Assembly (NCBI GenBank): GCA_020832375.1 | Contig: JAFIEW010000011.1 | Coordinates: 1-53,168, forward strand | Source of the DNA: Cyclobacteriaceae bacterium | Lineage (GTDB): Bacteria > Bacteroidota > Bacteroidia > Cytophagales > Cyclobacteriaceae | DNA length: 53,168 nucleotides | Reading direction: 5' to 3' | In this document: one piece after another, positions 1-53,168 of the stretch | How positions within the stretch are numbered: the first letter of the stretch is position 1 | How the letters are laid out: every line of letters starts with the position of its first letter | Program-made: the position numbers and the translations under genes | The notes under the pieces: model-generated | The model's database searches: none | The model's input: the letters and a program-made list of their open reading frames with translations, nothing else | What the model was told of the DNA's origin: nothing

Positions 1-121
1 ATTTTGAAGTATTTTTAGCTCGGAATAGAAATTCTAATGCATATTCCGGGTTGAAGGTGTAAAGTCCACAAAATTATCTAGTGTGTACATTTATCTTGAC
101 TCCTTAGCGTGTGATTATGGG

Positions 122-129
122 CAAAGATA
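122..129 (-). promoter_or_regulatory. Possible promoter -7 box (TATCTTTG)
   Basis: Read on the minus strand this is TATCTTTG, which fits the TAnnTTTG -7 consensus of Bacteroidota. It would drive a gene running off the left edge. I see no clear -33 box, so the call is weak. Confidence 0.25.
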
Positions 130-156
130 GCTGATTGCCTTTTAATCCTAAAGAGC

Positions 157-458
157 CTATAATAGGGCATGCTTAAAAACAGCTAAATTGTTGATAAATA
201 AATCATAAAGTTCATACTTTATTTGAGTGCAGGGCTTTTAATCAAAAATAGTGAAAATGCTTGCGCTAAAATTTGTGAGATCGGCATTTTGCAGCTTAGC
301 ACCAAGCATTATCGTAATTTGTGATTCGTATATCATACGTTGCATTTATGACTTGAATTCAAGAAAGCCTAAAATAAGCTTCTTGAAATATATCATTTTT
401 TCTATCAATTAAAGCTTGTGTCGCCTCGAATCTGCTTTTTAAGCAAGCCCTATAATAG
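157..458 (+). repeat. MITE-like element, copy 1
   Basis: About 302 bp with no gene. It is bounded by inverted repeats of about 26 bp: the left arm 157-182 begins CTATAATAGGGCATGC and the right arm 432-458, read on the other strand, begins CTATTATAGGGCTTGC. A diverged copy of similar length lies inverted at 46842-47154, and similarity continues through the interior, for example around GAAAATGCTTGC and AGCTTGTG. I infer a non-autonomous transposon-like element. It ends 17 bp past the stop codon of the neighbouring gene. No clear target-site duplication was seen. Confidence 0.7.
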
Positions 459-475
459 TCGAGCTGGGCTGACGA

Positions 476-1588
476 TTATCCTTCGGCTTGCCTTAAAATT
501 TTATAAGTTCCCAAAACAGGATAGTGATCTGACCATTTGACCTCCCTAAGGACTTTTAATTGAACACATTGAAGTGCTTTAGGATCATACCACTGGTAGT
601 CAATGCGGAGTAAAGGTACTCGATCTTCGTAGGTCACTCCTAAGCCAAACCCAGCTGAGGCATGAGCGTCATTAAGTTTTTGTCTGATTCTGTAGTGGAT
701 ATTGCCTTGGGGTATTTCGTTGAAGTCTCCTGCCATGAGAGAAGGGTATGGTGAGCTATAAATCCTGTCCATCAGTGGTTCAAGCTGTCGCCCTCTTTCT
801 TCATACCCTGAGGTAAGTTTCGAGCGGAGGTTGTTGAGTTTATTTTCTCTTTCGTTGGCGTCCGTAAGTTGGAGCTCATCGGAGCTAATATTCATTGAGT
901 GCATATGTACACTGATTAGATCTAAGGTAATACCAGGTAATAGCGCAGTTGCGGCGACAGAATTATTGCTATGGGTTTTGTTTTTACGATCAAGCTCTCT
1001 CATATTTTTCAGAGGAAACCTGCTAAAGATTACTGATCCACCTAGGCTCTTTCTTTGTTTCTTTGACCCACTACGCCTTCCATATCGATAGGGATAACCC
1101 GCTTTTACCAAATGGTTTTCAGCGGTCCAACCCTCTTCACCCTTTTCTCTTGCGAAGTCTTTAAACTCCTGAAGAAGCAAGATGTCAGCGTCGTATGCGA
1201 TGAGTTCATCGAGAAACTGCTTCACCTCTGGCTCATTAATTGTATACTCATCGATATTGAAAAAATGTGCATTGAAGCTCATCACGCGAATAGACTCTCC
1301 TTCTTCTGATTTCTTAGATATATTAGTGATCGGGAAAGTATATTGAATATGTATGTTGTAATGAAAGGCCAAAAATAATAGCACAAAAACTCCTTGCCAA
1401 TGTCTGCGCCAGACAGAAAAAATCAACAGCACAAAGCAAAGAAAGATAAAAAAAGGAATGCCAAATGTTGTAAGCGCCGCATTGGGCATTGCGCTTGAGT
1501 CAATCCGATGTAACTGAAAGACAATCGCACAAATCAACAAAAAACCAAAATAAAGGCTATTCTTTAAAAAATTTTTCAGCTTGATCAT
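476..1588 (-). CDS. Endonuclease/exonuclease/phosphatase (EEP) family protein, membrane-anchored
   Basis: 370 aa. The first ~90 residues hold three hydrophobic segments (about 12-28, 42-60, 66-80); the rest is an EEP fold with the expected metal and catalytic motifs: N106 in M-S-F-N-A-H, E141 in L-Q-E-F, H228/H230 in V-H-M-H, G-D-F-N at 287-290 and S-D-H at 353-355. The family hydrolyses phosphodiester or phosphomonoester bonds in nucleic acids, lipids or inositol phosphates; the substrate cannot be read here. Membrane anchoring would put the catalytic domain at the inner membrane, side not determined. The ATG start gives a clean signal-anchor beginning. The gene stands alone. Confidence 0.85.
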   Translation of the reverse strand: MIKLKNFLKNSLYFGFLLICAIVFQLHRIDSSAMPNAALTTFGIPFFIFLCFVLLIFSVWRRHWQGVFVLLFLAFHYNIHIQYTFPITNISKKSEEGESIRVMSFNAHFFNIDEYTINEPEVKQFLDELIAYDADILLLQEFKDFAREKGEEGWTAENHLVKAGYPYRYGRRSGSKKQRKSLGGSVIFSRFPLKNMRELDRKNKTHSNNSVAATALLPGITLDLISVHMHSMNISSDELQLTDANERENKLNNLRSKLTSGYEERGRQLEPLMDRIYSSPYPSLMAGDFNEIPQGNIHYRIRQKLNDAHASAGFGLGVTYEDRVPLLRIDYQWYDPKALQCVQLKVLREVKWSDHYPVLGTYKILRQAEG

Positions 1589-1831
1589 GCAGGTTTACAG
1601 ATAGCGCTACTTTCAGCACTATGGATTTTTATGAGCAATCGAGTGTTAAAATAATGTAACGTATAGGCTTTTATAAAAATATAATTATGGGCTAATTAGT
1701 CAAACAAAATGGATAAAGCGGATATTATCTAAATAACAGCTTTAGGCATAACATTCATATTGCCGTTTTTTTTAGAGTTTAGTTTTCCATAGGCTTTGAC
1801 AAAATTCTTATAAGAAAAATTAGAGATTTGG

Positions 1832-2497
1832 CTATATGTCCAAGAACTTCATAAGTAATCCGTATCGGTCTTTACTGTTTTCAACTGTATTTTTCTCTTG
1901 AAATACGCTGATGATATTATAACCGAAGCGCTCCAAGGTTGCGATGATACGACTCATATCTTGAAGGTTAAGTTTCAGAGTAACTATGACGCGCATAGCA
2001 TCCTTCGGGTCTTCAGATACATTTAAGCTGATGATTTTACCGTTGTCTGACTCTATTAATCGGCTCAATTCATTGAGGGAATAGTCAATTTGAGGCATGC
2101 TCATTACAAGCACCCCTCCTGGATTTTGCACAGCCGCAGACTGCGAAAAAGCATTGAAAGTATCTGATATTGTGATAATCCCCAAGTACTTACCTTCAGA
2201 GTCTACCACCGCAACCATTTCTGTATCACAGTCACTTGCAGTTTTTACCACCTCATAAAAATGTTGATTCTCTTCTACTACGCAATTGCTACCGATCAGA
2301 GGAATATCGCTAATTTTCTTATCCAGGAGTTCTTCGTCAAAGATATCGTCCGAATCTACAAAACCTAAAAACTGATCATCTGCTAATACTGGCAATTGGT
2401 TAAGACGTAATTCTTCCATCCAGCGTAGCGCTTTATATCCTTTATCGCTACCTTTGAGCGGAGGAACCATTGTATTAACCAATTCTTTAGCAATCAT
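1832..2497 (-). CDS. CBS-domain protein with C-terminal ACT-like domain
   Basis: 221 aa. Residues 1-125 form a tandem CBS pair (segments around L-P-V-L-A-D-D-Q-F-L-G and M-V-A-V-V-D-S-E-G-K-Y-L-G), a module that usually binds adenosine nucleotides. Residues about 128-205 look like an ACT-type regulatory fold (G-G-V-L-V-M-S onward). The layout resembles AcuB-type proteins. It lies 11 bp downstream of the alpha/beta hydrolase and is probably cotranscribed with it. Its partner or ligand is unknown. Confidence 0.75.
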   Translation of the reverse strand: MIAKELVNTMVPPLKGSDKGYKALRWMEELRLNQLPVLADDQFLGFVDSDDIFDEELLDKKISDIPLIGSNCVVEENQHFYEVVKTASDCDTEMVAVVDSEGKYLGIITISDTFNAFSQSAAVQNPGGVLVMSMPQIDYSLNELSRLIESDNGKIISLNVSEDPKDAMRVIVTLKLNLQDMSRIIATLERFGYNIISVFQEKNTVENSKDRYGLLMKFLDI

Positions 2498-2508
2498 CTG
2501 TGTAGTGT

Positions 2509-3297
2509 TTAAGATGCTTGATCCATTGATTGGGTTTCAAGCAAAAATTCTTCAAGTATATCATTAAATCGTTGTGGCTGCTCCATCATCGGGGCATGAC
2601 AACATTTATCTATAAATCTCAATTTTGAGTTCGGTATTAATCTGTTGAACTCATGTCCCACCATTGGTGGGGTAATTGTATCATTAAGTCCCCATATTAA
2701 CAAAGTAGGAGCCTTGATGTTCGGAATCACGTCTGCCATATTGTGTCTTTGAGCAGATTTCGCTATCCCTACTATACGCATACACTTTGGTATTGACTTG
2801 GTGGTTTCAAATACTTCGTTGATATATTCGTCAGTGGCTGTTTTAGGATCATAAAAAGTATACTCTACTCTTTCTTTGATATAATCATAGCTGCCTCTTT
2901 TAGGGAATGAACCTCCCATAGAATTTTCAAAAAGTCCACTGCTTCCTGTAAGTACTAATCGTTTTACTTTATTCGGATTATTCAAAGTGTACATCAGTGC
3001 AATATGGCCTCCTAGTGAGTTACCCATCACTGTTAGATCTTCAAATCCCATTTCATCAACAAATTCAGTCGTAAACGCTTCCAAGAGTTCGAGCCCTGCT
3101 TTTCTTACAGGCATATCGTAAATCGGAAGCATAGGAATTACGATTCTGTAACGATCTTTAAATTGATCCACTACACCATCCCAATTACTTAAGGCACCAA
3201 ATAAACCATGAAGCAATAATAGCACCTCACCATTTCCTTCATCGATATATTCGAAATCCTTGTGTTTTTTTACTTCTAATTTTGGCTTGATATTCAT
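2509..3297 (-). CDS. Alpha/beta-fold hydrolase
   Basis: 262 aa, a normal length for the family. An oxyanion-hole segment H-G-L-F-G lies at 30-34, the nucleophile elbow is G-N-S-L-G-G with S94, and the remaining triad is probably D206 (G-L-N-D-T) and H234 (C-C-H-A-P). No signal peptide, so cytoplasmic. It heads a two-gene unit with the CBS/ACT-like gene. The substrate cannot be deduced; esterase, lipase-like or C-C hydrolase activity are all possible. Confidence 0.85.
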   Translation of the reverse strand: MNIKPKLEVKKHKDFEYIDEGNGEVLLLLHGLFGALSNWDGVVDQFKDRYRIVIPMLPIYDMPVRKAGLELLEAFTTEFVDEMGFEDLTVMGNSLGGHIALMYTLNNPNKVKRLVLTGSSGLFENSMGGSFPKRGSYDYIKERVEYTFYDPKTATDEYINEVFETTKSIPKCMRIVGIAKSAQRHNMADVIPNIKAPTLLIWGLNDTITPPMVGHEFNRLIPNSKLRFIDKCCHAPMMEQPQRFNDILEEFLLETQSMDQAS

Positions 3298-3593
3298 TTT
3301 TGATCTTTGATTTTTAATTTTCTCGGTCTTTTTTAGCTTTCAAGCTTGCACCGAGATTCAATGTTTAATTATGATTAACTGATTTTTTTCTGTCAATATT
3401 AGCAAAATGCAATGAGCTAATATAGATCAAGATTTCATTTTTCCCAATTTTACGAAAGCTTACAATGCTATAGTACGCAAGAAAAATTAATTTCTTGCTA
3501 TGCTTTTTTCAATTTTAAACCGTAGTCATGTGAAATTAAGTAAAACCACCCGCTATTTTGTGACTATAAAGCTTCCTGATTAATTTAATATTT

Positions 3594-4229
3594 TTAAGGT
3601 ACAAACTTCAAAGATACGGAAGTTGACTCTTCTCGTTTGATGTTATTAAAACAAATATCTAGCCAATTCCTTAAAATAGGCTTTCCGTACTCTGTAAGCC
3701 ATGCTTCAGGATGATATTGAAGGCCATAAATTTTATTTTTTGGCATTTGAAATGCCATCATCTCTCCCTCTTTTGTGATCAATAATGGTTGTAGTACCGA
3801 ATTTTCGTAGGTTAAAATCAGTGAATGATAGCGAACAACTTTAAAATTGTCAGGAATATCTTTCAGAAGTAAGCTTTCTTGCCGTTTTATGACTTCACTA
3901 ATTTTACCATGCATGGGTTTTTGTGCATGAATCAGTTTTGCACCGAAGTGAATTCCCAGCGCTTGATGTCCTAAGCAAACGCCCAATATAGGGAGCTGAC
4001 CTACCGCTCCCCGAATCCAAGACATTAAGCTGCCTGCATCTTCTGGTCGCTTAGGTCCTGGCGATAGCAAGAGACCGTCGTATTGGGCAAGCTGATCACT
4101 ACAAAATGCTTTTTCATTGGTAAATACATCTACATCCGCACCTAAATCGAGCAAGTAGTCTACTAGATTGTAGGTGAATGAATCGAAATTATCGAGTAAG
4201 CCAATCTTTATTTTTGATTGTTCTTTCAT
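3594..4229 (-). CDS. pabA: Glutamine amidotransferase, anthranilate/aminodeoxychorismate synthase component II
   Basis: About 211 aa from the ATG; a TTG 18 bp upstream (4247) would give 217. It is a class I glutamine amidotransferase: L-L-D-N-F-D-S-F-T-Y-N opening, L-S-P-G-P-K-R-P, nucleophile in G-V-C-L-G-H-Q (C91 in the longer numbering) and the H-P-E pair (H179, E181). It supplies ammonia to the chorismate-using subunit. No other trp genes are adjacent, so folate-type PabA is more likely than TrpG, though many bacteria share one subunit. No component I gene is in the window. Confidence 0.8.
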   Translation of the reverse strand: MKEQSKIKIGLLDNFDSFTYNLVDYLLDLGADVDVFTNEKAFCSDQLAQYDGLLLSPGPKRPEDAGSLMSWIRGAVGQLPILGVCLGHQALGIHFGAKLIHAQKPMHGKISEVIKRQESLLLKDIPDNFKVVRYHSLILTYENSVLQPLLITKEGEMMAFQMPKNKIYGLQYHPEAWLTEYGKPILRNWLDICFNNIKREESTSVSLKFVP

Positions 4230-4371
4230 AGGTTGGGACGTGGACAATACATCATCTACTGTTCATAACATTTAAGCCATGGTTTTCTCTATTCCTTAAC
4301 CGCCATTTCTTTATCTAGTTTTCGGGTTTTAAAGAAGGGGTTCGTATAATCCTGATCTACCATTTGGTTCC

Positions 4372-4914
4372 TCACTGCCCGTCTAGAATCAGTTGCTTGA
4401 TTTCTTCGAATAAATTGTCGGTAAATGGAAGAATATTAGCTGTCATATCCGCTAGGGTGGGTGCAAAGTTTTTTATCTGCACATATAACTCACTTTTTTC
4501 ATCGTCGGTGGGAAGAAACCCAAGCTCCATCGCCTCAAAGAGCCATAGAAGTACGCTTAGTGCCAAGGCCCATTTTGCTATTCCCAAAATTGCCCCTATA
4601 ATTTTATCAAAAATACCTAAGGGCGTCAGATGAATGACACCTTTTAGAAGCTTACCTAAAAAGGTCATTCCAATCACTACTCCTACAAAAATAAGAATGA
4701 ATGATAGAAAGGGGAATAATGCATGATAGGAATTGGTGAAGGACACGATAACAGTTACTCCCCAATGCAGAAACTGAAAGGCGAGTAAAATACCTAAAAA
4801 AAAAGCGATCAAAGATATCAACCCCATGATCAGCCCTTTTCTGTATCCTGAAAATAGCCCAATTGCTATTCCTGCGCTAATGAAGATATCAATTATATCC
4901 AAAGTATTATGCAA
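4372..4914 (-). CDS. CvpA family membrane protein
   Basis: 180 aa with four hydrophobic segments spread over residues 8-125, matching CvpA (colicin V production) proteins; the opening L-D-I-I-D-I and G-Y-R-K-G-L-I are typical. The C-terminus is soluble. The start is unclear: the frame opens at TTG overlapping the end of the upstream yqeY gene by 8 bp, suggesting translational coupling. Function in this phylum is poorly known; envelope roles are described elsewhere. Confidence 0.75.
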   Translation of the reverse strand: MHNTLDIIDIFISAGIAIGLFSGYRKGLIMGLISLIAFFLGILLAFQFLHWGVTVIVSFTNSYHALFPFLSFILIFVGVVIGMTFLGKLLKGVIHLTPLGIFDKIIGAILGIAKWALALSVLLWLFEAMELGFLPTDDEKSELYVQIKNFAPTLADMTANILPFTDNLFEEIKQLILDGQ

Positions 4915-5356
4915 GCATTTCTTTTACCAAAGTCGAGATGGTTTTGCCATCGGCCTTACCGGCAAGTTGTTGATTGGCAGCACCCATCACTTTACCCATA
5001 TCTTTTGGACTGCTAGCACCAGTCTCAGCAATGATTTTTTTCAACGCCTCTCGGATTTCGTCCTCTGAAAGCGGTTTCGGTAAAAACTCATTGATCACTT
5101 CTAATTGATTTCTTTCGGTAGCAGCAAGGTCTTCTCTTCCATTTTTTTCGTACATATCCATGGATTCTTTGCGTTGCTTAGCGGCTTTCATGAGCAACTT
5201 CATCTCTTGGTCTTCGCTAAGCTCCTCTGAACCACCCTTTTCTGTAGCTGCTAGTAAAATCATCGACTTCAAAGCACGTAAAGCTTCTAGTCTGACTTTA
5301 TCTTTATTGCGCATAGCGTCTTTCATTCCCTCTTCAACTTGCTTTTTAAGACTCAT
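4907..5356 (-). CDS. GatB/YqeY domain-containing protein
   Basis: 149 aa, the normal length for stand-alone YqeY proteins. The N-terminus (M-S-L-K-K-Q-V-E-E-G-M-K-D-A-M-R) and the C-terminal segment S-P-K-D-M-G-K-V-M-G are family hallmarks. YqeY resembles the tRNA-binding tail of GatB amidotransferase and is thought to act on tRNA. It sits first in a two-gene unit with cvpA, whose start overlaps its end. Confidence 0.85.
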   Translation of the reverse strand: MSLKKQVEEGMKDAMRNKDKVRLEALRALKSMILLAATEKGGSEELSEDQEMKLLMKAAKQRKESMDMYEKNGREDLAATERNQLEVINEFLPKPLSEDEIREALKKIIAETGASSPKDMGKVMGAANQQLAGKADGKTISTLVKEMLA

Positions 5357-5655
5357 CGTTTTTTTATTTATGAATAGAAATATTGGTTACAATTTAATTT
5401 TTTGTCGAAACGGCCAAGCGTCAAAAAGGTGCATAGCTTGACTTTTTTGTGATACTTGACTGCGTTCTCATTCCAACTAAAAAGCAAAACTAATTATGAT
5501 CTACATCCGGTATTTAATGGAATGAAGCTTGCTACTGCGTATTCATCCCGCCTAAAACCATCAATAAGGATAGGCAAATGATCACATTTTCAAAAACTCT
5601 CTTGTCGAAATAAGGTTTATGTAAATAAGATGGAACAAGCTGCTTAAATAAATAT

Positions 5656-5674
5656 TACTTTTGCAACTGCAAAA
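5656..5674 (+). promoter_or_regulatory. Putative pdxJ promoter -7 box with palindrome
   Basis: TACTTTTG (5656-5663) fits TAnnTTTG and lies 32 bp before the pdxJ ATG. It runs into a perfect inverted repeat TTTTGCA-AC-TGCAAAA (5659-5674). The -33 element is not obvious. Confidence 0.45.
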
Positions 5675-5694
5675 ATAAGGGAAGATTATCAACT

Positions 5695-6417
5695 ATGACA
5701 AAACTTAGCGTAAATATCAATAAAATCGCCACTTTGCGTAACTCTCGGGGAGGCGCGGTACCCGATCCGATTCAGGTAGCTCAAGATTGCGAGCGCTTTG
5801 GGGCTGAAGGTATCACAGTACATCCTCGTCCTGATGAGCGACATATTACCAAGGAAGACGCATTAAATTTGGCGAAAGTTGTAAAAACCGAATATAATAT
5901 AGAGGGCTATCCTGACGAGCGCTTCATGCAGATTGTGGCTACCACACGACCCACGCAGGCTACTTTAGTGCCTGATGGTCCGGATGTGCTCACTTCCAAT
6001 GCCGGTTGGGATACGGTGAAGCATGCCGATTTTTTGACTAAAATTATTGATGAGTTGAAGTCTTATGGTGCTAGGGTGTCGGTATTTGTTGACCCTGACC
6101 CTAAGATGGTGGCTGGAGCAGCCGCTTGTGGTGCTGATCGTATTGAACTTTATACAGAGGCCTACGCATCGCACTACGCCACTGATAAAGAGGAGGCCGT
6201 GGCGCCTTATCTCGAGGCGGCGGCGGAAGCGCGAAAACATGGATTGGCTATCAACGCAGGTCATGATTTGAGCCTTGAGAATTTACATTTCCTCAAGCAG
6301 TCCATCCCAGATATGGCTGAGGTGAGCATTGGACATGCACTTATTGCCGATGCGCTTTACTATGGCCTGCAAAATGTCATCCCAATGTATAAGCAAAAGC
6401 TCTTCTTAGCAGAATAG
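5695..6417 (+). CDS. pdxJ: Pyridoxine 5'-phosphate synthase PdxJ
   Basis: 240 aa, normal length. It condenses 3-amino-2-oxopropyl phosphate with 1-deoxy-D-xylulose 5-phosphate, the last ring-forming step of DXP-dependent vitamin B6 synthesis. Diagnostic segments are L-S-V-N-I-N-K-I-A near the start, T-V-H-P-R-P-D-E-R-H-I (residues about 38-49) and N-A-G-H-D-L-S near 207, with phosphate-binding glycines near the C-terminus. It is a single-gene unit; a copy of the window-wide GGAATGAGG motif begins 10 bp after its stop. Confidence 0.95.
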   Translation: MTKLSVNINKIATLRNSRGGAVPDPIQVAQDCERFGAEGITVHPRPDERHITKEDALNLAKVVKTEYNIEGYPDERFMQIVATTRPTQATLVPDGPDVLTSNAGWDTVKHADFLTKIIDELKSYGARVSVFVDPDPKMVAGAAACGADRIELYTEAYASHYATDKEEAVAPYLEAAAEARKHGLAINAGHDLSLENLHFLKQSIPDMAEVSIGHALIADALYYGLQNVIPMYKQKLFLAE

Positions 6418-6426
6418 CGCCTTATG

Positions 6427-6444
6427 TTTTTGAGTGGAATGAGG
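6427..6444 (+). repeat. Recurrent intergenic motif, representative copy
   Basis: TTTTTGAGTGGAATGAGG. Close relatives on the plus strand lie at 8573-8590, 21204-21220, 30564-30581, 38527-38546, 38548-38564, 39048-39066, 43357-43374, 46280-46297, 49924-49940 and 52007-52024; minus-strand relatives are at 5463-5487, 32117-32137 and 44412-44429. The core is G-W-G-G-R-A-T-G-A-G-G after a T run. Several copies follow a gene end or a terminator hairpin directly. Role unknown. Confidence 0.6.
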
Positions 6445-6719
6445 AGGTGACTCGAACATTCTTTTAGCCTGATCTTTTGAGCTAAGCCTCCGACCTCACC
6501 CTTGTGTGCAAAAGGTCGGTTTGAACCTTATAAAGTAAGTTAATGGTCAGGTTTTCAGATCCGCCTTATTATTTTCGTTGATATTTATTTTGGTTTGATA
6601 AAGGTCAAATGGCCAGGGTCGAAAGGCGGACTAGGGGCAAATAATCAATACCAAAAATAGGAATCTCACTGTGCAATTAGGAAATTGCAGCTTCATTCAG
6701 ATCAATCCAACATAATCAT

Positions 6720-8567
6720 ATGTCTAAAAATACTGTGGCAGCCTATTTTGAGCAGCAGCTTAGCGAATGGGAAAATGCCTTTCAACAAGCGCATCAATCT
6801 TTTGTTCGCATCTCATTAATTCGTGTTTTGTTGTTTGTAGGGGGTGTGAGCCTGATCGTTTACTTTGCCAACGAACGCATGTTTACTGCCTTTGGCCTTG
6901 CGCTGACAGTTTTTATTTTACTCTTCTTATTTTTTCTGAAGCAACACCAGCAGGCGCGAAGAAAAAAGCAACTTGCTGACAGTAATAAAAGCTATTACAG
7001 TCAGGAGATTAAGCGCCTAAATCTAAACCTTGAAGGACTAGAAGATGGCAAAGTCTATCAAGAAAATGGTGACGAATCTTTTGCTTCCGACCTTGATCTT
7101 TTTGGTAATCATAGCCTTTTTCAATTACTCAACCGCACAACCGATGAAGGTGGCGCTCGAGCACTCGCCTCGCTGATGCAAGCCAAATTCCCTGAGGCTG
7201 AGGAAATGCGCCAAAGGCAAGAACTTGTTTCCGAACTTAAGGATAACTATGCCGCATGGGTAGGCTATCGCAATAAAGCGGCACTTCACGAAAGCGAAGA
7301 AAAAGCGAGCCTCGACGGTTTGGTAGATTGGTGTGATGTAAAGGACGGCGCTACACCCTTCATTCCAAGCTCGCTCAAATATGCTAGTCTAATAAAAGTG
7401 GTACTCATAGTGCAACTGTTGGTAGTGATTGCTTTATGTTTCGTGGGCTTGTTGCCATATCAAGTTGGCTTCCTTTCCTTTATAATCAATCTAGTCGTTG
7501 CCTTTTTTTATGGTCGTAACTTAGCACCTATTGCTGAAATGTCGCAGCAGGCGCTTCCTGAGTTGAAAAGTAAGCAGCATTGGCTGCAGGCCATGGTCGA
7601 TCTGCCGCTAAATTCAACAATGGGTCAAGCGCTCACTCAAAAATGTGGTGACAGTCAACTACCCGCACACTTAGCAATCGAAAAACTCAATGCTCTCTTA
7701 TATGCCATCGAGACGAGGGGCAATTTATTATATCCATTTCTCAATGGTTTTGCGCTATATGACCTTTCTCTTTTGCAGCGTGCAGCAAAGTGGCACCGAC
7801 AACATGCTGCTCATTTTGAGCAGTGGCTTGAGGTGAGTGCAAGTCTTGAAGTCTATTTTTCTTTAGCCGCACATGCATTTGCACACCCTGAAATCAACTA
7901 CCCTAGCTACAGTGAGGGTGATTTGAAAATCGAAGCTGAGCAATTGGCACACCCCCTCTTGGCTGAAGAGGGTAGAGTTGCCAACGATTTTCGCTTCGAT
8001 GCGCAGAAGAAGATCATCTTAGTTACAGGCTCAAATATGGCAGGAAAAAGTACCTTCCTGCGCACCATTGGCGTAAATATGGTTTTGGCTGGTATGGGAT
8101 CTCCGGTCTGTGGCAAGAGCATGAGCTTGTCGCGTTTCAGATTATTTTCTGCACTCCGCACCACCGACAATTTAAAAGAAAGTGTCTCTTCTTTTTATGC
8201 AGAGCTCAAGAAACTAAATGCACTTATCGCTATGGGCAAAGAAGTTGGTCAGCCGCCTGTATTCTTCCTGATCGACGAAATCCTCAAAGGTACCAACTCC
8301 AATGACAGGAAGCGTGGTGCCGAGGCGCTCATTCGTCAGCTCAGCAAGATCAACACTATGGGCATCATCTCTACCCACGATGTAGAGCTAGCGGCACTTA
8401 CCGAGGAGGTAGATACTCTTATCAACTATAGCTTCAACAGTAGCATAGAATCGGGTGAGATTATTTTCGATTATTTGCTTACATCGGGCGTTTGCAAGAG
8501 TTTCAATGCCACAGAGTTGATGCGCAAAATGGGTATTGAAGTAGACCAAGCCAAGGGCGGCTATTAG
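6720..8567 (+). CDS. Membrane-anchored MutS-family ATPase
   Basis: 615 aa. Hydrophobic pairs at about 27-70 and 224-272 predict four membrane helices, unlike true MutS. The C-terminal third is a MutS domain V ATPase: Walker A G-S-N-M-A-G-K-S-T near 437-445, Walker B/signature F-L-I-D-E-I-L-K-G-T-N-S-N-D-R near 518-532, and a conserved S-T-H-D after it. The mismatch-reading N-terminal domain (F-x-E) is absent. A separate, complete mutS lies at 35.7-38.3 kb, so this is a paralogue not expected to do canonical mismatch repair. Such proteins recur in Bacteroidota; function unknown to me. Confidence 0.85.
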   Translation: MSKNTVAAYFEQQLSEWENAFQQAHQSFVRISLIRVLLFVGGVSLIVYFANERMFTAFGLALTVFILLFLFFLKQHQQARRKKQLADSNKSYYSQEIKRLNLNLEGLEDGKVYQENGDESFASDLDLFGNHSLFQLLNRTTDEGGARALASLMQAKFPEAEEMRQRQELVSELKDNYAAWVGYRNKAALHESEEKASLDGLVDWCDVKDGATPFIPSSLKYASLIKVVLIVQLLVVIALCFVGLLPYQVGFLSFIINLVVAFFYGRNLAPIAEMSQQALPELKSKQHWLQAMVDLPLNSTMGQALTQKCGDSQLPAHLAIEKLNALLYAIETRGNLLYPFLNGFALYDLSLLQRAAKWHRQHAAHFEQWLEVSASLEVYFSLAAHAFAHPEINYPSYSEGDLKIEAEQLAHPLLAEEGRVANDFRFDAQKKIILVTGSNMAGKSTFLRTIGVNMVLAGMGSPVCGKSMSLSRFRLFSALRTTDNLKESVSSFYAELKKLNALIAMGKEVGQPPVFFLIDEILKGTNSNDRKRGAEALIRQLSKINTMGIISTHDVELAALTEEVDTLINYSFNSSIESGEIIFDYLLTSGVCKSFNATELMRKMGIEVDQAKGGY

Positions 8568-9439
8568 TTTTTATTTGCGTGGAATGAGGGTGTAAAAAAG
8601 TGCCCTTTCTTAGAGCGTGCTTAAAAGCAGCTAAAATAGTCTTGAAAAAGCAGTCATATCGCATTATGATCATTGTATTTAACAATGCTTTTGGAGTAAT
8701 TTCAGAGTTTTTTTATGATCATTTCATCTCTAGCATCTGCTGTGGATATACAATCTAAAGATTATAAACAGGAAGCTTTTTATAGTTTATAAGTCAGCTA
8801 ATTCGGCTCTTACCTATCGGGTTTAATTACCCTATAGGTTCATTTTTTACCAATGGAATAGGATTGAAAAGTAAGGCAGCGATTGCGTTAAACCAACTTC
8901 ATTATATGATCTATTTTTCCTCGGATATTAATTATGCGCTTCGTTTAGCATGCTAAAATGCTAGCTTTTCTACAGAGAGTTGAGTTCAAAAAAGTTGATT
9001 TTTATCATAAATGATGTTGTGTAAGAAAAAAGTCTTTTTTGATCTAATAAACTATTGTTTTTTTGACTAAGGAAATCGCCAAAAAGTAATTAATTTGAAT
9101 GTGCGCTAAAAAACTATTTTGTAAAAAATAGTTTAATTCTTTTCGGGACTTCATTTATTTCGATTTAGAGCTGTATTTCGCTATCTCTAAGAATACCCTT
9201 TTTGATAAATGTAATTTTAACATTTTTAAATATCACTATATTGTATTTATGGCCTCGGCGCATACATGTAATGAATTTAGTATAATTGTCAATATATTTT
9301 CAGTGAAAATGTTGGATAAGGGTGTAATCTATTTGCCAATCCTTAAATATTCCAATTATTTTTAATTCTTACACCTTCTTTTGTTGGCCAAAATAACCTG
9401 ATACCTGAAGTAGAGTATTATGGGTATATATTTGTGTTG
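8568..9439. other. AT-rich intergenic stretch
   Basis: About 870 bp with no convincing gene on either strand. It begins with a copy of the GGAATGAGG motif (8573-8590). At 8615-8645 a fragment (GTGCTTAAAAGCAGCTAAA) resembles the left end of the MITE-like element, and at about 8938-8956 something like its right end, so a decayed copy is possible. A terminator-like hairpin is at 8812-8848. Confidence 0.5.
8812..8848 (+). terminator. Terminator-like hairpin
   Basis: Arms ACCTAT-C-GGGT and ACCC-T-ATAGGT with one mismatch and a 6-nt loop, followed after TCA by six T. It lies 245 bp past the nearest plus-strand stop codon, so it may end a long 3' UTR or an unrecognised short RNA. Confidence 0.5.
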
Positions 9440-9964
9440 ATGAAACACCAAAGAAGCATATTGATATTTTTGATTTTGATCATACCGCAGCTTACCCAAG
9501 CTTCGGATTGGATATGTTTCGACCTCCTAACCGTAAAAAAGTTAAGCCATAAGAATCCAGCCGCTGTTCAACATTATTTGGTGAATGGTGGCTGGGCTCA
9601 TAATGCTGACGGACTTTACACTTATTCTAAAAAAGATCAAAAATTTAGTATTGAGATAGCAACAGGATCAGTAGGTAATCTGGTAATATTAGAATCAAGC
9701 CTACAGCTTAACCAAATTTCAAGTTTTAATCAATTACAATTCTCTGCGGCGATTTACAATCTTCCATTGAAGAGTGATAAAAGCATTGGCTACCAAATAG
9801 CAACCATCAATGATTTTGTTTTGCTAAAATCTACCACTTTTAATGGTACTTTTATTATTATATTGTCGCTAGAAGAGTATATGAGCCTCGATCAAAATAT
9901 AAGTCCTTCCGACGAATTAGCTGATAAAGTGGATGCATATCAAGCCTTTCCAAACTGGTTTTAA
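9440..9964 (+). CDS. Secreted hypothetical protein
   Basis: 174 aa from the ATG at 9440 (a GTG six bases upstream is less likely). A signal peptide is clear: M-K-H-Q-R followed by a strongly hydrophobic stretch ending near T-Q-A-S (residues 1-22). The mature part has no motif I recognise; it is polar, short on cysteine and probably mainly beta. AT-rich like its neighbours, it lies just outside the restriction-modification operon and points toward a minus-strand orphan gene. Function unknown. Confidence 0.6.
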   Translation: MKHQRSILIFLILIIPQLTQASDWICFDLLTVKKLSHKNPAAVQHYLVNGGWAHNADGLYTYSKKDQKFSIEIATGSVGNLVILESSLQLNQISSFNQLQFSAAIYNLPLKSDKSIGYQIATINDFVLLKSTTFNGTFIIILSLEEYMSLDQNISPSDELADKVDAYQAFPNWF

Positions 9965-9988
9965 TTAGTTTTTTGGATATAATTTCTT

Positions 9989-10606
9989 TTACAATTCCTC
10001 AAATAAAGGCCTTAGTTGTTCTTCGATTTCATTTATAGTTTTTGAAACCTTTTGATCGAAGTCCCCCGTTTCACTATGGTAATAAATAATATCTTCGTAA
10101 TATTCCCGCTTTTGTAACAGCTGTTTATTATACTTAGAATGAACTCCTGTCTTAGAACGATCCAATTGTTTTTGAATTTGATTATAACGTGTTGGTGCAT
10201 TATAAATCTTTAGGCTTAAACTGTAAAGTGTTTTTAGCTGAGTTGACAGGCTTTCACTGTGAGGTAGGGCTTTTGCCTTTAGTTCTAATAATCTTAATGA
10301 TATGAATACATCTCTTTTATCATGATAGAGGCTCTTTATTTTCCCATCAAGTGTTAAGAATTCTTCTTCATTAAATTTAAATTGTCTAATTGTTTCTTCA
10401 CTATATTCTGGAACATCTGATGCTCCATTCGTACGAATATATTTAAATGCCTCTTCAACTTGATAAACTGTGAGTAAAATTTCACTTGCTAAATCATGCT
10501 GTTTTAACCATTTGTTGTCTTTGCGCCATTTTGAATAAAAAAACCATGCGATGACAATAGGGGCAATTGTTGCAATGATTGTAGTAATTGAGTTAAGGAA
10601 GGTCAT
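9989..10606 (-). CDS. Membrane protein with helical cytoplasmic domain, unknown function
   Basis: 205 aa. One membrane helix at residues about 7-24 (T-I-I-A-T-I-A-P-I-V-I-A-W-F-F) is followed by basic residues, so the remaining ~180 residues should be cytoplasmic. They are highly charged and predicted mostly helical, with coiled-coil character near both ends. No catalytic motif is visible. It is divergent from the adjacent restriction-modification operon, a place where anti-phage accessory proteins are often found, but nothing in the sequence proves such a role. Confidence 0.65.
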   Translation of the reverse strand: MTFLNSITTIIATIAPIVIAWFFYSKWRKDNKWLKQHDLASEILLTVYQVEEAFKYIRTNGASDVPEYSEETIRQFKFNEEEFLTLDGKIKSLYHDKRDVFISLRLLELKAKALPHSESLSTQLKTLYSLSLKIYNAPTRYNQIQKQLDRSKTGVHSKYNKQLLQKREYYEDIIYYHSETGDFDQKVSKTINEIEEQLRPLFEEL

Positions 10607-10859
10607 TTATAGATATTTGTTAGCTTTCTTTTTAATCTTTGGTCACACCTGAAGCTCTTCGATCAATTTTTTAGATTGGGTTTAATAGTCTTTGTTATGA
10701 ACAACCAGCGTTAATGTTTTTTATTGACTTAACCACCAACCGTTAAATTCAAATACTCATCTCTTTTTATACAATCCTAAGTTATTTCTAAGAGTATATC
10801 TAGTGAAGGGAATTAAGAATAATTAGTAAATTGCATTTATAAAATATAAAGTAAAATAG

Positions 10860-12134
10860 ATGAAGCTACAAGAAAAAATATCACTTGAAGAAGTTTGTGG
10901 AAAGACCTATAAAGTCAGGGTGGTAGAAGCTTCTGAATGCGGTAAAGCGGCATTCACTCATTACTTACATAATCATAGAACTGGTTTTTCAGAGTTTTAT
11001 AAAAAAGAGGCGATTCAACACGTAAAACGTGCTTTGGAATATAAATTTCCTGACCAAGTCATAACTGCTGAAGATGCTGAAGACGCATTGCAGTATATGA
11101 TTTTTGATTTCAAAAAGGATGTACCATTCCCAGAACCTGAAAAACCAACATTTAAGTTCATTGACTTGTTTGCAGGAATTGGTGGTTTCAGAATTGCCAT
11201 GCAGAGTCTTGGTGGTAAGTGCGTTTTTACCAGCGAATGGGATGAACAGGCAAAAAAAACCTATAAAGCTAATTTCGGAGAGGTTCCATTTGGCGACATA
11301 ACCAAGGAAGAAACTAAAAAATATATTCCTGATGGATTTGACGTTCTTTGTGCAGGATTTCCTTGTCAAGCATTTTCAATTGCAGGGAAAAGAGGGGGAT
11401 TTGAAGATACAAGAGGAACGCTGTTTTTTGATGTTGCGGAGATAATCAAAAGAAAACAACCCAAAGCAATTTTTCTTGAGAATGTTAAGGGGCTTTTCAA
11501 TCACGACAAAGGTAAAACGCTAAAAACGATCCTTAATGTTTTAAGAAATGATCTTGGTTATTTTGTTCCTGACCCACAAATATTAAATGCAAAAGATTTT
11601 GGAGTCCCTCAGAATCGCGAAAGAATTTTTATAGTAGGTTTTAGAGACGATTTAGGGATTAATAGTTTTGAATATCCTAAACCGACAAATAAGGAAGCAA
11701 CTTTTGAAGATGTCAAGGAGGAAAATGTAGTTTCTGTAAAGTATTACTTGTCTGATACTTACCTGAACACTTTAATTAATCATAAAAAACGACACGAAAG
11801 CAAAGGAAATGGTTTTGGCTACGAAATTATTTCGGATGACGGAACAGCTAATGCAGTAGTTTGTGGTGGAATGGGTAGAGAAAGAAACTTAGTATATGAC
11901 GACAGATTAGAAGATTTTACACCAGTAACACGTATAAAAGGAGAAGTAAACAGACAAGGAATAAGAAAAATGACTCCGAGAGAATGGGCAAGACTTCAAG
12001 GCTTTCCTGACAATTTTGTTATTCCTGTTGCAGACGCTTCCGCATATAAACAATTTGGAAATTCAGTGGCAGTTCCTGCAATTAAGGCAACTGCTAAAGA
12101 AATAATCAATAGAATTTTGATGCATAACTTATGA
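10860..12134 (+). CDS. DNA (cytosine-5) methyltransferase, probably CCGG-specific (M.HpaII-like)
   Basis: 424 aa. Motif I is F-I-D-L-F-A-G-I-G-G-F (100-110), the catalytic P-C-Q is at 168-170 (C169), E-N-V at 207-209, Q-N-R-E-R at 251-255, a target-recognition region lies about 260-365, and G-N-S-V at 400-403 closes motif X. An extra ~95-residue N-terminal domain precedes the catalytic core. Specificity is inferred from the downstream HpaII-like nuclease. Its TGA overlaps the ATG of the next gene, so the three genes form one translationally coupled operon. All methylase motifs are intact although the nuclease is broken. Confidence 0.92.
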   Translation: MKLQEKISLEEVCGKTYKVRVVEASECGKAAFTHYLHNHRTGFSEFYKKEAIQHVKRALEYKFPDQVITAEDAEDALQYMIFDFKKDVPFPEPEKPTFKFIDLFAGIGGFRIAMQSLGGKCVFTSEWDEQAKKTYKANFGEVPFGDITKEETKKYIPDGFDVLCAGFPCQAFSIAGKRGGFEDTRGTLFFDVAEIIKRKQPKAIFLENVKGLFNHDKGKTLKTILNVLRNDLGYFVPDPQILNAKDFGVPQNRERIFIVGFRDDLGINSFEYPKPTNKEATFEDVKEENVVSVKYYLSDTYLNTLINHKKRHESKGNGFGYEIISDDGTANAVVCGGMGRERNLVYDDRLEDFTPVTRIKGEVNRQGIRKMTPREWARLQGFPDNFVIPVADASAYKQFGNSVAVPAIKATAKEIINRILMHNL

Positions 12135-12457
12135 ATACGATTGAATTAAATAGCGAAAAACTCTACATTGGACTTGGCTCAAATATTGACTATTCGAGAT
12201 GGGAGTCATTTTCAATCAATGCAAGAATTGATGAATTAAATAAGCCACAAGGGTTAGTTTATTTTGAGGTTGATTCTCTTAAAATGGCTGCTGATTTAAC
12301 ACAAAAATTTATCAAAGAATACAGATTAGGTTCTTCAAACTGGACAGGAGGCATTGTTTTAAATAGTTCTTTGGAGTTTGTAGCAAATGTCTCTTACAAT
12401 GGAAGAGTATGGGACAGTGTTGACTGGCGAATCGCTAAAGAAATTGAACTATGCTAA
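12131..12457 (+). CDS. Small protein inside the HpaII-like restriction-modification operon
   Basis: 108 aa. It overlaps the methyltransferase by 4 bp at its start and the nuclease gene by 7 bp at its end, so it is clearly part of the operon. I do not recognise it: it is not a helix-turn-helix controller protein and lacks the features of a Vsr repair nuclease. It looks like a small alpha/beta domain (Y-F-E-V-D-S-L-K-M-A-A-D-L, then F-V-A-N-V-S-Y-N-G-R-V-W-D). A role supporting or regulating the pair is inference from position only. Confidence 0.7.
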   Translation: MNTIELNSEKLYIGLGSNIDYSRWESFSINARIDELNKPQGLVYFEVDSLKMAADLTQKFIKEYRLGSSNWTGGIVLNSSLEFVANVSYNGRVWDSVDWRIAKEIELC

Positions 12458-13530
12458 AAGGAAACAAAGGCGAATGGAGCGAAGTATATACACTTCTCAA
12501 AATAATATCCGAAAAACAACTATTTGCAGGAGATAGTGATTTAAAGAAAATAGAAAGCCTAATTTTTCCTATAATTAAAATTATCCGAGACGAATCAAGC
12601 GGTTCTTACGAATATGCTTATGATAGCGATTTGGTTATCATAAAAGGAACAAATGAAGAATTTAGAATTCCAATTACCGAGTTTCACGAAAATGCAGTTT
12701 TACTACTTTCAAAACTGAAAGAAAAAACTTCAGGAACTTTTTCAATCCCCGAAATTGAAACATTTATTAATTCATTTAGCTGTGATTCACTTAAAGCTAA
12801 ATCATCTGTAAAAAGCGACATCAGAATTGTAGTCCACGACCAAAGAACAGGGACAACCCCAGAATTAGGTTTTAGTATAAAGTCTCAACTTGGAGGTGCA
12901 TCAACGCTATTAAACGCAGGTAAAACCACCAATTTTGTTTAAGAAATTGAGAAAGCTGTTTTATCAGATAGTCAGATTCAAGAAATAAATGAAATTGATT
13001 CTAGAAGTAAAATCAAGGATAGGATCGAGAAAATCAAGGAATTTTCGGGTTCATTGCGTTTTAGACAAACGGAAAGCATGGTTTTTGGAAATAATCTAAC
13101 CTTAATTGATAGTTCTTTACCTAAAATTCTTGCAGAAATAGTTTATCTGTTTTTCACATCAGGTAACTCTAAGACTATTGACTTGGTCAATGAAATTTCA
13201 ACATTAAACCCGCTTGAATTCAACCTTGAAACAAATCACCCTTTTTACTCCTACAAAATTAAACGATTCTTGACGGACATTGCATTGGGAATGATGCCTT
13301 CAATAGTTTGGACAGGAGAGCTTGATGCAACAGGTGGTTACTTGCTTGTTAAAAAAGACGGTGAAATACTGTGTTACCATATTTACAACAGAAATGAATT
13401 TGAAGATTACTTGCTTAACAATACAAAATTTGAAACAGCTAGTAGTACCAGACACGATTTTGGCACAGTTTACATTAAAGACTCCAAACAGTATTTTAGA
13501 CTGAATTTGCAAATTAGATTTTTGAAGTAA
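12451..13530 (+). pseudogene. HpaII-family restriction endonuclease, interrupted by one in-frame TAA
   Basis: One reading frame of 360 codons, about the length of R.HpaII, with a single TAA at 12940-12942 (codon 164). The frame continues unbroken after it (E-I-E-K-A-V-L-S-D) to 13530. The N-terminus (M-L-K-G-N-K-G-E-W-S-E), the segment G-F-S-I-K-S-Q-L-G-G with a following S-T-L-L-N-A-G-K-T-T-N-F, and the C-terminal part all fit the HpaII family, which cuts CCGG. The stop follows T-N-F-V where the family seems to continue with an aromatic residue, so a TAT/TAC to TAA change is plausible. Unless the stop is a sequencing error or is read through, the nuclease is dead. Confidence 0.82.
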
Positions 13531-14015
13531 TGCCGACCCTTATCAGTCACACCTATTTTGTCAAGTCTTTTTATCAAGCCGCATAATCAAAGCCTGTCAA
13601 AGAGTGAGTCTGAGCCAAGGCATGGACGAATAAAAGTACAACTGCCAATCATAGTTTACAAGCAATAGCAAGTGAAATGGTAAAATCAAGGTTGGTGCAT
13701 TTAATAGACTTGAAATCCGCTATTGCTCATATACTTGACTGAAAAAATGTTTCTTTTCCACTATTAATTTGATTCAAAAGCGGTTATAACCCATGCATCA
13801 AGCATAACATACAAAGTTGAGCACTAGCTTACACTATGTAGCTATAACATTTTATTTATGGTTATCTATCTTTATATTTTTTCTCAAACGGCTCGATTGG
13901 CTCTTTATCCACCAGTTTGAAAAGGCCTTCCATTGATGTTCTTCCTTTTATCTCCCACCGATTATATAAATTTTATTGCTTAAACAGCATAGATAAGGCA
14001 TCTTGTAATTAAAAA
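13531..14015. other. Intergenic region with a decayed coding fragment on the minus strand
   Basis: 485 bp. At 13862-13972 the minus strand has 36 open codons that read like protein (N-L-Y-N-R-W-E-I-K-G-R, then M-E-G-L-F-K-L-V-D-K-E-P-I-E-P-F) between two stops. I take it as the tail of a lost gene. The rest shows no gene. Confidence 0.35.
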
Positions 14016-16578
14016 ATGATTCGATACCTTAGCCTCAGCTTATGCTTATTGCTTTTTAGTGTGAGCTTCACCAAAGCTCAAGTTGACCTCAACTACTATC
14101 TACCTGACAGCATAACTTATGACCCCAACATCCCAACTCCGAAGTCTTTTTTAGGATATGAGATTGGTGAGTGGCACATCAGCCATGATCAACTTTATTA
14201 CTACATGAGAGAATTGGCTCAAGCTTCCGATCGTGTTGTGCTTGAAGTGACTGGTCGCTCTCATGAAAATCGGCCGATCATCTTACTCACGATTACTACC
14301 CCAGAAAATTTAAGCCGACTAGATGAAATCAAAACCGAGCATAAGAAGCTCAGTGACCCAGATCAGTCGGCAAATCTTGACACTAGCGAGATGCCAGCTG
14401 TACTTTTTCAAGGCTATAGCGTGCATGGTAATGAACCTAGTGCGGTAAATGCAGCTGTATTGGCAGCGTATCACTTTGCGGCAGCGCAAGATGAAAAAAC
14501 AATCAAGCAGCTTGAAAAGACCATTATGTTGATTGACCCTGCGCTCAACCCTGATGGAGTGCACCGCTTTTCTACATGGGTCAATATGCACAAAAGCAAA
14601 AACCTTAATCCCGATCCTGCAGACCGTGAGTTCAACGAAGCTTATCCGCGAGCAAGAACCAATCACTATTGGTTTGACCTCAACCGCGATTGGATGCCTG
14701 TGCAGCATCCTGAGTCGAGAGCGAGGGTGCAAAGTTTTCACGAATGGAAGCCTAATGTGGTGACCGACTTCCACGAAATGGGTACCAACTCAACCTATTT
14801 CTTCCAACCAGGCATCCCTTCACGTACTCATCCTCTTACACCAGAAAAAAACCAATCGCTTACTGAAGATATCGCTAACTACCACGCCAAGTATCTGGAT
14901 CGCATCGGAACGCTATATTATAGCAAGGAAAGCTTTGATGACTTTTATTACGGTAAAGGATCTACCTTTCCGGATGCCAACGGAAGTATAGGAATTCTTT
15001 TTGAGCAGGCGAGCTCGCGAGGTCATTTGCAAGAGAGTGTTAACGGTTTACTTAGCTTTCCTGCCACTATTCGCAATCAGCTAGCCACTACACTTTCTAC
15101 CGCCGAAGCGGTATATCAGATGCGTGTGGAGCTACTAGACTACCAAAAGTCTTTTTATGAGTCTGCCATAAGACAGGCGTCGACTGATGAGATAAAAGCG
15201 TATGCACTCAGTGAGAAAGATCAATCGCGGCTGATGCATTTAGTGGACATACTTAGGATGCATGAAATTGATGTATATCATGCTGCAAAGGATGTGGATG
15301 GATTGAAAAAAGAAGAAACACTTATAGTTAGTGCCGATGCAACAGAAACAGTACCGACTCATAAAAGGGATGTTTGAAAAAAGAACCGAGTTTACAGATT
15401 CACTTTTTTATGATGTTTCTGCTTGGACATTGCCACTGGCATTCAATTTGGATTACCGAGAGTTGAAAGGTCGTGCTTATAGCAGTTCAATTTTGGGTGA
15501 TAAAATTGAGGAGGTGAAAATGCCTGAGCCTGAAATTATAGGTGGGATGAGCAAGTACGCCTATATCTTGGAATACACCGACTACTATGCTCCTAAAGCT
15601 GTAAATGCCTTGCTAGAGAAAGACTATCGGCTAAGGGTAAGTACTAAAGAAATTACATCTGCAGAGGGTAAAAGCTTTGCTCCTGGCAGTATTTTGCTGG
15701 CACTAGGCATTCAAGAAGAGCCATCGGCCGATGCTGTTTATGATGATTTGCAGCTAGCACTTAAAGGCACAGGCGTGAAGGCACATGCGCTGAATACAGG
15801 CCTCACGGGCGGAGTCAACTTAGGTTCTCCTAGTCTCATCCCTATAGAAAAACCAGAAGTTGCGGTACTTGTGGGTGCGGGCACTCGCTCGTATGATGCA
15901 GGTGAAATATGGCACCTTTTCGATCAGCGATACGATATGAAAATCACTAAACTCGAAACTGAAAGGCTTGGATCGGCAAACCTTGATCGCTACAATACCC
16001 TCATTATGGTAGATGGATACTATCGACTAAGCGATTCTGAAACTGCCAAGATAAAGACTTGGGTCAATAGTGGAGGTAACCTGATCGTCTATAAAAGTGC
16101 TATATCATGGGCTAAAAATGCGGGAATCAATAATGTTGCTTTCTTATCTTCAGACAGTGAGGATAATGAAAAAGAGTATTTAGCCTATGAAGATCTAAGA
16201 AACAATCGAGGTACACAGTTTATTGGTGGTGCTATTTTTAATTCATCGGTAGATTTGACTCACCCTTTACTTTATGGCTATGAAAGAGATGAGATGCCTG
16301 TCTTTAGAAATAGTACAATTTTTCTAGATCATGGTGGTAATGCTTATGCTCATCCTATCAGGTATACTTCTAGTCCGTTGTTGAGTGGATATATTTCTAA
16401 GGAAAACTTAGACAAGCTCGGAAATACTCCTAGCGTGGCCATCAGTAGGTCGGGTAGGGGTAGGGTGATCAACTTTACAGACAATACTAATTTTAGAGCT
16501 TTTTGGTTTGGTACTAACAAACTTCTGATGAATGCGGTATTTTTTGGTCCTACCATTTCTGCTGCGTCAGCGAGATAA
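14016..16578 (+). pseudogene. M14 zinc carboxypeptidase family protein, frameshifted
   Basis: Two frames together encode about 850 aa, the usual length of long Bacteroidota M14 peptidases. Frame 1 (14016-15377) has a signal peptide (cut near T-K-A-Q), zinc ligands H137 and E140 in H-G-N-E and H253 in D-F-H-E-M-G, and a candidate catalytic E330 in L-F-E-Q. Frame 2 (from about 15328 to 16578) carries the C-terminal domain beginning Q-Y-R-L-I-K-G-M-F-E. The shift must lie between 15328 and 15377, because frame 2 has a TAG at 15325-15327; dropping one A near 15330 would give L-I-V-V-P-M-Q-Q. The whole catalytic domain precedes the lesion. Either a real mutation or a one-base error. Confidence 0.85.
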
Positions 16579-16600
16579 TATAATAGGTTTTTAAAGGCAT

Positions 16601-16634
16601 AAAGCACAGTATGGATTTCATGCTGTGCTTTTTT
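16601..16634 (+). terminator. Terminator after the M14 peptidase gene
   Basis: Arms AAAGCACAG (16601-16609) and CTGTGCTTT (16623-16631) continued by a run of T, 22 bp after the stop codon. Confidence 0.85.
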
Positions 16635-16728
16635 ATTATTTCCGAAGACCTATTTTTAAATAGGGATGAAGGTGGGCTTGATTTTCCGTTATGAATTGAT
16701 AGTCTCCAGTAAATATCACAGAAGTTTG

Positions 16729-16767
16729 AAAAAAACCAGCAATACCTCTTGATGAGGATTGCTGGTT
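16729..16767 (-). terminator. Terminator for the small surface lipoprotein gene
   Basis: On the minus strand AACCAGCAAT-CCTC-loop-GAGG-T-ATTGCTGGTT is followed by seven T. It lies 25 bp past the stop at 16793. Confidence 0.85.
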
Positions 16768-16792
16768 GATTTTGAATGATCGTAGCTAGTAC

Positions 16793-17008
16793 TTATCTAC
16801 ATTCACAGGTAGTTGTATTACCACTAGCATCTAAAGGTAAAGAAGCTCCTGAAAATCCGTTGGATTGACAACAAGATAAGCATTCTGCGAAGTCAGTAGA
16901 TTGACTAACACAAGCATTTGGGTCCCCAGGTTCTTCATCGTCGCTGCATGCACTTAGCACAAAGGTGAAACTAAAGGCTAGGATCATGGAAAATAGAATC
17001 TTCTTCAT
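16793..17008 (-). CDS. Small cysteine-rich lipoprotein, probably surface-exposed
   Basis: 71 aa from the ATG at 17008 (the frame extends upstream without a credible start). M-K-K-I-L plus a hydrophobic stretch ends in the lipobox L-S-A-C; the next residues are S-D-D-E-E, which matches the Bacteroidota lipoprotein export signal for surface display. The mature part has six further cysteines, including C-L-S-C-C and a terminal C-E-C, suggesting disulfides or metal binding. It has its own terminator. Function unknown. Confidence 0.7.
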   Translation of the reverse strand: MKKILFSMILAFSFTFVLSACSDDEEPGDPNACVSQSTDFAECLSCCQSNGFSGASLPLDASGNTTTCECR

Positions 17009-17130
17009 TGTGTAGTTTTTATAGATTAAAGATGCTATGCTAACGTTAGATTTATTTTTTTTTGTTTGATCAATTGAAAATATCATCAATTTTATTTTGC
17101 TACAATAAATTGAGGTGTGCGCTATTCAAT

Positions 17131-17442
17131 CTATTTGCATTTTTTCATTGCTCTACCCATCATGGTTTCGAAGGTCTTTTTTTCTTTCCAGTGATCGTAT
17201 TTTACCTCCATTTCAATAGCAAGCTGCGCGCCTTCTGAAGAAAGTTGCAAGGCGCTATTTAGTTCATCTTGACTAGCGTCAGCTCCTTTTTTCTCTATTT
17301 TTTCTACTTCACAGAGAATGGAGGATATTCTTTCTACATCATTTTTGATTTCTGCCTCTCTTTCTTCAGAGAGTGAATCGCAGCTCATTAAAACTAAAGA
17401 GCTAAAAATAAGCATTAATAATATTGGGTAAGTTCTTTTCAT
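17131..17442 (-). CDS. Small lipoprotein, unknown function
   Basis: 103 aa. Lipoprotein signal peptide with lipobox L-M-S-C (C21). The mature part (D-S-L-S-E-E-R-E-A-E-I onward) is highly charged and looks like a helical bundle of two or three helices, with one internal cysteine and a C-terminal M-K-K-C-K. No family recognised. It precedes the cysteine-rich lipoprotein by 122 bp on the same strand. Confidence 0.65.
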   Translation of the reverse strand: MKRTYPILLMLIFSSLVLMSCDSLSEEREAEIKNDVERISSILCEVEKIEKKGADASQDELNSALQLSSEGAQLAIEMEVKYDHWKEKKTFETMMGRAMKKCK

Positions 17443-17950
17443 AGTTTTGGTAAAAGTTATTTATTACTTGTGTACAGGAGCAATCAACAAACATATAAGT
17501 TTGTAGCACATAGAAAGATAGCGTTTAATTGTGATATTTTCTAGTTGGCGATGTAGTTTCGTTGAAATAGCTACTGAAGTATTTTTTATGCGATTTGATT
17601 TTATTAGTATTATTGCTGAGGTCATTCTGAAAGTACTCGGAAGTCATCTATACAAAGTAGGCGATAAAAAATATGTATGCTAATCCGCTAGTTAACAAAA
17701 CTGAGCTGTTTTGTCATTAAGTAAAAATTCCATCAAAGCGAGCTTGCTTGAGATATAGTCGTACAAGAGTGCTATTTATTGTCTCAATGGGACCGATGCT
17801 GTATGATTAGTGGTTTGACCCTGTGGTAATCACTAAGCTAAAAAAATTATTCCATGTCGCTCAATCTTTTACACCATGATTGCCAGTTATCTTATGGCTG
17901 TGTAAAGCTTTCGGCAATGTGACTTCTGCAATCTTCTGTATAGACATAAA
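17443..17950. other. Gene-free stretch
   Basis: About 510 bp, AT-rich, with no coding frame or hairpin I would defend. Confidence 0.5.
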
Positions 17951-17990
17951 AATAAAAGCTCAATGACTTATGAATCATTGAGCTTTTATT
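17951..17990 (-). terminator. Terminator after the AsmA-family gene
   Basis: A perfect 16-bp stem, AATAAAAGCTCAATGA (17951-17966) with TCATTGAGCTTTTATT (17975-17990) and an 8-nt loop, 19 bp past the AsmA stop. It is T-rich on both sides and could act in both directions. Confidence 0.85.
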
Positions 17991-18008
17991 TAAAAAGGAG
18001 ATTTTAAT

Positions 18009-21000
18009 TTAGTTGTTGAAGATGTTTTTCACTCTTTCCTTAGCCTTTTGTTTGGCTTTTTCAGCTTCTTCTTTAGCTCTTTCTTCAGCCTCTTTTTTCA
18101 AGCGTTCAGCCTCTTCACGTGCTTTGCGCTCTGCTTCTTCTTTTTCTTTACGTGCCTTTTCTTCCAGTTTTTCCGCTTCTGCACGTGCACGATCCTCTGC
18201 TTCTTGGCGCTGCTTTTCGAGTTCGTCTTCTAGTTCTTGTCGTTTATCGTCAACCGCACCGCTTATTGCAAAGCGAGCTTGACCGCTGGCTGAATCATCT
18301 TTTTCTGAACTCAACAAGCGTACTCTAGGTGAATCGTAAGTTCCTGTCACTCCAAAGTTAAGTTTTATGGCCGAAGCTGCATCGAAGTTTCTACCTGTAA
18401 GTGAGGAAATGGCCTGATTCACGGCCTGACCAATGTTACCACCGTCTACGGTGGTTTTGATGCGATAGTCAATGCTACCATCCAAGCCATTGCTGCCTCC
18501 CATTGTAAATTGCTGCCCCCCAACCGCAAGGTCGAACGGTTCAAAAAAGGCTCTTCCTTCTTTGATCTCAATGGAAAGCAGTAAGTCTCTAAAGCTCACA
18601 TCTCCACTACTACTCCTACCTTTCAGTTGATTTACCCCGCTGATGATCTTGGAGTCAGACATTTGAGCTCGCGGAATGTTTAAAAGTCCTTGTCCAATGA
18701 GTGTGCTCATATTGGGTGATAAATCTTGCTCCAAAAGGCCGGCCAAATCAAAGTTGGTAGAAAACTTTCCACTTAGCTTTTCTGCCACAGGTGCTAATTG
18801 CTGCACCGTATTAAAGGTTTTGAAAGTTTCTTGAATATCGAAGTCTTTTATACCCATTTTGAAGTCAAACTGTGGGTTCTCTAGGTCGCGTGGGTCATAC
18901 GCACCACTTAGTCTCATACTTCCACCCAATGTGTTGAAGTCAAGATTCGTCATGCGAAGTACTCCTTCCTCCAAGCGGATTTCACCACGCATCGCCTGCA
19001 TGCGCATATCGTCGTAAATCACTTCTTTGATGTCAGCGGTAAAGATAAACGCTAGGTTGGTAGGTAAACCAATGACCTCCATCCCGCCTTCTTGTTCTTC
19101 TACTTCTTCTTCTGGAGCTCCCATCAGCTCGTTTACGTTGATTAGGTCAGACTTTAGCTGTAGCCTGCCGCTGAGCATATCGTCTTTAAGGATGTAAGAG
19201 AGGTAATTATTGATACTCCCGTTCAATTGAAAATCGCTGCTCCCCATGCGAGAGGAAAAGTCCGTAAGCTCAATTTTTTGAGGGTCAAAGTTCATCCTTG
19301 CCGTGCTGATTTCAAATGGAAATTCCAGATCTTGATCTTCATACTTGAATTTGCTCAATTTAAACTCACCAGAGGTAGTAAGCCGTTCCCATCGTTCGTT
19401 TTCAACATCAGAAAGCAAGCCTTTGCTAGTCAAGTTTCCTTCTACGAGTCCAGCAAGTTGCATTCCCTCAAGCGTAACAAACTTAGTAAGCTGTTCAAAA
19501 TCTAGCGCGCCTGCTACATTCACATCCCAATTAATATCGTCTAAGTCATTGATGAGTGCTTTTGCAGTCAACTCTTTGTCCATGAGCTTCATCGAAAAGT
19601 CACTTAAGTTTACCCGCAGATCTTTAAACTGACCACTGCCATTTTTGATGCTCATACGAGCTTGCATATTTTCGAGTGGCTCAGGAAATTCGGCAGTTTG
19701 AATCCTTGCATTTTCTAGCGTCATAGCCACGTCTAGCTGTGGCATGCGCTTGGCCTCTTCATCATAACCGCCATTGGCCATGGCCTTCACAGAGAATATA
19801 CCCCTTAGATCGATGCCTTCGATTGGGAAAAGAGTACGCAGAGATGATAAGTCCAGTCGTGCATCAAGGCTTGCATCTACCTCCATACTTACTAGATCTT
19901 CCATCAAAAGCTTTGCTTGAATAGGGTTTGGCCCTAATTCCATGCGAAAGTCACGCAGGTCAATGCGAGTATAGTCATAGTCACCCGTTTTATTTTCTGC
20001 GGTAAAGTCTACTTGCACATTACGAACTGCCTCCGCCAAATCTGGATATTGAAAAAAGCCGTCTACCACCTTTAGATTAAATAGGAATCCCGGCATGGAT
20101 TCTTCACCAAATATGCCTTTTACGTAGCCGTCGAAGGCTAGCTCGCCCTCTGTAGTTAGCTGATCAAAATCTTCGGTAAACATACCCGGCACCAATGAAA
20201 GTAGGTTTTTGAAATCAGTTTGCTCAGCGGCGAAAGCAATGTCCATTTCCATATCGCTCTCTGGCATTGCAAAAAAGCCGTCAAATGAAAATGCAAAATC
20301 ATTGAGCTTGGCTTGATTCTCTTTGAAGGTAAACTTAAAAGCATCAAGGTCCATACCCAGCACCATATCGAGCTCGAGCTGTTTTTTAGTGAGATATTCC
20401 ACCCCGTCAAATCGGACGCTGAGTTCGTCTACATGTGAGTCGGTAAATAGATCGAATTGACTCAGAGTGAAGTCACCGCTTCCTTTATGCTGTAGCCCCT
20501 TGAGCTCCATGAAAAAAGTAAGGTAATCGTCATCATAAATGAAGTGACCGTCGGTAATGCTCCATCGGTCAATGCGGAATTTAAATTCTTCGCCTTCAAT
20601 TTCTTCCTCTTCGTCCACGGTTTCGCTATCGGCAAGGAAAATGTCCCAATTAGGTCTGCCGTCTTCAAGTACTTTCACATAGACTTTCGGCTCCAGAAGG
20701 TCAATTCGCTTGATGGTAAGCAGATCATCAAAAAGTACCGATCGAAGATTGACGACTACACGAAATTCTTCCGCTACAGCGAGCGGTATATCTTCAAAGT
20801 CACCTTTTCCTACCACACCAAAGTCGCCTAGGGTGAGGGTGAGATTGGGGAAGTTCCGAAATATCTGTACGCCAAAACGCTCAAAATATACTGTCGCATC
20901 AACACTCTCATTGATTTCGCGCTCCACTCTTTCGAGAATTTTCCCTTTGAAGAGAATGGGTGTTAATATCAACAGCAAAAGCAGCAAACCAATCACCGCT

Positions 21001-21026
21001 CCAAAAATTTTTAACCCTTTTTTCAT
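18009..21026 (-). CDS. AsmA family protein with long charged C-terminal helix
   Basis: 1005 aa from the ATG at 21026 (a TTG three codons upstream is less likely). An N-terminal membrane helix (about 5-25, L-L-L-L-L-I-L-T-P-I-L-F) is followed by the AsmA N-terminal domain and a long run of beta-rich repeats, then the AsmA C-terminal region near 770-880. AsmA-like proteins span the periplasm and are implicated in lipid transport and outer-membrane homeostasis. The last ~80 residues are almost pure E/K/R/A with no proline or glycine, like a long single helix or coiled coil. Monocistronic, with its own terminator. Confidence 0.88.
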   Translation of the reverse strand: MKKGLKIFGAVIGLLLLLLILTPILFKGKILERVEREINESVDATVYFERFGVQIFRNFPNLTLTLGDFGVVGKGDFEDIPLAVAEEFRVVVNLRSVLFDDLLTIKRIDLLEPKVYVKVLEDGRPNWDIFLADSETVDEEEEIEGEEFKFRIDRWSITDGHFIYDDDYLTFFMELKGLQHKGSGDFTLSQFDLFTDSHVDELSVRFDGVEYLTKKQLELDMVLGMDLDAFKFTFKENQAKLNDFAFSFDGFFAMPESDMEMDIAFAAEQTDFKNLLSLVPGMFTEDFDQLTTEGELAFDGYVKGIFGEESMPGFLFNLKVVDGFFQYPDLAEAVRNVQVDFTAENKTGDYDYTRIDLRDFRMELGPNPIQAKLLMEDLVSMEVDASLDARLDLSSLRTLFPIEGIDLRGIFSVKAMANGGYDEEAKRMPQLDVAMTLENARIQTAEFPEPLENMQARMSIKNGSGQFKDLRVNLSDFSMKLMDKELTAKALINDLDDINWDVNVAGALDFEQLTKFVTLEGMQLAGLVEGNLTSKGLLSDVENERWERLTTSGEFKLSKFKYEDQDLEFPFEISTARMNFDPQKIELTDFSSRMGSSDFQLNGSINNYLSYILKDDMLSGRLQLKSDLINVNELMGAPEEEVEEQEGGMEVIGLPTNLAFIFTADIKEVIYDDMRMQAMRGEIRLEEGVLRMTNLDFNTLGGSMRLSGAYDPRDLENPQFDFKMGIKDFDIQETFKTFNTVQQLAPVAEKLSGKFSTNFDLAGLLEQDLSPNMSTLIGQGLLNIPRAQMSDSKIISGVNQLKGRSSSGDVSFRDLLLSIEIKEGRAFFEPFDLAVGGQQFTMGGSNGLDGSIDYRIKTTVDGGNIGQAVNQAISSLTGRNFDAASAIKLNFGVTGTYDSPRVRLLSSEKDDSASGQARFAISGAVDDKRQELEDELEKQRQEAEDRARAEAEKLEEKARKEKEEAERKAREEAERLKKEAEERAKEEAEKAKQKAKERVKNIFNN

Positions 21027-21361
21027 GATTATCAACTATTTTAATGATTACTTAAAAAATCTCATTATAGGTAGGTGTTTAACTAGGCCATTCGACTCAC
21101 CTCTTCATCCCTACCACATCAAAGTAAATTTACGATAATAACGAGATATATCATTCTACGAGATTGACTGTAGTTAAGATTTTGTGATAAGATAAAGCTT
21201 TTTATTCGCGGGGGATGAGGGGGTGATCCGGTGATTTTTCTAGAATTTGAGCTTGATAATGATTATTGAGCCCCTATCTTATTTTAAAATTAAAATAGAA
21301 TACCAACAAATTTTTGCAACATATCACAGCTTCAACTAACTTAGAGGCAAATAGCAATGAT

Positions 21362-21991
21362 ATGGCAAAAGTAATTTCTTTCATCAGCCGAAAAGGTGGC
21401 ACAGGTAAAACGACCAATGCGATTAATCTTGCGACCATGCTCGCCAACCTTGGCTACACGCCCCTGCTCGTAGAAACAGACACTAACTTTACCCTAAGTA
21501 CGCTGCGGCAAATGGAAGAGCATCAGTCAAAGGCCAACAAGAAATCGCTCTTTCAGATAATTGGTGCCGAGGAGGATGAGCTTCAGCAAAAGATGGATCA
21601 GCTTAAGGCTGATGACCGCATCGACTATTTGATTATCGATAGCGCAGGTAAAACCACCGATGTTAATATTAAAAAGCTTTGCGTAGCAAGTGACTTGGTG
21701 ATTGTACCCACCTCATTGACTCAAAACGACCTCTTGGTTACTTATCAAACTTTAGAAGATATTAAACCTGCCAAAGAGAAAAATCCCAACTTGGTGATTG
21801 CTGTGCTTCCCAATAGAATCCACAGTTCTACCAAGAAAAATACGGTGCTTAAGCAACTTGAAGAGCTCGACGCCCAAGTGATCCAAAGTTTTGTACCCAT
21901 GAAAAATCTTTATGCCAACTTTAGCACAATCCTCCCAGAAAAGGAGTATCTAAAACAAGCTAAGGAAATTATCGGTATCATTCCACAATAA
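21362..21991 (+). CDS. ParA/MinD-type P-loop ATPase
   Basis: 209 aa from the ATG at 21362 (the frame stays open upstream, but M-A-K-V-I-S-F-I is the classical ParA start). The deviant Walker A K-G-G-T-G-K-T-T is at 11-18, D-S-A-G-K-T in the switch region near 98-104. No DNA-binding N-terminal domain, so it belongs to the short ParA class that positions protein cargo or plasmids. No parB-like gene is adjacent; the downstream gene follows after 15 bp and is the natural partner candidate. Confidence 0.85.
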   Translation: MAKVISFISRKGGTGKTTNAINLATMLANLGYTPLLVETDTNFTLSTLRQMEEHQSKANKKSLFQIIGAEEDELQQKMDQLKADDRIDYLIIDSAGKTTDVNIKKLCVASDLVIVPTSLTQNDLLVTYQTLEDIKPAKEKNPNLVIAVLPNRIHSSTKKNTVLKQLEELDAQVIQSFVPMKNLYANFSTILPEKEYLKQAKEIIGIIPQ

Positions 21992-22006
21992 ACAATTGCT
22001 ACTGCC

Positions 22007-22345
22007 ATGGCTAAAAAGAAAAATACACTTAGTGATTTAAGTAAATTTCTCAAGGAAAAAGGAAAGTCGGAGGAGGACGAGAATGAGGATTTTTATGAAA
22101 AAGCACCAGAAAAGCTGGTGAACGTAAAAAAGCTCGATTCCGATTTGGTGCCTGATCTTTCTCAACTTAGCGCTGCCCTACAAAAATTGTATCAGGAAGA
22201 CGCATCCGAAGGCTTTGATCAACTGCTAGAGGTAATACTCGCTGTGCTTGGCGATGAGGAGGAAAATGCTGAAGCACTATCTCTAATCAATCATGCGCTT
22301 TATCTCAAGCACGTAAAGCTTATAAAAGATAAGCTGAGTAAATAG
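22007..22345 (+). CDS. Small protein cotranscribed with ParA, candidate ParA partner
   Basis: 112 aa. The first ~20 residues are lysine-rich and polar (M-A-K-K-K-N-T-L-S-D-L-S-K-F-L-K-E-K-G-K), then a very acidic patch (S-E-E-D-E-N-E-D) and a helical C-terminal half. No family recognised. A basic N-terminal tail is what activates many ParA ATPases, so a partner or adaptor role is a reasonable inference from position and composition, not shown by homology. Confidence 0.6.
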   Translation: MAKKKNTLSDLSKFLKEKGKSEEDENEDFYEKAPEKLVNVKKLDSDLVPDLSQLSAALQKLYQEDASEGFDQLLEVILAVLGDEEENAEALSLINHALYLKHVKLIKDKLSK

Positions 22346-22422
22346 GCTGGTTATAAAAAGCGGCTAAATCATAGAAGTGATCCTTAATGGACCTCATGTA
22401 GACTGATACCCCATCATTCCAA

Positions 22423-23457
22423 CTAAATTTTTCTTGGAATTTCGAGGGTAGTAATCACATTTTTTTCATCCATATTGGCGATTGAAAACTTTGCTTCATT
22501 TCCGTAAAGAAGTTCAAGTCTTTCTTTGGTGTTTTTAATACCATAACCCGATTCGGTGGGTTTGTTAGGATCGAGCTGTCCGCTGTTGATGATGTGAATC
22601 ACTAGCCGATCGGAGCCCACTTCTGTGCGGATTTCGATTAAGCCCCCAGCCACGATATTGGATATACCGTGTTTGATACCATTTTCTACTAAGGTCTGTA
22701 GCATGAGTGGAGGCACATCGAAATAACTCGAGCCTTCGGCGATATCTAGTTTCACTTTGAGTCTTTCTTCAAAACGTATGCCTTCGAGCGCCAAATAATC
22801 TTTGATCGTAGCCAACTCATCTAAGAAGCCGATCAGCTTTTTATCGTCCATCACGAGTGAGTTGCGCAAAATGTTGGAAAGCTGGGTGATCGCCCGCTGC
22901 GATTTGTCGGGGTCTTCATCTACCAACGCTCGAATGCTATTGAGCGCATTGAAGATAAAGTGTGGGTTGAGCTGAGAGCGCAAACGCTTGAGCTTTACCT
23001 CATTGATAGCTACTTCGTATTTTAAGGACGTATTGTAATTGTCGAAATAATGGTAGATGAAGTAAATCAGCGTCCATAAAATGAATAGAATGAGTGACGA
23101 GAAGACATTGGCAAAGAAATTCCTAAACTGCAGGTCGCGCTCTAGATCGATGATACCAAAAGCCGCACTTACTAAAACTTGAAAGACAAACGCTAAAAGG
23201 CTGAGTACAAAAAAGGTAATCAATAAATAAGGTATTACTTTTCCTAAAAATGCTTTCAACCAACCTTGAGAAATGATTAGCTTACGCAGCATGTGCGTAG
23301 AAAAAAGATAAAAACCTGCTGATAAGAAGTAGGTGGCTATTTGATCAACAAACAACTGATCGGTGCTGAGGAGAAGAAAAAATACATTGAGAAAAGCATA
23401 GGTGGTCCATCCAATGATTTGTAAAACCCAATAAAGTGTATGTTTCTGAAGTGCCAT
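22423..23457 (-). CDS. LytS-type sensor histidine kinase (His_kinase family)
   Basis: 344 aa. Four hydrophobic segments in residues about 10-135 form the membrane sensor. Then comes the LytS-type phosphoacceptor block L-N-P-H-F-I-F-N (H166), followed by an ATPase domain with V-E-N-G-I-K-H-G as N-box and a glycine box in S-G-Y-G-I-K-N-T-K. Such kinases usually pair with a LytTR response regulator in the same operon, but none is adjacent here. The signal sensed is unknown. Confidence 0.9.
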   Translation of the reverse strand: MALQKHTLYWVLQIIGWTTYAFLNVFFLLLSTDQLFVDQIATYFLSAGFYLFSTHMLRKLIISQGWLKAFLGKVIPYLLITFFVLSLLAFVFQVLVSAAFGIIDLERDLQFRNFFANVFSSLILFILWTLIYFIYHYFDNYNTSLKYEVAINEVKLKRLRSQLNPHFIFNALNSIRALVDEDPDKSQRAITQLSNILRNSLVMDDKKLIGFLDELATIKDYLALEGIRFEERLKVKLDIAEGSSYFDVPPLMLQTLVENGIKHGISNIVAGGLIEIRTEVGSDRLVIHIINSGQLDPNKPTESGYGIKNTKERLELLYGNEAKFSIANMDEKNVITTLEIPRKI

Positions 23458-23805
23458 TTAAACGTATGTGTTGACTAATACGCTACTTTCTAAATAGTTC
23501 AAGTTTGATTCTACCAATAATACTTTCATCGGCAATATCACTTTCAAAAAAAGTAGTCGATAGGGAAGAATTGTTGTCTATTGTATGTCAAAGTTATTCA
23601 ATCCTATATCATTCCTAAATATAATTACAGATAGGGAATTTTAAACAGCTTTATTGATCGACCGCCCATGAAGCTTAAGATCGGCAAAAATGCCTTATGA
23701 TCAGGAATAGGCGAGTACAACTTAATCCAATATAACTTAAATAATTGAGTAGAATATTCGTATATTAACACCCATATAAAACATTCGCCAACAGTAAATT
23801 TTTTT

Positions 23806-25041
23806 ATGAAAACGCTCATCATCCTTTTGTTCAGTATTATTTTTTTGAGTTCCTGTTCACTATTTCAAGATGAAACTGCCACCGCGGGTGACAAGGTCGA
23901 AATCACCCTCAATGCGACCGAACGGCAGCTGGTAGGACAAAGCAATCGCTTTGGTTGGGGGTTTACACAGTCCCATTTAATCGCTCATCCTGATGAAAAC
24001 ATCATGGTAAGCCCACTTTCTGCATCCTTGGCCTTGGGTATGCTTACCAGCGGGAGTAGTGCGGAAACGAGAGATGAATTGCTTGAAGCTTTTGGATTTG
24101 CGCGGGATGAGGAAAGTAGCTTTCATAATTTCATGAAACGGCTGCAAAACACCTTTCCAAACCTTGATTCAAAGGTTAGGGTCCAAATAGCTAATTCACT
24201 TTGGAGCAATGAAGGCTATGTTTTCAGCCCTGATTTCGAGGCTTTCAATCAAGAACATTATAATGCCATCAGCCAATCATTAAGTTTTGCAGATCCATCT
24301 TCTGCTGGTATTATCAACGATTGGGTAGCTCGCAATACAGAAAATAAAATCAATCAATTGCTGGAATCCCTCAGTCCTGACGCTGCTGCCTATCTTATTA
24401 ATGCGCTCTACTTTAAAGGCGACTGGCGGCATCAGTTTGATGCTAAACAAACTAAAAATAAAGATTTTTTTACATCTGAAGGTAAGCTGACGGTACCTAC
24501 CATGAATATTGCTGAAAACTTTGACTGTGCTTTTGGCTCTAATTTTTTAATGCTGAGACTGCCCTATCATCAAGGCAATTATACAATGGATATCATCCTT
24601 CCAAATGAAGATAGCACCTTGGAGGAAGTAATTAGCTCTTTGGGAGTTGATGAATACACCCAACGGATTGACGCTCTAGTTACCAGAAGCGTAGAATTAT
24701 CACTGCCCAAGTTTAAGGTAGAATATAAAGCATCGATTGTTAGAGATCTTCAAACAATGGGAGTTCAGCGAATTTTCAATAGAAGTGAAGCTCAACTCGA
24801 TAAAATTTTTGATGGCCAAGAGAGGTTTTTTGTTAGCCAAGTGCTTCAATCTACTTTTATTGAGATTGACGAAAAAGGTACCGAAGCTGCCGCAGCCACT
24901 GCCATTGAAGTAATGCCTGTGTCTACAGCTCCTTACAACCCCCAACCCTTAGTAGTCAATGTAAATAGGCCTTTTTTATTTATAATTAGTGAAGTTAGTA
25001 CAGGCACTATTTTATTTTCAGGTCAGGTGAAGCGACCATAG
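23806..25041 (+). CDS. Serpin family lipoprotein (protease inhibitor)
   Basis: 411 aa, a full serpin after a lipoprotein signal peptide (lipobox L-S-S-C, C17). Family landmarks: M-V-S-P-L-S-A-S-L-A-L-G-M-L near the start, N-A-L-Y-F-K-G-D-W in the breach region, and the reactive-loop hinge D-E-K-G-T-E-A-A-A-A-T near 363-373, whose small residues are what an inhibitory serpin needs for loop insertion. The scissile bond probably lies in the following V-M-P-V-S-T. Likely anchored in the outer membrane to trap serine or cysteine proteases. Single gene. Confidence 0.92.
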   Translation: MKTLIILLFSIIFLSSCSLFQDETATAGDKVEITLNATERQLVGQSNRFGWGFTQSHLIAHPDENIMVSPLSASLALGMLTSGSSAETRDELLEAFGFARDEESSFHNFMKRLQNTFPNLDSKVRVQIANSLWSNEGYVFSPDFEAFNQEHYNAISQSLSFADPSSAGIINDWVARNTENKINQLLESLSPDAAAYLINALYFKGDWRHQFDAKQTKNKDFFTSEGKLTVPTMNIAENFDCAFGSNFLMLRLPYHQGNYTMDIILPNEDSTLEEVISSLGVDEYTQRIDALVTRSVELSLPKFKVEYKASIVRDLQTMGVQRIFNRSEAQLDKIFDGQERFFVSQVLQSTFIEIDEKGTEAAAATAIEVMPVSTAPYNPQPLVVNVNRPFLFIISEVSTGTILFSGQVKRP

Positions 25042-25533
25042 ACTCCATTTATTTTAATGATTTGCCTTTCGGGAGTAAGGCTGATACAACGAACGCCAAC
25101 CGACAGTTTTTCTCTTTTTATGCTTAGTATGAGAATAGTAGAATTCGAAAAATCAGATTCTGTACCCCTCTCATAATTCAAATTTTGGTGTATCTGTAAA
25201 ATCATACATGGACTTTTTAAGCTGCCTTTAATCTGTTTTTTTGGCATTTCTTAGGTTAAGTGTTACTAAAATACCTCATCCTACCTCTGAAGATTACTTC
25301 TTGTAGTATTTACAATCTTGCTCAAATCGCGATTAATAAAGTAGAAAACCCAAAAAGATGATTTACTGAACGGCTAAAGGGCGCACCATCCTGTCTTCTC
25401 GTCACGACAACTTTTCGAGTTATATTATACTATAAAACTTATAAATACATACCACTTATTACGTGGTCTTAATTTTGAATCAATTTATTTAGTAAGCGTA
25501 ATACCCAAAAAAGGAATTGTTTTTGTATTTTTA
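25042..25533. other. Gene-free stretch
   Basis: About 490 bp. The one longer frame on the minus strand (25023-25247) overlaps the serpin end and lacks protein-like composition. ATACCCAAAA at 25501-25510 is repeated at 25581-25590, flanking the palindrome described next. Confidence 0.45.
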
Positions 25534-25571
25534 TATATTGGCATTAAAGTTTGTGACTTTAGGCCAATATA
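25534..25571. promoter_or_regulatory. Long palindrome upstream of the WYL regulator gene, candidate operator
   Basis: Outer arms TATATTGGC (25534-25542) and GCCAATATA (25563-25571), inner arms TAAAGT (25545-25550) and ACTTTA (25556-25561), 5-nt centre TTGTG. It ends 22 bp before the WYL gene start. There is no T run directly after the arms on the plus strand, so an operator, probably autoregulatory, is favoured over a terminator. Confidence 0.6.
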
Positions 25572-25593
25572 TTATTACCGATACCCAAAAGCT

Positions 25594-26511
25594 ATGAAAA
25601 CAGTTGTTACACTTAAAGTATTTAGTCACATTATTGATCGTCTTCGTGTTTCTGCCGCTGATTTTAATGAACTCGAGGATGCACTTACCATTGCAGGAGA
25701 AATTGATGCCGAAGACTACAGCCTTTCTCAGCGTACCTTTCAGCGCTATATTGAACAAATAGAGAGTATCTTTGGCATTGAAATCAGATATAATTACCAT
25801 ATTAAAAAATATGAGATCACGGAGGAAGACGCCATGCAAACGAGGCTTCTGGAAAATTTTGACATTTTTAGAATTTCTGAAATTGGTGCGAAAATGAAAA
25901 ATTCGCTTGCTTTTGAAGAAAGGGAGGCATATGGCACCGAGCATATTTATAAACTTAAAAAAGCCATCGAAGCAGATCACGTATGTGCTTTTGATTATCA
26001 CAAATTCACAGATGAACAAGCGGAGTCACGTCTTGTAGATCCATTATTTTTAAAAGAGTTTAAGCACCGCTGGTACTTGATAGCCAATGATAAAAAGGAT
26101 AATAAAATCAAGCATTTTTCTCTTGATCGCATAGTGATAGGGTCACTTAAAGAATATCCAGAAAAAAGAATGGTGAAAACTTTTGACCCCGAAGCTCACT
26201 TTGAGCATTGCTTTGGTATTACCAAACCAGAAGAAGGTGCGGAAGTACATAAGGTGGAAGTGTTTTGCTCTCACGAAAGCGCTAAATACATCGAGTCTTT
26301 ACCTTGGCACTCTAGCCAAAGAAAAATGTCAGAAGGCGAAAATGGAGTTTTATTTCAGTGGAAGTTGTACATTACTCAAGATCTCATTCACGAAATTTTA
26401 CAGCATAGTAAGGATATGATTGTTTTAAAACCAAAAAAGCTTCGTAAAACCGTGGCAGACGCTTTGAAAAACACCCTTGGTCAATACAAAAAAATAAGCC
26501 ATAAAGATTAA
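25594..26511 (+). CDS. WYL-domain transcriptional regulator
   Basis: 305 aa. The N-terminal ~90 residues are a helical DNA-binding-like region (R-T-F-Q-R-Y-I-E-Q-I-E-S-I-F-G-I matches the HTH_11/DeoR-like style seen in WYL proteins). The WYL domain lies about 125-200, with H-R-W-Y-L-I-A as its core, followed by a WCX-like C-terminal extension. WYL domains sense nucleotides or nucleic-acid ligands and often control phage-defence or DNA-damage genes. No obvious target is adjacent; the palindrome just upstream suggests autoregulation. Confidence 0.85.
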   Translation: MKTVVTLKVFSHIIDRLRVSAADFNELEDALTIAGEIDAEDYSLSQRTFQRYIEQIESIFGIEIRYNYHIKKYEITEEDAMQTRLLENFDIFRISEIGAKMKNSLAFEEREAYGTEHIYKLKKAIEADHVCAFDYHKFTDEQAESRLVDPLFLKEFKHRWYLIANDKKDNKIKHFSLDRIVIGSLKEYPEKRMVKTFDPEAHFEHCFGITKPEEGAEVHKVEVFCSHESAKYIESLPWHSSQRKMSEGENGVLFQWKLYITQDLIHEILQHSKDMIVLKPKKLRKTVADALKNTLGQYKKISHKD

Positions 26512-26618
26512 GCCATTGTTTAATGGTGAAGAAATGCTTAAAGAGCTTTACCAATACGTATTAAGTTTGAAATGGTAAAACTTAATTGTATTCATTCTAT
26601 GTATACAGGCCTATAAGG

Positions 26619-27008
26619 TCATTCTAATATTGGAATAGCTTTTTTGTTTTCATCTACAGCTACAAAGGTGAACTCGCCTGTTATGGCTTTTTCTCGATGC
26701 GAGGAGTACATCTGCTCTATGATAATATCTACTTTGATTTTTATACTCTTAGTTCCAATCTGAACTACTCGAGCCACGAGTTCAATAATTGTACCCGCTG
26801 GAATGGGCTTCTCAAAATCAATCCGATCACTGCTTACGGTAACCACACGTTTTCTGCTGAAACGAGTGGCAGCAATAAAAGCAACCTCATCCATCAGAGC
26901 CATTGCTGTACCCCCAAATAGGGTATCGTAATGATTGGTTGTATTTGGAAAAACAGCCTTAAAAATTCGTGTTTCTGACTCTTGAATTCTTTTTTCAAGC
27001 TCCTTCAT
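26619..27008 (-). CDS. Acyl-CoA thioesterase, hotdog fold
   Basis: 129 aa, normal length for a single-hotdog YciA/Acot-type thioesterase. Typical segments: H-Y-D-T-L-F-G-G-T-A-M-A-L-M-D-E (catalytic D near 39) and V-T-V-S-S-D-R-I-D-F-E-K-P-I. It hydrolyses acyl-CoA thioesters; chain-length preference cannot be read. Cytoplasmic, single gene. Confidence 0.9.
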   Translation of the reverse strand: MKELEKRIQESETRIFKAVFPNTTNHYDTLFGGTAMALMDEVAFIAATRFSRKRVVTVSSDRIDFEKPIPAGTIIELVARVVQIGTKSIKIKVDIIIEQMYSSHREKAITGEFTFVAVDENKKAIPILE

Positions 27009-27065
27009 GACAATTTAGATTGGATTTTTATAAAGCTTTATGCTATCAAGCTGATAAATAAAAAA

Positions 27066-27192
27066 TATGCATATCCGCTTGTTTGCATCTTAAATTTCAA
27101 AGGAAGTACTAAGTTTTAAAAGCGCTGAAGGCGCTATATAGCAAAGCACAGGGTGAAGCCCTGTGAGAAATAGACAGCATGACTTAGCCCTG
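27066..27192 (+). repeat. Dispersed repeat B, copy 1
   Basis: About 127 bp that reappears inverted at 47809-47935 with high similarity, including CCGCTTGTTTGCA, AGCAAAGCACAGGGTGA and CTGTGAGAAATAGA. Internal palindromic segments (ACAGGGTGAAGCCCTGT) give it a REP-like look. Noncoding. Confidence 0.7.
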
Positions 27193-27268
27193 AATGGGCG
27201 GAACAAAGTAACAAGCAGTTTCTTTTCAGTGCGTATATCTATTGATGTAGTTATGCCGATAAGCATAA

Positions 27269-27302
27269 TAAAAAAACCATTGATTTACTTTTTCAATGGT
27301 TT
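27269..27302 (-). terminator. Terminator after the DUF349 gene
   Basis: On the minus strand AAACCATTGA, a 9-nt loop, TCAATGGTTT and a continuing T run, 24 bp past the stop codon at 27326. Confidence 0.85.
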
Positions 27303-27325
27303 AATGATTTCTTTTTAGGAGCAGC

Positions 27326-28693
27326 TCAAGCAAACCTTCTTAGTTCGCTTAAGATTTCTTCTTTTACTTTTACCTTGCGACGTTGTATATTCAATTTGCT
27401 TTTCAGCGTCTTTTTAAAGCTACCCTCACCTCTTACTTTTAGCATGTTCTCTTGCAAGTTTGCTAAGTCACTTTTGTCTCTGGTGAGGAGCTTAACTAGA
27501 AGGCTTATCTTTTCGGTTGCTTTTTCTTTGGCTCCCAGAGTTTTGTAATTAGGTATTTTGACTTCTGCCAAGCTTTCTAAAAAGTTAAGCTCAAGAACTC
27601 TATCAATCGCCAGATTAAAGCGATTCATCAAGTCATAAGATTCTTGGCCCATTACTTTTCCGGTTTTTCTCCACTCTTGCTGTAAGGCTCTAGCTTTATC
27701 TTCTGTTTCTTTACCGATTTGTCCTAATAAAGCCTCGGCTTTAGCCGCTAACTCTAAGCGCATAGTCTGAGCTTCTTCGGGGTTCATGCGTGGAGCAGCA
27801 CTAAATGTGCGAACGCTGTTCGTTCTCGGTTTGCGATTTTGATTGCTTCGTCCCTTAATTTTATTGAAAGTCTTTGTGTTGACATTGGTAAAGACCTTTT
27901 GAAGCTGTTTGTACAAAGCCACAGGCACGGAAGGGCCTTTTTTCCATTCTTGCTGCAAACTTTTCAATTTAATTAAAGAGTCTTCCTGTGGAGAATCATT
28001 AAAAAGATCCTTTGCAGCATTAATCAAATCTTGATAAAAAGCAGTTTTTCTGTTTTTTTCTTCGTTGATTCTTTCAAAATACTCTCTTTTTCGTGTGAAA
28101 AAATCATCGACAAGCTCTTCAAACTTATCTTCAATTTCTTCTTTCTTATCAGGTCCCACAGCACCTGTTTTGATCCATCTGCTTTTGATATCTTTAATAT
28201 CGTCAGTTGCTTGCTGCCAATCACGATTCGTCAAGGCATCTTGTAATTCTTGTAGCAGACTGGACTTGATCTCCTGGTTACGAGCTCTATTTTGGGCAAT
28301 TAAAGCTTCTAGCTCTTGCTCTAAAATTTCTAAACGCTCGTATAAAGGCGTAAAATCTCCCAGAGCGTCAGTGCTTCCCAATTGCTCTTTCATATGAACG
28401 AGCTTCATCAGAAAAGAACCCTTATTCTCTGCCTCTTCAATATTTTTTTCTAAATCGGCTACTTTTGCTTGTATGGCTTCAAATCGATTTTCGAAATATT
28501 CAATCGTCGACTCGACACTTTCTTTTACCTCACCAATTTGTCGTTCAGGAAAGTGTAAAAATGACTTCAAATACACCTTCCCCTCTTTTATATACCCATA
28601 AGGATGATCCAACGGCTGTTCCAATTTTTTTGCGTTTTTAATGTTTAGATCGCTATTTGACTGCAAAATAAACAAATGCGCTTTAACATTCAT
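27326..28693 (-). CDS. DUF349 domain-containing protein
   Basis: 455 aa, almost entirely helical and highly charged. Several DUF349 units are visible; each has a W at a similar place and a following K (for example W-I-K-T-G-A-V, W-K-K-G-P-S-V, W-R-K-T-G-K-V). DUF349 proteins of Bacteroidota are common and mostly uncharacterised; Gram-negative members have been linked to ribosome or stress functions, which I do not assert here. Cytoplasmic, single gene, divergent from ettA. Confidence 0.85.
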   Translation of the reverse strand: MNVKAHLFILQSNSDLNIKNAKKLEQPLDHPYGYIKEGKVYLKSFLHFPERQIGEVKESVESTIEYFENRFEAIQAKVADLEKNIEEAENKGSFLMKLVHMKEQLGSTDALGDFTPLYERLEILEQELEALIAQNRARNQEIKSSLLQELQDALTNRDWQQATDDIKDIKSRWIKTGAVGPDKKEEIEDKFEELVDDFFTRKREYFERINEEKNRKTAFYQDLINAAKDLFNDSPQEDSLIKLKSLQQEWKKGPSVPVALYKQLQKVFTNVNTKTFNKIKGRSNQNRKPRTNSVRTFSAAPRMNPEEAQTMRLELAAKAEALLGQIGKETEDKARALQQEWRKTGKVMGQESYDLMNRFNLAIDRVLELNFLESLAEVKIPNYKTLGAKEKATEKISLLVKLLTRDKSDLANLQENMLKVRGEGSFKKTLKSKLNIQRRKVKVKEEILSELRRFA

Positions 28694-28818
28694 AAAACTC
28701 TATTTATTTTTACAGCCATTACAGCTTTTTAATCGTGTGTATGTCTAGTGATAGCTAACAGCGATCATCTAATTAAGTTTATCAAATTTACAACCAAGTA
28801 TTAAGCAACCCTCTTCTT

Positions 28819-30495
28819 ATGAGCGACGAAAAAATTATTTTCTCTATGGCCGGTGTGAGTAAAGTCTACCCGGGCAATAAAAAAACACTTAATAACATTT
28901 ACCTTTCCTTCTTCTACGGTGCCAAAATCGGTGTCATCGGTCTGAATGGATCAGGAAAGTCTACCTTACTTCGCATCATCGCAGGTATTGACAAGGAGTA
29001 TCTCGGAGAGGTAGTTTTCTCGCCCGGCTACTCAGTCGGTCACCTAGCGCAAGAGCCTGTTCTTGACCCAGAGAAAACGGTGAAAGAAATTGTAGAAGAG
29101 GGCGTGCAAGAGGTAGTAGACCTGCTCAACGAATTTGAAGAGATCAACCTCAAGTTTGCAGATCCGGATGTATTAGCCGATCCAGATGCGATGGATAAAC
29201 TCATCACCCGACAAGGGGAAGTACAAGAGAAATTAGACCAAGTAGACGCGTGGAGCTTAGACGCCCGACTCGAAAAAGCCATGTCTGCTCTACGTACTCC
29301 TCCTGCAGATGCAAAAATAGAACACCTTTCTGGTGGTGAAAAAAGAAGAGTAGCCCTCTGCCGCTTGCTGTTACAGGAGCCGGATGTATTGCTACTTGAT
29401 GAGCCTACCAACCACCTTGATGCAGAATCTATCCTTTGGCTAGAGCACCACCTACAGCAATATAAAGGTACCGTGATCGCAGTGACTCACGACCGTTACT
29501 TCCTTGATAATGTGGCCGGATGGATGCTCGAGCTAGACCGTGGGGAAGGGATTCCTTGGAAAGGCAACTACAGCTCATGGCTAGAGCAGAAGCAGGCAAG
29601 ACTCGCAAAAGAAGAAAAGACCGAAAGCAAGCGATCTAAAACGCTCGAACGTGAGCTCGAGTGGATTCGCATGTCGCCAAAAGGAAGACAATCAAAATCC
29701 AAAGCCAGACTTTCTTCTTATGAGAAGCTGATCGGTGAAGAGGCCAAGCAGAAAGAAAGTAAGTTGGAGCTTTACATCCCAGCCGGCCCACGACTGGGTA
29801 ATAAGGTGATCGAAGCTCATGGAGTGACCAAGGCCTATGGTGATAAATTGCTGTTTGAAGACCTAAGCTTTCAGCTTCCTCAAGGAGGCATCGTGGGCAT
29901 CGTAGGACCTAATGGAGCAGGTAAGACGACCTTATTCAAGCTGATCACTGGTCAAGAAAAACCTGATCAGGGTACTTTCGAAGTAGGGGAAACGGTGTCT
30001 ATCGCCTATGTAGATCAAGAGCATGACCACTTAGACCCTAAAAAGTCTGTGTGGGAAACGATCAGTGATGGCAATGAGCTCATCTCTTTGGGAGGTAAAG
30101 AGATCAACTCGCGCGCCTATGTGAGCCGATTTAATTTTGGTGGCGGCGAGCAAGGTAAGAAGGTAGGTGAGCTTTCTGGTGGTGAGCGCAACCGCGTACA
30201 CCTCGCCATGACGCTCAAGCAAGGGGCCAACCTCCTGCTACTGGATGAGCCTACCAACGACCTAGATGTAAACACCCTGCGGGCACTCGAAGAAGGCCTC
30301 GAAAATTTCGGTGGATGCGCTGTGATCATCTCTCACGACCGCTGGTTCTTGGACCGTATAGCTACCCATCTTTTGGTATTTGAAGGGGATGCTAAGGTGA
30401 ATTGGTTTGAGGGTAACTTTGCCGAGTATGAAGAAAAGCAATTGCAAAAAGCTGGTCACGAACCGAGACCTTTTAAGTATAAAAAGATCAAATAG
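28819..30495 (+). CDS. ettA: ABC-F ATPase EttA, energy-dependent translational throttle
   Basis: 558 aa, the normal EttA length. Two ABC cassettes: Walker A G-L-N-G-S-G-K-S-T and signature L-S-G-G-E-K-R-R in the first, G-P-N-G-A-G-K-T-T and L-S-G-G-E-R-N-R in the second, each with L-L-D-E-P-T-N. A linker of about 80 charged residues joins them. EttA binds the ribosomal E site and gates entry into elongation according to the ATP/ADP ratio. Own terminator, single gene. Confidence 0.95.
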   Translation: MSDEKIIFSMAGVSKVYPGNKKTLNNIYLSFFYGAKIGVIGLNGSGKSTLLRIIAGIDKEYLGEVVFSPGYSVGHLAQEPVLDPEKTVKEIVEEGVQEVVDLLNEFEEINLKFADPDVLADPDAMDKLITRQGEVQEKLDQVDAWSLDARLEKAMSALRTPPADAKIEHLSGGEKRRVALCRLLLQEPDVLLLDEPTNHLDAESILWLEHHLQQYKGTVIAVTHDRYFLDNVAGWMLELDRGEGIPWKGNYSSWLEQKQARLAKEEKTESKRSKTLERELEWIRMSPKGRQSKSKARLSSYEKLIGEEAKQKESKLELYIPAGPRLGNKVIEAHGVTKAYGDKLLFEDLSFQLPQGGIVGIVGPNGAGKTTLFKLITGQEKPDQGTFEVGETVSIAYVDQEHDHLDPKKSVWETISDGNELISLGGKEINSRAYVSRFNFGGGEQGKKVGELSGGERNRVHLAMTLKQGANLLLLDEPTNDLDVNTLRALEEGLENFGGCAVIISHDRWFLDRIATHLLVFEGDAKVNWFEGNFAEYEEKQLQKAGHEPRPFKYKKIK

Positions 30496-30520
30496 TCTAG
30501 CATCAATTGACTTTATTAAA

Positions 30521-30557
30521 GGCTAAATCAGGTAATCCTCTTGGTTTAGCCTTTTTT
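30521..30557 (+). terminator. Terminator after ettA
   Basis: GGCTAAA (30521-30527) pairs with TTTAGCC (30545-30551), followed by six T. A copy of the GGGATGAGG motif starts 7 bp after it. Confidence 0.85.
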
Positions 30558-30787
30558 ATTGGGTTTTAGCGAGGGATGAGGCTTTATTGATAGTGTAATA
30601 TTTAATGGTTATCTACTATTTTATAATAATTGCATTAACTTTAGGACTTAGTAATAGTTCTCAGATTTTACAAAAAAGAGGCAGCAAAGCGAAGATGTAT
30701 TTATATACCTCGATCTAAGGCCAAAAAAGAACATTACTTGAGGCTAAGAATCAAAATGATAGGTTGTCCTAATCAGAAAACAACAAT

Positions 30788-31933
30788 ATGAAAAAGAACA
30801 TTAATTTTATCCTCGTGATCATTCCATTCTCAATTCTTGGGGCAATCATTGGTTTTTCAATTGCTTATTGGCAAGATAATATAGGTTCCATGGCTGAAAC
30901 GAAAGATTTTAATACGCCATTTTATTTTTACCTATTGATGATCCCAACTGCTATTTTCTCTTACTGGTGGATCATAGCCATACACGAACTGGGACATGTA
31001 ATCGCTGAACTGAGCCAAAAGTTCAAGTTTAGATTCATGTCAGTAGGACCAATCCTATTAGAAAAAGAGAATGATAAGTATAAATTAAGATGGAATAAGG
31101 GTATAAATGTTTTTGGAGGACTTGCACTATGCCTACCCGACGATACGAAAAACTAAGTAAGTAGAAATTTTATTTTTACAGCTGGAGGTCCTGCCTTCAG
31201 TTTTATCTGGGGAATTGTCAGCTTGTTAATTTTTCTTTACTCTCCCATCAATATCCAATTACTAAGTGGATTTCTTTTTGAGTTTTTTATACTCCTTAAT
31301 TTTATTTTAAGCCTTGGTTTAGGATTCCTTACTTTAATTCCTTCAGAACATCAGGGTTATGCTTCTGATGGAAAAAAGCTACTCAATACCATTAAAGGTG
31401 GAACCGCAAGCCGAGTAGATAACATCATCTTTCATTACTTTTCTTTAGTTACTTCTGGCACACGGCCAGCTTTAATTGACCCCCATCCACTAGAAGAATT
31501 ATTGCAATTAGAGCTTCAAACTGATAATTTAGCCTATATTCATGGTTTTCTTTACAATCATTACGAAGACATTAGTATGCTAACAAAGGCGGTATTTCAT
31601 TTAGAAGAGGCCTTGAAGCACATGGATACGCTGCCAGAAGTTGGAAAAGATGGTGTTTGGTTAACAATGGCGCTCTTCGAAGCCAAACATAAAGACAATG
31701 CTGACAAAGCAAGAGAACACAGGAATAAGATGAAAAATACGGATCTAATTCCAAAATATGCTCTCTTAATGCTAGAATCCGCAATTGCAGTAGCTGAGGC
31801 AAAACACAAACTCGCTTTTGAAAATGCTAAAAGAGCACTAATCGAACTACCTAATTCTATGGATAAGGGAGGTGCAATAGCTGACAAAGAATGGCTCGAA
31901 AAGGTAATTGAAACTTACAAGGAAAGCGTTTGA
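30788..31933 (+). pseudogene. M50 (site-2 protease-like) membrane metallopeptidase with C-terminal helical repeats, interrupted by one in-frame TAA
   Basis: One 382-codon frame with a single TAA at 31154-31156 (codon 123); the frame resumes directly as V-S-R-N-F-I-F-T-A-G-G-P-A-F-S. The first part has two membrane helices and the zinc motif H-E-L-G-H (66-70). After the stop come another two helices and L-I-P-S-E-H-Q-G-Y-A-S-D-G, whose D (codon at 31367) should be the third zinc ligand, then ~150 residues of TPR-like helices. Stopping at codon 123 removes the third ligand, so the short product could not be an active S2P. Real nonsense mutation or sequencing error. Confidence 0.8.
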
Positions 31934-32160
31934 GAGCCCAATAACAATGGGTAAAATACTCTCTGATATTACCAAACAGTAAAAGAACATAGCTCTTTTA
32001 GCAGTATCAGCTTATCATGACTTAATTAATGAATCGTCTCGGTGACAGTTTTAGATTAAAAGTCCATTTGCTTTTTACGTAGAAATAAGCTTATTTAATT
32101 GAGTCAATGGATCGTTGAGACCTCATCCCAACACAATCTTTTAATATTTACCGGAGATTT

Positions 32161-34110
32161 ATGAGCGCAAATATGATAGTGGAGCGGGTTTTTGACTTTC
32201 TTAAAACCTACCCTCCTTTCAGCATGATAGATAGCGGCGAGCTTAGATCGCTCTCAGCTACGCTGAGTATTCGCTTTTTCAGTAAAGAAGAGCAGATTTT
32301 TGCCGCCGGAGAGGCACCTCCTGATCATTTTTATCTGGTGCGTCAGGGAAAAGTAGACCTTATACGCCCAGAAGCAGAAAAGCAGCACTTGGTAGATGTC
32401 TGTGGGGAAGGGGATATCTTTGGCGCCCGCGCCATTTTAAGCGGCGGCGCTTATGCCCTTTCTGCAATCTGCCGAGAAGAATGCCTCATCTATCAGATAC
32501 CTAAGGCCTCATTTGACCCCATCCTCACTTCTAATTCTGAAGTTGCCTTATATTTTGCTGCCGGTTTTGCGAGCGGATCTCTAAATGACCGTGCTAATAT
32601 GGAAAAAACGCAAGTGGGCTTTAGCGCTTTGAGTCGGCGGAGCAAAGGGGAAGTATTTTATCGCATGCAAGATGTCCTCACGCTCTCTGGTGAAAAGAGC
32701 ATTGTCAGCTGCTCCGCTGATACGAGTATCAGGGAGGCAGCGCAACAAATGACCGCCGCGGGGGTGGGATCCATCGTGGTGGTAGATGAGCAGCAGCATC
32801 CACTAGGCATTTGCACCGACACCGATTTTCGTAAGAAAGTATTGGCTGCCGATCTATCTTCCGGCGGGCCGATAAGTGAGATCATGAGTAGCCCGGTAGT
32901 TACCTCATCCCCCAACAGAAAAGTGGTAGAACTGACGCTTTTTATGCTTTCAAAGGGAATCAAGCACTTGGTCATTACTCCTTCGGGCCGAGCGGACAGC
33001 CCCGTGATGGGGATGATATCAGAGCACGACCTGCTACTGAACCAAGCCAACAATCCGGGTGTGCTGATCCGGCAAATCAATCAGTCGAAGCAAGTGGATG
33101 AGCTGGCTGATATTCGAAATAAGGCAGAAGCCCTACTTCGCAACTATTTACGGGAAGAGGCATCGATCAGCTTCATCAGCCGCGTGATGAGTGCGATCAA
33201 TGAAGCCTTGATCGAAAAAGCCATCCGAATGGCTGAATTTGAGCTTGCCGTGCGCCGCATCCCCTCGCCTGAGCTGGCCTTTTGTTGGCTCAATCTCGGA
33301 AGCGAAGGACGATCAGAGCAACTGCTGCGCACAGACTTGGACAATGCGCTCGTCTATGAAAATCCCAGCAAGGGAAAAGAAAAAGAGGCGCACGCATACT
33401 TCTTAGAATTAGGGAAACATGTGATCGAAACCCTCCACGCTTGCGGCTTTTCGAGATGCCCTGCCGACATCATGGCCTCCAATCCGGAATGGTGCCAATC
33501 ACTCAAGCAATGGAAACAATATTTTAGTCAATGGATTCGGCAACCCGAGCCCAAGTCGGTGATGTTTTCAACCATCTTTCTGGATTTGAAAGCGGTATTC
33601 GGTAAGGAAGAGATCGCCAAATCGCTCAAAGCGCATATTGTGAGTGAGGTGAAAAAAGAACCCCTCTTCATCCAACACCTTGCGGCCAATAGTCTTCAAA
33701 ACCCAGCGCCGCTCGGCTTTTTTCGTAACTTGCTGATAGAGAAAAGTGGTGAGAACAAAGACACCTTCGATATTAAACTGCGCGCCATGATGCCGCTTGT
33801 AGATAGTGCACGCCTACTATGCCTGTCGCATTACCAAATAGACAAAAGTAGTACCCTCGATCGCTATGAGCTACTTGCTGAGCTCGAACCACAAAAAAAG
33901 GCCTTGTACTTAGAAGCCAAAATGGCCTACGAGCTGATGATGCGCTTTCGCGCGATATCGGGCCTTAAGAACCAAAATAGCGGCCGCTTTCTTGAAATTA
34001 AAGAGCTCAATAAGCTGGAGCGGCAGGCGCTGCGCAATGCCTTCGGACCCATTTCTGATTTGCAGGAGTCAATCAAGCTACGCTTCAAGACGGATCTTTT
34101 TGGGGGCTAG
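32161..34110 (+). CDS. Cyclic-nucleotide-binding/CBS/DUF294 nucleotidyltransferase-like protein
   Basis: 649 aa in four modules: a cNMP-binding domain (about 12-130), a CBS pair (about 180-300), a DUF294 nucleotidyltransferase-like domain (about 330-460) with G-S-E-G-R-S-E and D-L-D near 380-394, and a DUF294 C-terminal domain (about 490-635). The layout matches signal-responsive nucleotidyltransferase-like regulators resembling the GlnD core; the acceptor protein is unknown. The last 26 bp overlap the convergent 2H phosphoesterase gene. Confidence 0.9.
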   Translation: MSANMIVERVFDFLKTYPPFSMIDSGELRSLSATLSIRFFSKEEQIFAAGEAPPDHFYLVRQGKVDLIRPEAEKQHLVDVCGEGDIFGARAILSGGAYALSAICREECLIYQIPKASFDPILTSNSEVALYFAAGFASGSLNDRANMEKTQVGFSALSRRSKGEVFYRMQDVLTLSGEKSIVSCSADTSIREAAQQMTAAGVGSIVVVDEQQHPLGICTDTDFRKKVLAADLSSGGPISEIMSSPVVTSSPNRKVVELTLFMLSKGIKHLVITPSGRADSPVMGMISEHDLLLNQANNPGVLIRQINQSKQVDELADIRNKAEALLRNYLREEASISFISRVMSAINEALIEKAIRMAEFELAVRRIPSPELAFCWLNLGSEGRSEQLLRTDLDNALVYENPSKGKEKEAHAYFLELGKHVIETLHACGFSRCPADIMASNPEWCQSLKQWKQYFSQWIRQPEPKSVMFSTIFLDLKAVFGKEEIAKSLKAHIVSEVKKEPLFIQHLAANSLQNPAPLGFFRNLLIEKSGENKDTFDIKLRAMMPLVDSARLLCLSHYQIDKSSTLDRYELLAELEPQKKALYLEAKMAYELMMRFRAISGLKNQNSGRFLEIKELNKLERQALRNAFGPISDLQESIKLRFKTDLFGG

Positions 34111-34666
34111 ACATGCCTAAAGTAAAACCTCGATATACCTCCCATTGCTTGCCATCGTGCTTCAGCAGGGCAATTTGGTCCACGAGGTAGGCGGCTTCAT
34201 ATTGCCGGCTTTCATATTCAGCCCATAATACTGGAAACAGTGCCTTTTTTATATCCCGAAAGGCCAGCGTAAGATGGGGATGAAAAGGCCGCTGTAGTCC
34301 ATCCCGATCAAAGACCTTTAATTCTTGGCGCATCCACTGCTTAAGCTCACGCTGCATTTTTGCCAATTCATCACTCAGCTGCACGGAAGCAAAAATTACC
34401 CGCATCCCAAAACGATCAAATCCTTCCAAGCTGATGGGAAAGGTAGGCTGTAAGGCTGCAAAATTCGCAAGGGAATCGATTAAAATATCTTCTTTAGCAG
34501 GCTTCCACCTGAAAGGCATCTGAAGGGTGATATGGGGTGGACTTTTTAAGGCCTGCTTCAGCCCGTAATCACGAAATAGGCGATCCTTTTCTTCCTGCAT
34601 TTCGCTAAAAATAGGTTCCGGTGGGATGAGCGCAATAAAATACCGCTGATAATCTTCTTTTAGCAT
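34085..34666 (-). CDS. 2'-5' RNA ligase/2H phosphoesterase family protein
   Basis: 193 aa. The two defining H-x-T motifs are H45-I-T47 (P-P-H-I-T-L) and H131-L-T133 (H-P-H-L-T-L-A-F), each followed by a strand. The LigT/2H family acts on 2',3'-cyclic or 2'-5' phosphodiesters in RNA and related nucleotides; substrate not predictable. Convergent with the DUF294 gene and overlapping its end. Confidence 0.88.
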   Translation of the reverse strand: MLKEDYQRYFIALIPPEPIFSEMQEEKDRLFRDYGLKQALKSPPHITLQMPFRWKPAKEDILIDSLANFAALQPTFPISLEGFDRFGMRVIFASVQLSDELAKMQRELKQWMRQELKVFDRDGLQRPFHPHLTLAFRDIKKALFPVLWAEYESRQYEAAYLVDQIALLKHDGKQWEVYRGFTLGMSSPQKDPS

Positions 34667-34889
34667 TTTGAAAAATAAAGCATTAATAAATTTTTTCTGT
34701 GTCGATGAACTAAAGCAGGAAGCAGCTACGTTTTAGAAATAGAGTATATGACTTTTTACAAGTACTGAGTCACTGGTTGACTGACAGGCAATTTTTTGAT
34801 AATAATGGTTTAGATTTTCTCTTCCATCAGGCTTCATTTACAATTACCCGCGAGTTGTATAAGTGTTTTTTAAAGACTTAAAGCATTGC

Positions 34890-35044
34890 CCGTTTTATTG
34901 CTGAAAGGTCAAGGGATATGCGACAGATTTTAATCTGACACCCGCATCCCTACACTCCAGACATTATATGGCAGTTTGTTTGTTTAAGTAGTTTTGTTTT
35001 ACAGACTTGCCATAAGGCGGTGCATGGCATCGCCTTTTTTTATT
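34890..35044 (+). ncRNA. Candidate structured noncoding RNA
   Basis: Three nested or successive hairpins with no gene on the plus strand: (1) GGGAT-AT-GCG around AGATT-TT-AATCT closing on CGCATCCC (about 34914-34950); (2) TATGGCA (34967-34973) with TGCCATA (35008-35014); (3) an intrinsic terminator at 35014-35044. A well-formed terminator on a strand with no upstream gene implies a transcript. The 5' end is a guess. It does not match an RNA family I know. Confidence 0.45.
35014..35044 (+). terminator. Orphan intrinsic terminator
   Basis: AAGGCG-G-TGC-ATG-GCA-T-CGCCTT followed by a T-rich run. The T run is only on the plus strand, while both neighbouring genes are on the minus strand, so it must end some other transcript. 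Confidence 0.75.
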
Positions 35045-35098
35045 TTCTCATCGGAACCTTCTTCATTCAGTAGGTCTGTTTTTATGGGCTGGATCCTA

Positions 35099-35638
35099 TC
35101 AGTCGAGCAAGTGATTGAGTTTCTTAAAAGCTTCGTAAAGTAATATTCCGGTAGAAACGGATACATTGAGCGAGTGCTTAGTGCCGGCTTGTGGTATTTC
35201 AATGCACAGCTGCGAGGCTTCAATCCAAAAGTTATGCACCCCCTCCACTTCATTTCCCAGCACCAAGGCATATTGCGTTCGCTCATCCCACGCTACCTCC
35301 TCAGGAGCAACTGCGCCATGGGTTTGCTCAAGCGAGCATAGCTGCACCTCACGATCACGCAGATAAGCCAATGCCTCATCGCGACTGGGGAAATGCTGCC
35401 AATCGACACTTTCAGTGGCCCCCAATGCCGTCTTTTGGATTTCGCGATGCGGCGGAGTAGCCGTGATGCCGACCAACAAAATCTCCTCCACCCGAAAAAT
35501 ATCGGCTGTACGGAAAATAGCCCCTACATTGTTCATGCTGCGAATGTTATCGAGTACCAAAATCAATGGCAGCTTCTTCTTGGACTTGAACTCCTCTACC
35601 TCCATCAAGGTGAGCTCTTCTATGGTCTTTTTCCTCAT
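35099..35638 (-). CDS. TrmH/SpoU-family RNA methyltransferase
   Basis: 179 aa, the short single-domain SPOUT form. Motif 1 is N-I-R-S-M-N-N-V-G-A-I-F-R-T-A (residues about 31-45), motif 2 A-L-V-L-G-N-E-V-E-G-V, motif 3 I-P-Q-A-G-T-K-H-S-L-N-V-S-V-S. These form the trefoil-knot SAM site of 2'-O-ribose methyltransferases. The target (tRNA or rRNA position) cannot be assigned from sequence alone. Next to mutS on the same strand. Confidence 0.88.
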   Translation of the reverse strand: MRKKTIEELTLMEVEEFKSKKKLPLILVLDNIRSMNNVGAIFRTADIFRVEEILLVGITATPPHREIQKTALGATESVDWQHFPSRDEALAYLRDREVQLCSLEQTHGAVAPEEVAWDERTQYALVLGNEVEGVHNFWIEASQLCIEIPQAGTKHSLNVSVSTGILLYEAFKKLNHLLD

Positions 35639-35718
35639 CTCATTCTAATTTTTCTACTGTCACCTGCATTTTACAAGCCTAAGGGGAATCTTTTAAATTA
35701 TTAGCCCCTGTACTTTTC

Positions 35719-38322
35719 TCATCCCAACATTTTCTTCAGCTCATTGATTTTTAGTAGTGCCTCGACAGGCGATAGGCGGTTGATGTCGACCTCTTTGAGG
35801 GCTCGAATCACCTCATCTTGCTTGGGGTCGCTCTCAAAAAGACTGAGCTGAAAGTTATTTTTAGGCACTTCGGCGGCTACCTTCATATCCGTATCTTGGC
35901 GCTTTTCTTTCTCGAGATGTCGTAAGATCTCGCTCGCCCGATGCACCACAGGCACCGGCATACCCGCCATCTGAGCCACATGGATGCCGAAGCTATGCTC
36001 ACTGCCTCCAGCCTTAAGCTTGCGTAAAAAGACCACCTTATTATCGAGCTCTTTTACTGACACATTAAAGTTTTTGATCCGCGGAAAATCTTCAGCCAGC
36101 TGATTGAGCTCGTGATAGTGAGTGGCAAAAAGGGTCTTGGCCTTGCACTTGGGGTGGTTGTGCAGGTACTCAACAATCGACCAAGCTATACTGATACCGT
36201 CATAAGTCGAGGTGCCCCGTCCGATTTCATCCATCAGCACAAGGCTGCGCTCGCTTAGGTTGTTTAAGATGCTCGCCGTTTCGGTCATCTCTACCATAAA
36301 AGTAGACTCGCCCTTGGAAAGATTATCCGATGCCCCTACGCGGGTAAATACCTTGTCGATAATGCCAATCTCCGCGGCGGATGCCGGCACGAAAGAACCC
36401 ATCTGCGCCATCAGCACTATTAGGGCGGTCTGCCGCAGTAAGGCCGACTTACCCGCCATGTTGGGTCCGGTAATGACCATGAGCTGCTGTTCCTGATCGT
36501 CGAGGTAGACATCATTGGGAATGTAGCTCTCCCCTGGGGGCATCTGCCGCTCAATCACTGGATGGCGCCCCGAGTCGATCATGATCTTGTGACCTTCATT
36601 GATATCAGGCCTCACATATTTATATTTTTGGGCCACCAAAGCAAAAGAGCAAAGACAATCGATAGTGGCGAGCAGGCGTGCATTCTCCTGTATTGCGCTC
36701 ACATAATCAGCTGCTTCACGCAAGAGGTTCATAAACAAATTATGCTCGATCACATGGATTTGATCTTCGGCAGTGACGATTTGTTCCTCATATTCTTTGA
36801 GCTCCTCGGTAATGTATCGCTCTGCATTGACCAGCGTCTGCTTACGGATCCAGCTTTCTGGCACCTTGTCCTTGTGAGCATGAGTGACCTCCAAGTAGTA
36901 GCCAAAGACTTTATTGTAGGAGATCTTCAAAGACGAAATACCTGTGTTTTGGCACTCCCGCTCTTGGATCTGCTTGAGGAAGTCCTTACCCGAGTAGGCA
37001 ATCGCTCGCAGGCGATCCAACTCAGCATCTACTCCTTCTCGGATCATCTTGCCTTGGTTGGTGAGCAGTGGCACCTCGTCTTTGAGGGTGGCGCCAATCT
37101 GATCATACAGATATTGGCAGTTGTGAATTTGATCTGCCAACTTCTTGAGCGGCGCGATGGCCGTATTGGCCAAAAATTGCTTAACGGGCAGGGTGTGCTG
37201 AATCGCCTTTTTAAGTGACAGCATCTCTCGCGGATTGGCACGCCCCACTGCCACTTTTGAAATCAAGCGTTCTATATCCCCAATGCTACGCATGGGCTGC
37301 ATGATCACCTCCAACAGTTCCTCATCTTCAGCCAGTGCTGCCACCACCTCATGGCGCTCCCGAATATTTGCGGCGTCTTTTAGTGGTAATACCATCCACT
37401 TCTTCAATAGGCGAGAACCCATCGGCGTCACTGTCTCATCGAGCACCTGCATCAAGGGTATGCCCCCCTCCTGCTGTGGATACACCAACTCTAAATTCCG
37501 AATCGTAAAGCGGTCTAGCCACACATACTTCTCCTCCTCGATTCGCGATATGCCCGATATATGCTTCACCTTCCGATGCTCAGTCTCCTCTAGATAGTGT
37601 AAGACAGCGCCCGCCGAGCGAATGCCCTCTTCCAAGCCCTCGATGCCGAAGCCCTTCAGGTTGTTGGTGCCGAAGTGGGTAGTCAGCTTCTCATAGGCAA
37701 AGTCCAATCCATAGGCCCAATTGTCAAGTGCGAAGGTATTGTACTCCTCGGCGAAGTGGTCGGCGACGAAGGCTTTGTTCTCCTTTTCGTAGATGATCTC
37801 ACTCGGCTTGAAGCTCTGCAACAGCTTGCCGATATAAGCCAAGCTGCCTTCTGTACACAAAAACTCGCCTGTAGAAAGGTCGAGAAAAGAAATGCCCATT
37901 CGCTTTTCAGTACCCGCGATGGAAGCCAGGTAATTATTAAAACTCTGATTGAGGATATTGTCGCTCATGGCGAGTCCGGGCGTTACCAGCTCGGTCACAC
38001 CGCGCTTCACGATGCCTTTTACCATCTTGGGGTCTTCCAGCTGATCGCAGATCGCCACTCGATGTCCGGCACGCACCAGTTTAGGCAGGTAAGTTTCCAG
38101 AGAGTGGTGGGGAAATCCCGCCAGCTCTATATGTGCTGCCGAGCCATTGGCACGCTTGGTGAGGGTGATATTGAGCACTTTGCTTGCCAGAATCGCATCT
38201 TGACCAAAGGTTTCGTAAAAGTCGCCCACGCGAAAAAGCAATAAAGCACCCGGGTGCTTCGCCTTAATTTGGTTGTATTGCTTCATCAAAGGGGTTTCCT
38301 TTGTGCTGTTTGCCTTTGCCAT
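35719..38322 (-). CDS. mutS: DNA mismatch repair protein MutS
   Basis: 867 aa, normal length. The mismatch-reading F-Y-E motif (F35, E37) sits in D-F-Y-E-T-F. The C-terminal ATPase has Walker A G-P-N-M-A-G-K-S near 616-624, Walker B L-M-D-E-I-G-R-G-T and T-H-Y-H in the dimer interface. It recognises mismatches and recruits MutL, which is not in this window. Full and intact, so the organism should not be a mutS mutator. It ends 80 bp upstream of the TrmH-type methyltransferase gene and is probably cotranscribed with it. Confidence 0.97.
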   Translation of the reverse strand: MAKANSTKETPLMKQYNQIKAKHPGALLLFRVGDFYETFGQDAILASKVLNITLTKRANGSAAHIELAGFPHHSLETYLPKLVRAGHRVAICDQLEDPKMVKGIVKRGVTELVTPGLAMSDNILNQSFNNYLASIAGTEKRMGISFLDLSTGEFLCTEGSLAYIGKLLQSFKPSEIIYEKENKAFVADHFAEEYNTFALDNWAYGLDFAYEKLTTHFGTNNLKGFGIEGLEEGIRSAGAVLHYLEETEHRKVKHISGISRIEEEKYVWLDRFTIRNLELVYPQQEGGIPLMQVLDETVTPMGSRLLKKWMVLPLKDAANIRERHEVVAALAEDEELLEVIMQPMRSIGDIERLISKVAVGRANPREMLSLKKAIQHTLPVKQFLANTAIAPLKKLADQIHNCQYLYDQIGATLKDEVPLLTNQGKMIREGVDAELDRLRAIAYSGKDFLKQIQERECQNTGISSLKISYNKVFGYYLEVTHAHKDKVPESWIRKQTLVNAERYITEELKEYEEQIVTAEDQIHVIEHNLFMNLLREAADYVSAIQENARLLATIDCLCSFALVAQKYKYVRPDINEGHKIMIDSGRHPVIERQMPPGESYIPNDVYLDDQEQQLMVITGPNMAGKSALLRQTALIVLMAQMGSFVPASAAEIGIIDKVFTRVGASDNLSKGESTFMVEMTETASILNNLSERSLVLMDEIGRGTSTYDGISIAWSIVEYLHNHPKCKAKTLFATHYHELNQLAEDFPRIKNFNVSVKELDNKVVFLRKLKAGGSEHSFGIHVAQMAGMPVPVVHRASEILRHLEKEKRQDTDMKVAAEVPKNNFQLSLFESDPKQDEVIRALKEVDINRLSPVEALLKINELKKMLG

Positions 38323-38415
38323 ACTGCTCGTTTAGTTTAAATTCCCGCTTGTTTATACCCACCGCTTGGCTTAAAGCCACTATTTCAATCTCTTAAGAGG
38401 GATCAATTACACTTA

Positions 38416-38423
38416 CAAAGATA
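38416..38423 (-). promoter_or_regulatory. Putative mutS promoter -7 box
   Basis: TATCTTTG on the minus strand, 93 bp before the mutS start, fits TAnnTTTG; TTG on the same strand at 38446-38448 is a weak -33 candidate with slightly long spacing (22 bp). Confidence 0.4.
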
Positions 38424-38636
38424 GCCACCCCACTTTACATCTGAAACAAGCGGCGGCCGAAATCTTCCTACTGGCGAGCGTTGGGCCAGCTTAATGATCT
38501 AAGGTGCTTTTTATTTTCCTGAGTTCTTTTTTCGTGGGATGAGAGGCTAGGTGGGATGAGGGGGTAAAAAAGGCATTTTGGCTCAATAAAGTTTGCAAAG
38601 CTGGGGTGATTATGTTTATTTTTGCCATCCAATATT

Positions 38637-38711
38637 CGGGGTATAGCGCAGCCCGGTTAGCGCGTTCGTCTGGGGGGCGAGAGGTCGCTGGTTCGAATCC
38701 AGTTACCCCGA
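38637..38711 (+). tRNA. tRNA-Pro (anticodon GGG)
   Basis: Acceptor arms CGGGGTA (38637-38643) and TACCCCG (38704-38710), D-arm around GCGCAGCCCGGTTAGCGC, anticodon loop C-T-G-G-G-G-G, T-arm CTGG-TTCGAAT-CCAG. The anticodon reads GGG (Pro). The anticodon stem relies on two G-T pairs. CCA is not encoded. It ends 44 bp before its terminator hairpin. Confidence 0.95.
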
Positions 38712-38754
38712 CAAACTTTTTCATCAAATTAACATTTAAGTTAAAACTCGGAAA

Positions 38755-38781
38755 GCCTGAATCTATGATTCAGGCTTTTTT
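38755..38781 (+). terminator. Terminator after tRNA-Pro
   Basis: GCCTGAATC (38755-38763), loop TAT, GATTCAGGC (38767-38775), then six T. Confidence 0.9.
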
Positions 38782-39000
38782 ATGGTAGGACAGCCATACG
38801 AAAAGCCGATCCAACTACATGAATGGGTCTTACTAAAATATGCCAAGCAAGGTCAGACCATTATAGACACCCATTTTGGAAGTGGCTCAATCGCACTGGC
38901 AGTGGACAAAGTCAATAACTTAGACAAAATGAACCAACACCTCACAGCCTTGGAAATAGACCCATACTACTATCAAAAATCCATCAACCGCCTCCCCGCT
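38782..39000 (+). pseudogene. C-terminal remnant of an N6-adenine/N4-cytosine DNA methyltransferase
   Basis: The frame starts at the base after the tRNA-Pro terminator. K-P-I-Q-L-H-E-W-V-L-L-K-Y-A is a typical C-terminal segment of phage or mobile-element site-specific methylases, and I-I-D-T-H-F-G-S-G-S is the SAM-binding motif I, followed by A-L-E-I-D-P-Y-Y-Y. The catalytic [D/N]-P-P-Y part is absent. Similarity stops where repeat A begins (38996); the frame runs on to 39063 but that tail looks noncoding. No promoter. I read it as a fossil of an element once integrated next to the tRNA gene. Confidence 0.75.
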
Positions 39001-39172
39001 AGCGCACGCGTGTCGCGTGTGCTAATACTACTGTTCAAAAGTTTCTCTTTTTGCGTGGAATGAAAACGCATTCTACCTTGGCTCTCCCTATTAATCATCT
39101 TGTCATCACCCCGCCTTCCAAACGCCCTCCCGCAATCCTGCCTAATGCTGTTTGCATCTACCTTCATACACT
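38996..39172 (+). repeat. Repeat A, copy 1
   Basis: About 177 bp repeated in the same orientation at 43289-43478 (190 bp, with a small insertion). Shared blocks include CTAGCGCACG, CGCGTGTGCTAATACTACT, GTGGAATGA and CTTGTCATCACCCCGCCTTC. A hairpin AGCGCACGCG-TGT-CGCGTGTGCT begins it at 39001. The two copies flank the GC-rich segment and the peptide cluster. Confidence 0.8.
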
Positions 39173-40193
39173 CACATCAACCAACGGGGTTAGCGGTGCG
39201 TCGGAATGCCGTGCTGAGCAAAAAACACGCCAGCCCAGCCGCCCTTTTTAAAATCGTTTTATTATCCTATGGCTTTTAAAAAAGACGGCTGCCCTTGCCA
39301 TAAGCCTGATCCCCAACCCTCATGCCATTCCTAATCAGGCATTAAGGCAAGGGTAATGAGGCTGTCATGCTTTTTGCTTTCAGCTACGTCATCCGCCGCG
39401 GCAGCTGTCTCCGTTCTTATGGTCGCCTTTTTCTGCTCCCCTAATGCCACGCTAAAAAGGCCACAAACGCTCGGTCGCTGCCAGTGTTTGGGCTCGCCCG
39501 CATCCCCGGCACCGCTTCGGTTTGTCACGGTTTTTGCCTTTCCCTGCCCGCATTCCCGCCCATCGCAAAAAACCGCGCCAAACCTACTGGCAAATCCAAG
39601 CTTCGCTACGCTACGCTTTCCTTTTTGCCAGAGCGGTGCCGGGACTCGCGGGGGCTCGCGCGCGCAGCTGCAATCCACTTCCCAATGCCTCCCCGCAAAG
39701 CCCGTTCATTGCAGCTTTTCCCCTCCCGCCGCTGAAGGCTCTTAACCCCGTCCCCCTCAATCCTCGCTCCCTGATGGAGTAGGAAGGCTTACTTTCTCCA
39801 AATACTATCCTCATTAATTCAACACCCAAACCATCCCTCAACCCCCACCCACCACCCTTCGGTGGTGCCGGGTGCTGTTTTGATTGTAAATTTACTCTCT
39901 GAGTGGATATTTAAGAATAGATAAAAAGTTAATAAAATAATAACAAAGTGGTTTTTTAAATAGCGAATGTTATTTTATGACTTTTAATATGATTATCATC
40001 ATAATGTGAAAAATTTTATCGTAATTAATCGATAATAAATTTGGTTATATGAAATGGGTAAGTTAAAGCGTTTAAATATTTTGATAGGCGCCTGTCGAAA
40101 AATTTGAATATTTGGTCGACCATTTTTATGTATTGTTTTCAGCTTAGTCGAGTGACTAGGTTGATGAATATTAATCTTTTAAATTTTAATGAA
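39173..40193. other. GC-rich segment without a convincing gene
   Basis: About 1 kb. From roughly 39370 to 39780 base composition is clearly higher in GC than anywhere else nearby, and several frames on both strands are open at once, which is usual for GC-rich noncoding DNA. Inverted repeat CCCGGCACCGCT (39505-39516) and AGCGGTGCCGGG (39632-39643) could fold a ~139-nt structure. From about 39890 it turns sharply AT-rich up to the peptide gene. No start, signal or domain supports a protein. Confidence 0.5.
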
Positions 40194-40403
40194 ATGAAGC
40201 ATTTAGGAAAAATTTTAGCAACCGCAACTTTAGGTTTTTTTTGTTTTTTTGCAACAACAAGTTTAACTAGTGCAGCCTCAAATGATGCTGAAACAATTGA
40301 TGGAAATAATGCCCGAGTATTTAGCGGGGAACAGTGTTCTGGTTCAGGAGGTAATTGTTTAGATACAGTAGTAGTTAAACCTAAGTGGTGGCAAATATTT
40401 TAG
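40194..40403 (+). CDS. Secreted two-cysteine peptide, unknown family
   Basis: 69 aa from the ATG at 40194 (an upstream in-frame ATG at 40164 is possible). A signal peptide spans about 1-28 (G-K-I-L-A-T-A-T-L-G-F-F-C-F-F, ending T-S-A-A). The mature part of ~40 residues is acidic then neutral, with C48 and C55 (C-x6-C), G-S-G-G between them, and a terminal K-P-K-W-W-Q-I-F. The build recalls NVEALA-type exported peptides of Bacteroidota, but the name motif is absent. An intrinsic terminator follows within 22 bp, so it is probably made in excess over the next three genes. Confidence 0.65.
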   Translation: MKHLGKILATATLGFFCFFATTSLTSAASNDAETIDGNNARVFSGEQCSGSGGNCLDTVVVKPKWWQIF

Positions 40404-40424
40404 AAATAAATCTGTTCAACAATA

Positions 40425-40453
40425 CCTCTAGAGTAGCTCTAGGGGCATTTTTT
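40425..40453 (+). terminator. Terminator between the peptide gene and the lipoprotein gene
   Basis: CCTCTAGAG, loop TAG, CTCTAGGGG forms a 9-bp stem (one G-T pair), then CA and six T. Another small hairpin (CCTCT-CGC-AGAGG, 40532-40544) lies before the next start. Confidence 0.8.
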
Positions 40454-40589
40454 ATGTAATTATGAAATCCCCATGATGGCAGTGAATAGTGGGGGGGCTT
40501 GTAATTAAAACGTTTAAAAAATAAAAGAAGCCCTCTCGCAGAGGTATGACAAAATACTAAAATCAATATTTTGTAAAATTTTAAAATAT

Positions 40590-41759
40590 ATGAAAATATT
40601 AAAATACCCCCTTTTCCTTTCAGTAATCTTGCTTGTAGGTTGTACAGAATATAGTGAGCATGTTCCTGACTCTAAATTTAAATTGGTTCATCATTCGGAA
40701 TTTGAGTTCCCTCTGAACGATAGCACTGACTATCAGTCGTTTTATGTAGATTTGGTTAATATAGGTGAAGATGAACAGCGGTTAGTCTTTTTAGGTAAAA
40801 ACAATACTCTGTATTTTTTTGATTTGAAATCAAAAGAGGTGACTAAATCCATAAAAGTTATAGAGGATGGCCCAACTCCACTACGAAAGTTATGGGGCTT
40901 GTATTTTCATACTATGGATAGTATTTATGTAGTTGCTGCATCCTCTTATCGCGTGGGCTTAATTGATAGAAAGGGTGAAGTATTGAGAACTTATAATTTG
41001 CTAAAAAGTGATTCGTGGAACGAAAATACGGGTTTGATCTATGCAAATTCTACCAGTCAACCTATTCTTTCTGAAGATCAACTTTACTTTACAGTTTTCC
41101 CGGATAGAAACCCTAACGAAAAATTTTTATTTGAAGCGCATACAGCCTCTCGATTGAATTTAACTAATGAAACTTACGACTATTTTTCCAATTATCCATC
41201 TTCAATGAGGGACGCTGCATGGGGCGTACATGCAGCACGCCCATACTCCACTTTTAATGAAAGTACAAAAAATATCATTTTTTCCTTTGCTAAGTCGGAT
41301 AGTCTCTATTGTTACCATTTAGAGACTGAAGAAACAAAAGCCATATATGCAGGGACACATGCTGAAAATAAAAATATAAATACCCCCAAAAAAAATCCCT
41401 CAAATGATGTCATGTTTCATTATGCAGTAAATCATACGTCTTATGGGCCAGTTATTTATGATAAATTCAGAAGTATTTACTATCGAATTGTTTATCATCC
41501 TTTAAAAAATATGGAAGGTATAAATCCTACTGATGTCACCTATTATGATTATTTAAAGCGGCCCTTTTCGATCATCACATTTGACCAAGAGTTTAATTTT
41601 TTAGGTGAGACTTATTTTGATGGAAAATTATATTTTACTAACAATTATTTTGTTTCAGAGGATGGATTATGCCTTTCAAAAAGCAATCCAAACAATGAGT
41701 CCCAAAGTGAAGATTTACTTAGTTTTGATTGTTTTCAATTGGCAGAAATCGATGAGTAA
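40590..41759 (+). CDS. DUF4221-type lipoprotein, beta-propeller-like
   Basis: 389 aa. Lipoprotein signal with lipobox L-V-G-C (C18). The mature part has repeated strands of the D-x-K-S/G-K-E-V-x-x-S-I kind (F-D-L-K-S-K-E-V-T-K-S-I, L-I-D-R-K-G-E-V-L-R-T-Y) as in six-bladed TolB-like propellers, and overall resembles DUF4221, a Bacteroidota lipoprotein family of unknown function. It overlaps the next start by 8 bp (ATGAGTAA). AT-rich. Role inferred only from context: an envelope binding scaffold, perhaps for the peptide. Confidence 0.75.
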   Translation: MKILKYPLFLSVILLVGCTEYSEHVPDSKFKLVHHSEFEFPLNDSTDYQSFYVDLVNIGEDEQRLVFLGKNNTLYFFDLKSKEVTKSIKVIEDGPTPLRKLWGLYFHTMDSIYVVAASSYRVGLIDRKGEVLRTYNLLKSDSWNENTGLIYANSTSQPILSEDQLYFTVFPDRNPNEKFLFEAHTASRLNLTNETYDYFSNYPSSMRDAAWGVHAARPYSTFNESTKNIIFSFAKSDSLYCYHLETEETKAIYAGTHAENKNINTPKKNPSNDVMFHYAVNHTSYGPVIYDKFRSIYYRIVYHPLKNMEGINPTDVTYYDYLKRPFSIITFDQEFNFLGETYFDGKLYFTNNYFVSEDGLCLSKSNPNNESQSEDLLSFDCFQLAEIDE

Positions 41760-42171
41760 GTATATATCAATTTTAGTACTCACTATTTTTTGTGTTGGCT
41801 GTAATTCTACAAATAGTGATGATCAATTAAAAGATGTGCTGCATAAAGTAGGTATGGAGCAGAGCGATCACTTAGACGCTGTAATTTTAATCCCTGATTT
41901 CAGCTGTCAATCATGCCTTCAAGAACAAGTTTCGGCCATAAAAAAGAAGGTTGCTAAGGAGAAATGTTTATTTCTTATTGTTACTAAGTCCAATAAAGGT
42001 TTTCTTTCGCTAAAAGACGACTTGCAATTACACGATTTTCAAGTGATACAAGACAAGCAACTGCTTGCAATTGATAGTGGTTTAATTGCAAATGATCTTA
42101 AGGTGTTTATAAGAAACAAGGGGCAATGGATTGATGATACTGATAACATGATTTTCTCTAGCCATGATTAA
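41752..42171 (+). CDS. Thioredoxin-like lipoprotein with CxxC
   Basis: 139 aa from the ATG that overlaps the upstream stop; the frame also extends upstream inside the propeller gene, but M-S-K-Y-I-S-I-L-V-L begins a lipoprotein signal (C-V-G-C, C17). After it comes a thioredoxin-like core: a strand D-A-V-I-L-I-P-D, then S-C-Q-S-C (C52, C55) at the start of a helix, and a second strand C-L-F-L-I-V. It lacks the usual cis-proline segment in a clear form. A likely thiol-disulfide enzyme of the periplasm; the cysteine pair of the secreted peptide is a possible substrate. Ends 8 bp inside the kinase gene. Confidence 0.7.
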   Translation: MSKYISILVLTIFCVGCNSTNSDDQLKDVLHKVGMEQSDHLDAVILIPDFSCQSCLQEQVSAIKKKVAKEKCLFLIVTKSNKGFLSLKDDLQLHDFQVIQDKQLLAIDSGLIANDLKVFIRNKGQWIDDTDNMIFSSHD

Positions 42172-42907
42172 TATCAAGCGTTTTTTGTCCGGTAGTAAAA
42201 ACACAGCAAAGGCTAAGTTATACCCGAAGCAGGTAATTATTCCAAAATCACAGTTTGGTGAATACATCGAGAGTATGTCTCAGTTCATTCAGCACGATCA
42301 AGAGAATATTATTCAATTTATTAAAGTAGATGTAAATGGCTTTAAAGAAAGTAGTTATACTTGTTGCGAGTGGATGGAATATTGTGAGTCAGGAACTTTA
42401 ATTGAACAACTTAAAAAAGCCAAAACTCAGGATAAGCTGATTAATTTGCTATGGCAATTCTTGAATGGAATACAATCTTTACATGAAATGGGTTACATTC
42501 ACAGAGATATCAAGTTGACGAATGCTTTGGTTACTACTAAAGATGGCGCTGAGGTTGTTAAGGTTTCTGATTTTGTTCTGCTCCCCCATCATGACTATGA
42601 AGTGATGACCACCCCGGAATTTTTAGCTCCCGAAGTTATGCAGGATAGCGACTACTCGGTTCAATCTGATATTTGGTCCTTAGGCGTTAGTTTCTATGAG
42701 TTATTTTCGGCGGAGTATCCATTCGGAAATCGCTTAGACGGATACACACCACGCGATATCAAGAAAAATACGCTAGAACTTGTCCCTTCAGGTTTTAATA
42801 AACTCCCACAGCTTATGCAAAAGATAGTAAAGCAATGCCTGAATAAAGACCCTGCACAACGACCCGGAAGTGTACTTCAAATAATGGATGTTTTCAAAAA
42901 GGTTTAA
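42164..42907 (+). CDS. Small Hanks-type Ser/Thr protein kinase, atypical N-lobe
   Basis: 247 aa, cytoplasmic, no membrane helix. The C-lobe is complete: H-R-D-I-K-L-T-N (113-120; D115, K117, N120), the metal-binding D136 in S-D-F-V (G of DFG replaced by V), A-P-E (155-157), D-I-W-S-L-G (169-174) and the late R233. The N-lobe is short: no glycine-rich loop is visible, and the ATP-anchoring lysine is uncertain. It overlaps the thioredoxin-like gene by 8 bp, so it is made with the two lipoproteins. Could be active with an altered nucleotide site or a pseudokinase. Confidence 0.85.
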   Translation: MINIKRFLSGSKNTAKAKLYPKQVIIPKSQFGEYIESMSQFIQHDQENIIQFIKVDVNGFKESSYTCCEWMEYCESGTLIEQLKKAKTQDKLINLLWQFLNGIQSLHEMGYIHRDIKLTNALVTTKDGAEVVKVSDFVLLPHHDYEVMTTPEFLAPEVMQDSDYSVQSDIWSLGVSFYELFSAEYPFGNRLDGYTPRDIKKNTLELVPSGFNKLPQLMQKIVKQCLNKDPAQRPGSVLQIMDVFKKV

Positions 42908-43288
42908 TTTAGACCTCAATTGTTAAAAATGTAGCTCTAATAGATTATAACTACAATTTCATTTGATTCCATAAAATATGAACCTTTTGGATTTTTCACT
43001 TTTTTGAGGTAACCATTAAGTAATGAAGGGGCATTAAGTGTGTGTTCCGAGATATGATTACCGAGTTGTTTTAGATAAAGTAGCTCATATAACATCTCAA
43101 TTGCTAAATGTGAATTAGGAATGTCTGATCATCAAGTTCAAAAATAGATGGGCTGGCATCATCATTATTCGTAGGTAATCATCGCCACTAGACTAAGTCA
43201 TTTTGATCGCTGCCGCAAAGATAGCCCGGTCGAATTTTTCAAAAGACAAGGGTATACAAGCGCTTCGCGCCCTTGCTTTTGAAATTCG
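42908..43288. other. Gap with a decayed minus-strand coding fragment and a hairpin
   Basis: On the minus strand 42937-43128 is open and protein-like (H-L-A-I-E-M-L-Y-E-L-L-Y-L-K-Q-L-G-N, then N-G-Y-L-K-K-V-K-N-P-K-G-S-Y-F). One extra base near 43119 would join it to S-P-S-I-F-E-L-D-D-Q-T-F just upstream, so it is a frameshifted remnant of an unrecognised gene. A TATCTTTG box on the minus strand lies at 43215-43222. A long hairpin, GAATTTTTCAAAAGACAAGG (from 43232) against CCCTTGCTTTTGAAATTC (43270-43287), abuts repeat A. Confidence 0.45.
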
Positions 43289-43478
43289 CCGCTAGCGCAC
43301 GACTGTCGCGTGTGCTAATACTACTATTCAAAAGCCCCCCCTTTATCTTGCTTCTCTTTTTCTGTGGAATGAGATCGCATTCTACCTTAGCTTTCCCAAT
43401 TAACCTTCTTGTCATCACCCCGCCTTCATAACGCCTTCCCGCAATCCTGAACCATGCTGTTTACATCTACCTTCACAC
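43289..43478 (+). repeat. Repeat A, copy 2
   Basis: Direct repeat of 38996-39172, same orientation, with an extra C/T-rich stretch (43333-43355). It marks the right end of the suspected island. Confidence 0.8.
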
Positions 43479-43697
43479 AATTAACGCTTACCAATAAAGC
43501 TGACCAATCTCTTGAGATGGAAACAATCCATAAGCCTACTTAATTGAAATTGATCAAAAAAAAAAGAAGAATAGCATACTATATTATCCGCTCTAAAAGC
43601 ATTACTTTTTCAACTAACTTTATCAATTGATTACCAGAACAGCCGACTTTAAATGAATGCTTCATGAATTTTCATTCCACATCAACATAAAATCCTC

Positions 43698-44342
43698 ATG
43701 CTAAATTTCACCAGCCTACCAAAAGCCGCCTATCGAATTATATTAATAGCTGCCTTTTTTTTACTGACTCTGATTGCAGCTACGCCAACTAGATGCCTAG
43801 CCCAAGAAAGTAGCGAGCAAGACTATCTCATCCTTACTAGTGGTGAAAGGATAGTTGGAGAGATTAGTCATATCAATGAAAGGGGTGTGAGTCCTAAGTA
43901 TTACAGAAAAATCAGGCTAACGGATGATCAAGGTAAAAGGAGAAAATTCAGAAGGAAGCATGTCGTCGCATTTCAGGCAGCGGGTAGTACTTATGAAAGC
44001 TTTCATTTGACGCGCAAAAGCTCAAGACTACTGGATGAGCAATATGCCATTGATAAAAGAGGCACCCAACACTTCCTTAAAGTAAGGACAAAGGGAAGCC
44101 TCAGTCATTATCAGATGGAATGGTGGGAGCAGGGATCATCTACCACCATGACGATGGACCTGCTAAAAAAAGAAGGAGATGATTTTTTAATCAGGGCGAC
44201 GCAAGGGCTTTTAGGAGTGAAGCGAAGAACACTGACCTCTTATTTCTCTGACTGTCCTCAATTGGCGGCACAGATAGAAAATAGAAATTTAAAAGAATTG
44301 AGTGAGATAGTAGCTGCCTACAATGATTCTTGTGGTTTTTAG
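43698..44342 (+). CDS. Exported hypothetical protein
   Basis: 214 aa. N-terminal signal peptide of about 36 residues (I-I-L-I-A-A-F-F-L-L-T-L-I-A-A-T, cut near C-L-A-Q). The mature region opens with D-Y-L-I-L-T-S-G-E-R-I-V-G-E-I, a short-beta opening seen in many Bacteroidota periplasmic proteins that read the product of an envelope sensor, but I cannot name the family. Basic middle part (K-R-R-K-F-R-R-K), two cysteines near the end. Probably periplasmic or outer-membrane associated. Confidence 0.65.
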   Translation: MLNFTSLPKAAYRIILIAAFFLLTLIAATPTRCLAQESSEQDYLILTSGERIVGEISHINERGVSPKYYRKIRLTDDQGKRRKFRRKHVVAFQAAGSTYESFHLTRKSSRLLDEQYAIDKRGTQHFLKVRTKGSLSHYQMEWWEQGSSTTMTMDLLKKEGDDFLIRATQGLLGVKRRTLTSYFSDCPQLAAQIENRNLKELSEIVAAYNDSCGF

Positions 44343-44658
44343 TTGAGTGATAGCCCATGCCAATCCTAAAATCAAGCAGCGTGAATTGATGAACAATAGC
44401 CCATCAATTATACTCATCCCTCGCAAAATCCACTCGATAAACATAGATGACAAGGTAGTATGCTTCCCGTTACCTTTCTTCACCTTTGGAACTCATTCAC
44501 TCCCTTCATCAACATAACGGCCTGCTAATAATTAATTGGCTCTTTCTAGCTGACATCTTATTTGCAAAACAATCCACCTGTATATTTCTGCTTAGAAAAA
44601 TAAACTTATGTCTATTTTTGTGGTTTGTTAATAAAATTCCATGTAAACACTGTATTTT

Positions 44659-46209
44659 ATGCTAACAACAAAGAAAATTCTTCAGAAGGCAGAATGGGGC
44701 AGCCTACTCAGTCAGATGAAAGCCTTCGTGCCCGAAACATTTGAAAAAGACTTCGAACCTCTCAACCTTATGATGGGTTCTTGGCAAAATGCCGGCAATA
44801 AAAAGCCTTTCAACTCTAGCATCGATGGTTCATTGCTTGGGCACTATCCCAATATCGATCTGGAAACCTGTAAAACAGCCGTTGCTCATGCAAGCCAAGA
44901 AGCGAAAGAGTGGGCAAATACCGACCTGCCAACACGTAAAGCTGCTGTACAACAAACGATCGATGATCTCGAGAAGCATAAAGAACTCATTGCCTACTTA
45001 TTGGTGTGGGAAATAGGTAAGCCATTCGACCAGTCGCTCGATAGTGTCGAAAGATGCATCATGGGCGTGCAGTGGTATATTGACAATATCGAAGAAATGC
45101 TCGGCAGCCGTGCTCCCATAGGTGTGGTATCCAATATTGCCTCGTGGAATTATCCCATCTCGGTGCTTGTGCATGCCTGCCTCGTACAAATGCTTTGTGG
45201 CAATGCAGCTGTAGCCAAGACCCCATCTGATGGCGGCCTTTTTTCGCTCACTATCAGCTTTGCCTTTGCCAAGCGCAATGGACTCCCCATCACCTTAGTA
45301 AGTGGGTCGGGTGGCGCACTCAGTGATGCCCTTGTGAAAAACGAACACGTAGACTGCCTCGCTTATGTAGGCGGCAAAAGCAACGGCCGAAATATCGTAG
45401 CCAGCTTGGTTGACAAAAATAAAAGATATATGCTCGAAATGGAGGGGGTCAATGCCTATGGGGTATGGAACTATTCCGATTGGGATCACCTCGCCAAGCA
45501 GTTAAAGTCGGGCTTCAAATATGGCAAGCAGCGCTGCACGGCCTATGTCCGCTTTGTAGTACAAAGAACGCTATTCCCTGAGTTTTTAGAAATGTACCTC
45601 AGCATGCTCAAGTCCATCAGTTATGGGCATCCGCTACTTGTGGAAAATGGCAGCGATGAGCCACCGAAAGTGGACTTCGGGCCCTTGATCAACAGCAAGA
45701 AAGCAGAGGAGGTAGATGCGATGTATCATGATGCCATCAGCAAGGGGGCAGTATGTCTGTATCGCGGCACCATCGACGCGGCCAACTTTCTTCCCAATCA
45801 AGACATAAGCGCCTATTATCCGCCGAGTGCCCTGCTCAACGTTCCCAAAAATGCGCTGCTTTATCACAATGAGCCTTTCGGGCCTTTGGACAGCATCATT
45901 TTGGTTGACACCGAAGAGGAGCTGATCAGCGAAATGAACATTTCCAACGGCAGCTTGGTATCTTCCATCGCATGCGACGACCTTGACGAGGCCAAAAGAA
46001 TCGCTTCACAATTGAGAGGCTATAAAGTAGGCATCAACAAATCCAGATCGCGTGGGGACAAGGAAGAGTCTTTTGGCGGCATCGGAGAGTCGTGGAAAGG
46101 ATGCTTTGTAGGTGGAAAATATCTCGTTGAGGCGGTCACCAAAGGTGAAGAAGGCGAGCGACTCATGGGTAACTTCAGCGATTATACTTTAGCACCCGCT
46201 ATCAGATAG
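44659..46209 (+). CDS. Aldehyde dehydrogenase family protein
   Basis: 516 aa, normal length. NAD(P)-dependent oxidation of an aldehyde to an acid: N164 in S-W-N-Y-P, general base E260 in L-E-M-E-G and nucleophile C293 in G-K-Q-R-C-T-A. The S-G-S-G-G-A loop near 215-220 binds the cofactor. The catalytic-site text differs from the usual L-E-L-G-G-K, so the subfamily is divergent. Substrate not predictable; no pathway genes adjacent. Own terminator. Confidence 0.9.
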   Translation: MLTTKKILQKAEWGSLLSQMKAFVPETFEKDFEPLNLMMGSWQNAGNKKPFNSSIDGSLLGHYPNIDLETCKTAVAHASQEAKEWANTDLPTRKAAVQQTIDDLEKHKELIAYLLVWEIGKPFDQSLDSVERCIMGVQWYIDNIEEMLGSRAPIGVVSNIASWNYPISVLVHACLVQMLCGNAAVAKTPSDGGLFSLTISFAFAKRNGLPITLVSGSGGALSDALVKNEHVDCLAYVGGKSNGRNIVASLVDKNKRYMLEMEGVNAYGVWNYSDWDHLAKQLKSGFKYGKQRCTAYVRFVVQRTLFPEFLEMYLSMLKSISYGHPLLVENGSDEPPKVDFGPLINSKKAEEVDAMYHDAISKGAVCLYRGTIDAANFLPNQDISAYYPPSALLNVPKNALLYHNEPFGPLDSIILVDTEEELISEMNISNGSLVSSIACDDLDEAKRIASQLRGYKVGINKSRSRGDKEESFGGIGESWKGCFVGGKYLVEAVTKGEEGERLMGNFSDYTLAPAIR

Positions 46210-46244
46210 TATATCAATCAATTAGCTGAAAATCAGATTATTTG

Positions 46245-46279
46245 AAAAACCGAGCAGTCTCTACTGTTTCGGTTTTTTT
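46245..46279 (+). terminator. Terminator after the aldehyde dehydrogenase gene
   Basis: AAACCGA-G-CAGT-CTCT-ACTG-TT-CGGTTT followed by seven T. A GCGAGGGATGAGG motif copy begins immediately after (46280). Confidence 0.85.
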
Positions 46280-46385
46280 ATTTGCGAGGGATGAGGACTC
46301 ATCAAGCTGCCCATTATCAGACCCAATCAAATCAGGTTTTCATCACCTTCTGCAGAATGTTCGCCTAATGCATTATTACTTTCTA

Positions 46386-46814
46386 TCAATACCGCTGCAC
46401 CGCTATCCTCGGATTGATTTTCACGAGTGCCGCAATCAATTGTTCATTATCGGTAGGTGCAACATATACCTCTTCAAATGGTCGATATCGGATGGTCATC
46501 CCATTTTGAGAAATGGCGGCTTTTTTCATGCCACTCCACTTGGTCTTGCCCACCTCTATCTCATGAATGCTATCAATATCAACACTGCCTCGTAGAAAAG
46601 CCGACCGATAATAAAACCTGCCCTCCTCTATGCGATAACCAGTATCAAAATAAACCCAAATCACTAAAATAATGGGAGTTGCCAGTGGCAGCAATACCAC
46701 AGGCTTTTCCAATAGCAGGGGCTGATCAAATAATACCGCAAGCAAAGGGAGAATGATGACGCTAAATAATAATATGCTGATAAAACGACCTCTTTTGGCT
46801 TGAAAACGCTGCAT
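46386..46814 (-). CDS. PH-domain membrane protein
   Basis: 142 aa. Two membrane helices (about 12-30 and 38-56) precede a short bacterial PH-like domain: Y-R-I-E-E-G-R-F-Y-Y-R-S, then V-D-I-D-S-I-H-E-I-E-V-G-K-T and M-T-I-R-Y. The pattern fits YdbT/YvbJ-like bacterial PH proteins, whose role is unclear. The MITE-like element begins 28 bp upstream of its start, so it likely carries or displaces its promoter. Confidence 0.8.
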   Translation of the reverse strand: MQRFQAKRGRFISILLFSVIILPLLAVLFDQPLLLEKPVVLLPLATPIILVIWVYFDTGYRIEEGRFYYRSAFLRGSVDIDSIHEIEVGKTKWSGMKKAAISQNGMTIRYRPFEEVYVAPTDNEQLIAALVKINPRIAVQRY

Positions 46815-46841
46815 TTTTTTCTTTGGCTATTTGATCAATTA

Positions 46842-47154
46842 CTTTTTATGGCATGCTAAAAAAGTCCCAAGTACTACAAATTCGAGTCGGCACAAGCTTC
46901 GCTTGATTTGTAAAATAGTAAATAGTAAACCTCTCAATCTGCTTTACTATTTGCTTAAATTTCAAAAAAACCAGCTACAAGTCTCTAGTTACCAATCACG
47001 AAAATTGGCTGGGGTTAAGCTACAAAATCAGACATTTTCGTGCAAGCATTTTCATTACTTTTGAATAAAAACGGTGCACTGAAATAAATATAGTATAGAT
47101 TTTATGATTAATTTATCAACTATTTGGCTGTTTTTAAGCATGCCCTATTTATGG
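46842..47154 (-). repeat. MITE-like element, copy 2
   Basis: Inverted copy of 157-458, about 313 bp, with the end AATAGGGCATGCTTAAAAACAG (read on the minus strand from 47150) and an opposite end near 46842-46866. Interior matches include GAAAATGCTTGC and AAGCTTGTG plus CTCGAAT. No gene inside. Confidence 0.7.
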
Positions 47155-47340
47155 CGAAAAAGGGAGCACCTTTAAAGAGCTTACTTAAAAACGATGCTCC
47201 TGATAAATCAAAAATAGTCCCTACAATTCGATTATCAATAGGTTAGCCTTTCTTAGGTAGGTAAAAGTTATGCCGTGTTCTATTCTTTCAGGCTAATTTT
47301 TGTAAAGCCGGCTCTTTTTTAATCATTTATAAAGCTGCTT

Positions 47341-47382
47341 TACATTCTCCTGAAAACTACCTCTACCAATTACGCCATCCGC
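47341..47382 (-). pseudogene. tRNA-Leu-like 5' fragment
   Basis: On the minus strand GCGGATGGCGTAATTGGTAG followed by AGGTAGTTTTCAGG resembles the acceptor and D-arm of tRNA-Leu. No T-arm or matching 3' acceptor follows within 100 bp. Likely a broken gene or chance resemblance. Confidence 0.3.
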
Positions 47383-47808
47383 AAAATTTCAGAAGTCATT
47401 GTACCAAAAACTTAATGCACCTATAAGGTAACTAGCATTCAACGTGAAACATGGTGTAAATCATCGAGGGTCATGGTGTAATTTTTAGGTCACAGCGTAC
47501 CACAATGCTGGCACAATGTCTCACAGGGTAAAAATATTGAGAAACACCATCACTAACCTCGATCTAATAAATACCCCTCTTGTATTGCTATGTTTCCAGC
47601 TATTTGACTTTGATCAAATGCATTACCCGTTGACAAAACAGATCCTTTTTGTAAACTAGCAGATAAGCATAATTCTTAACTAGGAATAGCGGATGTCATT
47701 TAAGCTTATTCATTTTATTATCGGGATGTTTCATAAAATTATATGCTTATCCGCATAATTACATAAAATGATATAGGCCTTGAAAGGACACAACTTGTTA
47801 CGAACTTT

Positions 47809-47935
47809 CATGGCTAAGTATTGCTTTCTATTTCTCACAGAGCCTCACCCTGTGCTTTGCTATATATAGCCTTCACTGCTTTTAAAAATGATGCTTCATT
47901 TGAAATTTAAGGTGCAAACAAGCGGATAAGTATAT
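47809..47935 (-). repeat. Dispersed repeat B, copy 2
   Basis: Inverted copy of 27066-27192, same length, with most differences in the centre. Confidence 0.7.
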
Positions 47936-47981
47936 AAAATTAAAAAGGCACGGTTATTTAAATCTATAAATCAACAAAGTT

Positions 47982-48052
47982 GCCAGATCCCGAGGGGATC
48001 ACATGTCTATAGAAATAGGTCGTTCTCACCATTGACCCCGAAGGCGGTCGTA
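47982..48052 (-). repeat. REP-like repeat D, copy 1
   Basis: Read on the minus strand: CGACCGCCTTCGGGGTCA, spacer, GACATGTGATCCCCTCGGGA. The same plan recurs on the plus strand at 52902-52973. Two small palindromes (GACC..GGTC and GATCCC..GGGATC) suggest a REP element, a class common in Bacteroidota. Confidence 0.65.
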
Positions 48053-48101
48053 TATAAATTGCTAATAGTCAAAACGCCATCAACTTATTGGTTTCAAGCC
48101 T

Positions 48102-48779
48102 TTAGGATTCAGACCAGGCTTTTACCACCGCTTGCTTTACAAATGGATTTTCAAGGTGGTAAATGATCACATCAGCCAATTGCTCAGGGCTCACCCACTT
48201 TTCAAAGTCGGCATCGGGCATACCTTCTCGGTTTGCTTCTGTATCGATAATGCTAGGCACTATTACTGTACAGTCAATGCCATGTTTATCATAGCCTGCA
48301 TTAATTACTTCAGAGAGGTTCACAAGCATTTTTTTAGCTAATGAATAGGCTAATACCCCTTGCATTTGTTTCGGTTCAAAAACCTGTTTTGCACCAATCA
48401 GGATGATGCGGCCACCCTTCTTAAAGTGTTTCATCAGGGGTTGTATGAGATTGTAAGCCGTATCAAAATTAAGCTTGATCTGATCGTGTATATCCTTAGC
48501 GCTTGTCTCATCCATACTTCCCATTGCAAATCCGCCGGCAGTTAAAATAGCGGCATCTAATTGTTCTCCTACTTCTTCGAGCGAACGAATATAGTTTTCT
48601 GCCGATCGAGCATCCATCAGGTCGTGGGATTCATGCATAAAGTTTTCCCAATCCTCAAAGGGTAGCTCCTCACTATTACTGATACCAAAAACGCGGTATC
48701 CGTTTTCAACACACTTTTTACTCACTACAGATCCCAAGCCACCATTGGCTCCACTTACTAAAATATTCATGTTTTTCAT
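48102..48779 (-). CDS. Short-chain dehydrogenase/reductase (SDR) family protein
   Basis: 225 aa, classical SDR. Cofactor motif G-A-N-G-G-L-G (10-16) and catalytic Y145-x3-K149 in Y-S-L-A-K, with the usual N near 104. The stretch T-A-G-G near 80-83 stabilises the central sheet. NAD(P)H-dependent; substrate unknown. Start at the first ATG (an ATG three codons later is equally plausible). Confidence 0.9.
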   Translation of the reverse strand: MKNMNILVSGANGGLGSVVSKKCVENGYRVFGISNSEELPFEDWENFMHESHDLMDARSAENYIRSLEEVGEQLDAAILTAGGFAMGSMDETSAKDIHDQIKLNFDTAYNLIQPLMKHFKKGGRIILIGAKQVFEPKQMQGVLAYSLAKKMLVNLSEVINAGYDKHGIDCTVIVPSIIDTEANREGMPDADFEKWVSPEQLADVIIYHLENPFVKQAVVKAWSES

Positions 48780-48985
48780 TTTGAATCAACTGTTTCAACA
48801 GACAGTCACTTATGACTAATATTAGACCCTATTGGTTACGAATGTTAGCGTTTCATGTTTGAGAGAAGAATTAAGAAACGGAATGCCTTTTAAAGGTCAG
48901 GCAGACGGGCTTCAAAGGCTCAACAGAAAAAGGGCCAACCATCGATCGACCCTACCCTTTTTTAAATTTATCAGTCTTCAACCAA

Positions 48986-49891
48986 TCAAATAATCTTAAT
49001 GAGACCTTTAGCCTTTTTGCCCTGATTAGTTTCTATGTATTCGATGATCTTACCTGCAATATTTTTACTTGTGGCTTTTTCAATGCCTTCCAAACCCGGC
49101 GAAGAGTTTACTTCAAGTATTAGCGGTCCTCTTTCGCTCTGTAGCATGTCTACACCAGCAATGCTTAGCCCTAAGCCTTTAGCGGCTTTCAAAGCGGCGG
49201 CTCTTTCTTCTTTATTGAGTTTGATTACCTCGGCGCTGCCGCCACGGTGGAGATTGCTTCGGAATTCTCCTTCTTTGCCTTGTCTCTTCATGGCACCCAC
49301 AACTTTACCATCCACTACAAAGGCACGGATGTCCGCTCCCTTAGCTTCTTTGATAAATTCTTGCACTATAATCCGTGCTTTCAAGCCATGAAAAGCTTCA
49401 ATTACTGATTGAGCAGCTTTTTTAGTCTCGGCCAGCACTACACCAAGGCCCTGTGTTCCTTCCAGTAATTTGATGATAAGGGGTGCACCACCTACTTGCT
49501 CAACAAGGTTTTTCTCTTCTTTCGAGTAGTTGGTAAAGGCCGTTTTTGGCATACCGAGCCCTTGTCCCGCTAGAATCTGCATAGAGCGTAGCTTATCTCT
49601 ACTTCTCACGATTGCCTGCGAGTTAGTGGCCGAAAATACGTCCATCATTTCAAACTGACGCACTACGGCAGAACCATAAAAGGTGACCGAAGCACCAATA
49701 CGAGGTATAATGGCATCTACATCATTTATTTCTTCTCCCTTATAAAATATCCGCGGTCCATCAGCCTCCATGATCAGGTCGCAACGCAAATGATCTATGA
49801 CCACCATTTCATGTCCACGCTCTTCACCCGCTTCCACCAATCGACGAGTACTGTACAAATTAGAATTTCTACTTAAAACTGCTATTTTCAT
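48986..49891 (-). CDS. rimK: RimK-type ATP-grasp ligase, ribosomal protein S6:glutamate ligase
   Basis: 301 aa, the length of classical RimK. ATP-grasp fold: N-terminal [15 protein letters not shown]-loop [11 protein letters not shown] near 142-152, and magnesium-binding [11 protein letters not shown] near the C-terminus. RimK adds glutamates to the C-terminus of ribosomal protein S6 and in some species to other proteins. Downstream (91 bp) of a RimB-type protease on the same strand, its usual partner. Confidence 0.92.
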
Positions 49892-49981
49892 TAATCCAAT
49901 CTATCTATTTTATCAATTTTTTCTTTTTGTGGAATGAGGATAGAAGCTATCATCATCCCAAAATAAACCTTCTTCTACAAA

Positions 49982-50416
49982 CTATACCATCAGCTTAAGT
50001 CCCTTCGCCGAGAGGTTTTTTCTACTCACATCTACGACAAATCGGTCGGCAAGCATACGGCGACCTATCAGTACTGGGTTGCGCATTTTACTGCGATCAC
50101 TCAAGGAAAAGAAAGTTCGGTATTCTTTATCAAAAATCTGAATGGTTAATTTCACCAAATAGCGTTTTTGCGATTTACCCGTGCTGCTTTTTATCCGCTT
50201 CATTTCGTAATTGTCGGTTTGCATACTCACCAACTGTTCCGTCACAGGGTCTTTGATTGTATAATGCAAAAGTTCATTTTCGTCCAAGTGATAGGACTCA
50301 CAATGAATGCTGCAGCTATAAGCGCCAGTATCAACTTTTGCCTTTAGCTGATTAATCCCCAATTCTTTTATACCGATGACATCGCGTCGACCGATGATGA
50401 TTTTGTCTAATGCCAT
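49982..50416 (-). CDS. RimB-type protease (retropepsin-like, often annotated ATP-dependent zinc protease)
   Basis: 144 aa. K-V-D-T-G-A (D29-T-G31) early in the sequence is the aspartyl-protease style motif of PF05618 proteins; the rest (I-G-R-R-M-L with preceding N-P-V-L) fits the same family. These are commonly annotated as zinc proteases, but the DTG motif argues for a retropepsin-like fold. In RimABK systems RimB modulates RimK, matching the gene order here. Confidence 0.85.
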   Translation of the reverse strand: MALDKIIIGRRDVIGIKELGINQLKAKVDTGAYSCSIHCESYHLDENELLHYTIKDPVTEQLVSMQTDNYEMKRIKSSTGKSQKRYLVKLTIQIFDKEYRTFFSLSDRSKMRNPVLIGRRMLADRFVVDVSRKNLSAKGLKLMV

Positions 50417-50705
50417 ATGAGTAGTTATGCTATACGGTAATGTGTGTTGTACAAAATGATGCTAAAGCTGTCCTATTAAAATAGGTTGTGGTCATTTAAT
50501 TTATTATCTCTAGCATCAGCGCAAATTATGAAAAGTAAGTAACTCCACAATCATTCTATATGAGAGAAATAAAAAAGATTTCACCACCAATGAAAGCTAT
50601 TTATTATTTAATACGAGAATGGTCCTCCATACGATACCATTCATTTGGATAGCTTAAAAGGTGTGAGTGAATTTTTCAAGACAAGTTTGTTTTAATTTAT
50701 CCTTC

Positions 50706-51833
50706 TTATCGCTGCGCAAGTACTCTTAACACATAAAGTGATAGATCGAGAAAAAGAATCTTGGGGCTTGCATTTCTCTCCAAATAAATCCAATTTTTTT
50801 CTATTTCCGCTACGATAGCTTCGGTTTTCCCTTCATCCATCACTTGCGAAAACTTTTCAATAAAATCTCTTTCAGCACCTTGTGTTTTATTGAGCTGACC
50901 TTCGAGCTGATGCCATAAGATCACCTCTCTAAGCATATTGAGGCTGTACTGTAAGATACTTTTCTGGGCGGTTTTACTTTGTTTGTGATACTGCTCACTA
51001 AAATCAATAAGCATTTCAATTTTACGCGAATAGCAAGAGCGCATCCAGTCGGCGAAGAAGCGAAACAGATCATTGTCTAGGCTTGCGGATAGCCGTAAGG
51101 CTTCACTGATATTACCTTCACTCAGAAGAGCTACTTTCTGGGCTTCAGTGAGCTCCAAGCCATACTTATCAGTGAGTAAATTAGTTACTTCCTCATCGTT
51201 AAACAAAGGGACCTGTATTCTTTGAGTTCGACTGGTGATGGTGGTCAGTAGTCGGTCAGCCTGTTGTGTCACGAGCAAAAAGACCGTATGGGGTGCTGGC
51301 TCTTCCAATATTTTCAAAATGCCATTGGCAGCTGAGGGGTGCATATATTCAGGTAGCCAGATTAGCATGACTTTGTAGGCGCCTTCGAAAGACTTTAAGC
51401 TGAGGTTTTTGATGATTTGTCGGCTTTCTTCTCGGCTTATGTTCACCTGCTTATTTTCACCTCCGTAACGCATCGACCAATCAGTAATATTGCCATAGGG
51501 GTTCTCCAGAAGAAATTTCCTCCATTGCTTCACGAAGGTAATGCTGATTGCCTCGGTCGACTTTACCTCTTTGGTGCTACTTACAGGATATACAAAATGA
51601 AGATCAGGGTGGACGAAGCCTTGCATTTTGCGACAGCTTGAGCATTCGCCGCAAGCATCTTCTGCGCCAGGATTTTCACAGTTGAGGTAGGTAGCCCAGG
51701 CCAATGCCAACGGTAGTGCCGCAGAGCCTTCGGATCCAGCAAAAAGCTGTGCGTGAGCTACTTGTGATCGCTTATGTGCTGCAATTAAGCGCTCCTTGAT
51801 TCGTTCTAAACCTGGAATGTCTCTGAAAAGCAT
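50706..51833 (-). CDS. holB: DNA polymerase III subunit delta' (clamp loader)
   Basis: 375 aa. AAA+ clamp-loader subunit: the P-loop position reads G-S-E-G-S-A-A-L without a G-K-[ST], as expected for the non-ATPase delta' subunit. The zinc module has C52, C61, C64 and C67. L-K-I-L-E-E-P and T-S-R-T-Q are sensor and SRC-like segments. It completes the clamp-loading complex for the replication sliding clamp. Single gene. Confidence 0.92.
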   Translation of the reverse strand: MLFRDIPGLERIKERLIAAHKRSQVAHAQLFAGSEGSAALPLALAWATYLNCENPGAEDACGECSSCRKMQGFVHPDLHFVYPVSSTKEVKSTEAISITFVKQWRKFLLENPYGNITDWSMRYGGENKQVNISREESRQIIKNLSLKSFEGAYKVMLIWLPEYMHPSAANGILKILEEPAPHTVFLLVTQQADRLLTTITSRTQRIQVPLFNDEEVTNLLTDKYGLELTEAQKVALLSEGNISEALRLSASLDNDLFRFFADWMRSCYSRKIEMLIDFSEQYHKQSKTAQKSILQYSLNMLREVILWHQLEGQLNKTQGAERDFIEKFSQVMDEGKTEAIVAEIEKNWIYLERNASPKILFLDLSLYVLRVLAQR

Positions 51834-52158
51834 AATCCTTCGTCATTTACTTTAAGGCACTATTTATGGCCCAATTATAGCTATCTTCAAAATTATGAAA
51901 TATTCCGACTATCGCCCTCCTCAGCTACATATTTCTTTGCCTATGTTTTGAGCTTTGATGCACCTTTTGTGCTTAGCTGTGTTTTCATTCCAACATCATT
52001 ATTTTCTTTTTGGGAGGAATGAGAATAGTAGAAGACTAAGCAAGCGATTAAAAAGCTTTTGTGGCAGGAGAAGGTTTCCGTAAGGGTTTAAAAAGCTGTA
52101 TGTTTGGATGCTAGATGATAATTTATCAATAAAACAAAGATTATATCGTTTAAGGCTT

Positions 52159-52749
52159 ATGCGAATTAATTTTTTTATGACCTTTCTGCTTGTCAGTAGC
52201 TTTTTTGAATTGCAAGCACAACGTTACAGCACGGCGGCAGGCTTGCGATTTGGTGCGGATCAATATGGCCTGAGCGTGCGACAGCGCTTCCTACCTAATA
52301 CTAATGCGGAAGGCCTTTTTACCCTCAATCAGCGAGAATACAGAGGAACGCTTTTGGTGGCACATCATTTTCCGATTTTTGGTCGTGGCTTTAATTTCTA
52401 TTTGGGTGGAGGTGGGCATTACGGTGAGTTGAAAGACTTTGGTGCCACTTATGGTGTGGATGCGCAGATGGGGGTGGAGTGGAAGGTACCAGCCACACCC
52501 ATCATCGTGTCGGCAGAGGTGAAGCCAGCCTACCACATTCAGCATGAAAATTGGTTTGATTTGCAAGGTGCCATAAGTGTGCACTATATTATTTTGAAGG
52601 ATACCCGAGCACAACGAAAGAAGGCGCGAGCGAAACGAAAGCGCAAAAAGGAAAGAGCAAAACGGAAGAAAGAGCGGCTAGAGAGGCGCGATCAATACGG
52701 TAGGCTTCATCCGATTAAGGAATTTTTCAAAAAAGACAGAGAGCAATAG
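52159..52749 (+). CDS. Exported beta-barrel-like protein with very basic C-terminus
   Basis: 196 aa from the ATG at 52159 (the frame opens at 52108, but that start would bury the signal peptide). Signal peptide about 1-22 (F-F-M-T-F-L-L-V-S-S-F-F, cut after L-Q-A). Residues 25-145 alternate glycine, aromatic and polar residues with about eight strands, like an outer-membrane barrel or a porous-ring-type protein. The last ~45 residues are extremely basic (A-K-R-K-R-K-K-E-R-A-K-R-K-K). Function unknown. Confidence 0.65.
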   Translation: MRINFFMTFLLVSSFFELQAQRYSTAAGLRFGADQYGLSVRQRFLPNTNAEGLFTLNQREYRGTLLVAHHFPIFGRGFNFYLGGGGHYGELKDFGATYGVDAQMGVEWKVPATPIIVSAEVKPAYHIQHENWFDLQGAISVHYIILKDTRAQRKKARAKRKRKKERAKRKKERLERRDQYGRLHPIKEFFKKDREQ

Positions 52750-52790
52750 AGGCGGTGCGCTGTACCTAATTATCATCTTTACTGCATAAC

Positions 52791-52865
52791 TATTGAATGA
52801 TATCAGCATAACCCTAGTCAATTTTTCATGCCTAGTTTCTGGTCTTTCATTCCTTATCCACAATC
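52791..52865 (+). repeat. Repeat E, copy 1
   Basis: 75 bp repeated at 53094-53168 with one mismatch, 303 bp apart, same orientation. The window ends inside copy 2, so a longer tandem array with a ~303-bp period is possible. Noncoding. Confidence 0.85.
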
Positions 52866-52901
52866 TCTATCTTTCAATTTCATATTTGCCAAAAAGAAAT
52901 G

Positions 52902-52973
52902 TGCGACCACCTTCGGGGTCGGCAACAGCTTGCAGGTTTTTTTGCTATAAACATATGATCCCTTCGGGATCAG
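52902..52973 (+). repeat. REP-like repeat D, copy 2
   Basis: Plus-strand copy of the 47982-48052 element: GCGACCACCTTCGGGGTC, spacer, ATATGATCCCTTCGGGATCA. Lies between the two copies of repeat E, so it may be part of the same repeating unit. Confidence 0.65.
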
Positions 52974-53093
52974 GAATCCCAAATAGATCTGTCTCGTCAT
53001 GAAAAAGCTTTACAGTTGTTTATTTAATCCTGTTTTCTATTTACATTTTTCTTTTAATCTTCAATTGGGTTTATAGCATTACCATCGAATCAG

Positions 53094-53168
53094 TATTGAA
53101 TGATATCAGCATGACCCTAGTCAATTTTTCATGCCTAGTTTCTGGTCTTTCATTCCTTATCCACAATC
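53094..53168 (+). repeat. Repeat E, copy 2 (cut by window end)
   Basis: Near-identical to 52791-52865 (A to G at one site). Continues beyond the window. Confidence 0.85.

Follow-up and report, generated by a model that had tools for sequence, protein, structure and literature searches.

A gene set recurring in Cyclobacteriaceae that looks like an undescribed secreted-peptide system with two lipoproteins and a small kinase

Four adjacent forward-strand genes in a contig of a Cyclobacteriaceae bacterium encode a secreted peptide, a DUF4221 propeller lipoprotein, a CxxC lipoprotein and a small kinase. Do these genes act as one system and, if so, what might the system do? We studied them within a window of 53,168 nucleotides, which is the whole stretch of DNA analyzed; all features given below lie on its forward strand. 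The gene row, and the 8-bp overlaps that the initial annotation had reported between the last three genes, are borne out by the gene coordinates, which overlap exactly at 41,752 to 41,759 and at 42,164 to 42,171.

The first gene (P0001; 40,194 to 40,403) encodes a 69-residue product with a Sec-type signal recognized by eye and, as had been noted, a C-x6-C pair (Cys48 and Cys55). From Cys48, its tail reads C-x6-C-L-D-T-V-V-V (40,335 to 40,400) and includes Thr58. Pfam gave no match for this peptide up to an E-value of 1, and it was not assigned to the NVEALA family (PF14055). A terminator had been claimed in the gap between peptide and propeller genes, and a hairpin with a 9-bp stem and a T-run is present there (about 40,425 to 40,454), as a site of a kind found in 8% of shuffles of the gap. 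We rejected such a terminator as a conserved element between the two genes; 13 of 37 gaps carry one, versus 6.3 in shuffles, so it is not general.

The second gene (P0002; 40,590 to 41,759; 389 aa) had been described as a propeller lipoprotein, which both the Pfam and the structural comparisons uphold. It matches DUF4221 (PF13970) with an E-value of 5.4e-29 and 102.2 bits, against a cut-off of 23.4. An AlphaFold model built from seven sequences (pTM 0.75, pLDDT 70) has as its best Foldseek match the DUF4221 structure 3s9j (E 1.2e-23, TM-score 0.72 on the query, 21% identity), and P0002 is accordingly predicted to be a beta-propeller like 3s9j. The third gene (P0003; 41,752 to 42,171; 139 aa) carries a lipobox cysteine (Cys17) and the motif C52-Q-S-C55. 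All 25 aligned members, chosen from among search hits, keep the lipobox cysteine and both cysteines of the CxxC motif. Of the earlier claim that C-Q-S-C sits in a thioredoxin-like fold, the motif stands, and the fold is a prediction from sequence only: a profile of P0003 matches a thioredoxin oxidoreductase (PDB 8t4c; E 3.4e-4), and the structure model is too poor (pLDDT 50) to be used for fold assignment. Many aligned relatives have a proline before a late strand, a candidate cis-proline, that is absent in P0003.

The fourth gene (P0004; 42,164 to 42,907; 247 aa) matches the protein kinase family PF00069 (E 4.7e-33) and keeps the catalytic residues Asp115, Asn120 and Asp136, which, together with Pro156 of the APE region, are invariant in all 13 aligned kinases. 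The Gly-rich loop of the N-lobe was not found in P0004, whose match begins only at position 54 of the 263 in the PF00069 profile (in the relative L160, the match starts at position 9). By eye, this loop is absent in most of the 13 members, and the HRD motif reads H-S-D or H-G-D in several. Given the missing loop and the altered HRD motif, the kinase may be weakly active or a pseudokinase. Pfam detected no extra domain in the three aligned short kinases that were searched. In PADLOC, neither the peptide, the propeller nor the CxxC protein matches a defense system; the kinase alone matches, to 34 families, with mad6 as the best (E 1.3e-42). Against NCBIfam MAD6, it scores 66 bits, below the cut-off of 460. 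A known anti-phage defense system was rejected, because the matches are to the kinase domain only.

To learn whether the set exists elsewhere, we ran a profile made from five kinases over 390 genomes of the family, scoring up to seven candidates per genome here and in the searches of the phylum and order. This found 19 short kinase frames (300 aa or less). The 14 best-scoring kinases (83 bits or more) come from 11 genomes in six genera, and eight of their places are new from the profile search, outside the profile's own members. Culturable carriers of the set include Anditalea andensis and Belliella calami. A peptide gene and a DUF4221 gene adjoin every one of the 14, and the CxxC gene is also present in 13, G129 being the place without it; the propeller of G674 is split into two frames, and the peptide frame of G328 has no start. 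None of the set genes is adjacent to the other five short kinases (68 bits or fewer) within the stretches fetched. Among the places listed for fetching in this study, three weak ones (G345, G279 and G275) were left out. The kinase gene lies downstream in 5 of the 14 places and is divergent in nine. The order peptide-propeller-CxxC-kinase on one strand is found in three places (the window, G673 and G663) and, with an added TonB_C-like gene, in two (G622 and G714); in 2 of the 14, genes judged transposase-like by eye separate kinase and peptide. Because the order and strand of the kinase vary, one inherited block is not the explanation for this recurrence. The proposal that the four genes belong to one system is thus supported. 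Co-occurrence across genomes had been set beforehand as the check, and neither outcome that would have counted against the set was seen: the genes are adjacent elsewhere, and peptides with similar tails lie beside other close kinases. Since several related bacteria carry the set as a unit, it looks, from its sequences, like a real, undescribed peptide system. Beyond the family, no kinases at the level of this group were found in 385 genomes of the phylum and 390 of the order, among up to seven candidates per genome, and the next matches, which score 141 and 166 bits, come from long frames; a few lower-ranked shorter frames (for example, G251, 296 aa) were left out, so that a diverged member may be missed.

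The peptide-propeller-CxxC core without the kinase is spread more widely in Bacteroidota. DUF4221 was the sole criterion for fetching 46 loci with 63 propellers; of these propellers, 21 follow a call of a Cys-containing peptide, 14 precede a CxxC gene and 11 do both; the corresponding counts for 295 other genes at these loci are 18 that follow a peptide call and one that precedes a CxxC gene. By the same heuristic, 42 of the 63 DUF4221 genes have no peptide neighbor. No kinase occurs at the 14 CxxC-bearing propellers of this sample, from which the window was left out. A further 40 loci were chosen from 81 listed places with known kinase-linked places left out, so that the absence of the kinase there is partly by choice. 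AcrB-type genes occur at 6 of 36 loci that have a CxxC cassette, at 6 of 61 DUF4221 loci that lack one and at none of 20 other loci, and a probe for RND transporters found none in the window; as a dedicated exporter, an RND transporter was set aside, these rates leaving a lead only.

Is the tail of the peptide tied to the kinase? The pattern C-[LMF]-x(1,3)-T, defined only after the kinase-linked peptides had been viewed, occurs in 13 of 13 distinct kinase-linked peptides versus 5 of 53 kinase-less peptide calls (L031, L231, L251, L252 and L265), calls that are heuristic and include false frames such as L022. (For L154 and L155, the heuristic gave no call, and the peptides come from open-frame lists.) A CLPTV tail occurs in full kinase-less peptide-propeller-CxxC cassettes, at the near-identical L251 and L252 and at L265, and the genome of G655, which carries L252, contains no such kinase. 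A strict link between tail threonine and kinase was dropped, since five kinase-less calls also match; the tail threonine is not exclusive to kinase loci. By eye, six kinase-less peptides have a related tail: threonine is kept in L251/L252, L265 and L226, and Asp, Glu or Pro stands in its place in L229, L119 and copy 4 of G135. Threonine in related tails (three of six kinase-less versus 13 of 13 kinase-linked) gives a Fisher p of 0.02, or 0.03 with L031, although the rows compared are not independent. The tail reads M-P-T-Y-C-C-V or L-P-T-F-C-C-V in G129, G573 copy a and G135, and in G663 the peptide of the cassette directly after the kinase has no Thr tail.

Paralogues show which parts of the set diversify. 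A tandem array in G135 holds three kinase copies and one remnant. The kinases are 91 to 100% identical, residues 160 to 280 of the propellers (copies 1 to 3) are only 32 to 62% identical, and the peptide cores differ between cassettes. In G622 and G714, 22 leader residues are identical and the cores are variable. In the paralogues compared, leaders and kinases vary less than do peptide cores and parts of the propeller. In two of the G135 cassettes, the peptide is the same at 78 of 79 residues and the propeller middles differ, an observation that speaks against strict pairing of peptide and propeller. In six operons (L157, L158, L229, L251, L252 and L265), the gene after the CxxC gene encodes a further lipoprotein or a fragment of one; that of L229 has a clear TonB_C domain (PF03544, E 2.2e-20), those of L158 and L252 have sub-threshold TonB_C matches and that of L265 has none.

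The cluster had also been taken for an acquired, AT-rich insert flanked by direct repeats. Repeats and low G+C are both present: a left copy (49 nt plus 128 nt; 38,993 to 39,170) pairs with a right copy (43,286 to 43,479) at 92% identity over 49 nt and 86% over 128 nt, and G+C is 0.32 to 0.38 across 40,000 to 42,999. However, G+C is 0.50 at 39,000 to 39,999, mostly within the left repeat, and still 0.37 to 0.42 at 43,500 to 44,999, beyond the right repeat. Because the AT-rich and repeat borders do not coincide, acquisition of the four genes from outside is only partly supported. A 191-bp probe of the repeat revealed no further long copies in the genome among 40 of 94 candidates scored, which included five matches of only 27 to 30 bp. 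A tRNA-Pro (ggg) gene called by ARAGORN at 38,637 to 38,712 marks a possible integration neighborhood.

Our tentatively preferred reading, to which we give somewhat less than an even chance, is that of a secreted-peptide cassette in which the lipoproteins would bind and oxidize the mature peptide and the kinase would act on the precursor. The precursor would leave the cytoplasm by its Sec-type signal. Outside, the CxxC lipoprotein would form or repair the peptide disulfide, and the propeller would bind the mature peptide as its cognate receptor or immunity partner, as their conserved adjacency and folds suggest. Before export, the cytoplasmic kinase would act on the precursor, with phosphorylation of the conserved tail threonine as the most likely mode; this step is the weakest, and the role of the kinase is the least secure of those assigned. 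The roles put forward by the initial annotation are plausible candidates: the CxxC protein would form the disulfide, the propeller would capture or export the peptide, and the kinase would control expression or response. Near-identical G135 kinases beside differing peptide cores and propeller middles are explained no less well by a common enzyme that works on the peptide than by expression control.

A rather unlikely alternative, though one with several observations on its side, is a bacteriocin that kills relatives, with the propeller as immunity protein or receptor and a kinase that tailors or silences the peptide in the producer. The tandem array and repeated paralogues, the constant leaders with variable cores, the direct repeats around the window set, and the occurrence of DUF4221 beside double-glycine peptides, with C39 peptidase-like frames at L112, would all suit it; an exporter gene was not seen beside the window set, however, and two G135 cassettes with one peptide have different propeller middles. 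It is unlikely that the kinase, active or not, instead regulates expression or a cytoplasmic response, with the other genes forming a secreted signal or surface system. Such an optional regulator could be missing from most peptide-propeller-CxxC cassettes, as the kinase is, and might be divergent from the peptide gene, as in 9 of 14 places, or nearly invariant among cassettes, as in G135. Yet the aligned kinases are short and, in the three searched, have no further Pfam domain, no regulator gene was seen recurring with them, and a global regulator would hardly be expected in three copies plus a remnant within one array.

Quite doubtful is a reading in which the tail L-D-T-V-V-V mimics a TonB box and engages TonB for uptake or export, or interferes with it. 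With a matrix from 28 TonB-box regions of this genome, whose boxes were curated by eye, the tail in the window reaches a score of 9.7 (median of the boxes, 15.4; shuffle p 0.004). Among the 13 kinase-linked peptides, six give p below 0.05 and have their hit inside the tail, and the best of 45 control peptides, a set that excluded the tail motif by choice, scores 2.5. The extra lipoproteins, with the TonB_C domain of L229, also point this way. Against it, G129, G573 copy a and G135 have their best match outside the tail, and the scores of G573 copy b and G328 do not exceed those of the top controls. TonB boxes normally sit at the N-terminus, and a TonB_C gene was not seen among the neighbors of the window set. 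A TonB box was rejected as a property of the tail in general, because only a subset of the peptides fits. A combined scheme, in which a dedicated minimal kinase lacking the Gly-rich loop would phosphorylate the tail threonine of a Sec-exported disulfide peptide in the cytoplasm and the TonB-box-like tail would then engage TonB or a TonB_C lipoprotein outside, with the propeller as cognate partner, seems improbable; if true, Bacteroidota would possess, in this kinase-licensed secreted peptide, a new class of weapon or signal. Strongly disfavored, as a very improbable outcome, is a chance neighborhood or hitch-hiking in a mobile insert with no joint function. Low G+C, direct repeats, the nearby tRNA gene and the transposase-like genes at 2 of 14 places are what hitch-hiking would leave, but the set recurs in six genera with differing order and strand, and peptide and propeller accompany 14 of 14 close kinases versus none of the five other short kinases.

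Comparison with known systems places the secreted-peptide reading in context. P0002 has its Pfam family and fold in common with 3s9j (BVU_1028 of Bacteroides vulgatus), known here by a title that gives no function. At L107, an NVEALA peptide (PF14055, E 2.8e-14) lies beside DUF4221, that is, a small Sec-type Cys peptide beside a propeller, as in the window, in a likeness that rests on this one locus; the window peptide lacks a PF14055 match, and L107 has no called kinase or CxxC gene. Double-glycine RiPP precursors (TIGR04149) are likewise small Cys peptides near DUF4221, above the cut-off at L039 (E 1.2e-6) and, by eye and below it, at L112; their leader type and presumed export route differ from those of the window, and no kinase was called there. 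As DUF4221 adjoins these other peptide types too, the exported peptide is its apparent partner, and a role as peptide partner, suggested by its pairing with small exported peptides of three kinds, can be tested. Within a search whose scope excluded most subscription papers and all preprints, no paper found names NVEAL, NVEALA or DUF4221, and the top literature matches include none on this four-gene set. To our knowledge, the linkage of a kinase with a Sec-exported peptide is unusual, and it makes phosphorylation of the precursor directly testable. PadeK, also a kinase of peptide clusters, is a member of another kinase family than the window kinase. According to a report on it, PadeK phosphorylates the C-terminal Ser of a lasso precursor, an acceptor site that stays conserved in clusters with the kinase gene (PMC9266682). 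Both settings join a kinase to a peptide cluster, with the PadeK acceptor at the C-terminus (PMC9266682). Paeninodin-type clusters with PadeK make lasso peptides with B and C proteins, whereas the window encodes a Sec-exported Cys peptide with lipoproteins.

A search of 118 family genomes with the window kinase led first to three genomes (G135, G067 and G129) in which the best kinase gene adjoins genes for a peptide and a DUF4221 (PF13970) lipoprotein. A profile made from five kinases (A1) was applied to 390 family genomes, considering at most the seven best candidates per genome (E ≤ 1e-12, frames ≤ 300 aa), and identified at least 19 short kinase frames. Fourteen of these 19 score at least 83 bits and represent 11 genomes in six genera (the window's genome G000, G067, G129, G328, G622, G663, G673, G674 and G714 with one each, G573 with two and G135 with three); eight of the 14 places were newly revealed by this search and are absent from the profile. 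The initial annotation had proposed that secreted peptide, propeller lipoprotein, CxxC lipoprotein and small kinase form one system, and their genes do recur together: peptide and DUF4221 genes lie beside all 14 kinases, and the CxxC gene beside all except that of G129. The five other short kinases (G617, G635, G608, G002 and G492; ≤ 68 bits) have no such genes adjoining in the stretches fetched. On contig C9 of G617 (locus L161, 6972-9559), the neighbours of a grasp-with-SPASM RiPP maturase (TIGR04192, E 4.4e-101) include a kinase of 255 aa and small HTH-like frames.

The order peptide-propeller-CxxC-kinase on one strand is found in the window, G673 and G663; G622 and G714 have it plus a TonB_C-like lipoprotein gene ahead of the kinase, and at the remaining nine of the 14 places the kinase is divergent from the peptide gene. 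In G663, a second peptide-propeller-CxxC cassette follows the kinase. Transposase-like genes, recognized by eye, separate kinase from peptide in one G135 cassette and at the second G573 place, the G674 propeller is split over two frames, and the G328 peptide frame lacks its start. No new kinase member was found in the G714 genus (72 genomes, all candidates scored, four known members) or the G129 genus (eight genomes, two known members), nor among the best candidates scored in order-wide (390 genomes) and phylum-wide (385 genomes) searches.

The first three genes also occur without the kinase. At 46 loci picked by DUF4221 alone, 21 of 63 propellers have a Cys-peptide call upstream, 14 a CxxC gene downstream and 11 both, and none has a close short kinase, the window being left out of this count; of 295 other genes taken as controls from these loci, 18 have the upstream call and one the downstream CxxC gene. 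A second sample took 40 loci from 81 propeller-profile places in 64 picked family genomes. Of its 45 propellers, 17 have a peptide call, 12 a CxxC gene and 10 both; no kinase occurs at these loci, known kinase-linked places having been left out beforehand. CxxC-bearing cassettes outside the order belong to the same class (L083) or share only the phylum (L084, L085, L089 and L091). The window's DUF4221 gene is one of at least six in its genome; of the others, four have a real-looking peptide call (L023, L099, L100 and L101), and one, L022, has a call that looks false. Other DUF4221 genes adjoin an NVEALA peptide (PF14055; L107) or lie near double-glycine peptides, above the TIGR04149 cut-off at L039 and recognized by eye at L112. 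The L112 array (G328, contig C20, 3450-16702) comprises double-glycine-leader peptides (by eye), C39 peptidase-like short frames and DUF4221 propellers, and is possibly a second cassette type.

In the window, all four genes are on the forward strand. The peptide gene (40194-40403) encodes 69 aa with a Sec-type hydrophobic N-terminus (by eye), Cys48 and Cys55 as the C-x6-C pair noted originally, and the tail L-D-T-V-V-V-K. Downstream of it lies a terminator-like hairpin with a T-run, and the DUF4221 (40590-41759), CxxC (41752-42171) and kinase (42164-42907) genes overlap by 8 bp at each junction, as first described. The set was also said to be AT-rich and repeat-flanked. Its G+C content is indeed low (0.32-0.38) and direct repeats lie on either side, but the borders of the two differ: G+C is 0.50 at 39000-39999, mostly within the left repeat, and 0.37-0.42 at 43500-44999, beyond the right one. 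The left repeat starts 281 bp from the end of a tRNA-Pro gene. No further long copy of the repeat was found in the window genome among the best 40 of 94 candidates. Pieces of 27-30 bp are present on contigs C29, C143 and C19, so part of the repeat may be a dispersed element. Directly beyond the right repeat, 43698-44342 encodes a 214-aa protein with a hydrophobic start, for which a family search gave no convincing match.

The propeller model (pLDDT 70, pTM 0.75) has a DUF4221 structure, 3s9j, as its top PDB match. The CxxC protein retains its lipobox Cys and CxxC in all 25 members picked for alignment, and its profile matches a thioredoxin oxidoreductase (E 3.4e-4); its structure model is too poor to use. 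All 13 aligned kinases keep the catalytic Asp and Asn and the Mg-binding Asp; the window kinase, and by eye most others, starts near the third strand without the Gly-rich loop, which the L160 kinase has. We propose that the peptide would be a secreted disulfide peptide, with one lipoprotein as binding partner and the other as a lipid-anchored thiol enzyme, and that the kinase would most likely act on the peptide precursor.

The tails of all 13 distinct kinase-linked peptides contain C-[LMF]-x(1,3)-T with V, I, F or Y as the next residue, a pattern defined only after these peptides had been inspected; it occurs in five of 53 distinct peptide calls with no kinase within 3.5 kb (L031, L231, L251, L252 and L265). 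The peptide of the second G663 cassette lacks the Thr tail. Six kinase-less peptides have a related tail by eye: three keep Thr (the near-identical L251/L252, L265 and L226), and the other three have Asp (L229), Glu (L119) and Pro (G135 copy 4, where the kinase is reduced to a remnant). Compared with 13 of 13, these six give a Fisher p of 0.02 (0.03 adding L031), which is only suggestive of a Thr-kinase association because the rows are related. Tail phosphorylation by the kinase stands as an idea and is not established.

Three rival readings, which overlap, are that the kinase controls expression, that the genes are a bacteriocin-immunity set, and that the peptide is TonB-directed. For the last, a matrix built from 28 visually curated TonB-box regions of the window's genome gives the window tail a score of 9.7 (shuffle p 0.004), and p is < 0.05 with the match in the tail for six of the 13 kinase-linked peptides; there is no such fit for the peptides of G129, G573 copy a or G135. 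A clear TonB_C (PF03544) lipoprotein, above the Pfam cut-off, is in the L229 operon (4396-4860, E 2.2e-20), sub-threshold ones lie inside cassettes at L158 (5677-6096) and L252 (4248-4655), and no TonB_C match was found for the L265 lipoprotein. AcrB-type RND transporter genes lie beside peptide cassettes at L160 and L229 (both G663), L031, L109 and L115, and in G663 the 5' end of such a gene recurs as fragments beside cassettes; these genes are a candidate exporter or insertion hot spot.

G135 has four tandem cassettes (L096, contig C1, 5465-17134). In the fourth, the kinase is a remnant of 67 aa; the array kinases are 91-100% identical. Copies 1-3 form a mosaic: the last 80 propeller residues are 97-100% identical, and windows at residues 160-280 only 32-62%. 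Copies 2 and 3 have peptides alike at 78 of 79 residues and different propeller middles, which disfavours strict peptide-propeller pairing. The G622 and G714 peptides are identical over their first 22 residues and have diverged cores; the kinases of these two genomes are 58% and the propellers 50% identical.

No papers naming DUF4221, NVEAL or NVEALA were found in the literature searched, and broader searches found none on the four-gene set. The component families are known already. Within that literature, their association with a dedicated kinase seems not to have been described. Phosphorylation of a precursor, a possible action of the kinase, has a described precedent in another peptide class, paeninodin (PMC9266682).
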